From assembly GCF_000411155.1 (NCBI RefSeq), contig NZ_KE150266.1, forward strand, positions 186,001 to 250,000: a stretch of 64,000 nt of DNA, in the 5' to 3' direction. A model generated the notes under the pieces. It saw only the letters and a list, made by a program, of their open reading frames with translations, made no database searches and had not been told where the DNA came from. The position numbers and the translations under genes are program-made. This document shows, one piece after another, positions 1 through 64,000 of this stretch. This DNA comes from Gleimia europaea ACS-120-V-Col10b (lineage in GTDB: Bacteria; Actinomycetota; Actinomycetes; Actinomycetales; Actinomycetaceae). The first letter of the stretch is position 1, and the number at the start of each line of letters is the position of its first letter.

Positions 1-994
1 CGAAGTGGGGCACACAACTGTAGGCGCACGCGTAAACGGCAAGCTATCCAGCCTCGATTCAAAACTGGAGAGTGGTGACATCGTTGAGGTATTCACCTCG
101 AAAGCGCCGAACGCGGGTCCGAGCAGAGACTGGCTAAACTTTGTGGCGTCTTCCCGGGCGCGCTCGAAGATTAAAGCATGGTTTTCAAAGGAACGCCGGG
201 AAGAGGCGATTGAGGCCGGTAAGGAAAAGCTGGCTCGCACCATGCGTAAGCAACACCTACCCTTGCAACGCCTCATGAACCACGACACGATTGTGGGAAT
301 AGCGGCTTCTATGGGCTATCCAGACATCGGTTCGCTCTACGCTGCGATTGGGGAGGGGGGTATTTCCGCCCAGAGCGTGATGCAAAAGATCATGCAGTCC
401 CTCGGTGGCGATTTCGGAACCGAAGAAACCCTCTCCGAGGGAGTCACGCCGGGAGCGCACCAAAACAGGTGGGATCCAACCACGGCCGGGTCGGACGTCC
501 TCGTTGAAGGTATGGGCGGCGGTGACGTGTGGGTCAAGATTGCCAAGTGTTGTACTCCGGTGCCCGGCGACCCAATCATTGGGTTCATAACGCGCGGGCA
601 AGGCGTGTCCGTACACTCCCCGGATTGCGCTAACGCGGCCGCCCTGCAGCGTAACCATCCGGAACGGTTTGTGAATGTCGAATGGAGCACAAACGCATCC
701 TCGAACTATCTGGTGAAGATCCAGATTAAGGCCCTGGACCGGGCCCGGTTGCTGGGCGACCTAACCCAGGTGCTTTCGGATTACCAGGTGAACATTCTTT
801 CGGGCAACATGTCTACTTCGCCGGATCGAGTAGCAACGGTGCGGTTCACTGTGGAAATGGCAGAGCCTTCGCACATCAATGCCACGCTGAATGGTTTGCG
901 CCGGGTGGACGGCGTGTTCGAGGCCTTGCGCGTGCATGGGGGAAACTCGACAAAGGCGAAGAATAAGAAGAAGCAGAAGCAGCCGCGCCCGTAG
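1..994 (+). CDS. relA: RelA/SpoT (p)ppGpp synthetase/hydrolase, C-terminal part
   Basis: This is the C-terminal regulatory half of the long Rsh stringent-response enzyme, which makes and degrades (p)ppGpp. The frame is open from base 2, so the gene starts left of the window and its hydrolase and synthetase domains are not visible. What is seen: the end of a TGS domain (VGARVNGKL, LESGDIVEVF), a helical segment, a cysteine-containing RIS/zinc-finger-like segment (AKCCTPVPGDP, HSPDCANA) and a final ACT domain of about 75 residues, followed by a Lys-rich tail. In this family these domains sense the ribosome and restrain catalysis. The following order of DUF349 protein, MBL hydrolase and hisS is a familiar actinobacterial one. 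Confidence 0.96.
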   Translation, partial: EVGHTTVGARVNGKLSSLDSKLESGDIVEVFTSKAPNAGPSRDWLNFVASSRARSKIKAWFSKERREEAIEAGKEKLARTMRKQHLPLQRLMNHDTIVGIAASMGYPDIGSLYAAIGEGGISAQSVMQKIMQSLGGDFGTEETLSEGVTPGAHQNRWDPTTAGSDVLVEGMGGGDVWVKIAKCCTPVPGDPIIGFITRGQGVSVHSPDCANAAALQRNHPERFVNVEWSTNASSNYLVKIQIKALDRARLLGDLTQVLSDYQVNILSGNMSTSPDRVATVRFTVEMAEPSHINATLNGLRRVDGVFEALRVHGGNSTKAKNKKKQKQPRP

Positions 995-1020
995 CGGAAC
1001 TGACTAATTAGACAAGAAGA

Positions 1021-1048
1021 GGAGGGGAGAGCGGCTGCTCTCCCCTCC
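1021..1048. terminator. Terminator hairpin between convergent relA and DUF349 genes
   Basis: A perfect 12-bp stem (GGAGGGGAGAGC at 1021-1032 with GCTCTCCCCTCC at 1037-1048) encloses a 4-nt loop. On the minus strand it is followed by a pyrimidine-rich tail, so it mainly suits the DUF349 gene. It lies between two convergent genes and may serve both. Confidence 0.8.
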
Positions 1049-1069
1049 AAAAGTCTGGTCTAGCCGGGC

Positions 1070-2377
1070 TTAGTCGACGGAACCTTGAATCTGCTCTTGC
1101 CAAGCACGCTTCGTTGCCAGCGCGTCACGGATCGAAGCAACCTTCTTTTCATTGCCGTCAGCTTCAGCTTTTGCGAGGTCTGCCTCCAGCTCGGCAATGG
1201 AATCTGCGAGCTGACCTAGCATGCCTTCCGCACGAGCCTTCGTCTCTGGATCGGTGCGGCGCCACTGCTCTTCCTCCGCGTCACGAACCGCTTTCTCAAC
1301 GGCGCGCATGCGACTTTCCACACGGTTCATATCGGCGCGCGGAACGTGACCGGCTTCTTCCCAGCGATCTTGGATGTCACGGAGTTTTTTAATGGTGGCC
1401 TCAAGACTGTCAATGGGAAGTAGCGCCTCGGCCTCTTCCAGGAGGGCTTCCTTTACCTTGAGGTTCTCGCGGTATGCCGAATCAACGGCTTCCGAGTTGG
1501 CGCGCCGGGCATCGAAGAACACCTGCTGTGCCTCGCGGAAACGCTTCCACAGGGCGTCATCTTCCTTGCGGGAGGCGCGGCCGGCGGCCTTCCACCGATC
1601 CATCAGATCGCGGTAAGCAGCGGAAGTGCGGCCCCAGTCAGTTGAGTTCTGTAGCGCAGTGGCCTCCTCAATGAGAGCCTCTTTTACGCGCTTAACTTCA
1701 GCTTGGCGCGAGTCGAGTGCCGAGAAGAACTGACGGCGGTGGCGATCAAAACGCGTGCGGGCAGAAGAAAAACGCTTCCACAGGGCGTCCTCATCCGCGC
1801 GGTCAAGACGCGGCCCCTTACGCTGCAAGGCTTTCCACTCGTCTAAGAGGTCACGCAAACGCTGACCGGAGTTCTTCCACTGGGTTCTCTCTGGATCCTG
1901 CGCGGCAATGGATTCGGCTTCTACAACAACGGCCTCCCGATCAGCGAGGGCTTCTTCCTTCCGTTCCTTTGCCGCATCGTGGAGCTTTGCTACGCGTGCA
2001 CGCAGTGCGTCAAGGTTACCCACCGCAGCGGGTTCCTTGATTTCCTCGTCTAGTGACTTGAGCGTTTGCTCAATCTCCCTTGCGGCAAGGGTGGGAAGGC
2101 GCATCTCAAAAAGATTCACCTTCGCTGCAAGGTCTTCAAACCGTCGAGTGTACAAAGCGAGGGGCTTGTCAGGAACACCATCTGGATAGGAACCAACTTG
2201 GCGTTCGCCACCATTTTCCTTAACCCAAACGTTGCCTTCATCATCCACCCGGCCAAAAGCGGCAGGGTCTTCGTTCGAAGAAGCAGGCACAACCACCTTG
2301 GGAACTTTAGTTTCTTCGGTTGCTGAAATCTCTGGATCGCCAGCCTTAGCGCTAATAGGTTCTTTTTGATCGCTCAC
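1070..2377 (-). CDS. DUF349 family protein
   Basis: Protein of about 435 residues made mostly of charged alpha-helices. At least three DUF349 repeats are visible in the C-terminal two thirds, each with a W-K/E-x-A-x-R core followed by a DALWKRF-type or related segment (EWKALQRKGPRLDRAD; RWKAAGRASRKEDDALWKRF; RWEEAGHVPRAD). The fold is expected to be coiled-coil-like. The biochemical role is not established; position next to relA and hisS is common in Actinobacteria. I place the start at GTG 2377 (VSDQKEPIS), preceded by TTAGGA five bases upstream. The frame is open further upstream, but those residues (MRKHPLCT...) look non-coding. Confidence 0.85.
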   Translation of the reverse strand: MSDQKEPISAKAGDPEISATEETKVPKVVVPASSNEDPAAFGRVDDEGNVWVKENGGERQVGSYPDGVPDKPLALYTRRFEDLAAKVNLFEMRLPTLAAREIEQTLKSLDEEIKEPAAVGNLDALRARVAKLHDAAKERKEEALADREAVVVEAESIAAQDPERTQWKNSGQRLRDLLDEWKALQRKGPRLDRADEDALWKRFSSARTRFDRHRRQFFSALDSRQAEVKRVKEALIEEATALQNSTDWGRTSAAYRDLMDRWKAAGRASRKEDDALWKRFREAQQVFFDARRANSEAVDSAYRENLKVKEALLEEAEALLPIDSLEATIKKLRDIQDRWEEAGHVPRADMNRVESRMRAVEKAVRDAEEEQWRRTDPETKARAEGMLGQLADSIAELEADLAKAEADGNEKKVASIRDALATKRAWQEQIQGSVD

Positions 2378-2548
2378 GATATTCCTAACGAGGACGGGGT
2401 TGGCATACGCCTGACCGTTCGACAATGTGCACAGCGGATGTTTCCGCACTGCTCATACTACGTCGATTTAGTGTGATTTAACACTTTTGACCAACATTCA
2501 TCAGCTTGGTGAGCTAACGCGGTTGCGGTGAGGTTACGCGGTTTCCGC

Positions 2549-2554
2549 TAAAGT
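2549..2554 (+). promoter_or_regulatory. Putative -10 box of a leaderless transcript (MBL hydrolase)
   Basis: TAAAGT ends 7 nt before the ATG at 2562 and there is no Shine-Dalgarno, the arrangement typical of actinobacterial leaderless mRNAs. No clear -35 was seen. Confidence 0.45.
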
Positions 2555-2561
2555 GTGACCT

Positions 2562-3275
2562 ATGAAGATAGAACGGATCGAATCTGTAGCGCTGGGGGAG
2601 AACTGCTACGTCGTGGCGCCACAACAGGCTACAGACGCGCTCGTAGTGGATCCCGGAGTAGGAACAAGCGAACCCGTGAAAGCGTTTTTAGAGGGCGCAG
2701 GTTTAACTGCTCGGGCGGTGTTGTTAACCCACGGGCATTTTGACCACGTTTGGGAATGTGCCCGGTTCGACGTCCCGGTTTACGTGCCGGGCCCGGACAT
2801 GTATCGGATGGAAGATCCGCTCTCGCACTCGATTGGTTTCGGAAACTTCGGCATTTGGAACAAGCCTGCGGATTTGCGGGAAGTTCCCAGCCAAGTGTTC
2901 CAGCCGATTGAGGGGCTTAACATGCTGATGCTTCCCGCACCCGGGCATACGGAAGGTTCCGCCCTTTTCTTGGTGGAAATTCCGGCGGGAGAGATTTTTG
3001 AGACCAACGCTTCCCTACCTTCAGTTCGTACTGGGTTGGGGCCATTGCAGATGTCGCAGCCGCTGGCGTTTGTGGGCGATGTAATTTTTGCCGGTTCGGT
3101 TGGACGTACCGACCTGCCGGGCGGAGACGAGACCCAAATGCGTCACTCGCTGCGAACCCTGGCGAATGCTTTGGACCCTGATACTTGGATGCTGCCCGGC
3201 CATGGCCCCGCAACGAACTGGCGCAACGAGCAGGCCACAAACCCTTACGTTAAGCGCGCAAAAGAGCTCGGTTAA
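2562..3275 (+). CDS. MBL-fold metallo-hydrolase (glyoxalase II-like)
   Basis: A 237-residue metallo-beta-lactamase-fold hydrolase. Metal ligands are visible: the HxHxDH motif as THGHFDH near residue 57, the later histidine in PGHTEGS near residue 128, the aspartate in FVGDVIFAGSVGRTD and the final histidine in LPGHGPAT. The pattern resembles hydroxyacylglutathione hydrolase-like proteins that act on thioesters or related small metabolites; the substrate cannot be told from the sequence, and Actinobacteria generally do not use glutathione. It sits directly upstream of hisS (27-bp gap), an order conserved in many actinobacteria, and is probably cotranscribed with it. The start has no Shine-Dalgarno and appears leaderless. 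Confidence 0.9.
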   Translation: MKIERIESVALGENCYVVAPQQATDALVVDPGVGTSEPVKAFLEGAGLTARAVLLTHGHFDHVWECARFDVPVYVPGPDMYRMEDPLSHSIGFGNFGIWNKPADLREVPSQVFQPIEGLNMLMLPAPGHTEGSALFLVEIPAGEIFETNASLPSVRTGLGPLQMSQPLAFVGDVIFAGSVGRTDLPGGDETQMRHSLRTLANALDPDTWMLPGHGPATNWRNEQATNPYVKRAKELG

Positions 3276-3302
3276 TACTTATTTAGAACTAGGAAGAAAA
3301 CA

Positions 3303-4643
3303 ATGCCAGCACGCACCTCACTGTCCGGTTTCCCCGAATGGCTTCCCGCCGAACGGATTGTGGAACAGCACATTCTTGATCAACTACGTGAGACCTTTGA
3401 GCTCCACGGTTTTGCCTCTATTGAAACCCGCGCTGTTGAGACTTTGGATGACCTGCTTCGCAAGGGAGAAACCTCAAAAGAGGTCTACCTGCTTGAGCGC
3501 CTGCAAGACCAGTTGCAAGAGCGCTCTGATTCCAAGAAGGAACGCACCCTGGGCCTGCACTTTGACCTCACGGTGCCGTTTGCCCGCTACGTCCTCGACA
3601 ATGCTGGTGAACTTCAGTTTCCGTTCCGCCGCTACCAGATCCAAAAAGTGTGGCGCGGAGAACGCCCCCAAGACGGGCGTTTTCGCGAGTTCACGCAGGC
3701 TGATATCGACATCGTGGGCAACGGTACGCTTGCGTTCCACCACGAGGTGGAAATTCCCCTGGTGATTTTGGAGGCGTTTTCTAAGCTCCCGATACCGCCG
3801 GTTACGGTTTTGGTGAATAACCGCAAGATCGTGCAGGGCTTTTGCGAAGGAATCGGCGTGGAGAATGTTGAGCAGGCGCTTCGTTCTATAGACAAGTTGG
3901 ACAAGATTGGGCCTGAGGGAGTACGCGCGGAAATGGAAGAGTTTGACTTTCAAGCCGAGCAGATTGATCAGCTTTTGAAGCTTGCGCAAATTTCTGGCGA
4001 TGATCAAAGCGTGCTGAATGAGGTTCGCGCTCTCGGCGTGTCTAATGAGCTTCTTGAAGAAGGCCTCGAAGAACTCGGAGCACTACTAGCGGCCGGAGAA
4101 AAGCGGGCGCCGCACCGTTTGCGTGCCGAACTGAAGATTACGCGCGGCCTGGACTATTACACGGGTACGGTTTATGAAACCGAGCTGGAGGGGCACAAGG
4201 ATCTTGGCTCCATCTGCTCGGGAGGACGCTACGATTCGCTCGCCTCCGATGGGAAGCGCTCCTATCCGGGTGTGGGCATCTCAATCGGCGTTTCGCGCCT
4301 AGTTTCGCGTATCTTGGCCGAGGGGCTTGCCACAGCATCGCGCTCGGTGCCAACGGCTGTTCTCGTGGCCGTGATGAATGAGGAATCGCGCGAGGCATCG
4401 CAAGACGTTGCCGCAACGCTTAGAGCACGCGGCATAGCAACCGAGGTTTCGCCCAACTCGCAGAAGTTTGGAAAGCAAATCCGATACGCGGACAGGCGTG
4501 GTATTCCGTTCGTGTGGTTTATCGGCGAGGACGGGGCGCACGAGGTAAAAGATATTCGCTCGGGCGAGCAGCAAAGCGCTGATCCACAGACGTGGAGGCC
4601 ACCGGCTGAGGATCTGAAGCCCACCGTAAAACTGGGGGAGTAG
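3303..4643 (+). CDS. hisS: Histidyl-tRNA synthetase
   Basis: Class II aminoacyl-tRNA synthetase charging tRNA-His, 446 residues, of normal length. Class II motif 2 is visible as FRRYQIQKVWRGERPQDGRF, followed by the ADIDIVG strand. The histidine-specific motif GLDYYTGTVYE lies near residue 282, and motif 3 falls in the PGVGISIGVSRL segment. The C-terminal about 95 residues form the anticodon-binding domain. The ATG at 3303 has an AGGA Shine-Dalgarno eight bases upstream. Only 3 bp separate its stop from the next gene, a GTPase, so the two are probably coexpressed. Confidence 0.98.
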   Translation: MPARTSLSGFPEWLPAERIVEQHILDQLRETFELHGFASIETRAVETLDDLLRKGETSKEVYLLERLQDQLQERSDSKKERTLGLHFDLTVPFARYVLDNAGELQFPFRRYQIQKVWRGERPQDGRFREFTQADIDIVGNGTLAFHHEVEIPLVILEAFSKLPIPPVTVLVNNRKIVQGFCEGIGVENVEQALRSIDKLDKIGPEGVRAEMEEFDFQAEQIDQLLKLAQISGDDQSVLNEVRALGVSNELLEEGLEELGALLAAGEKRAPHRLRAELKITRGLDYYTGTVYETELEGHKDLGSICSGGRYDSLASDGKRSYPGVGISIGVSRLVSRILAEGLATASRSVPTAVLVAVMNEESREASQDVAATLRARGIATEVSPNSQKFGKQIRYADRRGIPFVWFIGEDGAHEVKDIRSGEQQSADPQTWRPPAEDLKPTVKLGE

Positions 4644-4646
4644 CAG

Positions 4647-6353
4647 GTGGAGGAATATCTTTCCCTGAGCGCGCTCGAGGGCGTGCTTGCCGGTGTTGCG
4701 CTTCCGTTGGATCTTCCTGAAGCGCCTAATGCGCGAGAGGTGGCGAATCGGTCTGCGCGGCGCCTAGAGGATCATATTTTGCCGCGGTTACAAAGCCTGG
4801 ACGCACCGCTGGTGTGCGTGGTGGGTGGCTCCACGGGGGCGGGCAAATCAACGATTGTGAACTCGCTGGTGGGCCAGCAGGTGTCGGCATCGTCCGCGAA
4901 ACGACCAACTACTAGAAGCCCGCTTCTGCTTCATCGCGGCGCTGATGCGCACTGGTTTGAAAATGACCGGGTGCTTCCCACACTGCCGCGCCGTCGCGTT
5001 GCGGCGGACGCGCCGCCCTCCGCGCCGAATGTGGACGTAGTGAATGAGCTGGAGCTTCGTGCAAATGAGCAGGTTCCAGACGGCCTCGCCATTATTGATG
5101 CACCTGATCTGGATTCGGTGGTGGCAGACAATCGGGCGCTTGCCCGCCAGCTATTGGACGCGGCTGACTTTTGGGTTTTTGTAACCACCGCGGCCCGGTA
5201 TGCGGATGCGGTGCCGTGGCAAATGCTCCAAGATGCGGCGGCGCGAAACATTGCGATAGCAGTGGTATTGAACCGCGTTCCAGCAGGTGCCGTGGAAGAG
5301 GTGCGCGCAGATTTGTCCACCATGCTCGCGCAGGCGGGGCTGGGAAGCGCACCCCTGATAGCGATTGAAGAAGCCCCACTTGCAGAAGGCATGATTTCAC
5401 CTCAGAGTCTGCGCCCACTTGCAAACTGGTTGACGTCGCTGACCGATACTGCGGCGGTGCGCGCGCAAACTGCCCGGAGGACGCTACGTGGATCCGTTGC
5501 AGAACTGCTGGACGGCCTCTCTCTTGTTGAATCGGCCCTGGTAGAACAGGCGATTGTCGCAACGGACGGCCTCGCCGTCCTTGACGCCCGGGTTGACGCT
5601 GCAACGCGCCGAGTAGCAAAACAAACGGGAGACGGCACACTCTTGCGCGGTGAGGTGCTTGCCAGATGGCAAGAGGTGGTGGGCACGGCCGAACTGTCGC
5701 GTCGAATTGATCAGGGCGTGTCTTGGTTGAAGGCGCGCGTGACTGGCTTCCTCACGGGCAAGCCCGTTAGCACGCAGCCGGTTGAGGCCGCACTTGGTGA
5801 CGGATTGCGCGCTTTGCTGGCCGATGAAATTGTGCGTACCCACGACGAAGTGAGGCGAACTTGGGCGCAAAGCCGGGCGATGCGAGATGTCGAGGCCGGG
5901 GTAGAGCCCGTACCTACTGCGCAGTTCGATCAGATGGCGAAGGATTTGACGCGGGAGTGGCAGCACAGCCTGCTCAAAATGGTGTCGGATCAGGCGGGAT
6001 CTAAGAAGATGTCAGCCCGATTCCTGGCGATTGGTGTGAACGTCCTCGGTGTGGCGTTGATGATCGTAATCTTTGCATCTACGGGTGGTTTGACCGGCGC
6101 CGAGGTAGGAGTTGCCGGCGCCACTTCGGTAGTGGCCCAGCGCCTCCTCGAATCGGTGTTTGGTGATCAGGCAGTCTCGGCGATGACGAAACAGGCGCAC
6201 AGTGATTTGCAGGAGCGTTTCCGCGCAGTTTTAAGTGAATCCCTCGAATCTTTTGCGCAAAGCATGCCAGAGGTGTCAGATCCAGAAGAACTGAGTGGGG
6301 CCGTTCAGCGGGCTCGCCAAGCATGGGAGCGAGGTGAGCATGCGAATCTTTAA
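4647..6353 (+). CDS. Dynamin-like membrane GTPase, first of pair
   Basis: A 568-residue P-loop GTPase with a dynamin-like layout. G1/Walker A GGSTGAGKST lies near residue 60, followed by a G2-like threonine in KRPTTRSP. The G3 region reads DAPDLDS rather than the usual DxxG, and the G4 region VVLNRVP lacks the NKxD aspartate. A hydrophobic hairpin near residues 455-500 (VLGVALMIVIFAS and a Gly/Ala-rich segment) should insert into membrane. The GTG start lies 3 bp after hisS. A second, related GTPase overlaps its end, suggesting a heteromeric pair like the paired dynamin-like proteins of other actinobacteria. Membrane remodelling is the likely role, but this is inferred from family features only. 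Confidence 0.8.
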   Translation: MEEYLSLSALEGVLAGVALPLDLPEAPNAREVANRSARRLEDHILPRLQSLDAPLVCVVGGSTGAGKSTIVNSLVGQQVSASSAKRPTTRSPLLLHRGADAHWFENDRVLPTLPRRRVAADAPPSAPNVDVVNELELRANEQVPDGLAIIDAPDLDSVVADNRALARQLLDAADFWVFVTTAARYADAVPWQMLQDAAARNIAIAVVLNRVPAGAVEEVRADLSTMLAQAGLGSAPLIAIEEAPLAEGMISPQSLRPLANWLTSLTDTAAVRAQTARRTLRGSVAELLDGLSLVESALVEQAIVATDGLAVLDARVDAATRRVAKQTGDGTLLRGEVLARWQEVVGTAELSRRIDQGVSWLKARVTGFLTGKPVSTQPVEAALGDGLRALLADEIVRTHDEVRRTWAQSRAMRDVEAGVEPVPTAQFDQMAKDLTREWQHSLLKMVSDQAGSKKMSARFLAIGVNVLGVALMIVIFASTGGLTGAEVGVAGATSVVAQRLLESVFGDQAVSAMTKQAHSDLQERFRAVLSESLESFAQSMPEVSDPEELSGAVQRARQAWERGEHANL

Positions 6354-7935
6354 CCGGATTGGTGATGCGCCGGTCGATGCTCGCGTTCGCGACCTGGTGG
6401 AAGTGTTGGACTTACTGGGCGATGATTTGCCGGTCGACAAGCGTAGCGAGTACACACAGGTGGCTGATATTGCTGCGGATCGCCTTGCCCTCGACCCTGA
6501 TATGACTGTGGTTGCCTTGATCGGCGCCACGGGATCAGGGAAGTCAAGCCTATTCAACGCGCTGCTCGAAGTTGATCTGGCGCCGGTTGGGGTGCGTCGG
6601 CCCACCACCACCTCAACGATGGCGGCAAGTGCACCGGGAACGCAGGCTAATGCGATCTTGGACTGGCTGCAGATTAAGAATCGCGTGTACATTCCTGCGG
6701 GCCTCGGCCTGTCTAGTGACATCACTATTGTGGACATGCCGGACGTGGACTCGGTGAATGAGGAAAACCGTCAGGCGGCGCAGCGTCTTGCGCAACGCGC
6801 AGATATTCTGATTTGGGTGGTCGATCCGCAAAAATATGCCGATGATGTTCTACATTCGCACTTCATTAAGCCCTACGCGAAGCATTCTCGCGTCACGATC
6901 GTGGCATTAACACAGGTTGATCTGCTTTCACCCGGCGATCAGATGGTGATTGTGGACGATTTACGAGGCCTGCTTGCCGATGACGGTCTTCAAAATGCGC
7001 GCATTGTGCTTACATCTGCCAAAACGGGGCAGGGCATTGCTGAGCTACGCATGCACATCAACGACACGGCGCAGGTTCAGCGCGTGGAGTCAGCCCGGTT
7101 AAAGGCGGATGTGAGTGACGTTGCCAGCCGTATTCGCAGTGACCTGGGCCAGACAGCTAGCGTACTTCCCGCTGTGAAGGAACGTGACGTGGTTAGGGAT
7201 CTGACCGAGGATAGTGCTCGAGCCGCTGGGGCGCCGGAAGTGGCCGATGCGGTGCGCCGCGCCTACATTCATCGGGCGAAAAAACGGGTTGGTTGGCTCC
7301 CCACTCGTTATTGGCGAAATCTGCGTCCCGATCCGCTGAAACGCTGGCATTTGGGTGAGGGCGCGGGGGAAGTGCATTCGCTGCGTGTCAGCGAGGTGTC
7401 GAGCTCCGCGCTACAGGTGAGTTTGCGATCGCTTACCGAACGCGTTGCGCAGGGCCGCCCGCGCGTGTGGGCCAATGACCTGCGCGCGGTGGCAAGTGAG
7501 GCTGGTAGCACAATCAGTGATGATTTGAATGAGGCGGTCGCTAGTACTGACCTTGCAATTCGTGATGAGCCGTCTCGGTGGTGGCGTTTTTCTAATGCCC
7601 TGCAGTGGCTCGGATGGTTGGTTGCGTTAGCGGGCGCGCTTTGGCTCGCTGCGGTGTGGGCCTCGCGAGAGTTTCTGCTAATCAATTGGGATCTTCCCCG
7701 TTTGCACGAGGTGCCGTACCCTACCTGGATGTTGTTGGGCGGCTTGGTGTGGACGCTAGTGGTCGTGCTCATCTCGCATTTTGCAACGCGAATAGTTGCC
7801 AGAAGACTGGGAACGCGGGCGGGGCAGTCGCTGCGAGCTAGCATTGAAACAACGGTGCGGGTAAAGCTGTGGGCGCCGCTCCACGCCGAAGACCAACGCC
7901 AACGGCAGATAGTGGATCTGCTGTCACGCTTATAG
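6340..7935 (+). CDS. Dynamin-like membrane GTPase, second of pair
   Basis: About 531 residues. Walker A GATGSGKSS lies near residue 62, followed by VGVRRPTTT (G2 threonine). G3 reads DMPDVDS, again with proline-aspartate in place of the usual DxxG, and G4 is a variant ALTQVD. Two strong transmembrane helices lie near residues 425-485 (WLVALAGALWLAAVW; WMLLGGLVWTLVVVLI). The ATG at 6340 overlaps the upstream GTPase by 14 bp and has GAGG five bases before it; a GTG at 6334 is the alternative. Conservation of the P-loop in both proteins and translational coupling suggest a stoichiometric pair at the cytoplasmic membrane. No function is assigned beyond membrane-associated GTPase. Confidence 0.8.
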   Translation: MRIFNRIGDAPVDARVRDLVEVLDLLGDDLPVDKRSEYTQVADIAADRLALDPDMTVVALIGATGSGKSSLFNALLEVDLAPVGVRRPTTTSTMAASAPGTQANAILDWLQIKNRVYIPAGLGLSSDITIVDMPDVDSVNEENRQAAQRLAQRADILIWVVDPQKYADDVLHSHFIKPYAKHSRVTIVALTQVDLLSPGDQMVIVDDLRGLLADDGLQNARIVLTSAKTGQGIAELRMHINDTAQVQRVESARLKADVSDVASRIRSDLGQTASVLPAVKERDVVRDLTEDSARAAGAPEVADAVRRAYIHRAKKRVGWLPTRYWRNLRPDPLKRWHLGEGAGEVHSLRVSEVSSSALQVSLRSLTERVAQGRPRVWANDLRAVASEAGSTISDDLNEAVASTDLAIRDEPSRWWRFSNALQWLGWLVALAGALWLAAVWASREFLLINWDLPRLHEVPYPTWMLLGGLVWTLVVVLISHFATRIVARRLGTRAGQSLRASIETTVRVKLWAPLHAEDQRQRQIVDLLSRL

Positions 7936-7993
7936 CGGGGAATTTTCGTTCGGCGTGCCACAAAGGTGTTTGCGGCTAAGAGCCAGGGGAATC

Positions 7994-8869
7994 CTATGTT
8001 GTGGACACAGCGAGGAATTCCCGTGCGGGTTTGGCTGCAAAACCAGTTTCGGTACGCAGGCGCCTACCAGCCGTGTAGGTGACATCAAAATAGTGAAAAC
8101 GCCAATTTTTTGACAGGATGGCTTCGAAAAATTCGTCGTCATTCACGGTGCGATTACTCATGGCCACCGTACATTGCTTGTCATTTACGAGCATTTCCAT
8201 CCACTCACACAGCTGCTTTTGGTGCGCGTCATCAAACTGTGTGCCATAGGAAGTGAAGCTACCGCGATACGGCGGATCACAATACACAAAGCTTCCCTTT
8301 GGTACCAGAAGTTGCTGGTAATCAGCGGCGTTAATCTCGGTTCGTTGCAACGCGTCTGCCCATGCCAAAAGAAGGGGCTCTTGAAAGACTTGCTCTTTTG
8401 TTTGGTGGTTCAGCAATCCGGCAGGAGTGGCAAAAAGGCCTCCGCCCTCTTTATTTGTCTGCCAGATCCCATTAAAGCCGGTACGCATTAGGAAATAGAG
8501 CAGGGCACAATCCTGGGTTTGCCAGTATTCGCGCCGTTTTTGATAGTAGAAGTCTTTACGGCGATCCTTGCCTGCAATCGCGAGGTATTCATCCGTCAAA
8601 GTATCAACGGCTTCGATGAAGCAAGCCGCATCTGTTTTAAGTGCCCGTAAGATCCCTGCAAGTTCGCTATTCACATCGTTGATAATGAAATCGAGTTCAG
8701 GGTGCGCCTCAGCGTATTCGTTAAAGAGGCTACAAAATACGGCGCCACCTCCAAAAAATGGCTCCACATAGGTCTTGTATTGTGCGAGGTCGGGCAAATG
8801 CGCGTCGTAATGCTTGAGCAATCTGCTTTTGCCCCCAGCCCACATGTAAAACGGTTTCAACTGCTCCAT
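7994..8869 (-). CDS. dam: Orphan DNA adenine N6-methyltransferase (Dam/D12 class)
   Basis: A 291-residue amino-methyltransferase of the D12/Dam class. It has the N-terminal WAGGKSRLL motif near residue 11, the SAM-binding motif YVEPFFGGGAVF near residue 35 and the catalytic motif YCDPPYRGSF near residue 190. This class usually methylates adenine in GATC; that specificity is inferred. The gene is visibly more AT-rich than its neighbours, and no restriction endonuclease, MutH or phage gene lies beside it, so it is probably an acquired orphan methylase. It is downstream of the DEAD-box helicase on the same strand after a 138-bp gap, and convergent with the GTPase gene with no clear terminator in the 58-bp gap. 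Confidence 0.9.
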   Translation of the reverse strand: MEQLKPFYMWAGGKSRLLKHYDAHLPDLAQYKTYVEPFFGGGAVFCSLFNEYAEAHPELDFIINDVNSELAGILRALKTDAACFIEAVDTLTDEYLAIAGKDRRKDFYYQKRREYWQTQDCALLYFLMRTGFNGIWQTNKEGGGLFATPAGLLNHQTKEQVFQEPLLLAWADALQRTEINAADYQQLLVPKGSFVYCDPPYRGSFTSYGTQFDDAHQKQLCEWMEMLVNDKQCTVAMSNRTVNDDEFFEAILSKNWRFHYFDVTYTAGRRLRTETGFAAKPAREFLAVSTT

Positions 8870-9007
8870 GTAGCTAATTTTCTACTATCGGCGATAAAGC
8901 TCTGGGTGATTCCTATTGTTCTTTTACACTCAAATCCTGCAAATCCCCGACCTGAAAGTGCAAAACCGGAGATTAACAGCATATCTTTCAACGCCAAGTC
9001 GAGAGCT

Positions 9008-10900
9008 TTAATGGAACCGTTTCCGCTTCAAACCGGCGCGTCCACGCGAGTGCGAGGAAAAGTCGCGGCCTCGTTCGCCCAGGCGGCGTTTTTGGTCATG
9101 AAAGCTCTTGCCGCCCCGGCGGTTTTCAAACTGTTCCTCTCGCTGTTCGCGATGGTCATTGGCATGGCGAGATTTACGAGTTTCCGCGCGTCGATGATCG
9201 CGACCAGCTGGGCCGCGATCTTTCTTGATACGCAGTTGCCTACCCGAAATAGTGGCTCGCCCGATTTTGCGTTCCGCGTCATCGGTTAACGCCAGTGCCA
9301 TGTCAACGAGGGAGAAGGTAGGGAAGATGTCGATGCGCCCCAGATCCTTGCCCGCAACGCCGCCCTCGTTCGTGATCGCACCAACGATAGCTCCTGGCTT
9401 CACGTTGTCCTTATGACCAACTTCCACCCGGTAACGGTGCCTGAATCCAGATTCAGGCACGCGACCCGCTCCACGATTCTTAGCTTTCTTAGGTTTGTCA
9501 CGCCCCTCTTCGAACGATGCGACCACGAAATTTCCGTCCTCATCGAGCACTTCTTCGCGGCGAATCCGGCCGCTACCGCGCCGTTCCGGATCTTCAGCTC
9601 GCCCCAGGTCACCAATAGCCTGCGCAAGAAGCGCGGCCGCCAGGTCATCCAGGTCAAGCTCGCCAGTAGCGACGATTTCATTAATGAGGTCGTAGTACAC
9701 CTCTAAGCGTCCAGCTTCAAGCCGGCCGGGAAGCTGGTCGAGCAGGCGGCGCGCACGCACGGCAGAAACTTCACGAGGAGTTGGAATAGCTACCTCGGTC
9801 ATGGGGGTGCCGGTCAGCTTCTCGATTTTGCGCAGGCGTCCGCGTTCGCGCGGGGTGAAGAAGGTGAGGGAACGGCCGGACCGACCCGCTCGGCCGGTGC
9901 GGCCAACGCGGTGAACGTAGGCTTCAGCTTCACGCGGCACATCGAAGTTCACCACGAGGCCGATACGGTCTACGTCTAGGCCGCGCGCAGCCACGTCGGT
10001 GGCAACCAGCACGTCTAGCGAACCATCGCGCAGACGCCGCATGATTCGCTCGCGCTCGTTTTGGGAAACATCGCCAGATATCCCCGCGGTCTTGAAGCCG
10101 CGCCGAGTCATATCGGCTGACACCTCGTCCACATCGGAGCGAGTGCGAACGAACACGATCGCGGCGTCTTCATCACGAGTAGCGAGGACGCGACCGAGGG
10201 CGCCGAGCTTATGCTTGAATGGCACCACCGCATATGTTTGTTCGAGGTTGTCGGCGGTGGAGGCTTGCGGAGCCACCTCGACGCGCACCGGGTCAGTGAG
10301 GTAGGCATCCGCCACCTTTTGAATAGCGGGAGGCATGGTTGCCGAGAAGAGAGCGTTTACCCGCTCCTGCGATTCGGGCATGGCTGCCGCAATGGTTTCC
10401 ACGTCTTCGGCAAAGCCCATGCGTAGCATCTCGTCCGCTTCATCAAGCACAAGGACGCGTACGTTGCCAAGCTGTAGATGGTCTTTGTTAATGAGGTCGA
10501 TAATGCGCCCGGGCGTGCCCACAACGATCTGTGCACCCGCCTTTAACGCTCGAATTTGCGGGGAGTAGGACGAACCGCCGTACACGGTGACGACGGAGAC
10601 TGGCAGGTATTTTGCGAAAGATTCGAGGGCGGCCGCACTCTGCATGGCAAGCTCGCGGGTGGGGGCAAGTACCACGGCCTGAACGTGTTTTTGTTCAGCA
10701 TCGATCAGGCTAAGGAGGGGAAGGCCGAAGGCGGCGGTTTTACCGGTTCCCGTTTGGGCGATTCCCACGATGTCGCGCCCTTCGAGCAAAGGGGGGATTG
10801 ATCCGGCCTGAATAGGAGTGGGCGTCTCAAAGCCCATTTCGTCGATCGCATCTAAAATTGGCGCGGCAAGGGAAAGGTCTGAAAACTTCGGGGATTCCAT
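9008..10900 (-). CDS. deaD: DEAD-box ATP-dependent RNA helicase
   Basis: A 630-residue DEAD-box RNA helicase. Motifs in order: Q motif region (FETPTPIQ), Walker A AQTGTGKT near residue 50, PTRELA, TPGR, DEAD in VLDEADEM, SAT, then the second RecA domain with ATDVAARGLDVDR and HRVGRTGRAGR. A DbpA-like RNA-binding domain follows (about 465-545, RVEVGHKDNVKPGAIVGAI), then a basic Arg/His-rich tail. The length and tail fit the DeaD/CsdA-type helicases of actinobacteria, which unwind structured RNA in ribosome assembly and mRNA decay. The 159 bp between this start and the MFS gene hold no obvious terminator and could supply a long leader. Confidence 0.93.
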   Translation of the reverse strand: MESPKFSDLSLAAPILDAIDEMGFETPTPIQAGSIPPLLEGRDIVGIAQTGTGKTAAFGLPLLSLIDAEQKHVQAVVLAPTRELAMQSAAALESFAKYLPVSVVTVYGGSSYSPQIRALKAGAQIVVGTPGRIIDLINKDHLQLGNVRVLVLDEADEMLRMGFAEDVETIAAAMPESQERVNALFSATMPPAIQKVADAYLTDPVRVEVAPQASTADNLEQTYAVVPFKHKLGALGRVLATRDEDAAIVFVRTRSDVDEVSADMTRRGFKTAGISGDVSQNERERIMRRLRDGSLDVLVATDVAARGLDVDRIGLVVNFDVPREAEAYVHRVGRTGRAGRSGRSLTFFTPRERGRLRKIEKLTGTPMTEVAIPTPREVSAVRARRLLDQLPGRLEAGRLEVYYDLINEIVATGELDLDDLAAALLAQAIGDLGRAEDPERRGSGRIRREEVLDEDGNFVVASFEEGRDKPKKAKNRGAGRVPESGFRHRYRVEVGHKDNVKPGAIVGAITNEGGVAGKDLGRIDIFPTFSLVDMALALTDDAERKIGRATISGRQLRIKKDRGPAGRDHRRAETRKSRHANDHREQREEQFENRRGGKSFHDQKRRLGERGRDFSSHSRGRAGLKRKRFH

Positions 10901-11059
10901 GGCATCCGTTCACTAGAAAAAGAAATGCCGCATCCCCCATCACACTTACTCTTGCACCATCATTGGAGGCTAGCGGCTATTGAAACTCTACCGAAAATGT
11001 CTTGCTCATCGCGAAAAGATAGCGGTGAGGTTCCTTACAGACACCGTGCGGCCAGCGGT

Positions 11060-12427
11060 TCAAATGGTGGCTACGCGCTTCACACCGACTATGCGTGTGG
11101 AAGTGAAGATGGCGAGGATTGCAAAGCCGATCGACACGAATGAGGTTGGCAGATAGGGGGACACGCCGCCGCCCAGGTGTGCCCAGCCCGATAGCGCCAC
11201 CGATGCGATTCCCATTGCGAGGGCGGGGCCGAGTGCGTCAGCCAACTGGAGGGAAGCTGAGACGTCCCCGTGGCGGGATTTTGCGGTAACTCCAAGGGCA
11301 AGGTCTGAGGAGGTGGAGTGGGCGAGGCCTTGTCCGAGCCCCATGATGGCGAAGCCGGTGATGGGAAGCGCAGGCGGCACCGACTGCATGGGCATCGTTA
11401 CCACCAGCAGGGCGCCAAACAGGATAAGGCCAGACCCAAATCCGGGGATCTTCGTGCGGGTTTCCCAAAGCCCTACGCGCGCTTGCGCCCACGATCCGAT
11501 GGTCCACGCCACGGAGCCGATTGCGATTGCCCATCCGGTGGAGGCAGGAGTCCAACCGTGTACACGGTCGAGAACGAGGGGCAAGAAGAACTCAGCACCA
11601 ATCAGTGCAGCCATGATTGCCATACGCATGCCCACTATCGAGGGAACTCCTGGAGCCGCCTTGAACGTGCCTTTAGGCAGGAGGCGAGGCATGCCGATTA
11701 CGAGCAGTACAGCTCCAATAATGATGCCTACCCACATGGATATTTCACTGAGCCCACCTGCAATTTGGAGGGCTACGATACCGGCACTGGTGAGCAGGGC
11801 CGCACCGAATGCGGGAGGTGGTGTAGTAGCTCCCAGCTCCTTCGCGGGCATCCGTCGCAGGATCGGAATGAGGGGGAGGAGGGCAGTTAACGCAATGGGG
11901 ATGATGAGCCAGAACACCGGCCTCCAACCCCAATGTAAAACGATGTAGCCGGCAATGGAAGGGCCAATCATTGAGGGCAGCACCCAGGCGAATGAGAAGA
12001 CCGCGAAAAAGAATGGGCGACGCTCGTTTGATACCACGTCACCAACCATGACGTATAGCGGCACCATGATCATGCCCGAGCCAAGCCCTTGAATACCACG
12101 TCCTACAATAAATACCGCGAGGTTTGGTGCCAGGCCGGCGGCGAGCGCGCCGAGCGAAAACATGGTCATACCGAATACCAAGGGGCGCCTAACTCCCATT
12201 TTGTCGGCCCACCACCCGGCTATCGTCGTAGAGAGAATCTGGCCGGCCAAGACCATTCCTGCGGCTAATGAGTACCAGCGGTCTCCGCCCAGATTGGCCA
12301 CCACCGTAGGCATTGCGTTAGTAGTTGCAAGCGCCTCAAACGCCAAGCAGGTAATCAGTACTACTGCGCCGATTAGAAGTAGTTTTTCAATCGGAGTAGA
12401 GCTGCTTTTGTCGCGCGCTTGCTTCAT
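11060..12427 (-). CDS. MFS transporter (drug/metabolite efflux type)
   Basis: A 455-residue major facilitator superfamily protein, hydrophobic almost throughout with about 12-14 predicted membrane helices. The cytoplasmic loop 2-3 motif appears as GWWADKMGVRRP near residue 75, and helix 4 carries the VGRGIQGLGSGMI signature typical of DHA-type proton-driven exporters. The substrate is unknown. No adjacent regulator is present. I take ATG 12427 as the start: a TACCTT box lies 7 nt upstream (leaderless pattern). An upstream TTG at 12463 with GAGGAG only 3 bases away is the alternative and would add 12 residues. It lies upstream of deaD on the same strand. Confidence 0.85.
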   Translation of the reverse strand: MKQARDKSSSTPIEKLLLIGAVVLITCLAFEALATTNAMPTVVANLGGDRWYSLAAGMVLAGQILSTTIAGWWADKMGVRRPLVFGMTMFSLGALAAGLAPNLAVFIVGRGIQGLGSGMIMVPLYVMVGDVVSNERRPFFFAVFSFAWVLPSMIGPSIAGYIVLHWGWRPVFWLIIPIALTALLPLIPILRRMPAKELGATTPPPAFGAALLTSAGIVALQIAGGLSEISMWVGIIIGAVLLVIGMPRLLPKGTFKAAPGVPSIVGMRMAIMAALIGAEFFLPLVLDRVHGWTPASTGWAIAIGSVAWTIGSWAQARVGLWETRTKIPGFGSGLILFGALLVVTMPMQSVPPALPITGFAIMGLGQGLAHSTSSDLALGVTAKSRHGDVSASLQLADALGPALAMGIASVALSGWAHLGGGVSPYLPTSFVSIGFAILAIFTSTRIVGVKRVATI

Positions 12428-12434
12428 ACAATCC

Positions 12435-12440
12435 AAGGTA
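12435..12440 (-). promoter_or_regulatory. Putative -10 box of a leaderless transcript (MFS gene)
   Basis: On the minus strand TACCTT ends 7 nt before ATG 12427 with no Shine-Dalgarno between. The rest of the roughly 200-bp gap to aspS must also hold the aspS promoter; a short hairpin (AAGCCG/CGGCTT, 12512-12530) is the only other structure seen there. Confidence 0.35.
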
Positions 12441-12636
12441 GAGACCCACCCCAAAAATAGCAAAAGCTCCTCACTTAGCCGCTAGTGTCCGCGCTTCGCA
12501 CGCCCGCGAGGAAGCCGTCGCGACCGGCTTTGCCCGAGGTGGGGAAACGAACATTTTTCCCCCCTGGGCGAAAGGGTTTAGGATTGTGTCGCGCCCGCCC
12601 GTCTCGCGGTGCCGCTAAATCTGAAAGGAACGCCGA

Positions 12637-14430
12637 ATGTTGCGTACACATAATATTGGGTCTTTGAACGCGTCACTGGCTGGCCAGGTTGTCACTTTGG
12701 CGGGTTGGGTTGACCGCCGCCGCGACCACGGTGGGGTTGTATTTATTGATTTGCGAGATGCGTCCGGCGTGGCGCAGGTAGTTGTGCGCGATGAGGTAGT
12801 AGCGCACCAGCTTCGCTCCGAATTCGTCCTGCAGGTGACCGGCGAGGTGTCGCTGCGCCCTGAGGGCAACGAGAACTTGAGCATCCCCACGGGTGAAATC
12901 GAGGTGCTCGGTGACGACGTCAAGATCTTGAACACTGCGGCCGCGCTGCCGTTCCAGGTGTCTGACCACGCTGATGACTCGGGCAAGGTGGGAGAAGAAA
13001 CGCGCCTGCGTTACCGCTACCTGGATCTGCGTCGCTCCAAGCTACAGCATGCGATCCGTTTGCGTTCCGAAGTGTCAAAGGCGGCGCGCTCCGTCCTCGA
13101 CAATCACGATTTTGTGGAGGTGGAAACCCCAACTCTGACCCGTTCCACGCCAGAGGGCGCGCGCGACTTCCTCGTTCCTGCTCGCCTCGCACCGGGCTCT
13201 TGGTACGCCCTTCCGCAGTCCCCGCAGCTGTTTAAGCAGCTGCTCATGGTTGGTGGCATGGAGCGCTACTACCAGATCGCGCGCTGCTACCGCGATGAGG
13301 ATTTCCGCGCGGATCGCCAGCCGGAATTCACTCAGCTCGATATCGAAATGTCATTCGTTGACCAGGAAGACGTGATCGCAGTTGCGGAGGACGTCCTCAA
13401 GGCCGTGTGGCAGACCATCGATTACGACCTGGAAACCCCGATTCCGCGCATGACGTTCAAGGACGCGATGGAAAAGTATGGCACCGACAAGCCGGACCTG
13501 CGTTTTGGTCTGGAGATCGTTGACCTCACCGAGTATTTCAAGGACACCCCGTTCCGCGTATTCCAAAACGAATATGTCGGCGCCGTTGTAATGCCCGGTG
13601 GCGGTTCACAGGCCCGCCGCACGTTCGATAAATGGCAGGAGTGGGCACGTTCGCGCGGGGCGAGAGGCCTGGCATACGTGACGATTAGCGACGAGGGTGA
13701 GCTTGGCGGCCCGGTTGCAAAGAACATTTCCGAGGCAGAGCGGGCCGGACTTATGGAGGTTACCGGCGCGAAGCCGGGGGACTGCATTTTCTTTGGGGCG
13801 GGCAAGCCGTCCGAGGCTCGGGCCCTGCTTGGCGCAACCCGTCTTGAAGTGGGTAAGCGCACCGGCCTCATTGATGAAGACGCTTGGTCTTTCGTGTGGG
13901 TTGTTGACGCCCCGCTGTTCAAGGAAGCCGGCCAGGACGACGACGTTGATCTGGGCTCGTCGAAGTGGACGGCCGTACACCACGCGTTTACATCCCCGAA
14001 CCCCGATTGGATCGACAACTTCGAGGAAGATCCGGGTAACGCCCTCGCATATGCCTACGACATTGTGTGCAATGGTAACGAGATCGGTGGCGGATCCATT
14101 CGTATCCACCGCCGCGACGTGCAAGAGCGCGTTTTCAAAGTGATGGGCATTGGCGAGGAAGAAGCGCAGGAGAAGTTTGGCTTCCTCCTCGACGCATTCA
14201 AGTTTGGTGCCCCGCCGCACGGCGGCATCGCGTTTGGCTGGGACCGCATTGTCTCCCTGCTTACCAAGTCGGAGTCGATCCGTGACGTGATCGCGTTCCC
14301 GAAGTCCGGCGGCGGTTACGATCCCCTGACACAGGCTCCGGCGCCGATTCCAGACGAGCAGCGGGCGGAAACCGGCGTGGATTGGAAACCAAAGGACGAA
14401 GAAGACGAACTCGACGGTAGTTTGCGCTAG
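12637..14430 (+). CDS. aspS: Aspartyl-tRNA synthetase
   Basis: A 597-residue bacterial-type AspRS. The N-terminal OB-fold anticodon-binding domain ([21 protein letters not shown]) is followed by the class II core: [10 protein letters not shown], motif 2 with [20 protein letters not shown] near residue 215, and motif 3 with [11 protein letters not shown] near residue 530. The bacterial GAD insertion domain lies between motifs 2 and 3. ATG 12637 follows AAAGGA. Whether it is discriminating or also charges tRNA-Asn cannot be told here. The gene stands alone, with a hairpin after its stop. Confidence 0.98.
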
Positions 14431-14442
14431 TTGCCTGAATTT

Positions 14443-14486
14443 CTCCCCACTAGTTGGACTGAAAACCAGATGCCAACAGTGGGGAG
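14443..14486 (+). terminator. Hairpin downstream of aspS
   Basis: CTCCCCAC (14443-14450) pairs with GTGGGGAG (14479-14486), and GTTGG (14453-14457) with CCAAC (14473-14477), separated by a small internal loop. There is no U-tract, so termination is plausible but not certain. Confidence 0.55.
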
Positions 14487-14559
14487 TATTCATATGCGAG
14501 CGCGTTCAAGCCCCGCTCTAACTCGGGTAGAACCTGCGCGTTGGCGGTTGTTAAGTGAT

Positions 14560-14565
14560 TACAAT
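14560..14565 (+). promoter_or_regulatory. Putative -10 box of a leaderless transcript (yciO)
   Basis: TACAAT ends 5 nt before the ATG at 14571, so transcription should begin at or next to the start codon. No Shine-Dalgarno is present. Confidence 0.5.
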
Positions 14566-14570
14566 GGGTT

Positions 14571-15188
14571 ATGGCATACATTGAGATTCACCCAGAAAAT
14601 CCGCAAGTTAGGTTCGTTAATCAAGCTGTTGCACTTTTGCAAGACGGGGGAGTAATCGCGCTTCCAACCGATTCTGGTTACGCGGTTGCAACGACTATGG
14701 GAAACAAGGACGGGTTGGATCGGATCCGCCAGATCCGCGACTTGGACGAGAAGCACAATTTCTCGCTCCTGTGCCATAATTTCTCGCAACTGGGCCACAT
14801 TGTGATCGTGGATAACAAAGCATTTCGCACGATCAAGGCGCTAACTCCGGGCCCGTACACGTTTATTTTGCGCGGCACCAAGGAAGTGCCCCGCCAGACG
14901 TTGAATAAGAAGAAGCAGACTGTGGGCGTGCGTATTCCTGACCACAAAATCACCCAGGCGATCGTGGAGGCTCTTGGCGAGCCCATGCTGTGTTCCACGC
15001 TGATCATGCCGGGCGAGGACGAAGCGCTGTGGGATCCAGAGGTGGTCAATGAACGTGTTGGCCACCTGGTGGACATGGTTCTAGGCGGCCCGGTAGGTAA
15101 CGCGGGGGCCACAACGGTTATCGACTTCACCAGTGGTAGTCCCGAGATTGTTCGCCCGGGCGCAGGATCAACTGATCTGTTCGACTAA
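14571..15188 (+). CDS. YciO/Sua5/YrdC family protein
   Basis: A 205-residue YrdC-fold protein closest in look to YciO rather than to the tRNA threonylcarbamoyladenosine enzyme TsaC/Sua5. The nucleotide-binding region reads ALPTDSGYAVA, followed by RQIRDLDEKHNFSLLCHNFS, then TPGPYTFILRGTKEVPR. These segments match the YciO pattern closely. TsaC-type proteins bind ATP, threonine and bicarbonate to form threonylcarbamoyl-AMP; YciO paralogues have the fold but a less clear role. The gene is monocistronic, with a leaderless-looking promoter before it and a strong intrinsic terminator after it. Confidence 0.88.
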   Translation: MAYIEIHPENPQVRFVNQAVALLQDGGVIALPTDSGYAVATTMGNKDGLDRIRQIRDLDEKHNFSLLCHNFSQLGHIVIVDNKAFRTIKALTPGPYTFILRGTKEVPRQTLNKKKQTVGVRIPDHKITQAIVEALGEPMLCSTLIMPGEDEALWDPEVVNERVGHLVDMVLGGPVGNAGATTVIDFTSGSPEIVRPGAGSTDLFD

Positions 15189-15199
15189 ACAATCGTGGG

Positions 15200-15228
15200 G
15201 GAGGGCGCGGGTAGCGCCCTCCTTTTTT
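15200..15228 (+). terminator. Intrinsic terminator after yciO-like gene
   Basis: A 9-bp GC-rich stem (GGAGGGCGC 15200-15208, GCGCCCTCC 15214-15222) with a 5-nt loop is followed at once by six Ts. Confidence 0.93.
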
Positions 15229-15285
15229 GCGCACAATCGGTAGCTGGGCAGGGGATACAACTTCGCGCGGGTGCGGGGGAGCAAC

Positions 15286-15291
15286 TAGGGT
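15286..15291 (+). promoter_or_regulatory. Putative -10 box of a leaderless transcript (rarA)
   Basis: TAGGGT ends 6 nt before ATG 15298, with no good Shine-Dalgarno between. Confidence 0.4.
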
Positions 15292-15297
15292 TGGGAT

Positions 15298-16638
15298 ATG
15301 GACATTTTTGAGGCGGCAAATATGGATCCGATTGGAATTCCAAAGGCCACTGAGGCTGCTCCGCTGGCGGTGCGAATGCGACCAAGTTCGATTGAGGAAG
15401 TGCTCGGTCAAGACCACCTGCTGAAAGATGGTTCTCCGCTACGGCGCCTGCTTGCGCCCGCAGATTCGTCGCGCGCCGTGTCCTCTTTGATCCTGTGGGG
15501 CCCTCCGGGCGTGGGCAAGACAACTCTGGCGTACCTGATTGCTCGTTTGTCGGGGCGCCACTTTGAAGAAATTTCGGCGGTAAGTGCCGGCGTTAAAGAA
15601 GTGCGTGCCGTGATTGCGTCGGCTAAGCGACGCCTGGGTGCAACCGGCGAGGAAACCGTCTTGTTTATTGACGAGGTACACCGGTTCTCGCGTTCCCAAC
15701 AGGACGCGCTCCTTCCCGCGGTTGAGAACCGCTGGGTTACCCTCGTCGCGGCAACCACAGAAAACCCGTCGTTCTCGGTGGTTAGCCCGCTGCTTTCACG
15801 CTCGATTTTGCTCACTCTAGAGCCGCTCCAAGATAGCGATATCCAAGCCCTAGTGCGCCGGGCCCTGAGCGATAAGCGCGGCCTGGACGGGCGAGTGGGA
15901 ATAGACGAAGAAGCTCTTGAGCTGCTCGTTCGCCTGTCCGGCGCAGATGCCCGCCGCTCCCTCACTATCTTGGAGGCCGCGGCCGCAAACGCGATTGATA
16001 GTGACAGCGCCACGATTGCGGCAGATCACGTATCGCGGGCCGCTGACGCCGCCCTCGTACGCTACGGGGAAGATGAGCACTACGATGTGACGTCCGCCTT
16101 CATTAAATCAATGCGCGGATCTGACGTTGACGCGGCGATTCACTACCTGGCGCGCATGCTGGAGGCCGGGGAAGACCCGCGTTTCATTGCTCGGCGAATC
16201 ATGATCTGCGCGTCCGAGGACGTGGGCATGGCTGATCCAACAGCGCTACAAACTGCGGTGGCTTGCGCTCAGGGAGTGCAAATGATCGGTATGCCGGAGG
16301 CGCGAATACTGCTGTCGCAAGCCGTTATTGCCATAGCCACAGCACCGAAGTCCAACGCCGCATATTTGGCAGTGGATCGCGCTATCTCCGACGTTCGCGC
16401 CGGTAAGTGTGGGCCTGTGCCTAAGCACTTGCGGGACGCCCACTACGCCGGTGCGAAGAAGCTCGGTCACGGAAATGGGTACGTGTACGCGCACGACGAG
16501 CCTTATGCGATCGCCGCTCAGCAGTACTTGCCGGATCAACTGGAAGGTACTCAGTACTACGAGCCCACGGCGAATGGCTTTGAGGCAAGCATCACTAAAC
16601 GGCTCGAGAATGTGCGTAAACGCTTGAAAATGCGTTAA
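15298..16638 (+). CDS. rarA: Replication-associated recombination protein A (AAA+ ATPase)
   Basis: A 446-residue AAA+ ATPase of the RarA/MgsA/WRNIP1 family, which acts at stalled replication forks. Walker [10 protein letters not shown] lies near residue 69, Walker [19 protein letters not shown] near residue 124, sensor 1 in AATTENPS and the arginine finger in LLSRS. The C-terminal half carries the tetramerisation region typical of RarA ([33 protein letters not shown]). Proximity to rpsD and alaS is a common actinobacterial order. Confidence 0.96.
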
Positions 16639-16667
16639 ACTGCGAAGGTTGCAAAAAGCAGCACCCT

Positions 16668-16720
16668 GGGGTCTTAGCCCACGCATTGCGCAGAGGTGAC
16701 CCCGCGTAGGTAACTACGCG
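16668..16720 (+). promoter_or_regulatory. Structured 5' leader of rpsD (candidate autoregulatory RNA)
   Basis: Two helices are visible before rpsD: GGGGTC (16668-16673) with GACCCC (16698-16703), and a perfect 7-bp hairpin CGCGTAG (16703-16709) and CTACGCG (16714-16720) with a GTAA tetraloop. The two share base 16703. Ribosomal protein S4 represses its own mRNA in other bacteria, so a leader regulator is plausible; I do not recognise a named family. Confidence 0.4.
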
Positions 16721-16753
16721 ATTCGTTTTGGAAGAAACAGGAAGGAATTCCAC

Positions 16754-17374
16754 ATGGCACAGAGCTCCCGCCGCCAGGTGCGTCTATCGCGCTCCCTCGG
16801 CGTTGCCCTAACCCCGAAGGCAGCACGCTACTTCGAGAAGCGTCCGTACGGCCCCGGCCAGCACGGCCGCGCTCGTCGTCGTCAGGATTCTGACTATGCA
16901 GTTCGCTTGAAGGAAAAGCAACGTCTGCGTGCCCAGTACGGTCTGCGTGAGGCGCAGATGCGTCGCGCATTTGAAGAGGCCCTTCGCATGGAAGGCATCA
17001 CCGGTTCAAACTTGGTGCAGCACCTCGAGCAGCGTCTCGACGCCCTCGTACTGCGTTCCGGCTTTGCTCGCACCATTGCGCAGGCTCGCCAGTTCGTGGT
17101 GCACCGCCACATCCTCGTTGATGGCAAGATTGTTGACCGTCCGTCGTTCCGCGTGAAGCCCGGCCAGACCATTCAGGTTAAGCCGAAGTCGCAGACCACC
17201 ACGCCGTTCGAGATTGCGGCGCAGGGTATTCACCGTGACGTGCTTCCGGCAGTTCCGGGCTACCTCGAGGTTGACCTTGAGCGTCTGCGTGCAACCCTCG
17301 TTCGCCTGCCCGAGCGCGAAGAGATTCCGGTAGTTTGTGAAGACCAACTGGTCGTTGAATACTACTCGCGTTAA
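16754..17374 (+). CDS. rpsD: 30S ribosomal protein S4
   Basis: A 206-residue primary 16S rRNA-binding protein of the small subunit. The N-terminal region (PYGPGQHGRARRR) has no cysteines, so this is the zinc-free form of S4. The S4 RNA-binding domain occupies about residues 95-160 (QHLEQRLDALVLRSGFA; FVVHRHILVDGKIVD). ATG 16754 has AGGAAGGAA upstream. The gene is transcribed alone, with a structured leader before it and a strong hairpin after it. Confidence 0.98.
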   Translation: MAQSSRRQVRLSRSLGVALTPKAARYFEKRPYGPGQHGRARRRQDSDYAVRLKEKQRLRAQYGLREAQMRRAFEEALRMEGITGSNLVQHLEQRLDALVLRSGFARTIAQARQFVVHRHILVDGKIVDRPSFRVKPGQTIQVKPKSQTTTPFEIAAQGIHRDVLPAVPGYLEVDLERLRATLVRLPEREEIPVVCEDQLVVEYYSR

Positions 17375-17385
17375 TCCTTAACTTT

Positions 17386-17416
17386 GCAAGTGCCCCGGTA
17401 TTGCCGGGGCACTTGC
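17386..17416 (+). terminator. Strong hairpin terminator after rpsD
   Basis: A perfect 13-bp stem, GCAAGTGCCCCGG (17386-17398) with CCGGGGCACTTGC (17404-17416), and a 5-nt loop, 12 bp after the rpsD stop. There is no U-tract, as is common for actinobacterial terminators. Confidence 0.75.
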
Positions 17417-17523
17417 AGTACGTAAGCACTAGTGTGCCCGGTCAGCGATTCCAGTTTCCGGCCGCGCGCAAAAACTGCGTATTATTGGCATTGATTTAAA
17501 CTTCGAGCCCCACAAGGATCAGA

Positions 17524-20199
17524 ATGCAAACTTCTGAGATTGCGAAGCGTTGGCTTCAGTACTTTGAGAAGAACGGCCACGTTATCCGCCCGTCGGTTCC
17601 GCTGGTCTCTCCAGACCCGTCGATTCTGTTCACAATCGCGGGTATGGTGCCGTTCATTCCCTATATCATTGGCACCGAGAAGGCGCCGTGGCCGCGCGTA
17701 GCGTCCGTGCAAAAATGTATTCGCACCAACGACATTGAGAATGTTGGGCGTACCACCCGGCATGGCACGTTTTTCCAGATGAATGGTAACTTCTCGTTTG
17801 GTGACTATTTCAAAGAGGGCGCCATTGACTTTGCGTGGGAGCTTCTAACCGGCCGCGTTGAGGACGGCTTGTACGGCCTCGATGGGGATCGCATGTGGGT
17901 GACTATTTGGGATCAGGACGACGTGTCTTACGATCACCTGACCAAGCACATCGGTATGGATCCAAAGCACATTGTGCGTCTTCCTCGCGAGGATATTTTC
18001 TGGCACACGGGCCAGCCCGGCCCGGCCGGCCCTTGCGCGGAGTTCCACTACGACCGGGGCCCGGCATTTGGCCCCGAGGCTGTGGGCGGCACTGTGGACC
18101 CGGGTGGTGATCGCTACATGGAGGTGTGGAACCTCGTGTTTGACCAGTACTTGCGCGGTGAAGGCACGGGTTCTGACTTCCCCCTCCTTGGGGAGCTGGA
18201 CGAGAAGGCTATTGATACCGGTGCCGGTTTGGAACGTCTCGCATTCGTGCTTCAGGACAAGCCGAACATGTTTGAGATCGACCAGGTGCGCCCCGTTATC
18301 ACTGCGGCCGAAGAAATGTCGGGCCATAAGTACGATGCTGGCGGCAACCCGGAACATGACGTGCATATGCGCATCGTGGCTGACCACGTGCGCTCGGCAA
18401 TGATGCTCATTAACGACGGCGTCATTCCGGGCAATGATGGTCGCGGGTACGTGTTACGTCGCATAATGCGCCGCGCGATCCGCTCGATGCGCCTGCTGGG
18501 CGTGGACGAGGCCACCATGCCCACTCTAATGCCAGTCTCTCGCGACGTTATGAAAAGCTCCTACCCGGAACTAGAGACCAACTGGAGCAGGATCGCGGAA
18601 GTTGCTTACAACGAGGAAGAGTCGTTTAGGCGCACGCTGTCTGCGGGTACCACGATCCTCGACACTGCGGTGGATAAGGCCAAGAAGGGGGCGTCAAAAT
18701 TATCTGGTGAAGATGCCTTCCGCCTGCACGACACCTACGGTTTCCCCATCGACCTCACGCTTGAGATGGCTCGCGAGCAGGGCGTTGACGTTGATGAGGT
18801 GCGCTTCCGTGAACTAATGGACGAGCAAAAGACCCGTGCCCGTGCCGACGCGCTCGCGAAGAAGAGCGGACACGTGGACTCGCGGGTCTACCACGACATT
18901 CAGCACGCACTTGGCGGTAACTCTCGCTTTGTGGGCTATACGGATTCGAAGGTCGAATCGACGATTGCGGGCATCGTTGTGGATGGCAACGGCGTTCCCG
19001 TTGCGTCCGCTCCTGCTGACGTTGAGATCGTTTTGGATACCACTCCGTTCTACGCTGAAAAGGGCGGTCAGTTAGCTGACCACGGCACGATTCGTACGGC
19101 TTCGGGCGCTTTGATTGATGTTCATGACGTGCAAGAGCCGGTGAAGGGGCTCGCGGTGCACCGCGGTAGGTTGCTAGAGGGCACGGTTGCGCTCGACGAA
19201 CTCGCTATCGCGGAGATTGACGCCGTCCGCCGCCTGGCGATTGCGCGGGCACATACCGCTACCCACATGGTGCATAAGGGTCTGCACGAGTTCCTTGGTG
19301 AACAGGCCACGCAGGCAGGTTCTGAAAACTCACCTTCACGAATGAGGTTCGACTTCCACCACCCGTCGCAGGTTCCCGCTGATGTTATGGATGGTATTGA
19401 AGAGCGCGTAAATCAGCGGCTAGCTGAGGATCTAACGGTTACCGATTCCGTTATGTCGCTAGATGAGGCGCGAGGCCTGGGCGCTATGGCTCTTTTTGGC
19501 GAGAAGTACGGTAACGAGGTTCGCGTGGTGAACATCGGTGACGGTTGGTCCCTGGAGCTTTGTGCGGGTACGCACGTGCCCACCACCGGCCACATTGGCC
19601 GTATTGCGGTGCTCGGAGAGTCCTCCATCGGCTCGGGTGTACGCCGTATCGACGCTCTTGTGGGAGATGGTGCGTATGGTTTCCAAGCCAAGGAGCACGC
19701 GATCGTGTCGCAGCTATCGGCCATAATGGGGGCAAACGTAGATGAGCTTCCGGGACGTATTGAGTCGCTAATGAAGAGGCTCAAGGACGCGGAGAAGACG
19801 GCCGCGAAGCTTGGCGAGCAGCAGCTGCTCGCCCGCGCGGGCGAGCTCGCCGGGCGCGTCCACCAGATCGGGTCGGTTCAGGCAGTGGTTGAGGACTTGG
19901 GTGAACTTCCGTCTACTGACGCCTTGCGCTCCCTCGTAACCGACATACGCACCCGTCTAGGTGAATCGAAGCCATCTGTGGTTGCGGGTATCGGCGTGGT
20001 CAACGGCCGCCCCCAGGTGGTTGTTGCAACTAACGATTCGGCACGGACTTTGGGCGTTAAGGCCGGCAACCTTGTACGCATTGGTGCCAAGGCCCTAAAG
20101 GGAGGTGGCGGTGGTCGCGACGACTTGGCTCAGGGAGGAGGCCAAGATCCGCAGGCCACCGGGCTTGCCAAGGAAGCAATCGAGTTGGAACTGCGTTAA
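17524..20199 (+). CDS. alaS: Alanyl-tRNA synthetase
   Basis: An 891-residue class II synthetase of full length. The catalytic core begins at the N-terminus (FFQMNGNFSFGDYFK) and includes the ATP-binding region GAGLERLAFVLQ. The editing domain carries its zinc ligands as HTATHMVHKGL (near residue 579) and CAGTHVPTTGHIG (near residue 681). The C-Ala/DHHA1 oligomerisation domain ends in GGGGGRDDLAQGGG. ATG 17524 is preceded by AAGGA. The next gene, ruvX, begins 3 bp after the stop. Confidence 0.98.
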   Translation: MQTSEIAKRWLQYFEKNGHVIRPSVPLVSPDPSILFTIAGMVPFIPYIIGTEKAPWPRVASVQKCIRTNDIENVGRTTRHGTFFQMNGNFSFGDYFKEGAIDFAWELLTGRVEDGLYGLDGDRMWVTIWDQDDVSYDHLTKHIGMDPKHIVRLPREDIFWHTGQPGPAGPCAEFHYDRGPAFGPEAVGGTVDPGGDRYMEVWNLVFDQYLRGEGTGSDFPLLGELDEKAIDTGAGLERLAFVLQDKPNMFEIDQVRPVITAAEEMSGHKYDAGGNPEHDVHMRIVADHVRSAMMLINDGVIPGNDGRGYVLRRIMRRAIRSMRLLGVDEATMPTLMPVSRDVMKSSYPELETNWSRIAEVAYNEEESFRRTLSAGTTILDTAVDKAKKGASKLSGEDAFRLHDTYGFPIDLTLEMAREQGVDVDEVRFRELMDEQKTRARADALAKKSGHVDSRVYHDIQHALGGNSRFVGYTDSKVESTIAGIVVDGNGVPVASAPADVEIVLDTTPFYAEKGGQLADHGTIRTASGALIDVHDVQEPVKGLAVHRGRLLEGTVALDELAIAEIDAVRRLAIARAHTATHMVHKGLHEFLGEQATQAGSENSPSRMRFDFHHPSQVPADVMDGIEERVNQRLAEDLTVTDSVMSLDEARGLGAMALFGEKYGNEVRVVNIGDGWSLELCAGTHVPTTGHIGRIAVLGESSIGSGVRRIDALVGDGAYGFQAKEHAIVSQLSAIMGANVDELPGRIESLMKRLKDAEKTAAKLGEQQLLARAGELAGRVHQIGSVQAVVEDLGELPSTDALRSLVTDIRTRLGESKPSVVAGIGVVNGRPQVVVATNDSARTLGVKAGNLVRIGAKALKGGGGGRDDLAQGGGQDPQATGLAKEAIELELR

Positions 20200-20202
20200 C
20201 CG

Positions 20203-20676
20203 TTGGTAAAACGACCTGGCCCGAGGATGGGTATTGACTACGGCTCCGTTCGAATCGGAGTCGCCGTCACTGATCCTTCGGGCCAGATTGTTTTCCCCAA
20301 AACTAATGTGCGGGTAGATAAGTACGGTGGACATATCATTGAGCTCATTGAGATAGCCGAAGAACTCGATCCGATTGAAATAGTTGTGGGATATCCGCGC
20401 CACCTCAAAGGAAAATCCGGAGCCTCAGCGAAGGCGGCTCGCGCTCTCGCGCATGAACTAAAAGCGGATCTGGACCGGCCGCGCATATGTCTTTTTGATG
20501 AGCGGTTAACAACAAACCTGGCCCACGCGGATCTTGCGGCACAAGGAATTGAAAATCGGCTACGCCAAGACAAGGTAGATCAGCTCGCAGCGGCTATTAT
20601 TTTAGAAATGTCCATAGACTTTGAAGAAAACACGGGAAAGCTTCCCGGTGAGACCGTAAGTCGCGGAAAGTTCTAG
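20203..20676 (+). CDS. ruvX: Holliday junction resolvase-like RuvX/YqgF
   Basis: A 157-residue RNase H-like nuclease of the YqgF family, involved in 16S rRNA 5' maturation and proposed as a Holliday junction resolvase. Conserved blocks are visible: MGIDYGSVRIGVAVTD (first catalytic aspartate), VVGYPRHLKGKSGA and FDERLTTNLA. The TTG at 20203 (MVKRPGPRMGID) gives the usual family N-terminus; ATG 20227 is possible but would remove the basic residues that precede the first strand. It lies 3 bp after alaS, so translational coupling is likely despite the poor Shine-Dalgarno. Confidence 0.94.
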   Translation: MVKRPGPRMGIDYGSVRIGVAVTDPSGQIVFPKTNVRVDKYGGHIIELIEIAEELDPIEIVVGYPRHLKGKSGASAKAARALAHELKADLDRPRICLFDERLTTNLAHADLAAQGIENRLRQDKVDQLAAAIILEMSIDFEENTGKLPGETVSRGKF

Positions 20677-20689
20677 GAGAATCAAGGCA

Positions 20690-22063
20690 GTGAGTGATCA
20701 GTTTCCCCGCCCCGGCGGCGATAATGAACCCGAAAAGTTCCCCAGTCGCCGTGACATTCTTCGAGAGCGTCAGTTACGGGCCGCAGAAGAAGCGCGTAAA
20801 GAGGATCGTCGCCGGGCGCGTGAGCAGCGCCGCCTAGCTGAAGAAGGCGCTCCAACATCCCAGTCTTTCAGTGCGCTGGGACAAAGACCGGTGTACACCG
20901 CACAACAGGCTCCCGATGAGAACCCACATCACGACCCGTTAACCACGGGAACGAGGTCACGCCGCGTTGCTGCTGAACGTGCTCGCGTTTTGAAGCGCAG
21001 GCGCAACGCGAAGATCCGCACCGGGTTAATCATCACCGTTGTTATCGCTGTCATTGCGCTGTGCGTCTACATCGCGCTGGGAGCGATTTCCAGTTCGCGC
21101 TCACAGACCGGTGCGTTGGACTATCCCGGCCCCGGTACGGGTGAGGTTGAAGTGGTGGTGAACCCGGGTGATTCGGGTGGCGCTATTGGCGCGAACCTGG
21201 TGAAACTGGGCGTTGTAAAGAGCGAAGACGCGTTCTTGCAGGCATGGCTGGATAATGCGGCGGCAAACTCTTTACAGCCGGGAACTTACATACTGAAGAA
21301 GGAAATGCGTGCGGTGGACGCATTGGCTGCGCTCCTGGACCCGTCTAACAGGTCTTCAAATGCGATCACAGTGCCGCCTGGTTTCACGAAGGCACAGGTT
21401 ATTGAGCGGCTCTCCAGCTTCGGTAACTTCAGTGCCGAAGAGGTTGAAGCGGCTATGTTGGACGTAGCGGGCATCGGTTTGCCGGCGGAGGCGGACGGAA
21501 ATGCCGAAGGGTGGCTGGCTCCCGGTACCTATGAGGTACACAGCGATGACAAGCCGCAGGATGTTATCGGAGAGATGGTTACGGCAATGAAGACCAAGCT
21601 TGACGGTTTGGGGGTGTCGGAGGGCCAGCGCCAGGAATTACTCATTAAGGCTTCAATTTTGGAGCGCGAGGTGAACATCGAGCAGTACTACCCGATGGTG
21701 GCGCGCGTGATCGAGAACCGGTTGACCCAGCCGCAGGCGGAGACGGTGGGGTATTTGAACATGGACTCCACGGTTCTTTACGGCGTTGGCAAGGTGGGCG
21801 GAGTACCCACAGCCAATGAGATCGCGGACGAATCGAACCCGTACAACACGTACAAGCACAAGGGGTTGCCGCCAAACCCGATTTCGAGCCCGTCAGACCT
21901 GGCTCTGGAGTCGATGTTGAAGCCCGCTGATGGTGACTGGCTGTACTTTGTGACGGTGAACTTAGATACGGGTGAAACCAAGTTCGCTGCAACTCTTGCA
22001 GAGCAGGAGAAGAACCGCGCCCTGTTCGATCAGTGGTGCACGGATAATCCCGGGAAGTGTTAG
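20690..22063 (+). CDS. mltG: Endolytic murein transglycosylase MltG
   Basis: A 457-residue YceG/MltG protein that cuts nascent glycan strands and so ends peptidoglycan polymerisation. The N-terminal about 105 residues are cytoplasmic, charged and Arg-rich. A single transmembrane helix follows near 107-128 (LIITVVIAVIALCVYIAL), then the extracellular YceG domain with the catalytic glutamate in KASILEREV, the NMDSTVLYG segment and YNTYKHKGLPPNPI. GTG 20690 has AAGG upstream. The long cytoplasmic tail is a typical actinobacterial feature. It overlaps nothing but is followed immediately by aroE. Confidence 0.95.
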   Translation: MSDQFPRPGGDNEPEKFPSRRDILRERQLRAAEEARKEDRRRAREQRRLAEEGAPTSQSFSALGQRPVYTAQQAPDENPHHDPLTTGTRSRRVAAERARVLKRRRNAKIRTGLIITVVIAVIALCVYIALGAISSSRSQTGALDYPGPGTGEVEVVVNPGDSGGAIGANLVKLGVVKSEDAFLQAWLDNAAANSLQPGTYILKKEMRAVDALAALLDPSNRSSNAITVPPGFTKAQVIERLSSFGNFSAEEVEAAMLDVAGIGLPAEADGNAEGWLAPGTYEVHSDDKPQDVIGEMVTAMKTKLDGLGVSEGQRQELLIKASILEREVNIEQYYPMVARVIENRLTQPQAETVGYLNMDSTVLYGVGKVGGVPTANEIADESNPYNTYKHKGLPPNPISSPSDLALESMLKPADGDWLYFVTVNLDTGETKFAATLAEQEKNRALFDQWCTDNPGKC

Positions 22064-22064
22064 C

Positions 22065-22895
22065 GTGCGTGCTTTTGTGATTGGACAACCAATCGAGCAT
22101 AGCTTGTCACCCGTTTTGCATCGCGCGGCGTATGAAGCGCTCGGGCTACCGTGGTCTTTTGAACGCCGTGAAGTTGCGCCGGATGATTTGCCCGGCTTCT
22201 TACATTCGATCGCCGACGGCGTTGCCGGTTTGGCGGTTACCATGCCGCTGAAACAGGCAATCATGCTGCATTTGGACGCAATCGAGCCTCTTGCCGCTGC
22301 CGTCGGAGCGGTGAACACGGTGGTGCCTGCCGGGCGCGTACTGTCGGGGTTCAACACGGACGTGTATGGGATTGTGCAGGCGATTTCGCGGGCAAAACAG
22401 CTAGAAAAAGGTGCAAGTGCGGTGATTTTGGGAGCACGCGCAACAGCCTCATCTGCGCTGGCCGCACTGGGGCAGCTTGGGGCGGGTCGAATTCAGACGG
22501 TCGCTCGTTCATTTAGCGGGCCGGGCTCTATCACCTTGGCGGAGACCAGACTGGGAGTGACAACGCAGCATATCCCTTGGCGCGACAGCGCCCGGGCGCA
22601 GGCGGCGCTAGCGTGTGCCGACATCGTGGTATCAACACTTCCGAGCGGTATTGCTGACCACTGGGCACGAAGATTCTCGCCTAAGACCGGTAGCGTCTTA
22701 CTTGATGTGGCATACAATCCGTGGCCGTCAAAACTCGCAGAAGCTGGTGAGGCCGGGGGAGCGATAGTGGTGTCCGGCTACTCGATGTTGCTTTACCAGG
22801 CGTGCCAGCAGGTGGAACTCATGACTGGCCGAGGCGCGCCTGTGGAAGAAATGCGTGGCGCGCTACAGGAAGCTACTAAGCTGTCTAACCTATGA
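22065..22895 (+). CDS. aroE: Shikimate dehydrogenase
   Basis: About 276 residues; reduces 3-dehydroshikimate to shikimate with NADPH. The substrate-binding N-domain shows IGQPIEHSLSPVLHRAAY and TMPLKQAIM (catalytic Lys), then NTVVPAGRVLSGFNTDVYG. The Rossmann region is ILGARATASSALAALGQLGA: the usual GxGGxxxA glycine stretch is here GARATAS, a weaker dinucleotide loop that may change cofactor preference. GTG 22065 is chosen because it gives the family N-terminus (VRAFVIGQP) one base after the mltG stop. It is the first enzyme gene of the shikimate cluster and overlaps the next gene by ATGA. Confidence 0.9.
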   Translation: MRAFVIGQPIEHSLSPVLHRAAYEALGLPWSFERREVAPDDLPGFLHSIADGVAGLAVTMPLKQAIMLHLDAIEPLAAAVGAVNTVVPAGRVLSGFNTDVYGIVQAISRAKQLEKGASAVILGARATASSALAALGQLGAGRIQTVARSFSGPGSITLAETRLGVTTQHIPWRDSARAQAALACADIVVSTLPSGIADHWARRFSPKTGSVLLDVAYNPWPSKLAEAGEAGGAIVVSGYSMLLYQACQQVELMTGRGAPVEEMRGALQEATKLSNL

Positions 22896-23569
22896 CAATG
22901 CAAAGTATTACCTGGGTGCTCGCCGCCGTCGCGGGCGTCGCCGTTGTTGTGTGGGCGACGTTCAGCGGTCCCGGCTATCTCGACAAGTATTTTGACAAAG
23001 CCAACAAACGTCCGTTCACCCGCATGGAGTTGGCGTTGTATTCCGCCATCCCGCAACTTGTTGTGGCTGTCTTTGGTTTAACGGATCCGTTCTTGATAGC
23101 AACGGTTCCGTTGGCGGGTCTGCTCAGCCTTATTGCAGTGGTTGACGGGAGGACAAAGAAGATCCCGAATGTGCTGACATTCTTAGCAATGATTTCGCTG
23201 GTTCTCGGTGGCATCATAGGTATTCTGATTAGGTTTTTCGCACTGCATGAGCCGACGTCGATTGTGGGTGTAGTTGCCGGAGCACTCATTTGGCTGGCAC
23301 CACTTTGGATGCTTTACATGTTCGGAGGCGGGATTGGCCGCGGGGATGTAAAACTAGCTCCCATAATCGGTGCCTGGTTGGGCCTGTACGGCGCGGGGGT
23401 GGCATTTGGAGGGCTGCTTACCGCAGTTATTGTTGGAGGCATCTACGCTTTTGCGCTGTTGCTCTCGCGTAAGGCTAAGTGGAGTTCCACCGTGGCGTTC
23501 GCTCCCGCATTGGTTGCGGGAAGCCTGATTGCCTGGTTTGTTACGGGTGGCGCCGTCTCACCCTGGTAG
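22892..23569 (+). CDS. Prepilin peptidase (A24 aspartic protease family)
   Basis: A 225-residue polytopic membrane protein with about seven hydrophobic segments and both catalytic aspartate motifs of type IV prepilin peptidases: DGRTKKIPN near residue 83 and GRGDVKL near residue 150. It lacks the N-terminal cysteine-rich methylase domain of long PilD proteins, so it should act as a peptidase only. No prepilin or secretion ATPase genes are nearby; the substrate would be encoded elsewhere. Its place between aroE and aroC, with an ATGA overlap, recurs in actinobacteria and is not evidence of a role in the shikimate pathway. Confidence 0.88.
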   Translation: MTMQSITWVLAAVAGVAVVVWATFSGPGYLDKYFDKANKRPFTRMELALYSAIPQLVVAVFGLTDPFLIATVPLAGLLSLIAVVDGRTKKIPNVLTFLAMISLVLGGIIGILIRFFALHEPTSIVGVVAGALIWLAPLWMLYMFGGGIGRGDVKLAPIIGAWLGLYGAGVAFGGLLTAVIVGGIYAFALLLSRKAKWSSTVAFAPALVAGSLIAWFVTGGAVSPW

Positions 23570-23605
23570 TGTTACTCGCCGGTATTTTCGCCGGTGTGTA
23601 ACACT
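23568..23605 (+). terminator. Long hairpin between prepilin peptidase and aroC
   Basis: AGTGTTAC (23568-23575) pairs with GTAACACT (23598-23605), and CGCCGG (23577-23582) with CCGGTG (23591-23596), separated by one T-T mismatch. It begins in the upstream stop codon and ends 6 bp before the aroC ATG. It could be a terminator, a processing site or an aroC translation control element. Confidence 0.55.
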
Positions 23606-23611
23606 GGAACC

Positions 23612-24814
23612 ATGATTAGGTGGATGAGTGCGGGCGAATCGCATGGCGAAGCCCTGGTGGGCATTATTGACGGCGTTCCCAAGGGCGTGGAACTTTCCAC
23701 CCAAATGTTGGCCGATGAGCTTGCGCGCCGACGGCAAGGGCATGGGCGCGGCGCAAGGCAGAGGTTTGAACAGGACCGTGTGCGCATCCTGGGCGGAGTA
23801 CGCCACGGCCTCACCATCGGATCGCCTGTGGCTATTGAGATCGCAAACTCGGAATGGCCCAAGTGGCAGGTTGTGATGAGCCCGAACCCGGTTGATCCTA
23901 AGGATCTGCTTATCGATGCGGGTACGGGCGATGAGCGTGAGGTGGCCCGCAATAGGCCGCTGACGAGGCCGCGCCCAGGTCACGCGGATCTGGCGGGCAT
24001 GATGAAGTTTGGTCACGAGGACGCGCGCCCGGTGCTCGAGCGGGCGTCGGCACGCGAGACTGCAACGCGAGTTGCGCTCGGCTTGGTGGCCCGCCAGTTT
24101 TTGCGTCAGGTGGCAGGCATTGAGATCGTCTCGCACGTGGTGGCGGTAGGCGAGGAAACTGCGGATGCTCCCGCGCCACTCCCACAGGATGCACACCGTT
24201 TAGATGCCAGTGCAGTAAGAACGCTGGATGAGGATGCCCAGATGCGCTTCATTGTCGCGATAGACCAGGCAAAAAAGAGCGGTGACACCATCGGAGGCGT
24301 TGCCGAGGTGGCTGCTTACGGCGTGCCGGTAGGGTTGGGAAGCTACACGCAGTGGGATGAGCGCCTTGATGCGTCCCTCGCCGCCGCGCTCATGTCGATC
24401 CAGTCGGCAAAATCTGTGGAGATTGGGCAGGGGCAGGTGGATCAGCTTGGTTCGACGGCTCACGACGAAATTGTGGTGGAGGAAGGCCCCCGCCGGCTTT
24501 CTAACCGGGCGGGTGGTATCGAGGGCGGCATGTCCAACGGCGAGCCGATTGTGGCTCGCGTAGGTTTTAAACCGATTTCTACCGTGCCACGCGCGCGTTC
24601 AACTATTGATCTCGCTACCGGCACGCAAGCTCCGGCACTTCACCAACGTTCTGATGCCAGCCAGATTGTTCCGGCTACCGTAATCTGTGAGTCGATGGTG
24701 GCTCTGACCCTAGCGAACGAGATTATCAAGATGTTCGGCACCGGTTCCGTAGAGCGTATTCGCGCCGCGATTGCGGATTACAATACTGCGGTTAGCGAGC
24801 GGCTAAACCCATGA
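23612..24814 (+). CDS. aroC: Chorismate synthase
   Basis: A 400-residue FMN-dependent enzyme that converts EPSP to chorismate, the last step of the shikimate pathway. Signatures: WMSAGESHGEALVGIIDG at the N-terminus, RRRQGHGRGARQ near residue 40, RPRPGHADL near residue 110 and GGIEGGMSNGEPI near residue 300. ATG 23612 (MIRWMSAGESHG) fits the family start; an in-frame GTG six codons upstream lies inside the preceding hairpin. It overlaps aroK by ATGA. The 39-bp upstream gap holds a hairpin. Confidence 0.97.
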   Translation: MIRWMSAGESHGEALVGIIDGVPKGVELSTQMLADELARRRQGHGRGARQRFEQDRVRILGGVRHGLTIGSPVAIEIANSEWPKWQVVMSPNPVDPKDLLIDAGTGDEREVARNRPLTRPRPGHADLAGMMKFGHEDARPVLERASARETATRVALGLVARQFLRQVAGIEIVSHVVAVGEETADAPAPLPQDAHRLDASAVRTLDEDAQMRFIVAIDQAKKSGDTIGGVAEVAAYGVPVGLGSYTQWDERLDASLAAALMSIQSAKSVEIGQGQVDQLGSTAHDEIVVEEGPRRLSNRAGGIEGGMSNGEPIVARVGFKPISTVPRARSTIDLATGTQAPALHQRSDASQIVPATVICESMVALTLANEIIKMFGTGSVERIRAAIADYNTAVSERLNP

Positions 24815-25314
24815 GCATAGTTTTGGTTGGACTTCCCGGAAGTGGAAAATCGCGGCTGGGAAAAATAGTTGCGGAGCATTTAGGATTGCCATTTATTGAC
24901 CTGGATGAGGCGGTACAGGAAGCCAGTGGCCGCACTATTCCCGACCTTTTCCGCGCGGGCGAGGAAGTGTTTCGAACGCTGGAGACACAGGCACTGAAAG
25001 ATGCGCTGGCTGGCCCCAAGGCTCTCATTGCGACGGGCGGGGGAATCGTGGAACGCGAAGAAAATCGCGAATTACTGGCGCAGTTCCCAGTGGTGTTTCT
25101 CGATATTGATATTGAAGAGGCAATTGTGCGCGCAAGTAGGAGCGGGTCACGCCCGCTGCTACAAGATGACGTGGCGCAAAAAATGCGCGCCCTGTCCGCG
25201 CGTCGCGATCCACTGTATCGACAGGTGGCGTCCACGTCGGTCAAGCTGGGACGTGCTTCGAAAACGGAAAATGCGCATGCTCTGTTGCGCGCTATTGACG
25301 AGTTGGTGAAGTAA
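24811..25314 (+). CDS. aroK: Shikimate kinase
   Basis: A 167-residue P-loop kinase that phosphorylates shikimate with ATP. Walker A GLPGSGKSRL lies near residue 8, the substrate-binding DxD-like DLDEAVQ near residue 32, the FR arginine in FRTLETQ, GGG in IATGGGIV near residue 76 and the lid arginine in SRSGSRPLL. All key substrate residues are present, in contrast to the second kinase after aroB. ATGA overlap with aroC and TAATG coupling to aroB point to a single operon. Confidence 0.96.
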   Translation: MSIVLVGLPGSGKSRLGKIVAEHLGLPFIDLDEAVQEASGRTIPDLFRAGEEVFRTLETQALKDALAGPKALIATGGGIVEREENRELLAQFPVVFLDIDIEEAIVRASRSGSRPLLQDDVAQKMRALSARRDPLYRQVASTSVKLGRASKTENAHALLRAIDELVK

Positions 25315-26378
25315 TGCGAGCGGTGAAAGTACAAGGCGAACACGAGTATCCGGTGGTCATTGGTGCTGGTGCTGCAGACCGGGTGGCTACCGCTCTCGAC
25401 CGTGATTACGAGCGAGCGCTAGTTATTCATCCGGTAGCGATTAGCCAGATTGCGCGCGAGGTGGGTGACCAGCTGGAAAAAGCTGGCATTGTCACCTCAT
25501 ATTTTGTGCATGAAGATGGGGAGGCCGGGAAGACGGTTGAGCAGTTGGCTGCTGCGTGGGAGGCAGCAGGGGACAGTTACATTGGCAGGCGTGACCTCAT
25601 CGTTGGGGTGGGGGGTGGAGCCACTACCGATCTGGCTGGCTTCGTTGCCGCTACTTGGTTGCGCGGAGTTTCAGTGCTTCAGGTGCCCACCTCGCTACTC
25701 GCTATGGTTGACGCTGCGGTGGGCGGCAAAACAGGGATTAACACGCGGCACGGCAAGAATCTGGCGGGAGCGTTCCACTCACCGATTGCGGTAATAGCCG
25801 ATACGGATTCGTTGGCAACGCTACCGGAAGCGGAGTTTCGCGCCGGTTTAGGCGAGATCATTAAGTGCGGATTCATCCGCGATGAGTCTATTCTCGATCT
25901 CGCGCGTGAGCCGATCAGTAAGGACTCCAGTCAGGTGGCTGAACTGGTGGAAAAGGCCGTGCGTGTGAAGGCTGACGTTGTGGGAGCGGACCTGAAGGAG
26001 TCTGGCGAGCGCGAGATTTTGAATTACGGACATACGCTGGCACACGTGATCGAGAAGGTTTCTGGCTATGAGATCCGGCACGGCGAGGCGGTATCTATTG
26101 GCATTGTGTTTGCCGCCCACGTGGCGGTGCAACTGGGCCTAGCGGATGCGGCTTGGTTGGGTCAGCAGCGCCAGTTCTTGGCCGGCCAGGGGCTTCCTAC
26201 AAACTGGCACTGCAAGAGTATGGAGACGATCTTGGACGTGATGAGTGCGGATAAAAAGGTGCGCTCGGGCCAGGTACGAATGGTGTTAACTACACAATGC
26301 GGTCATACGCTGGTGCGGGTGGTGCAGCCGCCAACGTTGCGCGCGGCAGCGCTCACAATGGGAGTTGTTGATGGCTAG
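25314..26378 (+). CDS. aroB: 3-Dehydroquinate synthase
   Basis: A 354-residue NAD- and metal-dependent enzyme turning DAHP into 3-dehydroquinate. NAD-binding GVGGGATTDLAGF lies near residue 99 and the active-site block PTSLLAMVDAAVGGKTGIN near residue 124. Metal ligands sit in GLGEIIKCGFI (Glu), NYGHTLAHVIE (His) and RHGEAVSIG (His). The TAATG start overlaps the aroK stop. The 3' end overlaps the next, kinase-like gene by 8 bp. Confidence 0.97.
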   Translation: MRAVKVQGEHEYPVVIGAGAADRVATALDRDYERALVIHPVAISQIAREVGDQLEKAGIVTSYFVHEDGEAGKTVEQLAAAWEAAGDSYIGRRDLIVGVGGGATTDLAGFVAATWLRGVSVLQVPTSLLAMVDAAVGGKTGINTRHGKNLAGAFHSPIAVIADTDSLATLPEAEFRAGLGEIIKCGFIRDESILDLAREPISKDSSQVAELVEKAVRVKADVVGADLKESGEREILNYGHTLAHVIEKVSGYEIRHGEAVSIGIVFAAHVAVQLGLADAAWLGQQRQFLAGQGLPTNWHCKSMETILDVMSADKKVRSGQVRMVLTTQCGHTLVRVVQPPTLRAAALTMGVVDG

Positions 26379-26883
26379 CAAGATTATTCTTATCGGCGTT
26401 TCCGGCGCAGGAAAAAGCGATATTGCGCGCGCCATTAGCACTGAATCGGGTCTGGAGCTACACGATTTTGCGGCGTCGTTTGAAAGTTTGATTGGCGAGG
26501 ACGATTCGCAGTTCTTGGTTCGCCGTGGGGAAGCGGAATATGAGGATGCTGCGTTACAGGTGGCGATGGATCTACTGAATCGCGAGGGGGTCATAACCTT
26601 GGCACCGGGAGTGGTGCGCACGCTGAAGGTGGGCGAGAAACTGCGAGAGCTACGTGCTGAGGGCGCGCTTGTGGTTGAGCTGTTCGCAGACATTTCCACG
26701 CTGATGCGCCGGACGGGGTTGAACGCCCCGCGCTCGGTTGCGCTTGGGCCAACTCGGAAGATATTCACGGACATGGTGTCCACGCATCGCGCTGATTTCG
26801 CGGGGCTCGCTGACCTAGTGATCGATACCTCACTGTCTAAACCAGAGCATGTAGCCGCGCGGGTACTCGCATTTGACTCCTAA
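26371..26883 (+). CDS. Degenerate shikimate kinase-like P-loop protein
   Basis: A 170-residue protein with the shikimate kinase layout. Walker A GVSGAGKSDIA is intact near residue 9, but the shikimate-contacting features seen in the upstream AroK are altered: DLDE is replaced by HDFAASFE, and the GGG block by LAPGVV. The segment RRTGLNAPRSVA occupies the place of the lid. It may have changed substrate, have a regulatory role, or be decaying, though the clean frame argues against simple decay. ATG 26371 has GGAG six bases upstream; the gene overlaps aroB by 8 bp and closes the aro operon before the efp promoter. Confidence 0.75.
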   Translation: MASKIILIGVSGAGKSDIARAISTESGLELHDFAASFESLIGEDDSQFLVRRGEAEYEDAALQVAMDLLNREGVITLAPGVVRTLKVGEKLRELRAEGALVVELFADISTLMRRTGLNAPRSVALGPTRKIFTDMVSTHRADFAGLADLVIDTSLSKPEHVAARVLAFDS

Positions 26884-26901
26884 AACGGGTTATCCTATAG
26901 C
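26873..26901 (+). promoter_or_regulatory. Sigma-70-type promoter of efp
   Basis: TTGACT (26873-26878) and TATAGC (26896-26901) are separated by 17 bp. The -35 lies at the very end of the kinase-like gene. Transcription would start about 25 bp before the efp GTG, leaving room for its AAGGA Shine-Dalgarno. Confidence 0.6.
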
Positions 26902-26931
26902 GGAACTGAAATTAGGACGTAAGGAACATTT

Positions 26932-27495
26932 GTGGCAACGACTAATGACTTGAAGAACGGCATGGTTCTTAAGCTCGACAACCAGCTATGGTCGGTTGTC
27001 GAATTCCAGCACGTGAAGCCGGGTAAAGGCCCCGCGTTTGTGCGCACCAAGATTAAGAACGTGCTGTCGGGCAAGATCGTTGACAAGACGTTCAACGCTG
27101 GCGTGAAGGTGGATACCGCTACGGTTGATCGCCGCGACATGACGTACCTGTACCAGGACGGCAACGACTACGTGTTCATGGATGCCGACACCTACGATCA
27201 GGTTCTCGTGACCGGCGAGGTTGTGGGTGACGCGAAGAACTACATGGTTGAGAACCAGCCGGCCATCGTGTCTATGTATGAGGGCCAGGTGCTCTCCGTT
27301 GAGCTTCCTCCAAACGTAGTGCTCGAGATTACTTACACCGAGCCCGGTGTCCAGGGTGACCGTTCGAATGCGGGCACTAAGCCGGCAACGGTGGAGACGG
27401 GTTATGAGGTGCAGGTGCCGCTGTTCGTCGATGAGGGTACGCGTATCAAGATTGATACCCGTACCGGCGAATACGCGGGACGCGTTAACGACTAA
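26932..27495 (+). CDS. efp: Elongation factor P
   Basis: A 187-residue factor that relieves ribosome stalling at polyproline stretches. The N-terminal KOW-like domain has the loop KPGKGPAF, whose lysine (about position 32) is the usual tip residue; two OB-like domains follow, ending in the family motif [19 protein letters not shown] 26932 is preceded by AAGGA. No modification enzyme gene (epmA, earP, ymfI) is nearby. TAATG overlap with nusB couples the two. Confidence 0.97.
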
Positions 27496-28058
27496 TGTCT
27501 CGCCGGATCACGTCACGCACGCGCGCGCGTAAGCGCGCGGTGGACACGATTTTTGAAGCCGATCAAAAGGGTGAGCTAACGCCGGAGGGTTTGCGCCAGA
27601 TTCTGTCTGCGCGCCGCGAGGTTACGGCGGCACAAACGCCACTGCCGGATTACGCTATCAAGGTCGTTGAGGGCGTTGCTGATCGCCTGTACGAGCTTGA
27701 TGAACTTTTGGTGTTACACACAACGACGCGTGACTTTGATCGTTTGCCCTCCACGGATCGCGCGATTCTTCGTGTTGGTGCCTGGGAGATTGTGTGGAAT
27801 GAGGACGTGCCTTCGGTTACGGCGATTGACGAAGCTGTGACGCTGGCAAAGGACATTTCTACAGATGAATCTCCAGGAGTGGTTAACGCTATCTTGGACG
27901 CGGTTTTGAAAGACGCGGCCAGGGTTAGAGAAACAGATGACGCTCTTGCGGCGGCCTTGGCGCCCCGTGAGGAAGCCGCTATGGAAGACTTTGGCGCGGT
28001 GGATGAACCCGCTGCCAATCCGCTCGATGAGTCGAGCGAACAACTAAATAATCCGTAG
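27495..28058 (+). CDS. nusB: Transcription antitermination factor NusB
   Basis: A 187-residue all-alpha RNA-binding protein of the rRNA antitermination complex with NusE(S10) and NusA. Recognised blocks are SRTRARKRAVDTIFEAD at the N-terminus, DRAILRVGAWEIVW near residue 90 and ESPGVVNAILDAVLKD near residue 130. About 45 extra acidic residues form a low-complexity C-terminal tail, longer than in E. coli NusB (139 aa) but usual in actinobacteria. The start overlaps the efp stop, and a terminator follows the gene. Confidence 0.95.
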   Translation: MSRRITSRTRARKRAVDTIFEADQKGELTPEGLRQILSARREVTAAQTPLPDYAIKVVEGVADRLYELDELLVLHTTTRDFDRLPSTDRAILRVGAWEIVWNEDVPSVTAIDEAVTLAKDISTDESPGVVNAILDAVLKDAARVRETDDALAAALAPREEAAMEDFGAVDEPAANPLDESSEQLNNP

Positions 28059-28062
28059 AAAT

Positions 28063-28098
28063 GATGCTCGGGCCGGTTATGGTTCGAGCATCGTTTTT
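28063..28098 (+). terminator. Intrinsic terminator after nusB
   Basis: GATGCTCG (28063-28070) pairs with CGAGCATC (28085-28092), extended by A-T pairs, and is followed by GTTTTT. It separates efp-nusB from the pyr operon. Confidence 0.85.
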
Positions 28099-28116
28099 AT
28101 CATTCATCCTTTAAAG

Positions 28117-28132
28117 CCGTCCGGTGAGGCGG
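28117..28132 (+). promoter_or_regulatory. PyrR-binding loop overlapping the pyrR ribosome-binding site
   Basis: Bases 28119-28130 (GTCCGGTGAGGC) match the core of the known PyrR-binding consensus RUCCNGNGAGGY. CC/GG closes a five-base loop, and CCG/CGG forms the lower stem with a one-base bulge. The GAGG inside the motif is also the best Shine-Dalgarno for the GTG at 28138 (8-nt spacing). No terminator/antiterminator pair follows, so translational repression, as described for mycobacterial pyr genes, is the likely mode. Confidence 0.75.
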
Positions 28133-28137
28133 GAAAG

Positions 28138-28683
28138 GTGGGGCACATGCCACAGGTGAAAACTGTTCTGGATGAGGGGCAGATTTCGCGCGCTGTTTCG
28201 CGCATTTGTTACGAGATTCTTGAGCGCACGGATGGCGCTGAAGACCTGGTTATACTCGGAATTCCAACCCGGGGAGTTCCGCTGGCAAACAGGTTGGCTA
28301 AGCGGCTGCGCGAGGTAAGTGAAGCGCCGGTCCAGGTGGGCTCGCTAGATATCACAATGTATCGCGATGATTTGGCGGGTAATCCGATTCGGACACCCCA
28401 CCCGATGTCCATTCCGGAATCGGGCATCGACGGCAAAACCGTCATCTTGGTTGATGATGTTTTGTATACGGGACGCACGGTCAAGGCCGCTCTAGACGCG
28501 CTGTTTGATTTGGGCCGCCCAAAAGCGGTGAGACTGGCCACGCTGGTTGATCGAGGGCACCGAGAACTCCCGATTCGTCCAGATTTTGTGGGTAAGAATC
28601 TGCCTACCTCGCGAAAAGAATCCGTTGATATCGAACTTAGTGAGATCGACGGGATTGACCGCGTGATCATTCGGGAGGCGTGA
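28138..28683 (+). CDS. pyrR: Bifunctional pyr operon regulator / uracil phosphoribosyltransferase PyrR
   Basis: About 181 residues; a type I phosphoribosyltransferase-fold RNA-binding regulator that senses UMP/UTP and may also act as uracil phosphoribosyltransferase. The PRPP loop is [18 protein letters not shown] near residue 105; other family blocks are [11 protein letters not shown] and [13 protein letters not shown] 28138 is chosen because the GAGG of the upstream PyrR loop lies at good spacing; ATG 28147, with AAAGG before it, is the alternative. It is the first gene of the pyrimidine operon, and its own leader carries the predicted binding site. Confidence 0.95.
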
Positions 28684-29654
28684 TGAAACACCTGATTTCT
28701 ATATCTGACTTGAGCGTAGATGATGCGATCCGCATTTTGGACGTTGCCGAAGCGATGGCAGCTACGCAGTCGCGCGCAATCAAGAAGCTACCGACTCTGC
28801 GCGGGAAGACAGTTATAAACCTGTTTTTTGAAGATTCCACCCGCACGAGGTTGTCTTTCGAGGCTGCGGCCAAGCGCCTTTCCGCAGACGTGATTAGCTT
28901 CTCCGCTAAAGGATCTTCCGTATCTAAGGGCGAGTCGCTGAAGGATACCGCTCTAACGTTGCAGGCCATGGGCGCAGACGCTGTGGTGGTACGGCACCGC
29001 TCCTCGGGCGCGGCGCACCGCCTTGCCCACGCCGGTTGGATTGACCTACCGGTGCTGAACGCGGGTGACGGGACGCACCAACACCCCACGCAGGCACTCC
29101 TAGATGCAATGACGTTACGCCGTCACTTCACTAACGAAGGCCGGCCCGCTGAGCCGGGCACCACACTTGCGGGTGCGCACGTGGCTATCGTGGGTGACAT
29201 CCTCCATTCGCGTGTGGCCCGCTCGAACGTGGGCCTGATGTCGATGCTCGGGGCGCGCGTAACCCTCGTTGCTCCGCCCACGCTCCTTCCGGTTGGCGTG
29301 GAAAACTGGCCTTGCGAAGTCACCTACGATTTTGATGAGGCTCTTGCGGCTCACCTAGACGCGGTTATCATGCTGCGCATCCAACACGAGAGGATGAGCG
29401 CGGCGGGTGGCGGTTTTTTCCCCTCCCCGGAGGAATACCACCATTCGTATGGATTGGATAGTGAACGTTTTGAGCGGCTGGGAAAGCACACCGCGATCAT
29501 GCATCCGGGCCCATTGAATCGCGGTTTGGAGATCTGTGCCCAGGCGGCAGATTCGGCGCAGTCGGTAATCGTGGAACAGGTAAGTAACGGGGTGAGCGTG
29601 CGGATGGCGGCGCTCTACCTGCTTCTGGCAGCGAAGGAGAACTTCAATGTGTAA
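28683..29654 (+). CDS. pyrB: Aspartate carbamoyltransferase catalytic subunit
   Basis: A 323-residue enzyme joining carbamoyl phosphate and aspartate to form carbamoyl aspartate. The carbamoyl-phosphate motif [12 protein letters not shown] lies near residue 50; [28 protein letters not shown] and [11 protein letters not shown] follow as expected. No pyrI regulatory subunit is nearby. ATG 28683 overlaps the pyrR stop (TGATG) and has GGAGG upstream. It overlaps pyrC by 8 bp. Confidence 0.98.
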
Positions 29655-30948
29655 AGAGATTCTGTTTGTAGGTGCGCGCCCGTATGGCGAAGAGAGCGCG
29701 GATATCGCGGTTCGTGGAAATAAGATCGTAGCTGTTGGTCAGGATGCTCGTAACGCGGTTGCTGAGGCGGAAGTGGTTGACGTGACGGGCCTGGTGGCAC
29801 TGCCCGGCCTGGTTGATCTGCACACGCACTTGCGTGAGCCCGGGCAGGAGGATGCCGAAACGGTGTTCACGGGCACAAGGGCGGCCGCGGTAGGTGGGTA
29901 CACATGCGTGTTTGCCATGGCGAACACGAATCCGGTGGCGGACACGGCATCGGTGGTGGAACAGGTGAAGATGCTCGGTGACACGGCCGGTTGGGTGGAG
30001 GTCCACCCGATTGGTGCGGTCACCGTTGGCTTGGAGGGCAAGACTCTGTCCTCGATGAGCGCCATGGCTAAGTCGCAGGCCGAGGTGCGCGTGTTTTCCG
30101 ATGACGGCAAGTGCGTCGCCGACCCGGTGCTGATGCGCCGCGCCCTCGAATATGTAAAAACTTTTGGTGGTGTGATCGCTCAGCACGCGCAGGATCCGGC
30201 GCTCACCGAAGGCGCACAAATGAACGAGTCGCCGCTTTCCGCAGAGCTTGGCCTGGCCGGCTGGCCCGCCGTGGCTGAAGAGGCTATCATTGCCCGCGAC
30301 GTTGCCCTAACGGATCACGTTGGCTCGCGCTACCACGTGCTGCACGCGTCTACAAAGGGCTCGGTGGAGCAGATTCGCGAGGCTAAGCGCCGCGGAATCA
30401 ACGTGACGGCAGAGGCCACGCCCCACCACATTTTCCTCACTGAAGAAGAAGCCCGCTCCTACGATCCGCGCTTTAAGGTGAACCCGCCACTGCGCACGCA
30501 GGAGGATGTGGAGGCGCTGCGCGATGCTCTTGAAGATGGCACGATCGACACGATTGGTACCGATCATGCGCCGCATCCTCTGGAGATGAAGGATTGCGAG
30601 TGGCAGGCCGGAGCGTTCGGCATGATTGGGATTGAGACCGCACTACCCGTCCTCATCACCACGATGGTGGACACGGGGCGTATGAACTGGCGCGATATTG
30701 CGCGCGTCATGTCTGAAAAGCCCGCGCAGATTGGTCTTGCAACCGAGCAGGGCCAGCCCATTGCGGCCGGTTCGTTTGCAAACCTTGCGTTCGTGGATCC
30801 AAATGTGGAGCGCGTTGTAGAAAACGGCTGGTCGCGCTCAACGAATAACCCGTACCTCGGCCACACGCTGAAGGGCCAGGTTATGTACACGGTTTACCGT
30901 GGCAAGATCACGGTGCGCGAGGGCATGCCAGTTCAGGAGGAACGATGA
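29647..30948 (+). CDS. pyrC: Dihydroorotase
   Basis: A 433-residue type I dihydroorotase of the amidohydrolase superfamily that cyclises carbamoyl aspartate. Metal-binding HTH is seen in [15 protein letters not shown] near residue 58, with further histidines in AQHAQDP and HVLHAST and the catalytic aspartate in [10 protein letters not shown] near residue 305. The start lies within the end of pyrB, and the stop overlaps carA (ATGA). Active type I enzymes are often associated with PyrB; that cannot be judged here. Confidence 0.97.
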
Positions 30949-31427
30949 GTGTTGCAGTTCTAGTGACGTCTGACGGTCACGTGTTTAGTGGGCGCGCATT
31001 TGGCGCGATTGGCGAGGTGGTGGCTCCCGCTTTGATTGATACTTCAGTGGCGGATTATTCGCGCGTGCTGAGCATGGGGGAGAGCGAAGGCAAGATCGCG
31101 GTGTTCGCCTCCCCGCACATTGGGAACGTAGGGTTGCCTGCCCCGTTCGAACCGCTGGCGCGAGGCGTTGTGGTTCGCGAGGCCTCGCGGATCGCTTCGA
31201 ATTGGCAGTCGCAGGGTGAGCTTGAACCGGCGTTGCGGGCCGCTGGTGTGGCTGGCATTGAAGGGATCGATACCCGTGCCCTGGTGAAACTTTTGGTGCA
31301 AAACCCGGATCTGCGCGTCGGGATTTTCTCTGGTGCAGTGATCGATTCCTACGATTTAGAAGAGGGGGAGCGCACCCCGCGTGACCTCGTGAAATGTTTA
31401 CAAAACCGCGTTAAGGGGGCCAACTAA
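30945..31427 (+). CDS. carA: Carbamoyl-phosphate synthase small subunit reduced to its N-terminal domain (no glutaminase)
   Basis: Only 160 residues, against about 360-400 for normal CarA. The sequence matches the N-terminal small-subunit domain: [17 protein letters not shown], the SPHIGNVG block, EASRIASN and [11 protein letters not shown]. The family's NTSMTGY block is altered to DTSVADY. The frame stops at TAA 31425-31427 and carB begins in that stop codon (TAATG), so the entire C-terminal class I glutamine amidotransferase domain, with its Cys-His-Glu triad, is missing without a remnant. The start overlaps the pyrC stop (ATGA). The remaining domain is the part that docks on CarB. The enzyme may therefore use free ammonia or borrow a glutaminase encoded elsewhere; both are inference. 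Confidence 0.9.
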
Positions 31428-34400
31428 TGCCGCGCAGAAGTGATTTGCAGTCCGTTCTCGTTATTGGTTCTGGCCCCATCGTTATTGGGCAGGCATGCGA
31501 GTTTGACTACTCGGGTTCACAGGCTTGCCGCGTGCTTCGCGAAGAAGGCATGCGCGTGATCCTCGTGAACTCAAATCCGGCGACCATTATGACCGATCCC
31601 AACATGGCCGACGCCACCTACGTGGAGCCGATCACTACCAGCTCTATTGAGCGAATTATCGCCAAGGAGCGCCCCGATGCGTTGCTGCCCACCCTGGGCG
31701 GGCAGACCGCTTTGAATGCGGCGATGAACCTTGCTGAAGCCGGGATCTTGGAAAAGTACGGGGTGGAAATCATCGGCTCCAGTGTGGAAACTATCCGCGC
31801 GGGTGAAGATCGCGATGAGTTTAAAGAGATCGTGGAGCGTTGCGGCGCAGAGGTGGCAAGGTCGCGGATAGCCCATTCGCTACAGGACGCGTTGGATGCG
31901 GCCAATGAGCTTGGATACCCGTTGGTGGTTCGCCCCTCGTTCACGATGGGCGGCCTCGGTTCTGGATTTGCACACACGCAAGCAGAGTTGACGCGTTTCG
32001 TTGAGCACGGCCTGCGCGATTCGCTCACTAACGAGGTGCTGCTCGAAGAGTCGATTCTGGGCTGGAAAGAGCTCGAACTTGAGATGATCCGCGATCGCAC
32101 CGGCGAGACGATGTTGGTTACAACCATCGAGAACGTGGATCCCGTGGGAGTACACACCGGAGATTCCATCACGGTGGCGCCCGCGTTGACTCTCACCCAA
32201 AGCGAGATCGAAGATCTTGTGCGCATAGGAGCCGACATCATTAAAGGCGTGGGCGTGAACCAGGGTGGTTGTAACATCCAGTTTGCGATTAACCCTGCGG
32301 ACGGACGCATTGTCGTCATTGAAATGAATCCGCGCGTTTCGCGCTCATCTGCCCTCGCGTCGAAGGCGACGGGCATTCCGATCGCGAAGATCGCGGCCCG
32401 ACTTGCGATTGGCTACGATCTTGCAGAAATCAAGTCGGATATCGCCCCCACTCGCACGGCCGCACAGTCACCATTGATTGACTACGTGGTGGTGAAAGTG
32501 CCGCGTTTTGCGTTTGAGAAGTTCCCCGCTTCGGATAAGACGCTTACCACTTCCATGAAGTCGGTGGGTGAGGCCATGGCGATTGGCCGTACATTTTCCG
32601 AAGCTCTACTTAAGGCGCAGCGTTCGATTGATAAAGCTGGCGTGTCGTTCCACTGGGACGGGACGGCGCCGGACGCAGCCGAGGTGGACGCGCTACTCGA
32701 GCAGATCCAAACGCCTACCGAGGCGCGTCTCGTGCAGTTGCAGCAGGCGATTCGCGGCGGCGCCACCTGCGAACAGATTAATCGCGCAACCGCTATCGAC
32801 CCGTGGTTTATTGACCAAATCCAACAGGTGGAGGACGTAGCGCGCCAGATCATGGATGCCGAAGCACTATCTGCAGGCGTATTGCGCGAGGCAAAGCGCC
32901 ACGGCTTTTCTGACGCTCAGATTGCGTCGTTGCGTTCCATGCCTGAAGAGGTCGTGCGAGAAATCCGCCGCGCCTACAACATTCACCCGGTGTTCAAGGC
33001 AGTGGATACGTGCGCGGGCCTGGATTACGCAGCCACCCCGTACTACTACTCAACGTACGAGGAGGTCTCGGAAATCGAACAGCGCGAGCGCCCTGCGGTG
33101 ATGATCCTTGGATCTGGCCCGAATCGGATTGGGCAGGGAATCGAGTTTGACTACTCTTGCGTGCACGCCACGATGGCGCTGCGCGAGGAGTATGACACGA
33201 TCATGGTGAACTGCAACCCGGAGACGGTTTCAACTGACTATGACATTTCGGATCGCCTCTACTTTGAACCGCTCACGCTAGAGGACGTGCTCGAAGTATT
33301 CGAAACCGAGCAGGCGGCCGGCCCCATTGCGGGTGTGCTCGTCCAACTGGGTGGGCAAACCCCACTGTCGCTTGCAGACGCGCTTGAACGCGCGGGAATG
33401 CCGATTGTGGGTACCACACCGGCTTCGATCAATCTGGCTGAGGATCGCGAAGCATTTGGCCGTGTCCTTGACGAGGTAGGACTGCCCGCTCCCGCGCACA
33501 AGACGGCCACCACGGCCAGCGCGGCACTGGTTGCGGCGCGCGAGGTGGGGTATCCCGTGCTCGTGCGCCCCTCGTTCGTACTTGGCGGGCGCGGTATGGC
33601 CATCATTTACGAAGAGGAAGGCCTGGCCGAATACCTGAAAAATGCGGGCGCCGGCGTATTCGCTACCGGCCCGTTGCTGATCGACAAATTCCTTGATGAC
33701 GCGGTGGAAATCGACGTGGACGCGCTCTACGACGGTAGTGAACTGTTTATGGGCGGCATCATGGAGCATATCGAAGAGGCCGGCATTCACTCGGGTGACT
33801 CCGCGTGCGTGATGCCCCCGATGTCGCTGTCTGAACGTCAGATTGACCGCATTGTGAAATCGACGGAGGCAATCGCAAAAGGTGTGGGCGTGCGTGGCCT
33901 GCTGAACATCCAGTTCGCGCTGGCCTCGGATGTGCTCTACGTGATCGAGGCAAACCCGAGAGCTTCTAGGACCGTACCGTTTGCTTCCAAGGCGTCCGGC
34001 GTGGCACTTGCGCGGGCGGCGGCAAAGATCCAGATGGGTCAAACCATCGCCCAGCTACGCGCCCAGGGTGACCTTCCCGCGTACGATCAGGCGGTGCAAG
34101 ACCTCGATGAGCCGATTTCCGTTAAGGAAGCCGTCCTCCCGTTCGACCGCTTCCGCGATGGTAATGGCGAAGTGGTTGACACCCTGCTGGGCCCAGAGAT
34201 GCGCTCAACCGGCGAGGTCATGGGGCTTGATGAGTCTTTCCCCGCCGCGTACGCGAAATCCCAGATTTGCGCCTACGGTGGTCTGCCTGCCGCCGGTACG
34301 GTGTTCATCTCGATAGCGGATGCGGACAAACGCGGCATTATTCTGCCCGCTTCCAAACTGGTTGAGCTGGGTTTTAAGATCATGGCTACCACGGGCACTG

Positions 34401-34726
34401 CCTCGGTTCTGCGCCGAAACGGAATCGACGTGGAGGTAGTGGCCAAGGAATCCGAACGCAGCGAGGGAGGCGTTGCAATCACCGACCTCATCCACTCGGG
34501 CAAGGTAGACATGATTGTGAACACGCCGCAGGGCGAATCTGAACGCCGCGACGGTTACAAGATTCGCGCGGCCGCAACCTCGGCTGGAAAAGCAATCATT
34601 ACAACCCTGCAGGCGTTTAACTCGGCGGTACGCGCCATTAAAGCAGCCAAGACGGAAGAAATGCACGTGAAATCCTTGCAAGAATGGGACCGCGAGCGGG
34701 CGGAACGGAGGCAGACGAATGCCTGA
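31427..34726 (+). CDS. carB: Carbamoyl-phosphate synthase large subunit
   Basis: A full-length 1099-residue large subunit with two ATP-grasp halves. The N-terminal carboxyphosphate half shows [49 protein letters not shown] and [18 protein letters not shown]. The C-terminal carbamate-kinase half shows [29 protein letters not shown] and [18 protein letters not shown]. The last about 150 residues form the allosteric MGS-like domain ([20 protein letters not shown]). All visible catalytic motifs look intact although the partner CarA has lost its glutaminase. TAATG coupling upstream; 8-bp overlap with pyrF downstream. Confidence 0.98.
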
Positions 34727-35561
34727 GAGTTTTGGCACGCGCCTGGGCAGGGCCCTGGCAGCGCGCGGGCCGGTCTGTGCGGGTATTGATCCGCACGCCG
34801 GACTGCTGGAAGCTTGGGGTTTGCCGGTAAACGTGCATGGTTTATCCGAGTTTTCAAAGCGCTCCCTTGACGGGCTAAGCGAAGCGGCGGCCATCAAACC
34901 GCAGGCGGCATTCTTTGAGCGTTTTGGAGCGGCAGGCGTGGCGGTTTTGGAGGAGCTTCTTCGCAGTGCGCGCGAGCGCGGCGTGATCACTATTTTGGAT
35001 GTGAAGCGAGGTGACATCGGCTCGACAATGGCCGGTTACGCGGCCGCCTACCTGCCGCCGGGTGCCCCGCTGGAAGCCGACGCGATTACGGTTACGCCCT
35101 ACATGGGGCCGGCAGCCTTCGATGAAACCGCGCAGCTGGCAGCTGAGCATGGCAAAGGCCTTTTTGCGCTCGCGCTTACCTCGAACCCGCAGGGGGCTAC
35201 TTTGCAGCGATCAGTGGGGCAAGGTAAGACGGTTGCGAGCCAGGTAATTGAGTGGACGCGCGCTCAGAATGAAAAGTTTGATGCGGGTCAAAAGGTCGGT
35301 TCATTTGGCGTGGTGATTGGGGCAACCATTGCGGACCGAGCACAGGTGGTAGGTGAGGCGCTAGCCGGATACACCGGGCCGATCCTGATGCCCGGATTTG
35401 GTGCGCAAGGCGGTAGCATTAACGCCGATGATGCCGGTTTGAACATTGTGGTGTCATCCTCGCGAGCGGTGCTAAAAGCCGGCCCGAATCCGGCAGATCT
35501 GGCTACCGCGTTGAAGACTACGAACCGCAAAATTATGCGCGCGCTGGAAGGCGTCTCATAA
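34719..35561 (+). CDS. pyrF: Orotidine 5'-phosphate decarboxylase (type 2)
   Basis: A 280-residue decarboxylase forming UMP from OMP, of the long subfamily found in mycobacteria and relatives. Key blocks: [12 protein letters not shown] near residue 21, the catalytic [15 protein letters not shown] near residue 95 and GFGAQGG near residue 226. It overlaps carB by 8 bp and is coupled to gmk by TAATG. In many actinobacteria an integration host factor gene (mihF) lies between pyrF and gmk; here there is none. Confidence 0.97.
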
Positions 35562-36127
35562 TGGAGGCCATGAATCACCAGCGTCTTACGGTTTTGTTAG
35601 GTCCAAGTGCGGTTGGTAAAGGTACTGTGGTTGCGCGCCTAATGGAGTTGCACCCGCAAATTTTCCTGTCGATCTCGGCAACAACTCGCGATCCGCGCCC
35701 CGGTGAGGTTGACGGCCAGCACTATCACTTCCTCTCGCGTGAACGCTTCCTTCAGCTCGTTAACGAAGGCGCGTTTTTAGAATGGGCTGAGGTGCACGGC
35801 ATGAACTATTACGGCACTCTCAAAGCCCCAATTGAGGAAGCGTTAGCTAAAGGGCGTCCCGCACTGCTCGAGATAGACCTTGCCGGGGCGAGGCAAGTGC
35901 GCAAGCAGGTGCCTGACGCGCAGTTCATTTTCCTCGCGCCTCCCTCTTGGGAAGAACTGGAGTCGCGCCTGCGCGGGCGCGGCTCCGAGACTGAAGAGCA
36001 GATGGCGCGTCGCCTCGAAACTGCGCGCGTTGAAATAGATGCGGCGAACGAATTTGACCACATTGTGGTTAATGACGAGGTGGATCACACAGCCGCGAAG
36101 CTGGCTTGTCTAATGGGCTTAGCGTAG
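35561..36127 (+). CDS. gmk: Guanylate kinase
   Basis: A 188-residue P-loop kinase converting GMP to GDP. Walker A GPSAVGKGTVV lies near residue 14, the GMP-binding region SISATTRDPRPGEVDGQHYHF near residue 36, and the lid and end of the fold in EEQMARRLETARVE. ATG 35561 overlaps the pyrF stop and has GGAAGG at 9-nt spacing; ATG 35570 is a second choice that would drop three residues. Confidence 0.96.
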   Translation: MEAMNHQRLTVLLGPSAVGKGTVVARLMELHPQIFLSISATTRDPRPGEVDGQHYHFLSRERFLQLVNEGAFLEWAEVHGMNYYGTLKAPIEEALAKGRPALLEIDLAGARQVRKQVPDAQFIFLAPPSWEELESRLRGRGSETEEQMARRLETARVEIDAANEFDHIVVNDEVDHTAAKLACLMGLA

Positions 36128-36157
36128 GATTGTTAAGTTACGAAGCTAGGAGGATTC

Positions 36158-36427
36158 ATGACGGGAATCGTTGCCCATCCTGAAGGTATTACGTACCCAC
36201 CGATCGACGATCTGATGGAGAAGGTCGATTCGAAGTACGCGCTAGTTGTGTTTGCTGCCCGCCGCGCAAGGCAGATTAACTCTTACAATCTGCAGCTCGA
36301 GTCGAACATGGTTCAGTTTGTGGGCCCGGTTGTGCCGGTTGAGGCTGATGACAAGCCGCTAAGCACCGCACTTCGTGAGATTAACGAGGGCCTACTGATT
36401 ATGGAAGAAGCTCCGGACGCCGAGTAA
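36158..36427 (+). CDS. rpoZ: RNA polymerase omega subunit
   Basis: An 89-residue omega subunit, which helps beta-prime assembly. The conserved core is [20 protein letters not shown] followed by RRARQINSY. Length and position between gmk and coaBC fit actinobacteria. A strong AGGAGG lies 5 nt before ATG 36158. Confidence 0.96.
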
Positions 36428-36431
36428 CAGA

Positions 36432-37682
36432 TTGACAGTACTTGAAAATGCCGGCACGCCGCCCCGGCGAATCATTGTTGGGGTGGGGGCCGGCATTGCT
36501 GCGTATAAGGTGACGGGCGTCGTCCGCCAATTTACGAAGGCGGGCGATACTGTGCGAGTCATTCCCACACAAGCCAGCTTGAACTTTGTGGGCCAAACCA
36601 CATGGCAGGCGCTTTCGGGTGGCCCCGCTCATACTGATGTTTTTGACGGTGATACCGGAGTGGATCATGTGGAGGCCGCCCGCGACGCGGATCTGATCGT
36701 TATCGCGCCGGCAACTGCTGATCTGATTGCAAAGATTCGCGCCGGTATTGCCAGCGACTTGCTGACCACCACGGTGCTGGCCGCAACTTGCCCGGTTGTG
36801 GTCGTCCCGGCTATGCACACCGCAATGTGGGAAAATCCCGCAACGCAGGACAACATCGGTGTCCTCAAGGACCGCGGCATGCACGTACTAGATCCCGAAG
36901 TGGGAGACCTCTCGTCGGGAGACACGGGAGCGGGCCGCATGCCCGAACCTGAAGCAATTTGCGAGTTTTGCGAAGCTGTACTTGCGCAAAGTAGCTTTGG
37001 CGGTAAAAAAGACTTGACGGGCGTGCGAGCGTTTGTCACTGCAGGAGGCACCCGTGAGCCCATCGACCCCGTGCGATTCATCGGCAACCACTCCAGTGGC
37101 AAGCAAGGCGCTGCTATTGCCCAAGCTCTCACTGAACGCGGCGCTGACGTTACCGTGTTTGCGGCGAACATCGACCCTGGCATACTACCTAGCGGCGTTA
37201 CTGTGATAAACACTCCCTCTGCTATCGACATGTACGAGACCGTCCAAAGCGTTGCCGGTGAGTTTGATCTCGGCTTCTTTGTTGCCGCAGTTGCTGACTT
37301 CCGCCCTGCGCAAGACTGGGATCAAAAAGTGAAGAAGAGCAGCGAAAACGCGGACGGCTGGGCTTTGCAACTGGTTAGAAACCCCGACATTTTAAGGGAA
37401 ACTGCAAGCCGATATCCGCATCTACTATGCTTTGGTTTCGCCGCAGAAACTGGCGATGAAGCACAGGTTTTGGAGTTTGGTAAGGCCAAGGCCCGCCGCA
37501 AAGGAGCCCGCTACATCGCAATCAACCAGGTGGGCAAAGATCAAGGATTTGGAACTGACACCAACCGCGTGAGTGTGGTGGATGGTGCGGGGACAAAAGT
37601 TTTGTCCGTGGCTGGAACTAAGCTTCAAGTGGCTCGAGCACTAGTAGATCTCGTTGCCGTGCAGCTAGTTAAGAAAAACTGA
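36432..37682 (+). CDS. coaBC: Phosphopantothenoylcysteine decarboxylase / phosphopantothenate-cysteine ligase
   Basis: A 416-residue bifunctional coenzyme A enzyme. The N-terminal CoaC flavoprotein domain carries GVGAGIAAYK, the catalytic histidine in VDHVEAARDADL near residue 77 and VPAMHTAMWENPATQ near residue 117. The C-terminal CoaB domain starts near residue 195 with VFVTAGGTREPIDPVRFIGN and includes AAVADFRP. The start is TTG 36432, 4 bp after the rpoZ stop, with no good Shine-Dalgarno, so translation is probably coupled to rpoZ. Confidence 0.95.
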   Translation: MTVLENAGTPPRRIIVGVGAGIAAYKVTGVVRQFTKAGDTVRVIPTQASLNFVGQTTWQALSGGPAHTDVFDGDTGVDHVEAARDADLIVIAPATADLIAKIRAGIASDLLTTTVLAATCPVVVVPAMHTAMWENPATQDNIGVLKDRGMHVLDPEVGDLSSGDTGAGRMPEPEAICEFCEAVLAQSSFGGKKDLTGVRAFVTAGGTREPIDPVRFIGNHSSGKQGAAIAQALTERGADVTVFAANIDPGILPSGVTVINTPSAIDMYETVQSVAGEFDLGFFVAAVADFRPAQDWDQKVKKSSENADGWALQLVRNPDILRETASRYPHLLCFGFAAETGDEAQVLEFGKAKARRKGARYIAINQVGKDQGFGTDTNRVSVVDGAGTKVLSVAGTKLQVARALVDLVAVQLVKKN

Positions 37683-37689
37683 GGTAAAA

Positions 37690-38877
37690 ATGAAAGCCGC
37701 TCCACTATTTTCTTCTGAGTCCGTCACAAGCGGACACCCGGATAAGGTTTGCGATCAGATTGCAGACGGCATCTTGGATGCTGCTTTGGCGCAGGATCCG
37801 AAAACCCGATCGGCGGTTGAGGTTATGGCCACCACCAACCGGGTGATTGTGGCGGGAGAACTTTCAACCACCGCAGATTTGGACATCGAGCAGATTGTGC
37901 GCAGCACGATTGCACAGATTGGCTACACGCATGAAGGGGTGGGATTTGACTCGCGCACCCTGCAGGTGATGAACATCCTCGATCACCAGTCTCCCGACAT
38001 CGCGCAGTCCGTGGAACGTTCAATGGAAGCTCGAGAAGAAGCTTCTGCTGACCAGCTTTCCTTGCAGGGCGCGGGCGACCAGGGCCTCATGTTTGGCTAC
38101 GCGTGTGACGACACGTTGGCGCTAATGCCCGTGCCTATCTACACAGCGCACCAGCTCGCTAGCCGCCTCGAACACGTGCGCCGCACCGAAATGCCGGGGC
38201 TACGTCCGGACGGCAAAACCCAGGTGACGGTTCGCATGGAAAATGAGCGCCCCGTCAGCCTCGAAACTATCGTTGTCTCCACCCAACACGAAGATGCATT
38301 GTCACTGGGCGAGATCCGCGAGGGCGTGAAACGCCTCGTAATAGACCCGGTACTCGGCCAGATCCAGGAGCGTTTCGATACTTCCGATGTGCAGCTACTG
38401 ATCAACCCGTCTGGTCGATTTGTGGTTGGTGGCCCCGCCGGAGATACGGGCGTTACCGGACGCAAACTCATCGTGGACACCTACGGTGGTTTTGCCCGCC
38501 ACGGAGGCGGCGCGTTCTCTGGCAAGGATGCGTCCAAGGTGGATAGATCTGCGGCGTACGCAACGCGTTGGATTGCGAAAAACGTGGTGGCAGCTGGCCT
38601 TGCTCGCCGTTGCGAGGTGCAGGTTTCCTACGCGATTGGTCGTGCGGAACCAGTTGGATTGCACATCGATACATTCGGTAGTGGCTCAGTGTCTGACGCG
38701 AAGCTACAAAGCGCGGTGGAACAGGTATTTGACCTGCGTCCAGCAGCGCTCATTGAGGCGCTAAAACTCAATCAGCCGGGCTTTCAAGCCGTAGCGGCGT
38801 ACGGGCACTTTGGGCGCGAAGGCGTGACTTGGGAGGACACATCGAAAGTGGATGAACTCCTGTCCGTTCTAGGCTAA
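37690..38877 (+). CDS. metK: S-adenosylmethionine synthetase
   Basis: A 395-residue enzyme making SAM from methionine and ATP. Signatures: FSSESVTSGHPDKVCDQIAD at the N-terminus, GAGDQGLMFGYA near residue 119 and GGGAFSGKD near residue 272. There is no SAM riboswitch before it: coaBC ends 7 bp upstream. A very strong terminator follows, closing the transcript that begins at pyrR. Confidence 0.98.
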   Translation: MKAAPLFSSESVTSGHPDKVCDQIADGILDAALAQDPKTRSAVEVMATTNRVIVAGELSTTADLDIEQIVRSTIAQIGYTHEGVGFDSRTLQVMNILDHQSPDIAQSVERSMEAREEASADQLSLQGAGDQGLMFGYACDDTLALMPVPIYTAHQLASRLEHVRRTEMPGLRPDGKTQVTVRMENERPVSLETIVVSTQHEDALSLGEIREGVKRLVIDPVLGQIQERFDTSDVQLLINPSGRFVVGGPAGDTGVTGRKLIVDTYGGFARHGGGAFSGKDASKVDRSAAYATRWIAKNVVAAGLARRCEVQVSYAIGRAEPVGLHIDTFGSGSVSDAKLQSAVEQVFDLRPAALIEALKLNQPGFQAVAAYGHFGREGVTWEDTSKVDELLSVLG

Positions 38878-38890
38878 CCAGGTTTTCGAC

Positions 38891-38928
38891 AAGTGTTAGA
38901 ACCCCCAGCAATGGGGGTTCTAACACTT
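38891..38928 (+). terminator. Terminator after metK
   Basis: A perfect 16-bp inverted repeat, AAGTGTTAGAACCCCC (38891-38906) with GGGGGTTCTAACACTT (38913-38928), and a 6-nt loop. It marks the end of the pyr-metK transcript. Confidence 0.9.
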
Positions 38929-38957
38929 TGAGCAAAATAAATGTCCGTGGTGCAAGA

Positions 38958-38963
38958 TACGAT
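38958..38963 (+). promoter_or_regulatory. Putative -10 box of a leaderless transcript (priA)
   Basis: TACGAT ends 6 nt before ATG 38970, just after the metK terminator; no Shine-Dalgarno lies between. Confidence 0.5.
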
Positions 38964-38969
38964 TAAGCC

Positions 38970-40949
38970 ATGTCGAACCAGCCTGAAGCACTGCGAGAAA
39001 AACGAGTAGCCCGCGTGCTCGTTGATACTGCGGTGCCTCACTTGGATAGATTGTTCGACTACGAGGCAAGTGGGCAACCGGTGCAGGTGGGCTCTCTGGT
39101 CCGGGTAAAACTCGCAGGGCGGCGAATAAACGGGTTTGTGCTTGAGGTGGGTGAAGACTCTGAATTCAAAGGCAAACTCGCGCCGATAGAGCGCGTCGTA
39201 TCAGCTATACCTCTCGTCGATAAGCCAATGATTGGCCTCGCACAAGACCTCGCTAAACGCAACGCCACCACAGTTTCCAAAGTACTTACTGCCATGGTGC
39301 CAAGTCGGCACGCGGGCGCGGAAAAAGCATTTCTTTCTACTTGGAATAAAGAAATCGCCGGGGTGAGCCAAGCAACGGGAGGCGAGTTTTCTTCCTCATG
39401 GAATTATTATGCGGGTGGTCCCGCATTTCTTGAGCGCATCAGTAGGGGCGAATCACCGCGCGCCGTGTGGCTGACGCTACCGGGAGTGTTCCCCGTTCGA
39501 AAGGCCCAGCATCCGCTGTTAGATCTGGTGGAGGCAACCGCGCGGTCGGGGCGGCGCACTCTCGTTGTGGTTCCTACGGCTCGGGACGTAGACGCGATGG
39601 AGGCTGTTTTTACCCAGACCAACTGGAAGGTGGTCTGTCTGCGGGCCGCGGATTCTCAGTACAAGAAGTACCGCTCCTATCTGGGGATTAGGGCCGGTGA
39701 GGCTGACGTGGTGATCGGCACGCGGTCAACGGTTTATGCGCCGGTGCCAAACCTGGGATTGATTAGTGTGTGGGACGCCGGAGATGATCGGCTGGCCGAT
39801 CAGCAGGCACCCTACCTATCGGCGCTGGAAATCGCGATGCGCAGAGCGCACCTGCAAGGCTGCGCTTTGCTGAGTGCGGGAGCCTCGATCTGTGTCCCCG
39901 AAGCACAGTTGATTCGCTCGGGCTGGGCGGCTCCATTGGTTGCCGACCGAGAGGTTACCCGCGCGAAGACGGCGATCATCCAGGTGCCCGACGAGTTCGA
40001 TATGGAACGGGAAGGCCCGGCGGGACACTCCCGTATTCCGCCCTCAGTGCAAAGCTTTATCCGCACCTGCCTGGACGTCGGGCCAGTGCTCGTACACGTG
40101 CCCACCAGTGGTTACGTGTCTGTCATCGCGTGTAGCCGGTGTGACCAAAGTGCGCGTTGTGGCGCCTGCCATGGGCCGCTACGTGCGTTTGCCAGCGGAG
40201 GGCTGTCGTGCATGTGGTGCAACCGTCCGCAGGTGAACTGGCGGTGCGGGAAATGTGGCAGTCAGAGTTGGCGCTCAGCGCGGGTAGGGTCTGCGCGCAC
40301 GGCGGAGGAATTTGGACGCGCTTTTCCAGGCATAATTATTGAAATGTCGAGTGCGGATACACCCGTTACCGAGTTTACGAAGCCGAGCGGAATAGTTATC
40401 GCCACACCGGGCATGGAGCCGGTAACGCCTGGCGGCTATGCCGCAGTGGTTGCCCTAGATGCTTGGGCTATCTTGGGGCGCCCCGAACTGTGGGCCCCGG
40501 CGGAAGCGATGCGTAGGTGGATGAACATTCATTCGTTGGCGAGGCCGGATGGGAAGATGATAGTGGTGGGTGTTCGCGACCAGATGGTTCGCGGCGCCCT
40601 CGTGCGTCGTGACCCTCTGGGATTCGCCATGCACCTGCTGGATGAGCGGGAGCTTTTGAGTTTCTTCCCTGCGGTTTGCATGGTGGCGATCGATGGAGAT
40701 AGAAGGAACGTTGCTTCATTTATTGAAGAAGTGAGTGTGCCGCGCCGGTGTGAGCTGGTGGGTGTAGCTGCTCGGGAAGGGCGCGACCTGCAAAAAACCT
40801 ACGGGAACGATCAAAGTCGAGCGATTTATCGGTGTCCCTGGGATGCGGCCGGGGCTTTTATCGAATCGGTTAAAGCCACCCAGGTTGCGCGTAGCATGAG
40901 CCGAAAAGGGGCGGTAAGCGTGCGCGTCAATCCTGCCGGGCTACTTTAG
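38970..40949 (+). CDS. priA: Primosomal protein PriA, helicase-dead actinobacterial form
   Basis: A 659-residue PriA homologue. The N-terminal DNA-binding domain (VLVDTAVPHLDRLFDYEAS; VRVKLAGRRINGFVLEV) is clear. The eight zinc-binding cysteines occur as CSRC, CGAC, CMWC and CGKC between about residues 388 and 435. The helicase lobes lack Walker A, and the DEAH box is replaced by SVWDAGDD, so ATP-driven unwinding is unlikely. Loss of helicase motifs is a general trait of actinobacterial PriA, annotated there as probable replication restart protein, so this is not a pseudogene. It lies between metK and fmt as usual. Confidence 0.93.
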   Translation: MSNQPEALREKRVARVLVDTAVPHLDRLFDYEASGQPVQVGSLVRVKLAGRRINGFVLEVGEDSEFKGKLAPIERVVSAIPLVDKPMIGLAQDLAKRNATTVSKVLTAMVPSRHAGAEKAFLSTWNKEIAGVSQATGGEFSSSWNYYAGGPAFLERISRGESPRAVWLTLPGVFPVRKAQHPLLDLVEATARSGRRTLVVVPTARDVDAMEAVFTQTNWKVVCLRAADSQYKKYRSYLGIRAGEADVVIGTRSTVYAPVPNLGLISVWDAGDDRLADQQAPYLSALEIAMRRAHLQGCALLSAGASICVPEAQLIRSGWAAPLVADREVTRAKTAIIQVPDEFDMEREGPAGHSRIPPSVQSFIRTCLDVGPVLVHVPTSGYVSVIACSRCDQSARCGACHGPLRAFASGGLSCMWCNRPQVNWRCGKCGSQSWRSARVGSARTAEEFGRAFPGIIIEMSSADTPVTEFTKPSGIVIATPGMEPVTPGGYAAVVALDAWAILGRPELWAPAEAMRRWMNIHSLARPDGKMIVVGVRDQMVRGALVRRDPLGFAMHLLDERELLSFFPAVCMVAIDGDRRNVASFIEEVSVPRRCELVGVAAREGRDLQKTYGNDQSRAIYRCPWDAAGAFIESVKATQVARSMSRKGAVSVRVNPAGLL

Positions 40950-40957
40950 GAGGCGGA

Positions 40958-41575
40958 GTGAAAACCGTTGTTTTCGACCTCGGTCAAGTGGTGATTAAAT
41001 GGGACCCCTACCTGCCCCTCGAAGGATATTTAACCAGACAGGAGTGGGACGCATTCACGTTGCGAACAGGCTTTTGGGCGGCAAACCATGCGCTAGATGG
41101 TGGCGCCAGAATTGCCGAAGTTAGGCGGTGGTATCAGCGCCATCACCCCGCCGATGTGGAGATTTTTTCGCGCTATGTCCAAAACTTCCGCAAATCTCTG
41201 ACCGGCCCAGTGCCGAGGGTACGCGAGATTATCGCGGACCTGCACGCGCGCAACGTGGAGACCGCAGTGCTTTCAAACTGGTCTGCCGAGACCTTTCAAT
41301 ACGCTCTTGAATCCATGCCGATCATCGAATGTTTAGGCCCGCGCATCGTCTCTGGTGTGGTGGGAGTAGCAAAACCTGTTCCACTGATTTTCCAGCTTCT
41401 GCTGGAAAAGCTTGGGGCTAAACCTGGCGACCTTATTTTTATTGACGACGCCGTTGCTAACTGTAGCGCGGCAAGCCAGCTTGGCATCGATGCAATCAGA
41501 TTTGAAAATGCCGCTCAGCTACGAACAGAACTTGCTTTGCGTCGTCTGATCCCCGCCAGCTTGCTGCGTGTGTAG
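40958..41575 (+). CDS. HAD-superfamily hydrolase (subfamily IA, YihX-like)
   Basis: A 205-residue HAD phosphatase. Motif I is VFDLGQVVIKWDP, with the nucleophile aspartate and Gly in place of the second aspartate, a variant common in YihX-like members. Motif II is VLSNWSAE, motif III is the KP lysine in VVGVAKPVP and motif IV is FIDDAVAN. The substrate is unknown; sugar phosphates are usual for this subgroup. GTG 40958 follows AGGAGGCGGA, and the 8-bp gap after priA suggests cotranscription. Confidence 0.88.
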   Translation: MKTVVFDLGQVVIKWDPYLPLEGYLTRQEWDAFTLRTGFWAANHALDGGARIAEVRRWYQRHHPADVEIFSRYVQNFRKSLTGPVPRVREIIADLHARNVETAVLSNWSAETFQYALESMPIIECLGPRIVSGVVGVAKPVPLIFQLLLEKLGAKPGDLIFIDDAVANCSAASQLGIDAIRFENAAQLRTELALRRLIPASLLRV

Positions 41576-41603
41576 CGGCGCCAGATTCACAGGCCAATCA
41601 AGA

Positions 41604-41609
41604 TAGACT
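41604..41609 (+). promoter_or_regulatory. Putative -10 box of a leaderless transcript (fmt)
   Basis: TAGACT ends 6 nt before the GTG at 41616, with no Shine-Dalgarno. Confidence 0.45.
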
Positions 41610-41615
41610 ATTAGA

Positions 41616-42554
41616 GTGAAGATCCTATTTGCTGGTACTCCAGAAGTTGCAATCCCAACGCTGGCTGCCCTCGCTGAGTCCGATCATGAAATCGTGGGGG
41701 TTCTAACGCGTTCTCCTGCCCGGCGCGGGCGCGGGCGCACGCTCTACCCGTCGCAAGTGGCCGCCTGGGCGAGTGAGCGAGGCCTGATAGTTATCGAAGC
41801 GAACTCGTTTAAAGATCCACAGGTTTTGCTGCAAGTACAGCAAACTGGAGCCCAACTTGGCGTGGTTGTGGCATACGGAGCCATCATCCCGAAAACCGCT
41901 TTGGAGGGCCTGGAGCACGGTTGGATAAACCTGCACTTTTCTGCGCTCCCACGCTGGCGCGGAGCTGCGCCCGTCCAACGAGCTATTGAAGCTGGTGACA
42001 CGGCTACAGCCGTTGACGTGTTCCAACTGGAAGAAGGCCTGGACACCGGTCCGGTGTATTCCACGCGGCCGGTAGCGATTGCCCCGGATGTTAGCGGCGG
42101 CGACCTGCTTACCGAACTTGCCCAGATTGGAGCTAAAGACGTTGTAGACGTAGTTGATGCTATCGAAATGGGTGTTGCGAACCCCCGCGTGCAAAACTCA
42201 AACGGGCAAACCTACGCTCACCGAATAACTCGGGAAGACCTCCCAATTGATTTCACCCAAACCGCGCAGCAGGTGCACAACCAGGCGCGCGCATTCGCCC
42301 CCGCTCCCGGTGCGTACGCCGTGCTCCCTGACGGGAAGCGTCTCAAAGTTCTCGCCACCAGACTGACGGGGCAGAAAGGCGGAAAACCAGGTGAACTTCG
42401 CATCGAAAAGAACGCCGCATTCGTGTCCGCCGGCGACGCGTGGCTAGAACTCGTTACCGTTGCGCCGGCAGGGAAATCACACATGGCGGCGGCTGACTGG
42501 GCAAGAGGCTCTCGACTAGAAACAGGAGCGATCTTGACGGGCAAGGAGAACTGA
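41616..42554 (+). CDS. fmt: Methionyl-tRNA formyltransferase
   Basis: A 312-residue enzyme formylating initiator Met-tRNA. The N-terminal catalytic domain starts ILFAGTPEVAIPTLAAL, and the folate-binding signature with catalytic Asn/His is WINLHFSALPRWRGAAPVQR near residue 110, followed by LDTGPV. The C-terminal OB-fold domain begins after about residue 205. The GTG start appears leaderless. TGATG overlap with rsmB. Confidence 0.97.
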   Translation: MKILFAGTPEVAIPTLAALAESDHEIVGVLTRSPARRGRGRTLYPSQVAAWASERGLIVIEANSFKDPQVLLQVQQTGAQLGVVVAYGAIIPKTALEGLEHGWINLHFSALPRWRGAAPVQRAIEAGDTATAVDVFQLEEGLDTGPVYSTRPVAIAPDVSGGDLLTELAQIGAKDVVDVVDAIEMGVANPRVQNSNGQTYAHRITREDLPIDFTQTAQQVHNQARAFAPAPGAYAVLPDGKRLKVLATRLTGQKGGKPGELRIEKNAAFVSAGDAWLELVTVAPAGKSHMAAADWARGSRLETGAILTGKEN

Positions 42555-43987
42555 TGGAAAAACACCACGAAAACAGGCCTCCGCGCGGATTTCGGGCGCG
42601 CGGCGTGGAAGACTCCCGCCGCGTGGCCTACGAAGCCCTGTTAAAAATCGAGACGGAGGGAGCGTACGCAAACCTGGTGCTGCCTCCCATGCTCACCAAG
42701 GCACGGCTCTTACCGCGCGACGCGGGCATGACAACCGAGTTGGTTTACGGCACGCTACGATACCGCGATCGCATTGACTGGGTGTTAAGCCAATGTATGA
42801 ACCGCAAGATCAGCGATGTAGATCCGCAGGTGCGTGTCATTTTGCGGATGACCGCCCACCAAATTCTGCACATGCGCGTGCCTGACCATGCTTCGGTTGC
42901 GCAGGCGGTGGAACTTGCAAAACAGGTGGCTGAACGAGGAAGCGAGAAGTTTGTAAACGGTGTGGCTCGCTCCGTGGCCGAGCATTCCGCCGCCGAGTGG
43001 GAGAAGCGAATGCAACGCATTGACAATGATACGGAGCGTCTTTCTATTATCTACTCCCACCCGCAGTGGATAATTCGGGCTCTCGCCACCGCACTACAGG
43101 CACATGGACGCGACCCGCGCGAACTTGAGGATCTGCTCGCCGTGAACAACGTGAACCCGTCCGTCACGCTATGCGCCCGCCCCGGCCTGATCTTGCCGAT
43201 CGATGTGGCCGAGGACGTCGAGTATTTCCTGAAAACCAGCGCTCGTCCTGGTGACTACTCCGAATGGGCGGTAATGATTGGGGGAGGAGACCCGGGCCGA
43301 CTGCCGGAGATCCGCGATGGGCGCGCAGCAGTGCAGGATGAGGGCTCGCAACTCGTGGCTACGGCTTTTGCTGAAACCGAGGTGGAAAACTACGACGTGC
43401 GCTGGCTGGACATGTGCGGTGGCCCGGGTGGCAAGGCGGGACTGCTTGGCGCAATGGCCGATGCGAGGGGAGCACACCTGGTTGCTAACGAAGTGTCAGA
43501 ACACCGTGCGAAGCTAGTTGAGGCCACCACTCGCCAGCTCAGCGGAATCACCGTGCAAGTGGGCGACGGGCGAGATCTTGGCGGCGAAAAGTTTGACCGC
43601 ATAATCCTTGATGCTCCATGCACGGGCCTTGGAGCCCTTCGCCGCCGTGCAGAATCACGTTGGCGAAAGAACATTACCGACGTTGCCGATCTTGTAAAGC
43701 TTCAGGCTGAACTGATCGACTCTGGCCTGGACGCGTTGAACGTAGGTGGCGTGCTTGCCTACATCACTTGCTCGCCCCACAAGCAAGAGACCATCGATCA
43801 GATGCAGCGCATCAAGGGCCGCGAAGATATTGAGTTCCTCTCGTCGGCCGGGGCAATTGCCGAGATTTCAATGACCGAAATTGAACTAACCCCCGTGAAA
43901 ATGGGCAAGGGAGACGTCGTGCAGCTTTGGCCGCACGTGCATGGCACGGACGCCATGTTCCTGGCCCTAATCAAGAGAATTAGGTGA
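42554..43987 (+). CDS. rsmB: 16S rRNA m5C methyltransferase RsmB
   Basis: A 477-residue RsmB/Sun-type methyltransferase modifying 16S rRNA C967 (E. coli numbering). The N-terminal NusB-like RNA-binding domain covers about residues 15-140. The SAM-binding block is DMCGGPGGKAGLL near residue 287; the two catalytic cysteines lie in DAPCTGLGALRRR near residue 355 and YITCSPHKQET near residue 410. Coupled to fmt by TGATG; overlaps or abuts rpe. Confidence 0.96.
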   Translation: MEKHHENRPPRGFRARGVEDSRRVAYEALLKIETEGAYANLVLPPMLTKARLLPRDAGMTTELVYGTLRYRDRIDWVLSQCMNRKISDVDPQVRVILRMTAHQILHMRVPDHASVAQAVELAKQVAERGSEKFVNGVARSVAEHSAAEWEKRMQRIDNDTERLSIIYSHPQWIIRALATALQAHGRDPRELEDLLAVNNVNPSVTLCARPGLILPIDVAEDVEYFLKTSARPGDYSEWAVMIGGGDPGRLPEIRDGRAAVQDEGSQLVATAFAETEVENYDVRWLDMCGGPGGKAGLLGAMADARGAHLVANEVSEHRAKLVEATTRQLSGITVQVGDGRDLGGEKFDRIILDAPCTGLGALRRRAESRWRKNITDVADLVKLQAELIDSGLDALNVGGVLAYITCSPHKQETIDQMQRIKGREDIEFLSSAGAIAEISMTEIELTPVKMGKGDVVQLWPHVHGTDAMFLALIKRIR

Positions 43988-43992
43988 GAAAA

Positions 43993-44661
43993 ATGAAACC
44001 AACCATTAGCCCCTCGATCCTTAACTGTGACATTGCAGATCTTGCCGGGGAACTGCACAAGATTCGCAACGCCGACTTCGCGCACGTGGACATCATGGAC
44101 AACCACTTCGTGCCCAACCTGACGTGGGGCCTACCCGTTGTGGAGGCCGTGGTTGCCAAAGATATCATGCCGGTGGACTGTCACCTGATGATCGAAGGCC
44201 CAGACCAGTGGGCGCCCGCATACGCCGAGGCGGGCGCCGCTTCGGTAACCTTTCACGCCGAAGCTGCGAAAGCACCGCTACGCCTCGCAAATGAAATCCA
44301 CAAGCAGGGCGCCAAGGTTGGGCTGGGCTTGAAGCCAACCACGGACATTCACGACTACGTCGATCTGCTACCGGCGTTCGACATGATTCTGGTCATGACC
44401 GTAGAACCCGGTTTTGGTGGGCAGCCGTTCCTGCACTCGCAGATGAAGAAAATCGGTAGGGTTCGTGAAGCTGCGAAGCAGGCTGGTGCAGAGATCGCCA
44501 TCCAGGTTGATGGCGGCGTGAACCGCGAGACCATCCAGATAGCAGCTGAGGCCGGAGCAGACGTATTCGTCGCAGGTTCTGCAGTATTCCGTGCAGAAGA
44601 TGCATACCAAGAGGTCGAGCAACTTCGCCGCATTGCGTCCGAGGCGATGCACGCGCACTGA
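43993..44661 (+). CDS. rpe: Ribulose-phosphate 3-epimerase
   Basis: A 222-residue TIM-barrel enzyme interconverting ribulose- and xylulose-5-phosphate. Metal and phosphate sites: SPSILNCDIADL, HVDIMDNHFVPN, PVDCHLMIEGP, EPGFGGQPF and QVDGGVNRET. ATG 43993 has AGGTGAG upstream; GTG 43984, overlapping the rsmB stop, is the alternative. In many actinobacteria the riboflavin biosynthesis genes follow rpe; here an FMN riboswitch and a transporter follow. Confidence 0.97.
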   Translation: MKPTISPSILNCDIADLAGELHKIRNADFAHVDIMDNHFVPNLTWGLPVVEAVVAKDIMPVDCHLMIEGPDQWAPAYAEAGAASVTFHAEAAKAPLRLANEIHKQGAKVGLGLKPTTDIHDYVDLLPAFDMILVMTVEPGFGGQPFLHSQMKKIGRVREAAKQAGAEIAIQVDGGVNRETIQIAAEAGADVFVAGSAVFRAEDAYQEVEQLRRIASEAMHAH

Positions 44662-44713
44662 GAAAATGTGCTGGGCAAGTTTTTTCTGTGCTTGCCATGT
44701 AACATTGGAATGT

Positions 44714-44822
44714 GCTCCGGGGTCGGTGTAATTCCGAGCCGGCGGTTAAAGTCCGCGAGCCGCTACGGCGGTTGAGCTGGTGAAACTCCAGCACCGACGG
44801 TAAAAGTCCGGATGGGAGGAGC
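44714..44822 (+). promoter_or_regulatory. FMN riboswitch (RFN element)
   Basis: The sequence carries the conserved RFN core: GGGGTCGGTG at its 5' side, AATTCCGAGCCGGCGGTTAA, GTCCGCGAGCC, GGTGAAACTCCAGCACCGAC, GGTAAAAGTCCGGATGGGAG. P1 is closed by GCTCC (44714-44718) and GGAGC (44818-44822). It begins 53 bp after rpe and precedes the riboflavin-type ABC permease, so FMN should repress importer expression. Confidence 0.96.
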
Positions 44823-44883
44823 TCGCTTTTTGAGCTGGCTTGTGCCTTGTCTGCCCGGACGAGTTAATCGAGGAACGGACAAG
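44820..44883 (+). promoter_or_regulatory. Expression platform of the FMN riboswitch
   Basis: AGCTC (44820-44824) can pair with GAGCT (44832-44836), competing with the 3' strand of P1. Further down, CTTGTC (44846-44851) can pair with GACAAG (44878-44883), masking the purine-rich stretch before the ribX GTG at 44889. No U-tract terminator is seen, so control is probably at translation initiation. The exact switching pair is inferred. Confidence 0.5.
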
Positions 44884-44888
44884 ATAGC

Positions 44889-45674
44889 GTGTCGACCCGG
44901 CGAGCCTACAAGCGCCCAGCAGTGCTCACATTTGGAGCCCCCTTCATGTTCGGGCTCTTCTTGCTCTTGTGCTGGTGGTTGATCACCGTCCAAGAGGGTG
45001 TTGAAAGCTGGATGCTTCCCAGCCCCGCTGAGTTCGCAACCCGCCTCGTCTCATCGTTGTCTAGCACCGCCTTATGGCAGGCGCTTTGGGTGACGTTGAA
45101 AGAGGCCGCACTGGGTTCGCTTTGCGGTGCAGTTATTGCACTTCCCATGGCTTACCTGATCTACAAGTCCAAGGTATTTTCCGCTGCGGTTGAACCTTTC
45201 CTCGGCGCGACGCAGGCGATCCCGGCGATTGCTCTCGCCCCACTACTCGTCCTTTGGGTCGGTTACGGCACGAGCGCCATAGTTGCACTATGTACACTCA
45301 TGGTTTTCTTTCCCATTTTGGTCTCGACCACAGTTGGACTTCGCCACCTAGACGTAGATGTCATGGAGGCGGCGCGGCTGGACGGAGCATCTGGGCTTAC
45401 GTTGCTACTGCACATGGAAATCCCCCTCGCATTGCCTTCCATCTTGGCCGGCCTGCGCAACGGCTTCACACTGTCAGTGACCGGCGCTGTGGTAGGAGAG
45501 ATGGTTATGGGAGGGGCTGGACTGGGAACTGTCCTCACCATACAACGCAACAGTTTGGATACTAGCGGCATGTTCGTGACTATTTCCTTGCTGTGCGTGA
45601 TGGCAATGACTGTCTACTCCCTGATTTACACGGTGGAGCGCAAATCTAAGCTCGTTAACACATCTCGTCGCTAG
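44889..45674 (+). CDS. ribX: Riboflavin-type ABC transporter permease (RibX-like)
   Basis: A 261-residue integral membrane permease with about six helices and the binding-protein-dependent permease EAA loop (EAARLDGASGLTLLLHMEIP) near residue 160. It belongs to the ThiX/SsuC/TauC-like family; placement directly under an FMN riboswitch and pairing with an NMT1-type binding lipoprotein identify it as a RibX-type riboflavin import permease. GTG 44889 is the first start after the riboswitch. No ATPase gene is present in the locus, so the ABC ATPase must be supplied from elsewhere. Confidence 0.85.
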   Translation: MSTRRAYKRPAVLTFGAPFMFGLFLLLCWWLITVQEGVESWMLPSPAEFATRLVSSLSSTALWQALWVTLKEAALGSLCGAVIALPMAYLIYKSKVFSAAVEPFLGATQAIPAIALAPLLVLWVGYGTSAIVALCTLMVFFPILVSTTVGLRHLDVDVMEAARLDGASGLTLLLHMEIPLALPSILAGLRNGFTLSVTGAVVGEMVMGGAGLGTVLTIQRNSLDTSGMFVTISLLCVMAMTVYSLIYTVERKSKLVNTSRR

Positions 45675-45692
45675 TATCAGAGAGGGAAAATA

Positions 45693-46721
45693 ATGTTTTT
45701 GAAGCGGCTTGCACTACCAACGTTGGCACTTGGCGCTCTAGTCCTTGGCGGATGTTCGTCACCGGCCGGACAAGAGGCACAGGATCCAACGGGTGGTAGC
45801 GAAAATACCGCCAACCAAGTTACGTTGGGCCTTACTTATATTCCGAACGTCCAGTTCGCGCCCGCTTACGTGGGTGTTGAAGAAGGCTTTTTTGCCAGTG
45901 AAGGCGCCGATGTGAAGATCCGCCACCACGGCTCTGACGAGGGTTTGTTCACCGCGCTATTTGCCGGGGAAGAGCAAATGGTGGTTGCAACCGGCGACGA
46001 GATGGCTATTGCCCGATCACAGGGCATGGATCTGGTATCCGTGGGGCAGTATTACGCCAAGTACCCGGTTGTGGTGATCGTCAAAGAAGACTCCGACATT
46101 AAGACTTTTGCGGACCTGCGCGGGCATAAGGTTGGCCTGCCCGGCGAGTTCGGCTCTAACTGGTACGGCCTACTGTCTGCCCTTGCTGCTCACAACATGA
46201 GTGTTAACGACATCGAACTAACCTCGATTGGGTTCACTCAGCTTGCTGCCCTCCAGGCGGGAGAGGTTGACGCGGTTGTGGGTTTCACCAACAATGACAC
46301 GGTCCAGTTTGAGCTGGCGAACGTGGGCGTGCGCGAACTTGAAATGTCACCCGCCGGGGAACTACCACTGATCGGAGCTAACGTAGTTACGACCTCGAAG
46401 TTTGCGAGCCAAAACCCCGAGCTGGTTAAGGCGGTCCTGGAAGGCTTGCGCCAGGCCAAGCAGCTGTGTGTGGATGATCCTGACAAAGCTGTGGAAGTGA
46501 CGCAGGGATATGACCCGAATCTGTCGGCGCCCGGGGCAACGGATGCGGCAAAGGCAACGCTACTTGCCACGAACAAGCTGTTCGAAAAGGACGGGGAAGT
46601 GACGATGCGTCAGGATCTGGATACCTGGGCGGCGATGCTTGACTTCTTGGCCACGCAAGACGGCCTGCTCGCGGATGATATTAAGCTTGATGAAACGGTA
46701 ACTAACGACTTCGTTAAGTAG
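45693..46721 (+). CDS. ribY: Riboflavin-type substrate-binding lipoprotein (RibY-like)
   Basis: A 342-residue extracellular solute-binding protein with a lipoprotein signal peptide (hydrophobic LALPTLALGALVLGGC, lipobox LGGC with Cys at residue 21). The mature part is an NMT1/THI5-like periplasmic-binding fold (LGLTYIPNVQFAPAYVGVEEGFF; GLPGEFGSNWYGLL). Related folds bind pyrimidine or flavin-like ligands. It lies 18 bp after ribX within the riboswitch-controlled transcript and is followed by an intrinsic terminator, so the operon has only these two genes. Confidence 0.85.
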   Translation: MFLKRLALPTLALGALVLGGCSSPAGQEAQDPTGGSENTANQVTLGLTYIPNVQFAPAYVGVEEGFFASEGADVKIRHHGSDEGLFTALFAGEEQMVVATGDEMAIARSQGMDLVSVGQYYAKYPVVVIVKEDSDIKTFADLRGHKVGLPGEFGSNWYGLLSALAAHNMSVNDIELTSIGFTQLAALQAGEVDAVVGFTNNDTVQFELANVGVRELEMSPAGELPLIGANVVTTSKFASQNPELVKAVLEGLRQAKQLCVDDPDKAVEVTQGYDPNLSAPGATDAAKATLLATNKLFEKDGEVTMRQDLDTWAAMLDFLATQDGLLADDIKLDETVTNDFVK

Positions 46722-46740
46722 TTAGGGCAGTGTTCTATAG

Positions 46741-46771
46741 GTGGGCGCGGACTCGTTCCGCGCCCACTTTT
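46741..46771 (+). terminator. Intrinsic terminator after ribY
   Basis: A 10-bp stem (GTGGGCGCGG 46741-46750, CCGCGCCCAC 46758-46767) with a 7-nt loop is followed by TTTT. It limits the riboswitch-controlled transcript to ribX and ribY. Confidence 0.92.
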
Positions 46772-46774
46772 CGT

Positions 46775-46780
46775 TATCAT
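46775..46780 (+). promoter_or_regulatory. Putative -10 box of a leaderless transcript (hisE)
   Basis: TATCAT ends 7 nt before ATG 46788, directly after the ribY terminator; no Shine-Dalgarno. Confidence 0.5.
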
Positions 46781-46787
46781 CGATTCC

Positions 46788-47051
46788 ATGAAAACATTTG
46801 CGGAACTATTTAACGAACTATCAACCAAGGCGGCGACCAGGCCGGAAGGCTCGGGAACGGTCGCAGAGCTGGACGCGGGGATCCACGCGATCGGCAAGAA
46901 AATCGTCGAAGAAGCTGCTGAGGTGTGGATGGCTTGTGAGTACGAGTCTGATGATGACGCTGCGCTGGAGATCTCGCAGTTGCTCTACCACACCCAGGTC
47001 ATGATGGTGAAAAAAGGTATTTCCCTAGAAGATATTTACAGGAAGCTCTAA
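46788..47051 (+). CDS. hisE: Phosphoribosyl-ATP pyrophosphatase
   Basis: An 87-residue MazG-like all-alpha enzyme hydrolysing PR-ATP to PR-AMP, the second step of histidine synthesis. The acidic metal-binding signature is in [18 protein letters not shown] near residue 35. It is a stand-alone HisE, not fused to HisI. TAATG coupling to hisG makes a two-gene unit, separate from the rest of the his genes as in other actinobacteria. Confidence 0.95.
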
Positions 47052-47896
47052 TGCTGAGAATCGCTGTTCCTAATAAGGGCTCGTTACACGAAGCAGCAGT
47101 GCAGATGCTGCGCGAGTCCGGATACAAGGTGAATCGTCGTGGTAGAGAGCTGGTGCTCGTTGACAACCTTAACGATGTTGAGCTGTTCCTTCTGCGCCCG
47201 CGCGACATCGCGGTTTACGTAGGTAAAGGAACCATCCAGGTGGGCATTACGGGCCGTGATCTCCTGCTTGACTCAGCTGCGCCAGCCGTTGAGTTCCAAC
47301 AGCTTGGTTTTGCTAAATCGAAGTTCCGCTTCGCGGCTCCCGCAGGCAAAATGAGCAAGCTCAGCGACATTGAGGGTAAACGCGTGGCATCCTCCTACGA
47401 CTATCTGGTGGAGCAATTCCTTGAAAAAGAAGGCGTTAATGCCGAGGTTGTCCACCTGGATGGAGCCGTGGAATCCTCCATTCAGCTCGGTGTTGCGGAC
47501 GTGATTGCCGATGTTGTAGAGACCGGCTCAACGTTGCGCGCGGCGGGGTTGGAAGTGTTTGGTCCAGTACTGCTACAGTCTGAGGCGATCTTGATTGGCC
47601 GTGAGGAATACCGCGATGACCCGCAGGTGAAGGTGCTACAGCGCCGTCTCGATGGGGTGATGCGCGCGCACGCCAACGTGTTGGTTGATTACAACGTGCA
47701 CGAGCGTGACATGGCGGCAGCGGTTGGGGTGGCGCCAGGCTTTGAATCACCCACTATCTCGCCGTTAGCTGATTCGAGCTGGCTGGCTGTTCGCGTGGTG
47801 GTTCCGCGCGGCGACATTAACCGCGTGATGGATGAACTTTACGATGTGGGTGCCCGCGGCATCCTGGTGACAGAACTGTCGGCCTCGCGCCTATAG
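47051..47896 (+). CDS. hisG: ATP phosphoribosyltransferase (long form)
   Basis: A 281-residue long-form HisG catalysing the first committed step of histidine synthesis; the length implies the C-terminal regulatory domain for histidine feedback and no need for HisZ. Seen are [10 protein letters not shown] at the N-terminus, GITGRDLL near residue 65 and the PRPP-binding [18 protein letters not shown] near residue 150. Its stop codon and that of the convergent DUF3866 gene sit side by side in CTATAG, with no room for a terminator. Confidence 0.97.
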
Positions 47897-49033
47897 GGCG
47901 TTTCCGGTCGAGTCAGCGCAATCGCGACGCAGACTCGCTGCGTAAATTCCGGCGGCGCTAGCAGCCGCAAATGCGAGGGCGTCCTCGTCTACTCCTCGAC
48001 CCATCGTCCGCAGAACAACGGAAGTGTTTTCGAGGCAGGCGAGGGCGCCCTTGCTATCTATCCGGTGCACGCTGTGGCGCTTTGCGAGCGCTCGGGTTCC
48101 GTCCTCGAGCGCGGTATAAGCGGCCTCGGATAGGTTCAGAGACCTGTTATCGACGATGGGTACGTCCAGTTGAATAAGTACGAGTTGGTTCAGCACGGAC
48201 AGCGTGTGGTGGGAAATCCCCAGGTGCTTGGGGCGCGGGTCTGCCTGGGAGGCACGCACTACGGGAATGGGATTTCCGCCAAGGGCGTGGGCCACGTGGA
48301 GGGCCTGGGCGGTGGCAGTGCCAGAAAAACCCCAGGGGGTCGCGGTTCCCAGGTTTCCTGGGCCTTGGGCCACCACTATGTAGTCGGCCTTAGCCACGTG
48401 ACGGGCAGCCAGAAGAGCGGATGGCATAGAGGCAGCTTCCAGGTCTCCGCCAAAGCTTTGCCCGCTCGTGATAGTGCAGTCAAGGTCGCCGCAAGCGCGC
48501 ATTTGCGCGATGATCATAGAAAAGGCGAGGGGAAGCGCGGCCGTGTCGTCCCACACGTACGCAATACGTGCGCGGCGATGTTGGTTGCGAATACCGGCAA
48601 CTACGGCTGGGACTGCAGAGTGTAGGTCAGCTACCAGCACGGGAACGCCGCCCAGTGAGGTAACCTCAGCCATCACCTGATGATGCAGTGAGTCCGGCTC
48701 CTCAACACCTTGCACCACGTGCTGGTGGGGCATGTAGCGTGCCTTCACGATGTGGCCCGCCGCCGGAAGGGAATCAGTGGGCAGGCGCGAACCAGCTAAA
48801 ACAGTGGCGTATCCGCCCGTACCCAGATTCTTTGCAAGCGCGGAACAGTCAACGCGAATCTCATCGCCCACCGCGACTTTCCCAACTAGATCGAACAGCG
48901 CTACTGCGCGAATGGGCTCACCGGGCAGAAAACATTCTGCCCCCACAGGTGCAGCTGTGATTTGCGCTTCCAGTTCGGCTGCGCGGCCCCAGGATCGCGC
49001 GAGTTTTAAGACCTTGGCATTTCGTTGCAACAC
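47891..49033 (-). CDS. DUF3866 family protein
   Basis: About 380 residues, matching the actinobacterial DUF3866 family, which has no assigned function. Visible blocks: the N-terminal [51 protein letters not shown] and the Gly-rich [20 protein letters not shown], which resembles a ligand-binding loop. No signal peptide or membrane segment is evident. I choose GTG 49033: it gives the family-like N-terminus ([13 protein letters not shown]) and has TATGCT 6 nt upstream. Upstream in-frame starts would run into pafB. It is head-to-head with pafB and overlaps hisG by 6 bp at its end. Confidence 0.82.
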
Positions 49034-49039
49034 ACGCTT

Positions 49040-49045
49040 AGCATA
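49040..49045 (-). promoter_or_regulatory. Putative -10 box of a leaderless transcript (DUF3866 gene)
   Basis: On the minus strand TATGCT ends 6 nt before GTG 49033. It lies only 5 bp from the opposing pafB -10 candidate. Confidence 0.4.
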
Positions 49046-49050
49046 GCCGT

Positions 49051-49056
49051 TAGGGT
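49051..49056 (+). promoter_or_regulatory. Putative -10 box of a leaderless transcript (pafB)
   Basis: TAGGGT ends 6 nt before ATG 49063, with no Shine-Dalgarno. A PafBC-type upstream element was not recognised. Confidence 0.4.
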
Positions 49057-49062
49057 GAGAAC

Positions 49063-49953
49063 ATGAGTGTTGATACATCGCGAGGACAGCGCCTTCTTGG
49101 GCTGGTTCTGGCATTGTCTAAGCGTGAGCTCGGACTCACCGCAAGCCAGATTTTTGACCTCGTTCCCGGTTATGAGGAGCAGGGGCTGGCCCGCGAACGC
49201 CGGTTTACCCGCGACAAGGCTGATTTGAAAGATATGGGTTTCAACCTCAAAACCGGTGTGAATCATGAGGGCGACGAGATTTACATTCTGGAAAAGGGTA
49301 CGGGGATCGAAGCGGATTTGACGCCTGCGGAGGAGCTGTTGGTACACGCGGCCGGTGGCCTGTGGTCACAAGATAGGGAGCCAAACTTCGCCGCCCGCCT
49401 GCATGCGATCTTGAATAATCCGGGAAGCATGCCGCAAACCAGTTTGAGTGGCCTACGCGCAGTAGCGGCTTTCGCCCGGGCAGTGACAGAGGGTAAGCAG
49501 GTGGTTTTCACCTATATGAAGCCCCATGGCGATGCTCTTCGTCGAACCGTTGAACCGTGGTACATGTTCTTGCAAGACGGCAACCTATACCTGTGCGGGT
49601 TTGACCGAGGGCGTCAGGAAAAACGCACTTTCAGACTGTCACGAGTTGACGAGAGCAACATTGAGATATTAGATGAGCCCATCACCACCACGCCTTGTGC
49701 CGATGATGATCGCGGCCTCTTCCTTATCACCCCAACACTTGCGATTAAAGAGGGGGCGGCTTTGCTGACCCGGCAGCATACGAGCGTTATCGGCCAGGAA
49801 GCACCCCGGGGCTGGGAAATCCACGAGGGGAGGGCCGGTTCCCTCGGTGTTTGGCTGGAGCGGGTGCTGGGGGAGATAGAAAATATCGTGGTATTGGGCC
49901 CGCCCGCTTTGGTACATGCTGTGGATCGCAGAATTGACGCGTTGGGGGAGTAG
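49063..49953 (+). CDS. pafB: WYL-domain transcriptional regulator PafB
   Basis: A 296-residue protein with an N-terminal winged-helix region (RLLGLVLALSKRELGLTASQIFDL) and a C-terminal WYL domain (FTYMKPHGDALRRTVEPWYMFLQDGNLYLCGFD, written here in part). In mycobacteria PafB and PafC act together as the activator of the RecA-independent DNA-damage response. Coupled to pafC by TAGTG. The Pup-proteasome genes that neighbour pafBC in mycobacteria are not present here. Confidence 0.92.
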   Translation: MSVDTSRGQRLLGLVLALSKRELGLTASQIFDLVPGYEEQGLARERRFTRDKADLKDMGFNLKTGVNHEGDEIYILEKGTGIEADLTPAEELLVHAAGGLWSQDREPNFAARLHAILNNPGSMPQTSLSGLRAVAAFARAVTEGKQVVFTYMKPHGDALRRTVEPWYMFLQDGNLYLCGFDRGRQEKRTFRLSRVDESNIEILDEPITTTPCADDDRGLFLITPTLAIKEGAALLTRQHTSVIGQEAPRGWEIHEGRAGSLGVWLERVLGEIENIVVLGPPALVHAVDRRIDALGE

Positions 49954-50885
49954 TGGCTAATCCGAGCAAAGATACCTTAATGTTCACGATTCTGGCTTGG
50001 TTGCAGGAAGTCGGTGGCGCTGAAGTTAGCGAAATCGCTCAGCACTTCGGCGTTAGTGAACAGGCCGTGCGAACTACAGTAACGACTTTGGGGGAAGCGT
50101 GGTTTGGTGATGGGGCCCCGGATGAAGATCTGGGGTTGGACTGGTTCAGTTTTGAAGAAAGCAACTACGTCACCTTCCAGGACATGAACCGGGTAAGTGA
50201 GAAAATTGGATTGTCTGACGATGAAGCAATCGGTTTGGTAACCGGCCTCATCTTCCTATCGCATCTACTGCCGTCCGACATTCGCGAAACCGCGTTCAGT
50301 GCCGCGCTTAAACTCTTGGCCCCGCGCGGCCTCAAACTGGATTTTTCGAAACTGGTTTCGTTTGAGGATGAGCAGGTTGCGAATCATCGGCAAGTACTTC
50401 AAGAAGCGATAGGCCAAAACACTTCGGTTCAGTTCAAGTACGTGTCCAACGCGAGCCACGTCAGTGAACGAAATGCTTTCCCGCTGGGCCTGCGTCAGGC
50501 TGGGCCACACTGGATTGTGGAAGCGATCGACCTTGACAAGGGAGAAAAGCGAGCGTTTCGCCTGGATCGCATGGAGAACATTCTGGCGGGTTGCAAAGTT
50601 GAGCCAACAGGGGCAGGTGGAGATGAGCGCGGCAAGAAAGTTTGGATCTTCATCGAGCCGCAGGGCAGGGCAGTGGTGGAAACAAACGCGACTATTAAAC
50701 AGTACAACCAGATGATGCGCGCTGTATTCGAAGTGTTTGACGAGCAATGGATGGCTACCCAAATGCTCATGGCGAGCCCGTGGATAAGGGAGACGAACCG
50801 CCCCGATATTTTTCAGGCGGCAAAAGAGCGGGCGCAAAAGGCGCTCGCGAACCGAGACTTCTTTCGCGCCGAGTGGAATCAGTAA
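49953..50885 (+). CDS. pafC: WYL-domain transcriptional regulator PafC
   Basis: A 310-residue partner of PafB with the same layout: winged helix (AEVSEIAQHFGVSEQAVRTTV-like segment near residue 20) and WYL domain (VQFKYVSNASHVSERNAFPLGLRQ region; WIVEAIDLDKGEKRAFRLDR). The GTG start overlaps the pafB stop. Equal coupling suits a heterodimeric regulator. The gene is followed 38 bp later by tatA with its own GGAGGAAA Shine-Dalgarno. Confidence 0.9.
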   Translation: MANPSKDTLMFTILAWLQEVGGAEVSEIAQHFGVSEQAVRTTVTTLGEAWFGDGAPDEDLGLDWFSFEESNYVTFQDMNRVSEKIGLSDDEAIGLVTGLIFLSHLLPSDIRETAFSAALKLLAPRGLKLDFSKLVSFEDEQVANHRQVLQEAIGQNTSVQFKYVSNASHVSERNAFPLGLRQAGPHWIVEAIDLDKGEKRAFRLDRMENILAGCKVEPTGAGGDERGKKVWIFIEPQGRAVVETNATIKQYNQMMRAVFEVFDEQWMATQMLMASPWIRETNRPDIFQAAKERAQKALANRDFFRAEWNQ

Positions 50886-50923
50886 AGTAGAATGAACGTG
50901 GTGTTGCGTATTTTGGAGGAAAC

Positions 50924-51118
50924 ATGGGTGCATTTAAACCCTCGCACATTATTGTGCTTCTGATTATCCTGATCATTGTTTTTGGTGCGTCAAAGTTACC
51001 TGACATTGCAAAGAATCTCGGTAAGTCCGCGAAGGTTTTGAAGAAAGAGATGAAGGAGCTCACCGAAGATGAGGAACCGACAACAAAATCTTTAGATGCG
51101 GATGAAGAAGGTAAATAG
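50924..51118 (+). CDS. tatA: Sec-independent translocase subunit TatA
   Basis: A 64-residue protein with the TatA layout: one N-terminal transmembrane helix (HIIVLLIILIIVFGASKLPD), an amphipathic helix (IAKNLGKSAKVLKKEMKEL) and an acidic tail. It forms the pore or membrane-thinning oligomer of the twin-arginine export system with TatC. GGAGGAAAC precedes ATG 50924. Confidence 0.96.
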   Translation: MGAFKPSHIIVLLIILIIVFGASKLPDIAKNLGKSAKVLKKEMKELTEDEEPTTKSLDADEEGK

Positions 51119-51129
51119 AACTACAGGTT

Positions 51130-51954
51130 ATGGCCAAGCTGACGAAACGTGATCCCGAGGGGCGAATGCCCCTCGTTGATCATTTAAAGGAAGCTCGGCG
51201 GCGCCTCATATACATCCTTTTGGGTATCACGGTGGGGGCGGTGGCCGGCTGGTTCCTCTACCCCTACATTTTTGATTACATGTCGCAGCCTCTCCGCGAT
51301 CTTCGTGCCCGTGGCGTGAGCGCCGACCTGAACTTTGAAACGGTTTCCGCCGCATTCGACTTGAAACTCAAGATTTCCCTGTTTGCCGGTTTCGTCCTCA
51401 CTACACCGTGGTGGGTCTACCAAATTTGGGCTTACATTGCACCCGCCTTGAAGAAGCGGGAAAAGATCTACGCGGTTATCTTCACTATTTCCGGCGCTAT
51501 CCTTTTCGCTGCGGGAGCCGGATTTGGTATTTGGATCATGCCGCACGCGGTCAGTATCCTCACGTCGTTCGCGCCAAACTCCGCCGTGATGCTCATGCGC
51601 TCCTCCATGTACTTCAGCTTCTACATGCGCCTCGTAATCGTGTTTGGCATATCGTTCCTCGTGCCGCTGGCAATGGTGGGTTTAAACCAGATGAACGTGT
51701 TGCGCGCCTCCTCCATGTTGAAGGCATGGCGGTGGGCGGTGGTTTCCGCATTCGTGTTCACCGCACTCGCTAACCCGCTCCCAGACCCGTGGAATATGAC
51801 ATTCCAAGCACTGGCAATGCTCGCCCTCTACTTCGTGGCAGTGGGAATTTCCTACATTCATGATCATCGTCATGATAAGAAGATGGCAAAGGAAGAGGCC
51901 GAACTTGACGCCGCTCTAGCGCGGCTGGAGGCGAAGGAAGATAACGCCGAATGA
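51130..51954 (+). CDS. tatC: Sec-independent translocase subunit TatC
   Basis: A 274-residue polytopic protein with six predicted helices. The N-terminal signature MPLVDHLKEARRRL and the FETVSAAFDLKLKISLFAG segment hold the conserved residues that recognise twin-arginine signal peptides. The cytoplasmic C-terminal tail is charged (EEAELDAALARLEAKE). No tatB is in the window. ATGA overlap with helY. The order pafB-pafC-tatA-tatC-helY matches that of mycobacteria. Confidence 0.97.
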   Translation: MAKLTKRDPEGRMPLVDHLKEARRRLIYILLGITVGAVAGWFLYPYIFDYMSQPLRDLRARGVSADLNFETVSAAFDLKLKISLFAGFVLTTPWWVYQIWAYIAPALKKREKIYAVIFTISGAILFAAGAGFGIWIMPHAVSILTSFAPNSAVMLMRSSMYFSFYMRLVIVFGISFLVPLAMVGLNQMNVLRASSMLKAWRWAVVSAFVFTALANPLPDPWNMTFQALAMLALYFVAVGISYIHDHRHDKKMAKEEAELDAALARLEAKEDNAE

Positions 51955-54719
51955 ATCAGGATTTGTCCGCCGCTGAACGCTACCGGGCGGCAAGAAAACG
52001 TAGCGAATACGCCCGCACTGCGCGCGCTCAGTTTGCCAGCCAGTTTGATTTCGAACTGGACGACTTCCAACACGCTGCGTTAGAAGTCGTCGAGTCAGGA
52101 GGGAGCGTTCTCGTTGCTGCTCCAACGGGTTCGGGAAAAACCGTGGTGGGGGAGTTTGCGCTCCACATGGCGTTACGGAGGCAACAGCGCGCGTTCTACA
52201 CCACGCCTATCAAGGCGCTTTCCAATCAGAAATATCTCGAGTTCGCGGCCGAGCTGGGCGAAGAAAACGTTGGTTTGCTAACCGGTGACACTTCGATTAA
52301 TGGCGATGCACCCGTGGTGGTTATGACCACCGAGGTGGCGCGTAACATGATTTATTCGGGCACAGACCTCACCGATTTGGGTGCGGTAGTGCTCGATGAG
52401 GTCCACTACCTGGCAGATCGGTTCCGCGGCCCGGTATGGGAAGAAATCATCATTCACATGCCAAGTCACGTGCAGATTGTGGCTCTTTCGGCAACCGTGT
52501 CGAATGCGGAGGAGTTTGGCGCGTGGATCGATCAGGTTCGCGGTGGCTGTAGCGTAATCGTGTCTGAGGTGCGCCCCGTGCCGCTCTACCAACACATGAT
52601 GGTGGAGCGAAAGCTTTACGACCTGTACCAGCCCACACGCGAGGGCGGCCCGGCGCTACGCGGGAAAATCAACCCGCACCTACGTCACGCTATCTCCCGC
52701 TCGCAGGGCATCCAGTCGCGTTCACCGCATGAGGCGGCGCGCGGGCTGGCTGGGGGACGGAGAATGCGTGAGGCCGGGCGAAGGGCCAGCCGCGTGTCCA
52801 AGCCGCAGATCGTTATTTCACTTGCGCAAGCCCATCTGCTTCCGGCGATTTTCTTCATCTTCTCAAGAGCGGGGTGTGAGGACGCCCTCGACGCGGTTTA
52901 CAGTGCCGGGGTTAGTTTGACCACTCGGCAGGAGGCGCAGGAGATCGCGGCGGCGGTAGATGAGGCCGTGTCCTCACTGTCGGCTGAGGATCTTGGCGTT
53001 TTGGGAATTGCGCGGTGGGCTGCAGCATTGGAGGCAGGGATTGCGGCCCATCATGCGGGAATGCTTCCCATTATGAAAGAAACGGTGGAGAAGCTGTTTG
53101 CAGCGGGCCTCATCAAGGTTGTTTTTGCAACGGAAACGTTGGCGCTGGGTATCAACATGCCAGCCCGCACGGTGGTGCTTGATTCGCTCCGGAAGTTCAA
53201 CGGCATCGCGCATGTGGATCTTTCCCCGGGAGAGTATACGCAACTCACGGGTCGTGCAGGTAGGCGTGGCATTGATGTTGAGGGCCACGCGGTAGTGGTC
53301 TACGGCTCCGACATTATGCCCGAAGAGGTGGCTTCGCTCTCTTCCAAGCGGACATTCCCGTTAGTTTCTGCCTTCCGCCCCACGTACAACATGGTGGTGA
53401 ACCTTGCGGCGGCCGGAACACTCGCGCAGGCGCGCGAAGTGATGGACGAATCCTTCGCTCAGTTCCAGGCGGATCGCAAGTTGGTTGGGGTAGCGCGCGA
53501 AACCCGCCTCGCGAAGGAACGGATGAAAGATCTCGATCACGGGTTCGAGTGCGAACTTGGGGACGCGCACTCATACTTTATTGCGCGCGATGATTTAACC
53601 AGGTTACAAAAAGAGTCGGCAAAACTGCGAGTGGTTAACCAGGCGGCTGACACTGCCCGCGCTATCGCGAAACTGCGCGTGGGCGAAGTGATAGCACTGC
53701 CTGGACGCAAACTAAATATCGATGCCATTGTGGTGCATAATCCCCGGCCGGGGCGGAACGGACCTTCCGTGCAGGTGATTGGCACGGACGGGCGCGTACA
53801 GATTGTCACTGCGGATTCATTTTTGTATGGCGTGTCGGTTTTGGGCCACATGCGTATTAAGAAAAACCATGTTCGCCGGCCTTCACGTTTCAAAGCGGCG
53901 ATCGCGTCCGAGCTTCGGGCTATGCGTAAAGAGGGCCGCCTTGGCGAGCCCAAACGCAAGAAGATACCTATTCCACGCGCGGTGCAAACCGAGATTGATC
54001 GTCTGGAAAGTAAGGTGCGTAACCATCCGGTGCATTCTTGTCCTGATCGTGATGAGCACGCTCGCGCGGCGCGGGCGTGGCTGAGTGCTCGCCGGGATTA
54101 CCTGCGTTTGGCGGACAAGATTGAGACAGACACGTCCTCACTGTCGGATCGGTTTGATCGCATCGCGGAGGTTTTGGATCGTGTGGGGGCCCTACACGGC
54201 GAAGAGATAACGGAGGCTGGGCAGATCCTCCGCCGCATCTACGGCGAGCATGATCTGGTTACGGCTTTGGCGATTCGCGCCGGGATCTGGGATGAGCTCA
54301 CTCCTGCGGAGCTAGCCGCAGCCGTTTCAACTTGCGTGTTTGAGCCGCGTAAGGACCATGACCCGGAGGCTGATATACCCGGTGGCTCATCCAGCGCGCT
54401 AGCACAGTCTTTGCGCGACTTGGAGCGGATTTTACAAGACGTGAACCGGGCGGAAAATGACGCGCACGCGCCTACTACCGGGCCGTTGGAGTACGGCATA
54501 ATGCCGGCTATCTATTGGTGGGTGATGGGCGATGACCTCGCTTCAGCTGTGCGTAGCGCTGATCTGCCTCCCGGCGACTGGGTGCGCTGGTGCCGCCAGG
54601 TGATTGACGCGCTCGGACAAATCGCATCTAGTGCGAGCGAACCGCTGCGCAGTAACGCGCATACGGCCGCTGACTCGATCCGCCGTTCCGTGGTGGCACT
54701 GGCCGAGGAATCCGCATGA
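51951..54719 (+). CDS. helY: Ski2/Mtr4-type DEVH-box helicase HelY
   Basis: A 922-residue superfamily 2 helicase. Motif I APTGSGKTVVGE lies near residue 58, Ia TPIKALSNQKY, II LDEVHYLAD near residue 147, III ALSATVSN, V ATETLALGINMPARTV and VI QLTGRAGRRGID near residue 430. The C-terminal half has an arch-like/DSHCT region (GIWDELTPAELAAAVSTCVFEPRKD), as in eukaryotic Ski2 and Mtr4. A role in RNA unwinding is inferred from the family. Overlaps tatC (ATGA) and lnt (ATGA). Confidence 0.94.
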   Translation: MNQDLSAAERYRAARKRSEYARTARAQFASQFDFELDDFQHAALEVVESGGSVLVAAPTGSGKTVVGEFALHMALRRQQRAFYTTPIKALSNQKYLEFAAELGEENVGLLTGDTSINGDAPVVVMTTEVARNMIYSGTDLTDLGAVVLDEVHYLADRFRGPVWEEIIIHMPSHVQIVALSATVSNAEEFGAWIDQVRGGCSVIVSEVRPVPLYQHMMVERKLYDLYQPTREGGPALRGKINPHLRHAISRSQGIQSRSPHEAARGLAGGRRMREAGRRASRVSKPQIVISLAQAHLLPAIFFIFSRAGCEDALDAVYSAGVSLTTRQEAQEIAAAVDEAVSSLSAEDLGVLGIARWAAALEAGIAAHHAGMLPIMKETVEKLFAAGLIKVVFATETLALGINMPARTVVLDSLRKFNGIAHVDLSPGEYTQLTGRAGRRGIDVEGHAVVVYGSDIMPEEVASLSSKRTFPLVSAFRPTYNMVVNLAAAGTLAQAREVMDESFAQFQADRKLVGVARETRLAKERMKDLDHGFECELGDAHSYFIARDDLTRLQKESAKLRVVNQAADTARAIAKLRVGEVIALPGRKLNIDAIVVHNPRPGRNGPSVQVIGTDGRVQIVTADSFLYGVSVLGHMRIKKNHVRRPSRFKAAIASELRAMRKEGRLGEPKRKKIPIPRAVQTEIDRLESKVRNHPVHSCPDRDEHARAARAWLSARRDYLRLADKIETDTSSLSDRFDRIAEVLDRVGALHGEEITEAGQILRRIYGEHDLVTALAIRAGIWDELTPAELAAAVSTCVFEPRKDHDPEADIPGGSSSALAQSLRDLERILQDVNRAENDAHAPTTGPLEYGIMPAIYWWVMGDDLASAVRSADLPPGDWVRWCRQVIDALGQIASSASEPLRSNAHTAADSIRRSVVALAEESA

Positions 54720-56275
54720 GCGGCTATCTTCCTAAACGGCGCCGCCTTCTCGATTATGCACAAATCTTGGTTGCAGCGGTTTTGATGTGGGCATCGTTTC
54801 CTGACCTCGCCTATTGGTTCTTGATATTCCCATCCGTAATCCTCCTAGTTTCGGCCCTCGATCGGTCCCGGGCGGGGCGCGCAACCTGGTATGGCTTTGT
54901 ATTCGGCTTAGGGTTTTTCTTGCCCCACATTTGGTGGGCCACCGTCTCGGTGGGCAGCTATTTGCCCTGGTTGGCTTTAGCAACCGTGCAGGCTTTGTTC
55001 TTGGCCCTGTTTGGCCTGTCCGTGGCGTGGGTGCGCCAGATTAGCGCGTTGCAACGTTCACCCTTCCTCTACGCACTGTGCGTGGGCGTGCTTTGGGTGG
55101 CAGTTGAGCAGTTGCGCGGCCGCGTTCCATTCGGTGGCTTCCCCTGGGGTTATATCGCATACTCGCAGGTGGATTCGCCCTTGCGGACGCTCGCTCCGTG
55201 GGGATCCGAGGTTGCGATTGGCCTCGTGGTTGTGACTTCCTGTGTTCTGGTTCGCCGTGCATTCGGCTTCGTGCCCGCATTTTGCACCAGCCCGATCAGG
55301 CGCGTCGGCGCGGTCGCCATTGCTACGTTGATTGTGGTTATGCCTTTTGCCCTTACTCTGGATGCGCGCGCGGAGGGAGGGAGCCTGCGCGTTGGCGTCA
55401 TCCAAGGAAACATTGAGCTACCTGCGGACGCCACGTTCGCGCAGTACTTGAAGGTTACGAAGAATCACGTCCAGACCACCGAGGAGGCCTTGGCTTCGGG
55501 TATGAAAGCCGACATTATCTTGTGGGGTGAGAACTCGATGGATCACGATCCGCGCAGCGATGCCAAAGCAAAGGCCATGCTAGACGGGGTGGCAAAGCGT
55601 GCGGGAGTGCCGATCGTAGTTGGCGTACTGCGCTATGAGGACGATGCTCGCTGGAACGAAGCCGTGGTTTGGTATCCCGATGGATCCGTTGGAGAGGTGT
55701 ACACAAAGCAGCTGCCCGTGCCCTTTGGCGAATATATTCCGATGCGCGAGTACCTGTCAATCTTGTCAAAGGAAACCGCGAAGGTTTCCACCGACATGCT
55801 GCCCGGAATCGAGCCGGGGGTGATGAACGTTGATTTGGCCGGGAGACAGCTGACTATGGGCGTTGGAATATGCTTCGAGGCCGCTTACGAGCGCATTTTC
55901 AGCGAAGCAGCGCAACTGGGCGCACAAATGCTGTTTGTGCCGACCAACAACTCGTCTTTTGGTTACACACCCGAGTCCACCCAGCAGTTGCAAATGGTGC
56001 GCCTGAGAGCGATGTCGATGTCTCGTACCGCCATGCAGGTGTCCACCAATGGAGTATCCGCTATTGTGCGGCCCAACGGGACAATGCTCAAGGTTACAGA
56101 TCTCTATCAGCCCGATTGGATTGTGGAGGACGTGCCGCTTCGTACCAGCCTCACATTCAGCGCAAAGTGGGGCGAGTACTTGAACTACACGGTTATGGCG
56201 TTGGGTGGCCTGTTGCTCGTTATCGGTTGCATCCGAACCATTGCCCGGCACAGTGAAATCAACTACGCCCGTTAA
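54716..56275 (+). CDS. lnt: Apolipoprotein N-acyltransferase
   Basis: A 519-residue membrane enzyme adding the third acyl chain to lipoproteins. The N-terminal about 200 residues contain six or so transmembrane helices; the extracellular nitrilase-like domain follows with the catalytic triad visible: Glu in LWGENSMD near residue 271, Lys in YTKQLPVPFGEYIPM near residue 332 and Cys in GVGICFEAAYE near residue 385. A last helix anchors the C-terminus. In many actinobacteria a polyprenol-mannose synthase (ppm) follows or is fused, then rbpA; here DUF3137 and LemA genes intervene instead. Confidence 0.93.
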   Translation: MSGYLPKRRRLLDYAQILVAAVLMWASFPDLAYWFLIFPSVILLVSALDRSRAGRATWYGFVFGLGFFLPHIWWATVSVGSYLPWLALATVQALFLALFGLSVAWVRQISALQRSPFLYALCVGVLWVAVEQLRGRVPFGGFPWGYIAYSQVDSPLRTLAPWGSEVAIGLVVVTSCVLVRRAFGFVPAFCTSPIRRVGAVAIATLIVVMPFALTLDARAEGGSLRVGVIQGNIELPADATFAQYLKVTKNHVQTTEEALASGMKADIILWGENSMDHDPRSDAKAKAMLDGVAKRAGVPIVVGVLRYEDDARWNEAVVWYPDGSVGEVYTKQLPVPFGEYIPMREYLSILSKETAKVSTDMLPGIEPGVMNVDLAGRQLTMGVGICFEAAYERIFSEAAQLGAQMLFVPTNNSSFGYTPESTQQLQMVRLRAMSMSRTAMQVSTNGVSAIVRPNGTMLKVTDLYQPDWIVEDVPLRTSLTFSAKWGEYLNYTVMALGGLLLVIGCIRTIARHSEINYAR

Positions 56276-56391
56276 GTTCAACAAACTGTAATCTGTTAGC
56301 AGTTGCGCCGTAACTTAACCGCCATGTTTACTTAGAACAACGAAGCGATCATGATGATCTAGCACGGCGGAAACCACGGGGGAATCGCAAC

Positions 56392-57345
56392 ATGGCTGAG
56401 CAGCATCCATTTTTCGCCGATTCCACGGTGCTTGCACGGATTGAGCAGATCGAGAATTCGCCTAAGAAGCAAGCCGTGTTGAACGAGATAAAGGCGGGCA
56501 TGGTTTCCAGCGTGTCCCAGCAGTATAAAATGTTGTGGGTTGGCATTCCGGCACTGATTATCCTGATGTTTTGGCTTCGCGATGAAGCTTTGATTTTGGT
56601 GGCTATCGCAGTATTCATCTTCGTCTGGAATAAGCAGCGCACGGCGATCAGAAATAAAACCACGGTGTCCTATGTGGAGAACTTCTTGCTCCCCGTGTTG
56701 CAAGAAGTGATTCCAAACGCTGAAGTCAATTATGACGGTGGGATTGACCGCCGGGTTTTGAAGGAAGTTATACCGAAAACAGAGAGTTTTTCGCCCAACT
56801 GCCACATTAGGTTCAATGACGAAAAGCGGACGGAGTTTTGTAACCTGTGGGCCTATCACACGTATGAGGATTCCGATGGTAATACTCATACCGTCGAGGA
56901 CTTCAATGGGCAGGTGCTGAGCGCCCAGTACCTAACTGGATTGCGTGGCCACATTCGCATCGTACCTACAAAAAGAGGATTATTTGGTCGGGAAAGACAG
57001 CCAGGTTATGCCAAGGCCCGCAACGGTGAGTCCAAGATTGAGACGGAAGACATTCAGTTTAACGAGACTTTCAACGTCTACTGCAGTGACGAGGTTTCTA
57101 GCCGCACGCTGCTTAACCCGTACCTGCTACGCACGCTTGTGGAGTATAGAGAAGGTTGTCCCATCGCTGTAACGATGGACGAGAACACGGTTGCGGTCTC
57201 GTTTTACACGGACTGCCATATTCTACGCCGTCCTAGTAACCGAAAAGAGATTGAAAGCCTTTCACTCAGCGGTGAGTATAAGAAGGTGCAAAATCAGCTC
57301 GGTCAGTTCTACACGTTGTTAGATAAAGTTAATTCGCAGTTGTGA
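56392..57345 (+). CDS. DUF3137 family membrane protein
   Basis: A 317-residue protein matching the DUF3137 family, of unknown function. Two hydrophobic helices lie near residues 46-85 (MLWVGIPALIILMFWL; LILVAIAVFIFVW), followed by a long soluble domain rich in polar residues (SFSPNCHIRFNDEKR; TFNVYCSDEVSSRTLLNPYLL). The pairing with LemA downstream is also seen in other bacteria and suggests a joint membrane function. ATG 56392 has GGGGGAA upstream. The gene is somewhat more AT-rich than the lnt operon, with its own promoter presumably in the 116-bp gap before it. Confidence 0.78.
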   Translation: MAEQHPFFADSTVLARIEQIENSPKKQAVLNEIKAGMVSSVSQQYKMLWVGIPALIILMFWLRDEALILVAIAVFIFVWNKQRTAIRNKTTVSYVENFLLPVLQEVIPNAEVNYDGGIDRRVLKEVIPKTESFSPNCHIRFNDEKRTEFCNLWAYHTYEDSDGNTHTVEDFNGQVLSAQYLTGLRGHIRIVPTKRGLFGRERQPGYAKARNGESKIETEDIQFNETFNVYCSDEVSSRTLLNPYLLRTLVEYREGCPIAVTMDENTVAVSFYTDCHILRRPSNRKEIESLSLSGEYKKVQNQLGQFYTLLDKVNSQL

Positions 57346-57356
57346 ATGGAGAATCA

Positions 57357-57920
57357 ATGAATGCTTACGTGTACATGTGGATCGCGGTTGCGGTCATTTT
57401 AATGTTGATTGTCTTCTGGTTCATCGCTAAGAGCAACCAGATGTCGCGCTACCTGGTGATTATTGAGGAGTCGAAGAAAAACGTCGATATTGCTCTGACT
57501 AAGCGGTATGACACGATCATGGAAATGTTGAAGGTAGCGAAGTCTTACGCGGAGCACGAAGAGAAGCTTTTTGTAAACATCGTGAAGCTACGCCGAGGTG
57601 CCTCGGTGGCGGAAATGAACGACGCGCTCGTCTCGCAAGACAATGCGCTACGCAGCATTTTTGCAGTGGGGGAGAGCTACCCGCAGATGCTCTCTTCCCA
57701 GCAGTTCCTGAACCTCCAAAGTGAGATCGCGAAAGAAAACGACCAGCTGGCTGCCTCGAAGCGAATTGTGAACTCCAACATTAGTTTGCTGAACCAGATG
57801 GTAGTTACATTCCCAATCTCGATCGTGGCAGCGATACGCGGAATCAAGCAGGTGGACTTCCTGCGCGAAGATGACGTGAACGCAAAGAAGGACATCTCCG
57901 GCTTCGATTACTCGGTGTAA
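57357..57920 (+). CDS. LemA family protein
   Basis: About 187 residues. An N-terminal transmembrane helix (MWIAVAVILMLIVFWFIA) is followed by the LemA antiparallel helical bundle: NQMSRYLVIIEESKKNVD, ALTKRYDTIMEMLKVAKSYAEHE, then QSEIAKENDQLAASKRIVN and LNQMVVTFPISIVAAIRG. The topology predicts an extracellular helical domain; the molecular role is unknown. ATG 57357 has GGAG at 5-nt spacing and follows the DUF3137 stop by 11 bp. Confidence 0.9.
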   Translation: MNAYVYMWIAVAVILMLIVFWFIAKSNQMSRYLVIIEESKKNVDIALTKRYDTIMEMLKVAKSYAEHEEKLFVNIVKLRRGASVAEMNDALVSQDNALRSIFAVGESYPQMLSSQQFLNLQSEIAKENDQLAASKRIVNSNISLLNQMVVTFPISIVAAIRGIKQVDFLREDDVNAKKDISGFDYSV

Positions 57921-57926
57921 CACAAA

Positions 57927-57952
57927 CCCCGTGATCGTATAGGATCACGGGG
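57927..57952 (+). terminator. Terminator hairpin after lemA
   Basis: A perfect 10-bp stem, CCCCGTGATC (57927-57936) with GATCACGGGG (57943-57952), and a 6-nt loop, 6 bp after the lemA stop. No U-tract. Confidence 0.75.
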
Positions 57953-57963
57953 AGGGTGCGGAC

Positions 57964-58022
57964 ATAAAGCAGCGCTGAGCGGCAGGAGCGCTGACATGCA
58001 TAGAGGGGTACTTGTGCTTTAT
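57964..58022. repeat. Nested inverted repeats between lemA and rbpA
   Basis: ATAAAG (57964-57969) pairs with CTTTAT (58017-58022); inside it CAGCGCT (57970-57976) pairs with AGCGCTG (57987-57993). The structure lies 45-100 bp beyond the rbpA stop on the minus strand and could end that transcript or be a small structured RNA. Confidence 0.4.
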
Positions 58023-58066
58023 CGAAGCTTAGAGCGACCTTAAATTTACCACCGCTTTAACATCTC

Positions 58067-58426
58067 TTAGCGTCTGTAGGCCACGCCGTTGCGTAGTTCG
58101 CCGCGACGAAGAACCTCAAGCTGTTCCTGAAGCAAAACTTCGAGCTCTTCTTCGGTGCGACGCTCAAGGAGCATATCCCAGTGTGTGCGCTGAGGCTTTG
58201 CCGGTTTTTCTTCCTCGGGTTCAGCTTCGCCCAGATACTCGGCGGGCGAACCGCAGCGGCATTCCCAGTTTGCTGGCGGCTCAGAATCGATCGCCATAGT
58301 TACCGCAAAAACGTGTCCGTTTTCGCACTGGTAGCGACGTTGCTGGCGGTCTGCAAAAACAATGCCATCTTCGGTCTCAAGCGACTTGGCGCCAATCTGC
58401 ATTCCACGTAGTGCGCGATCTGCCAT
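58067..58426 (-). CDS. rbpA: RNA polymerase-binding protein RbpA
   Basis: A 119-residue actinobacterial transcription activator that binds RNA polymerase, sigma and promoter DNA. The N-terminal MADRALRGMQIGAKSLE segment, the core domain with four metal-type cysteines/histidines (QCENGHVF, WECRCGS), the basic linker (KPQRTHWDMLLERR) and the C-terminal sigma-interaction domain (EELEVLLQEQLEVLR) are all present. A strong AAAGGA precedes ATG 58426. In mycobacteria it lies close to lnt-ppm1, as it roughly does here. Confidence 0.95.
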   Translation of the reverse strand: MADRALRGMQIGAKSLETEDGIVFADRQQRRYQCENGHVFAVTMAIDSEPPANWECRCGSPAEYLGEAEPEEEKPAKPQRTHWDMLLERRTEEELEVLLQEQLEVLRRGELRNGVAYRR

Positions 58427-58789
58427 TTGTTTTCCTTTCTATAAACGCTTCGTAGTCTAAACGCTTAAACGCATTCAAACTGGCGTTTATTTCCCAGTAG
58501 CTGGCAAAACGGGCCAGCTCAAGCGAAAAGAACCCTGAGCGTGGGTTTCTAATTTCATAGCCCGATCCGATAATGTACATTATGTCATAATTAAATCTGC
58601 TTTTGTAGGAGCTTGTTGGGCACCCCTCTACCCCTTTGCCGCGTTCACGCAAACACTGGAGTAGCGGTTGCCGCCGGGAAGCAGAATCTGCCTGGCGTGG
58701 TAGCGTTGGAGCCGCACTCCAGCTCTTCATGACCGGCCAATAAATAATAGAATCGGTTGTAGTACTGTATCCAGCTTTTAGGAAGCATC
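58427..58789. other. 363-bp intergenic region between divergent rbpA and mmpL
   Basis: No gene is supported here; open frames in it have poor coding character and overlap rbpA. It must contain the rbpA promoter and the mmpL promoter (TAGAAT near 58747 is a possible -10). It is AT-richer than its surroundings and holds one clear 14-bp palindrome. Confidence 0.6.
58570..58583. promoter_or_regulatory. Perfect 14-bp palindrome, candidate operator
   Basis: ATAATGTACATTAT is a perfect palindrome, 207 bp before mmpL and 144 bp before rbpA. Size and AT content suit a TetR- or MarR-type dimer site. No regulator gene is adjacent in the window. Confidence 0.4.
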
Positions 58790-61429
58790 GTGTCATCGGT
58801 TCTGTTTCGGCTCGCTACCTCCACGGTTAAGCATGCAAAGACAGTGCTTCTTGTTTGGATTCTGATCCTGATCGCGGTTTTGGCAGCTATGTTTGGGCTA
58901 GGCGGCAAGCTGACCAATGACTTCACCATTCCCGGCACTGAGGGCCAAGACGGTCTTGACGTGATGGCCGAGCGGTTCCCAGAACTGTCAGGTACTGCGG
59001 GGCAGGTTATTTTTGGCGCTCCCGAAGGCGAAAGTATCTGGGATTACCGCCAGCAGATCACAAGCGTTTTGGAGCAAGTAAAAGGTATCAAGTACGTCAC
59101 GGCGGTGGCCGATCCGTTCGATGATTCGATTATGGATCCCCTGATTTCGGCTAACAATCGGTACGCGATGTCGCAGGTGCAGTTCTCATTTGGCTTGGAC
59201 TCGATTGATGATGAATCAGTATCCCAACTGGTCAGCATTGCCAAGCAGGCAGAGGATGCCGGTCTGAGCGTTCACGTTGGCGGCCAGATTATGTCGCTCA
59301 CCGAGATTCCCCTCTCCCCTCATGAAGCTGTAGGCGTAGTCCTGGCTCTCGTGGTTTTATCGGTGGCATTCCGTTCGTTCAAGACGGGCATTGTGCCGAT
59401 CGTTTCCGCACTGTTTGGCGTTGGTATGTCGATGGGAATCACGATGATAGTGGCGGCATTCGTGCCGATCTCCACCACTACCCCAACGCTTGCCATCATG
59501 CTCGGCTTGGCTGTGGGCATTGACTATGCTCTTTTTATTGTTTCGCGCCACCTCGATCAACTGGCCGCAGGTTACACCGTTGCAGAGTCGATTCCGCGTG
59601 CCATCGCCACTTCGGGTGCTGCAGTGCTGTTTGCCGGTACGACCGTTGTAATTGCGCTTATGGCGTTGTTCGTGGCCGGTATCCCATTCCTTACGGTTAT
59701 GGGCCTTGTAGCGGCGCTGGCAGTTGCTATCGCGGCGATCATGGCGGTTACGGGCCTGCCCGCGTTGCTTGCCGTACTCGGCGACCGCTTGCGCCCCAAG
59801 CAGCGCAAGTTGGATAAAACCGATGATGAGGTTGGCGTTGAACGTAAGCGCCACGTGTCGGCCTGGTGGGTCAAAACCGTGACCTCGCATCCCTGGCTGA
59901 CCATTTTGAGCGTGAGCGCCGTGGTCGTGGTCATGACAATTCCCGCAATAAATCTGCGTCTTGCTCTGCCTGACAACGGCGTGGAAGATGAGTCCACGAT
60001 GGCGCGGCAAACATACGACCTCGTCGCCTCGGAGTTTGGGCCCGGTGCTAACGGCCCCTTGGTTGTCATCGGTGACATTGTCACGTCGCGGGACCCACTG
60101 GGACTCATGTCCGACATGAAATCTGAAATCGAGCGCATGCCCGGCGTTGAGCAGGTGCAACTATCCACGCCCAATCGCAGCGCGGATCTTGGCGTCGTGG
60201 TTGTTATCCCGAAGACTGGGGCAGACAGCATCGAAACTGAGCAACTCGTGCACGCTCTTAGGGATGCGGCGCCCGGTTGGGAAGCCAAATATGACATCTC
60301 TAACGTCATGGTTACCGGCTCAGCCGCTGTTGCCATCGACGTATCAGAAAAGCTCTATTCCGCGCTAGTACCATTTGGAGCGGTTGTTGTCGGCCTATCG
60401 CTCATCATTTTGCTCATCGTGTTTCGCTCGATTTGGGTGCCAATCAAGGCAACACTCGGCTACGTGTTCTCGGTGGCAGCCGCGTTTGGGATGACAACCT
60501 GGGTATTCATTGACGGCGTAGGTAATGACCTGTTGCGAATCGGTCAAGTAGGTCCGGTCATTTCCTTTATGCCAATCATGCTTATGGGCGTACTTTTTGG
60601 CCTCGCGATGGACTACGAGCTGTTCTTGGTTTCGCGCATGGCGGAAGAATATGCCCACACCGGTAACGTGCGAGAATCGATTCGCACGGGATTCATGGGC
60701 TCGGCCCCGGTAGTTGTGGCGGCGGCACTCATCATGATGTCGGTGTTTTCGGGCTTTATCCCCGATGGCTCGTTCTACGTACAACCGATCGCGTTCGGCC
60801 TACTGGTAGGCGTTGGCGTGGACGCCTTCCTGGTGCGTATGACGCTCGTGCCCGCCGTCCTACAGCTTCTTGGCGACAAGGCATGGTATCTGCCAAGATG
60901 GCTTGACCGCATGCTCCCCCTCCTTGACGTAGAAGGCACCGGCATGGACCTGCACTTCAGACACGTGGACTGGCAACGTCAATATGGCGAGGTGGTAGCC
61001 CGGGCCGAAAACGTGAGTATCGGAGATCGGCGCGGCGACCTCGTTAGCGGCGCGGAACTGGCTGTGCGTCCAGGTGAGATTATTCGCCTAACCGGTGATC
61101 CAGCGGCTTGCAAGGCAATGCTCGCGGCGTTGGGAGGCCGGCTCGCGCCCCACACAGGATCCATTTACGTGTTCGATATTTCTAGCCGTGACGAAGCTAG
61201 TCGAGTGATCGCGCGCACTGTCTTTCTCGACGACCCGGCAACGCAGATCCCGCCTATTTCCAAACCCCTATTGCTCCTGGTTAATCGGCCCCTGCGAGAA
61301 GTTGAGAAGGTCAGAATCGAGGAAAACCTCCAGGCGGGTGGCGCCCTCCTACTCGGACCGGACAACGCGGACGAATTTGCAAACGAACAATCATACGAAG
61401 TACGCGCTAAGTTGGCGGTGAATGCGTGA
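58790..61429 (+). CDS. MMPL/RND-type exporter with C-terminal ABC-ATPase-like remnant
   Basis: An 879-residue proton-driven exporter. The first about 710 residues form two MMPL halves, each with a lone helix, an extracellular domain and a helix bundle; motifs include GLAVGIDYALFIVSRH in the first half and GLAMDYELFLVSRMAEE in the second. After about residue 715 a soluble domain starts that reads like the beginning of an ABC ATPase (VRPGEIIRLTGDPAACKAML, then GRLAPHTGSIYVF). The Walker A glycines are lost, the residue after Lys is Ala, and no LSGGQ or normal Walker B is seen, so it should not hydrolyse ATP. GTG 58790 follows AGGA. Coupled to the YhgE gene by TGATG. Substrate unknown. Confidence 0.88.
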   Translation: MSSVLFRLATSTVKHAKTVLLVWILILIAVLAAMFGLGGKLTNDFTIPGTEGQDGLDVMAERFPELSGTAGQVIFGAPEGESIWDYRQQITSVLEQVKGIKYVTAVADPFDDSIMDPLISANNRYAMSQVQFSFGLDSIDDESVSQLVSIAKQAEDAGLSVHVGGQIMSLTEIPLSPHEAVGVVLALVVLSVAFRSFKTGIVPIVSALFGVGMSMGITMIVAAFVPISTTTPTLAIMLGLAVGIDYALFIVSRHLDQLAAGYTVAESIPRAIATSGAAVLFAGTTVVIALMALFVAGIPFLTVMGLVAALAVAIAAIMAVTGLPALLAVLGDRLRPKQRKLDKTDDEVGVERKRHVSAWWVKTVTSHPWLTILSVSAVVVVMTIPAINLRLALPDNGVEDESTMARQTYDLVASEFGPGANGPLVVIGDIVTSRDPLGLMSDMKSEIERMPGVEQVQLSTPNRSADLGVVVVIPKTGADSIETEQLVHALRDAAPGWEAKYDISNVMVTGSAAVAIDVSEKLYSALVPFGAVVVGLSLIILLIVFRSIWVPIKATLGYVFSVAAAFGMTTWVFIDGVGNDLLRIGQVGPVISFMPIMLMGVLFGLAMDYELFLVSRMAEEYAHTGNVRESIRTGFMGSAPVVVAAALIMMSVFSGFIPDGSFYVQPIAFGLLVGVGVDAFLVRMTLVPAVLQLLGDKAWYLPRWLDRMLPLLDVEGTGMDLHFRHVDWQRQYGEVVARAENVSIGDRRGDLVSGAELAVRPGEIIRLTGDPAACKAMLAALGGRLAPHTGSIYVFDISSRDEASRVIARTVFLDDPATQIPPISKPLLLLVNRPLREVEKVRIEENLQAGGALLLGPDNADEFANEQSYEVRAKLAVNA

Positions 61430-63945
61430 TGAAACTTACCGGACGAGACATACGGGCCCTCGTGGCTGTCCTGCTACTACCCATCCTCGCAACCGCGCTC
61501 ACGCTATGGTCGCTTCCAGGCCGGCCCAACAACTTCAACAAGATTCCCGCCGCAATCGTCAATTTGGACGAGGGCGCAAAAATGGTGGTTGATGGCAAAG
61601 AAGTGATGGTTCCGATCGGACGCGAGCTTGCCGGCGGCCTCATGTATCCCAAAGAGCCCGTGGATTTCAACCTGAACTGGCAGCTTGTCACCGAAGAAAC
61701 AGCACGCAGCGGGCTCGAATCTGGAAAGTTCCAAGCGGTCATCACGATACCCAAGAATTTTTCTCAAAACGTAACTTCGATTGGAACTGCCGAGGCTTCG
61801 CCGGCACTTATTACCGTCACGTCAAATGATGCATCATCTGAACTCATGGGGCGGATATCTGCCCAAATTGCAGCTGTTGCAGCCACTACGATGGGCCATA
61901 CGCTAACAGAAACGATGCTTGACAAGATCTTTCTGGGCTTCAACGACATGAAAGACCAGCTTCTCCAGGCCGCAGACGGGGCGAAGCAATTGGATGATGG
62001 TGCGGGCAAACTTGGCGAGGGAGTCGGTCAGCTCTCTGCTGGCGCGCGGGAGCTCGCCGAGGGAACGGCGCAACTAGCGGCGGGCCTAAACCAGCTGTAT
62101 GGCGGTGCGGGCGAACTTTCAGGTGGTGTAGGCCAATTGCGCGGTGGCGTGGACCGGCTCGCAGATGGCGCCGACCAACTCGCCGCAGGCACCAAGCAAC
62201 TTCGCGACGGATTTGTGGGCACACCGGGCACTCTCGGCTTGAAGTCCGGTATCGATCAGTTGGAACGCAGCGTGAATGAGCCGGGCGGGCTTGCGGAAGG
62301 AACGAGGCAACTGGCCGACGGATCCAAGCAACTTAGCGATGGCATAGACCAACTTGTGGAGGGCTTGAACCAGGTGCTCGAACCTCTCTCAAGGATTGAG
62401 AATGCAATCCCTGAAGGCGCGCTTGATAACGTTCCCTCCTCGGCGGAGATCTCTAGCGAGGTTGAAAAGATCCGCGACATTATCAAAGACTCGCAAAACT
62501 TGCTCGATTACGTGCGTGGACTTATATACGGTACGGATGCGAACGTAGGAGCACTCCCCCGCCTCAAGGAGATTGTTGCCCAGTGTGACGCAGTACAAAC
62601 GCCGCAATACTGCACTTTGCTTGCCGGGGCTGTTGCTGACCTTGAGAATGCCGTTGCAAATATTCCCCAAAATGATCCCAACTTGGATCAAGCGCTGGCT
62701 AAGCTCAATGAACTACTTACTCAGTCGGGCATGAATGAGCTCGTCGATCAGATTGTGGAGGTCACTGCTCGCATAGAGGCATTGGTGAAACAGCTACAGG
62801 ATGCCGGTGGCTTTGCCGGAATCAGTGCGGATCTGGAGAAGCTTCGGGAGGGCGCAAGCCAGTTAGCTGCGGGCACCGCGCAGTTGGCCGACGGGGTGAA
62901 CGGTACGCCAGGTAGCCTCGGCATGTCTCAGGCTCTGGCCCAGCTGGCCGATGGTGCGGCCAAACTTCAGGAGGGGCTAGATGGATCGCCAAGCCAGCTC
63001 GGCCTCGTGGATGGTGCGGGTCAGCTTGCCGGCGGTCTCAGGCTCCTAAAGCCTGGCCTCATCCAGCTGGAGGACGGTTCTTGGCAACTGGCCGAGGGCG
63101 CGGGGCAAAGCGCTAGCGGAGCTGACCAGCTGGCGGCGGGAACGGATCAACTAGCCGGGGGCACCGGCGAGCTCTATGCCGGTATCGGCCAGCTAATAGA
63201 TGGAACGTCGCGGTTTGCCTCCGAACTCGAGGGCGGTGCCGAGCAGGTGCCCAGCTACACGGACGCCCAACGCACGCGCATCGTGAATGTGGGGGCGATC
63301 CCCATCCGATCGGAGGACGCGGCCCTGTACAAGACAAGTGAGGCTAACACGTTATTTCCGTGGGCGGCGGCGATAGTGCTGTGGCTGGGAGCGTTCGCAA
63401 CGTATCTGGCTATGCCGGGGCTACGCAGGCGAGAACTGGCATCTTCCTTGCCACCGCTACGCGTGGCGTGGAACTCGCTTCGCCCGGCGCTAGGATTCGC
63501 ACTTGCACAAGCCATTGGTGTTGCGATTATCGCTAGCCTCTTTGGTGTTTCCCCAAAGCGCCTGGTTGCAACCTCGATCATGATGATCATAGGCGTGGTG
63601 TCTTTCACCGCGATTAACCAAGCTCTCCTCGCCGTGTTTGGAGCGCGGGTTGGACGCATCGTGGCACTACTATTCCTTGTTGTGCAGGTAGTTTCTCTTG
63701 GCGGAATAATTCCGATCCAGACCGCGCCAGGAGCCTTCCAGCTTATTTCTGGTCTGTTGCCGCTTTCTGCCCTCACGGATGGTCTGACCCACACCGTAGT
63801 GGGAGGTAATCTGACCAGCATTTTGGGTACTGCTATCCCCCTGCTTCTTTGGGGTCTAGCTACCTTCTTGTTCTCAGTGATCGCAGCGAAAAAGGCGCGC
63901 AGTTTGGGCGTGTCCCAAATTCGGCGCCAATACGCCGATAGTTAA
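61429..63945 (+). CDS. YhgE/Pip domain membrane protein with heptad repeats
   Basis: An 838-residue protein with the YhgE/Pip layout (phage infection protein/ESX accessory-like): an N-terminal helix near residues 10-28, an extracellular region starting PAAIVNLDEGAKMV, and five or so C-terminal transmembrane helices after about residue 640. The extracellular part holds two blocks (about residues 180-290 and 470-608) of a seven-residue repeat of the form xQLxxGx (for example QLADGADQLAAG), expected to form a long helical coiled structure. Three insertions with the pattern G-T/S-P-x-x-LG interrupt the repeats. ATG 61429 overlaps the mmpL stop, so the two proteins probably form one envelope complex. 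A terminator-like hairpin follows. Confidence 0.87.
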   Translation: MKLTGRDIRALVAVLLLPILATALTLWSLPGRPNNFNKIPAAIVNLDEGAKMVVDGKEVMVPIGRELAGGLMYPKEPVDFNLNWQLVTEETARSGLESGKFQAVITIPKNFSQNVTSIGTAEASPALITVTSNDASSELMGRISAQIAAVAATTMGHTLTETMLDKIFLGFNDMKDQLLQAADGAKQLDDGAGKLGEGVGQLSAGARELAEGTAQLAAGLNQLYGGAGELSGGVGQLRGGVDRLADGADQLAAGTKQLRDGFVGTPGTLGLKSGIDQLERSVNEPGGLAEGTRQLADGSKQLSDGIDQLVEGLNQVLEPLSRIENAIPEGALDNVPSSAEISSEVEKIRDIIKDSQNLLDYVRGLIYGTDANVGALPRLKEIVAQCDAVQTPQYCTLLAGAVADLENAVANIPQNDPNLDQALAKLNELLTQSGMNELVDQIVEVTARIEALVKQLQDAGGFAGISADLEKLREGASQLAAGTAQLADGVNGTPGSLGMSQALAQLADGAAKLQEGLDGSPSQLGLVDGAGQLAGGLRLLKPGLIQLEDGSWQLAEGAGQSASGADQLAAGTDQLAGGTGELYAGIGQLIDGTSRFASELEGGAEQVPSYTDAQRTRIVNVGAIPIRSEDAALYKTSEANTLFPWAAAIVLWLGAFATYLAMPGLRRRELASSLPPLRVAWNSLRPALGFALAQAIGVAIIASLFGVSPKRLVATSIMMIIGVVSFTAINQALLAVFGARVGRIVALLFLVVQVVSLGGIIPIQTAPGAFQLISGLLPLSALTDGLTHTVVGGNLTSILGTAIPLLLWGLATFLFSVIAAKKARSLGVSQIRRQYADS

Positions 63946-63962
63946 AAGAACGCGGACAAAAA

Positions 63963-64000
63963 GTTGTGGGTGGAAACAGGAAAGCTGTTCCACCCACAAC
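63963..64000 (+). terminator. Hairpin terminator after yhgE-like gene
   Basis: GTTGTGGGTGGAA (63963-63975) pairs with TTCCACCCACAAC (63988-64000), continued inward by CAG/CTG with one bulged A. The window ends with the stem, so any U-tract is outside it. Confidence 0.75.

Follow-up and report, generated by a model that had tools for sequence, protein, structure and literature searches.

A carbamoyl phosphate synthetase without a glutaminase, probably run on free ammonia, in the pyrimidine operon of Gleimia europaea and in related Actinomycetaceae

The pyrimidine operon of Gleimia europaea ACS-120-V-Col10b, found in a 64,000-nucleotide stretch of its genome (hereafter the window), encodes a carbamoyl phosphate synthetase (CPS) whose small subunit, carA', consists of the CarA amino-terminal domain alone. 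Judging from the gene sequences of the window and its relatives, we put at roughly 80% the probability that this is a working CPS without a glutaminase, which most likely takes free ammonia directly and feeds the operon in which it lies. Glutamine is predicted not to be its nitrogen donor, as no glutaminase is encoded with the CPS or was found in 37 relatives. Such an enzyme is already known in kind from vertebrate CPS I and from the small CPS of Methanobrevibacter smithii. Among the titles and abstract openings covered by our literature search, which left subscription papers mostly outside, we recognised no glutaminase-less bacterial CarA. The accessible text of PMC6022934 treats bacterial CPS as the glutamine-using CPS II, and that of a 2018 review gives glutamine as the physiological donor of the Escherichia coli enzyme.

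The carA' gene and its operon

PF00988, at residues 6-120 (81.5 bits against a cut-off of 27, E 5.8e-23), is the sole Pfam domain of the carA' product, in which no GATase domain was found by Pfam, and the scores against both NCBIfam CarA models lie below their cut-offs (79.1 vs 307.35 bits and 84.5 vs 221 bits). The protein thus has the CPSase_sm_chain domain and fold expected of the amino-terminal half of a CarA and lacks the class I GATase with its Cys-His-Glu triad. A sequence-only reading of this DNA had described a 160-aa CarA reduced to the amino-terminal domain, with carB starting inside its stop codon; the open reading frame and the profile scores confirm the first point, and the junction TAATG, with the carB ATG at 31427, the second. 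The HIGNVG and DTRAL blocks that it reported as retained are both intact. The NTSMTGY block, which it reported as lost, is degraded and not absent, E. coli NTSMTGYQE reading DTSVADYSR in carA'. AlphaFold2 modelled the stub with confidence (mean pLDDT 93.3, pTM 0.89), and in Foldseek the model matches the amino-terminal domains of E. coli CarA (TMq 0.77-0.83, the best PDB match being 1cs0_B with 0.83) and human CPS1 (TMq 0.74-0.77), so that the stub is predicted to be a whole folded domain rather than a fragment.

The large subunit has all the expected CPS domains in Pfam, that is two ATP-grasp halves, the oligomerisation domain and the MGS domain, and scores 1509.8 bits in NCBIfam against a cut-off of 599, which bears out its presumed completeness. 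Its residues at positions 129, 169, 215, 285, 299, 301 and 303, which we take to be catalytic, are the same as in relatives with a full-length CarA. The operon is otherwise intact, as had been claimed, with the order pyrR-pyrB-pyrC-carA'-carB-pyrF and every gene overlapping the next (Table 1). Two congeners (G117 and G126) each have a second PF02729 gene outside the pyr operon in addition to the one within it; since this second gene is presumably an ornithine carbamoyltransferase (OTC), the carbamoyl phosphate of this CPS may also be used for arginine metabolism.

Table 1. Features of the pyrimidine operon in window coordinates; the last row refers to locus L180 of genome G093
Feature	Position	Strand	Basis and remarks
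pyrR, upstream operon neighbour	28138..28683	+	Named by reading; synteny in relatives
pyrB, aspartate carbamoyltransferase	28680..29654	+	Named by reading; congener counterpart matches PF02729
pyrC, dihydroorotase	29647..30948	+	Pfam; overlaps carA' start
carA', 160 aa	30945..31427	+	CarA N-terminal (S1, PF00988) domain alone; ATG start, TAA stop
Degraded block of carA'	31026..31097	+	Residues 28-51, equal to E. coli CarA 29-52
carB, large subunit of CPS, complete, 1099 aa	31427..34726	+	Start codon within carA' stop; Pfam, NCBIfam
CarB codon 232 (ammonia-gate position)	32120..32122	+	Thr in window, not Cys
CarB residues 257-265	32195..32221	+	Four parallel positions (257, 258, 262, 265); window differs at 258, 262 and 265
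pyrF, OMP decarboxylase	34719..35561	+	Pfam; overlaps carB end
Full-length CarA with dead glutaminase motifs (G093, L180)	about 4253-5416	-	Motif reading, NCBIfam

If assembly or annotation had introduced a frameshift or a deletion where carA meets carB, the picture would be similar, and short CarAs that look like frameshifted full-length genes do occur in two related genomes (G083 and G160), 447-625 bp before carB, with the gap in G083 reading as a GATase; both were counted as full-length CarA and not as stubs. In contrast, the carA' stub stands directly before carB, leaving no room for a GATase, on several contigs of its protein cluster, in the congeners, in many further genomes and in Schaalia vaccimaxillae. 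This 90%-identity cluster, whose representative is identical to carA', comprises 7 sequences, carried by 8 contigs of up to 1.58 Mb. The stub architecture that the earlier reading proposed to seek in related genomes is therefore present in G117, G126 and S. vaccimaxillae, and on the strength of these congeners and of S. vaccimaxillae we rejected an assembly error, to which we give a negligible chance.

Distribution of glutaminase loss

We surveyed 213 Actinomycetaceae genomes, reached via a stub locus of this family (L003), PF00988 being present in 167 of them and the CarB domain PF02787 in 179. A stub of about 125-200 aa precedes carB, as judged from open frames, gene order and reading, in at least 28 of the 213 (G001, G033, G041, G061, G116-G123, G125, G126, G148, G149, G179, G181, G186, G187, G194-G196 and G198-G202, the genes of G200 being damaged), a lower bound given that the remaining frames of the 167 PF00988 genomes were partly inspected. 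CarB occurs without any PF00988 match in 13 more (G064, G066-G072, G130, G189, G190, G192 and G197), and together with G093, which has a full-length but degraded CarA, this brings the genomes without a functional CarA glutaminase to at least 42 out of 180 that have either marker. G206 was left unclassed, its gene ending at a contig edge. In the protein database, the named species S. vaccimaxillae matches with a short CarA stub and further short CarAs bear the name Actinomycetaceae bacterium. As to loss across actinobacteria, among the best 80 CarA loci in a scan of species genomes, 77 have the Cys and HP(E/D) motifs, while the other three are the stub locus L003 and two that run off their contig; among these loci the loss therefore looks concentrated in the Actinomycetaceae.

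Three short CarAs of 164-169 aa (P0009, P0011 and P0016) lie outside the stub clade and may be fragments or further cases. Two are named Candidatus Binataceae, one of these being marked partial, and several short CarAs from Binataceae and others are marked partial in the protein database.

Search for a replacement glutaminase

Using a profile of 12 CarA glutaminase domains, we searched 37 genomes that have lost the domain, namely all 28 with a stub and 9 of the 13 without carA (all but G068-G071), the completeness of these assemblies being unstated. A CarA-type glutaminase elsewhere in the genome was found in none of the 37, the best match reaching at most 68.5 bits, whereas the profile gave 344-360 bits in five of five intact genomes and 159 bits in G093. 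The weak matches are frames of mostly about 520-650 or 200-300 aa, suggesting GuaA and TrpG/HisH, and in the congeners G117 and G126 the sole match is a 524-aa GuaA-sized frame of about 31 bits. We thus rejected a stand-alone CarA glutaminase for these 37 genomes. The earlier reading had offered either an ammonia-dependent enzyme or one served by a separate glutaminase; the null result in the 37 relatives, against controls detected five times out of five, favours the first arm and speaks against the second in its CarA-type form.

The glutaminase could instead be borrowed in trans, with GuaA, TrpG/PabA, HisH, PyrG or another amidotransferase docking on CarB or on the stub. Genomes without the CarA domain still encode other class I GATases: many have a GuaA-sized frame of about 520 aa, and TrpG and GuaA were read in G001. 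The retention of a class I domain in GuaA-sized frames indicates that there was no general loss of glutamine use. However, the matches are weak and none reaches the CarA level, and the CarA and CarB residues that are invariant in relatives with a full-length CarA degrade (see below), which is the opposite of what the retention of a docking site would give, so that we regard borrowing as improbable. A dedicated source of another kind, such as a free glutaminase, a deaminase or a urease channelling ammonia to CarB, is less probable still: even though the searches were aimed at class I CarA-type domains, with PF00117 run in four genomes, no extra gene lies between pyrC, carA' and carB in the window or in the relatives that have the operon. 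Direct use of free ammonia remains the most likely reading.

Repeated loss of the glutaminase

All trees were quick LG+G4 searches. A 98-row CarB tree requires eight changes of the stub label, seven of them forced by supported branches, and on a tree of 78 rows, from which divergent, broken and long-branch rows were left out, the state 'glutaminase lost' likewise needs eight, seven of which are forced. Since a deleted domain is unlikely to return, we infer from these changes about eight independent glutaminase losses in the Actinomycetaceae. Genomes that have lost the domain adjoin intact sisters (G187/G188, G186/G185 and G130/G136), and the window clade of 11 stands beside G124. Forcing the 29 losers of the 78-row tree into one clade costs 927 log-likelihood units (p-AU 1e-46), and a single ancient loss, or one stub cassette spreading through the family, was rejected accordingly. 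The repetition of the loss among relatives makes it probable that they run the CPS step on free ammonia, like the liver enzyme.

Selection on the stub and degradation of one of its surfaces

Compared with two congeners, the carA' of the window shows a dS of 0.86-0.92 and a dN/dS of 0.116 and 0.105, and 12 stub pairs gave dN/dS values of 0.06-0.24; it evolves faster than the window carB, whose dN/dS is 0.040 (about 0.11 vs 0.04). By these ratios the stub is under purifying selection and conserved over long divergence. A fresh pseudogene was rejected for the window on the dN/dS values, though the sub-clade G194-G201 may differ.

Within the amino-terminal domain, the glutaminase-less groups retain the glycines, Arg83 and DTR (E. 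coli positions 12, 17, 61, 79, 83 and 114-116) together with Pro58. By contrast, E29, V31, F32, M36, D45, S47, Y48, Q51 and R93 are changed in five to nine of nine groups, the ninth being G093, in which the glutaminase is present but degraded; E29, S47 and Y48 are changed in all nine, if not in every row. In carA' itself the replaced E. coli residues of the block are E29, F32, M36, E41, D45, S47, Y48 and Q51. Taking one row per group, a mean of 13.9 of the 31 invariant amino-terminal columns are changed (minimum 11), against a mean of 0.004 and a maximum of 1 in the controls, or 0.055 and 4 once divergent clades are admitted. The stub of G041 retains most of the block, so the degradation is graded. 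As changes in the block occur in every losing group, the NTSMTGY block is probably a surface linked to glutaminase function.

The E41 position, Arg in the window and changed in four groups, corresponds by ungapped offset to what we take to be CPS1 Glu82. In the accessible text of PMC4655335 this Glu82 lies where the path proposed for external ammonia opens. The link between the degraded block and that path is suggestive, the position being changed in four groups only.

Parallel changes in CarB and the ammonia gate

As a reference we used 55 CarB rows with a full-length CarA, among them 14 from other families (CarA checked) and two with a frameshifted carA, and leaving out G093. Ten of the 262 CarB columns that are invariant in this reference are changed in at least three of eight independent losing groups, at positions 257, 258, 262, 265, 280, 324, 340, 348, 533 and 537 (window numbering). 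With one row per losing group, 6.3 columns are changed on average (minimum 5). A control in which eight intact clades were drawn 1000 times from a pool of 25 gave a mean of 0.023 and a maximum of 1. When divergent and outgroup clades are admitted the control becomes noisier and weaker: drawing from 36 clades, the mean is 0.33 and the maximum 17, with 17 of 1000 draws reaching the observed minimum of 5 and nine reaching the observed mean, and the highest value is 23 columns when every row per group is counted. All ten positions fall in CarB residues 1-549, where 158 of the 262 invariant columns are found (P 0.006). CarA is described as contacting two CarB domains, the carboxyphosphate and the oligomerisation domain (PMC6245113, accessible text), and by their positions in the sequence the ten parallel changes would all lie within these two.

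CarB position 232 is Cys in all 56 rows with a full-length CarA, G093 included. Thr was found there in six of the 28 stub rows (the window, G117, G126, G118, G120 and G121) and in one of the 14 carA-less rows (G071), the replacement being seen only among losers in the 98 rows. By offset, we take E. coli positions 232, 251 and 314 to be the counterparts of CPS1 Cys648, Ala667 and Ala729. These three CPS1 residues are given as an ammonia gate in the accessible text of PMC4655335. The other two gate positions (251 and 314) are invariant across the 98 rows, and since Thr232 is confined on the tree to one clade plus G071, the change has not recurred widely.

Together with the parallel CarB changes, the purifying selection acting on the stub points to a kept subunit in a working enzyme, in support of the earlier proposal that the stub is retained as a structural subunit.

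Intermediates and end stages

The active site was readable in 69 of 70 full-length CarA rows (60 genomes), and 68 have the catalytic Cys and the HP(E/D) motif. The CarA of G093 is full-length, but GICFGH has become GTGLGH and HPE has become HRG, so that the catalytic Cys and Glu are lost. Its dN/dS against the intact sister G095 is 0.40 for CarA and 0.10 for carB, estimable intact pairs giving 0.08-0.34.

At the other end stand genomes with no carA at all. An Arcanobacterium-like group of eight (G064 and G066-G072; loci L205-L212) is represented by G066 (L205), in which the operon is pyrC-carB-pyrK-pyrD-pyrF-pyrE-pyrB, with 23 bp from pyrC to carB and pyrE inferred from its phosphoribosyltransferase domain. 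Judged by gene order, this group appears to run a full pyrimidine operon on CarB alone. The named CarBs nearest to it are those of Arcanobacterium phocae, A. phocisimile and A. hippocoleae, the next matches, at about 74%, being Clostridia where named, and this carA-less CPS was probably acquired by transfer. The 13 genomes without a detectable carA suggest that the stub is dispensable in some lineages and not strictly required. G071 (L212 and L213) has two CarB genes, one of them strongly diverged, and no PF00988 match.

The CPS could also be a relic on its way out, with carbamoyl phosphate coming from the arginine deiminase route and carbamate kinase, or with pyrimidines obtained by salvage. 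The sub-clade G194-G201 (loci L188-L190, L192-L195 and L200) agrees with such a course: pyrR, pyrB, pyrC and pyrF are gone from the locus, carA' is down to about 130 aa and is gone in G197 (L200), where nusB-carB stands in place of the nusB-carA'-carB of its kin, and in G200 (L195) carA' and carB are both broken. The shrinkage and absence of carA there looks like decay. In the window, on the contrary, the operon is preserved in full, CarB is complete and has unchanged residues at the active-site positions checked and a dN/dS of 0.04, and the stub has been kept over long divergence at a dN/dS of about 0.1, which makes a relic an unlikely description of this CPS, about as unlikely as a borrowed glutaminase or slightly more so. 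A working, ammonia-using enzyme remains the preferred account for the window.

Proposed mechanism and comparison with known systems

In the accessible text of PMC6245113, the synthesis of carbamoyl phosphate from ammonia is assigned to CarB. In the proposed mechanism, ammonia would reach the bicarbonate-phosphorylating site along the interface between the CarA amino-terminal domain and CarB, the route suggested for external ammonia in human CPS1 and, though less clearly, for the E. coli enzyme, and the window CPS would use this alternative path all the time. The 160-aa stub would stay bound to CarB as a structural part covering, shaping or shielding the ammonia entry, the CarA and CarB surfaces that once served the glutaminase would have lost their constraint, and the ammonia gate would have changed from Cys to Thr in the window and the relatives closest to it. 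According to the accessible text of PMC4655335, blocking or perforating the glutamine tunnel of the E. coli enzyme leaves normal activity on external ammonia, which fits an alternative ammonia path. With ammonia, the E. coli enzyme is said to need very high and likely physiologically irrelevant concentrations (PMC6245113, accessible text), which would mean that the glutaminase-less enzymes differ or that their habitat is rich in ammonia.

The ammonium transporter AmtB is present in one of 31 losers (the 28 stub genomes, G197, G130 and G093) and in 12 of the 29 intact genomes compared (Fisher p 4e-4), although on independent pairs the contrast is not significant (median p 0.25). A link between AmtB loss and glutaminase loss was rejected, the raw counts being strong but not significant after pairing by kinship. 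The absence of AmtB may mean ample ammonium for these organisms, yet is no evidence of ammonia use. The losers without AmtB include G116, G119 and G122 as well as the congeners G117 and G126.

The CarB architecture and the fold of the CarA amino-terminal domain are the same as in the CarA-CarB enzyme of E. coli, a bacterial CPS II, from which the window differs in having no class I glutaminase, in the degraded linked residues of the amino-terminal domain and CarB, and in Thr at position 232. The best reading of the sequences is that the window CPS is convergent with vertebrate CPS I, which has likewise lost glutaminase function and kept its amino-terminal S1 domain. The CPS1 protein is a single polypeptide that retains S2 in an inactive form (Cys to Ser) and depends on N-acetylglutamate, whereas in the window S2 is deleted and carA' and carB are separate, overlapping genes. 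G093 is closer to CPS1 than the window is, being full-length with two of three triad residues lost. The 41-kDa CPS of M. smithii reportedly lacks a glutaminase and uses ammonia; it is a single ATP-grasp unit working as a dimer, in contrast to the duplicated CarB with a CarA remnant of the window. The accessible text of PMC6022934 relates this small dimer to the two synthetase domains, and also describes a split CPS in Aquifex aeolicus whose glutaminase subunit gives glutamine-dependent synthesis; its parts are separately encoded, as here, but we found no counterpart of its glutaminase subunit. NAD synthetase also has glutamine- and ammonia-using forms in bacteria, with lineage-specific loss of one, although in that family the ancestral state is taken to be the single-domain ammonia form (PMC3376133, accessible text) and the glutaminase-less CPS would be derived by repeated loss.

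Somewhat less firmly than for the window itself, we lean towards the wider view that a glutamine-dependent CPS became a true ammonia-dependent enzyme at least about eight times in one family, by way of a dead glutaminase, an amino-terminal stub and finally CarB alone, while CarB was remodelled in parallel and its ammonia gate changed in one clade. If true, this would repeat in bacteria the vertebrate step from CPS II to CPS I, and would overturn the rule that every bacterial CPS uses glutamine. The glutaminase would have been discarded repeatedly, with the intermediates still present, and in the window within an intact pyrimidine operon. The CarB residues that changed in independent losers are candidate positions linking the glutaminase to the synthetase, and the family may offer natural experiments on how external ammonia enters CPS and on the role of the CarA amino-terminal domain apart from glutamine.
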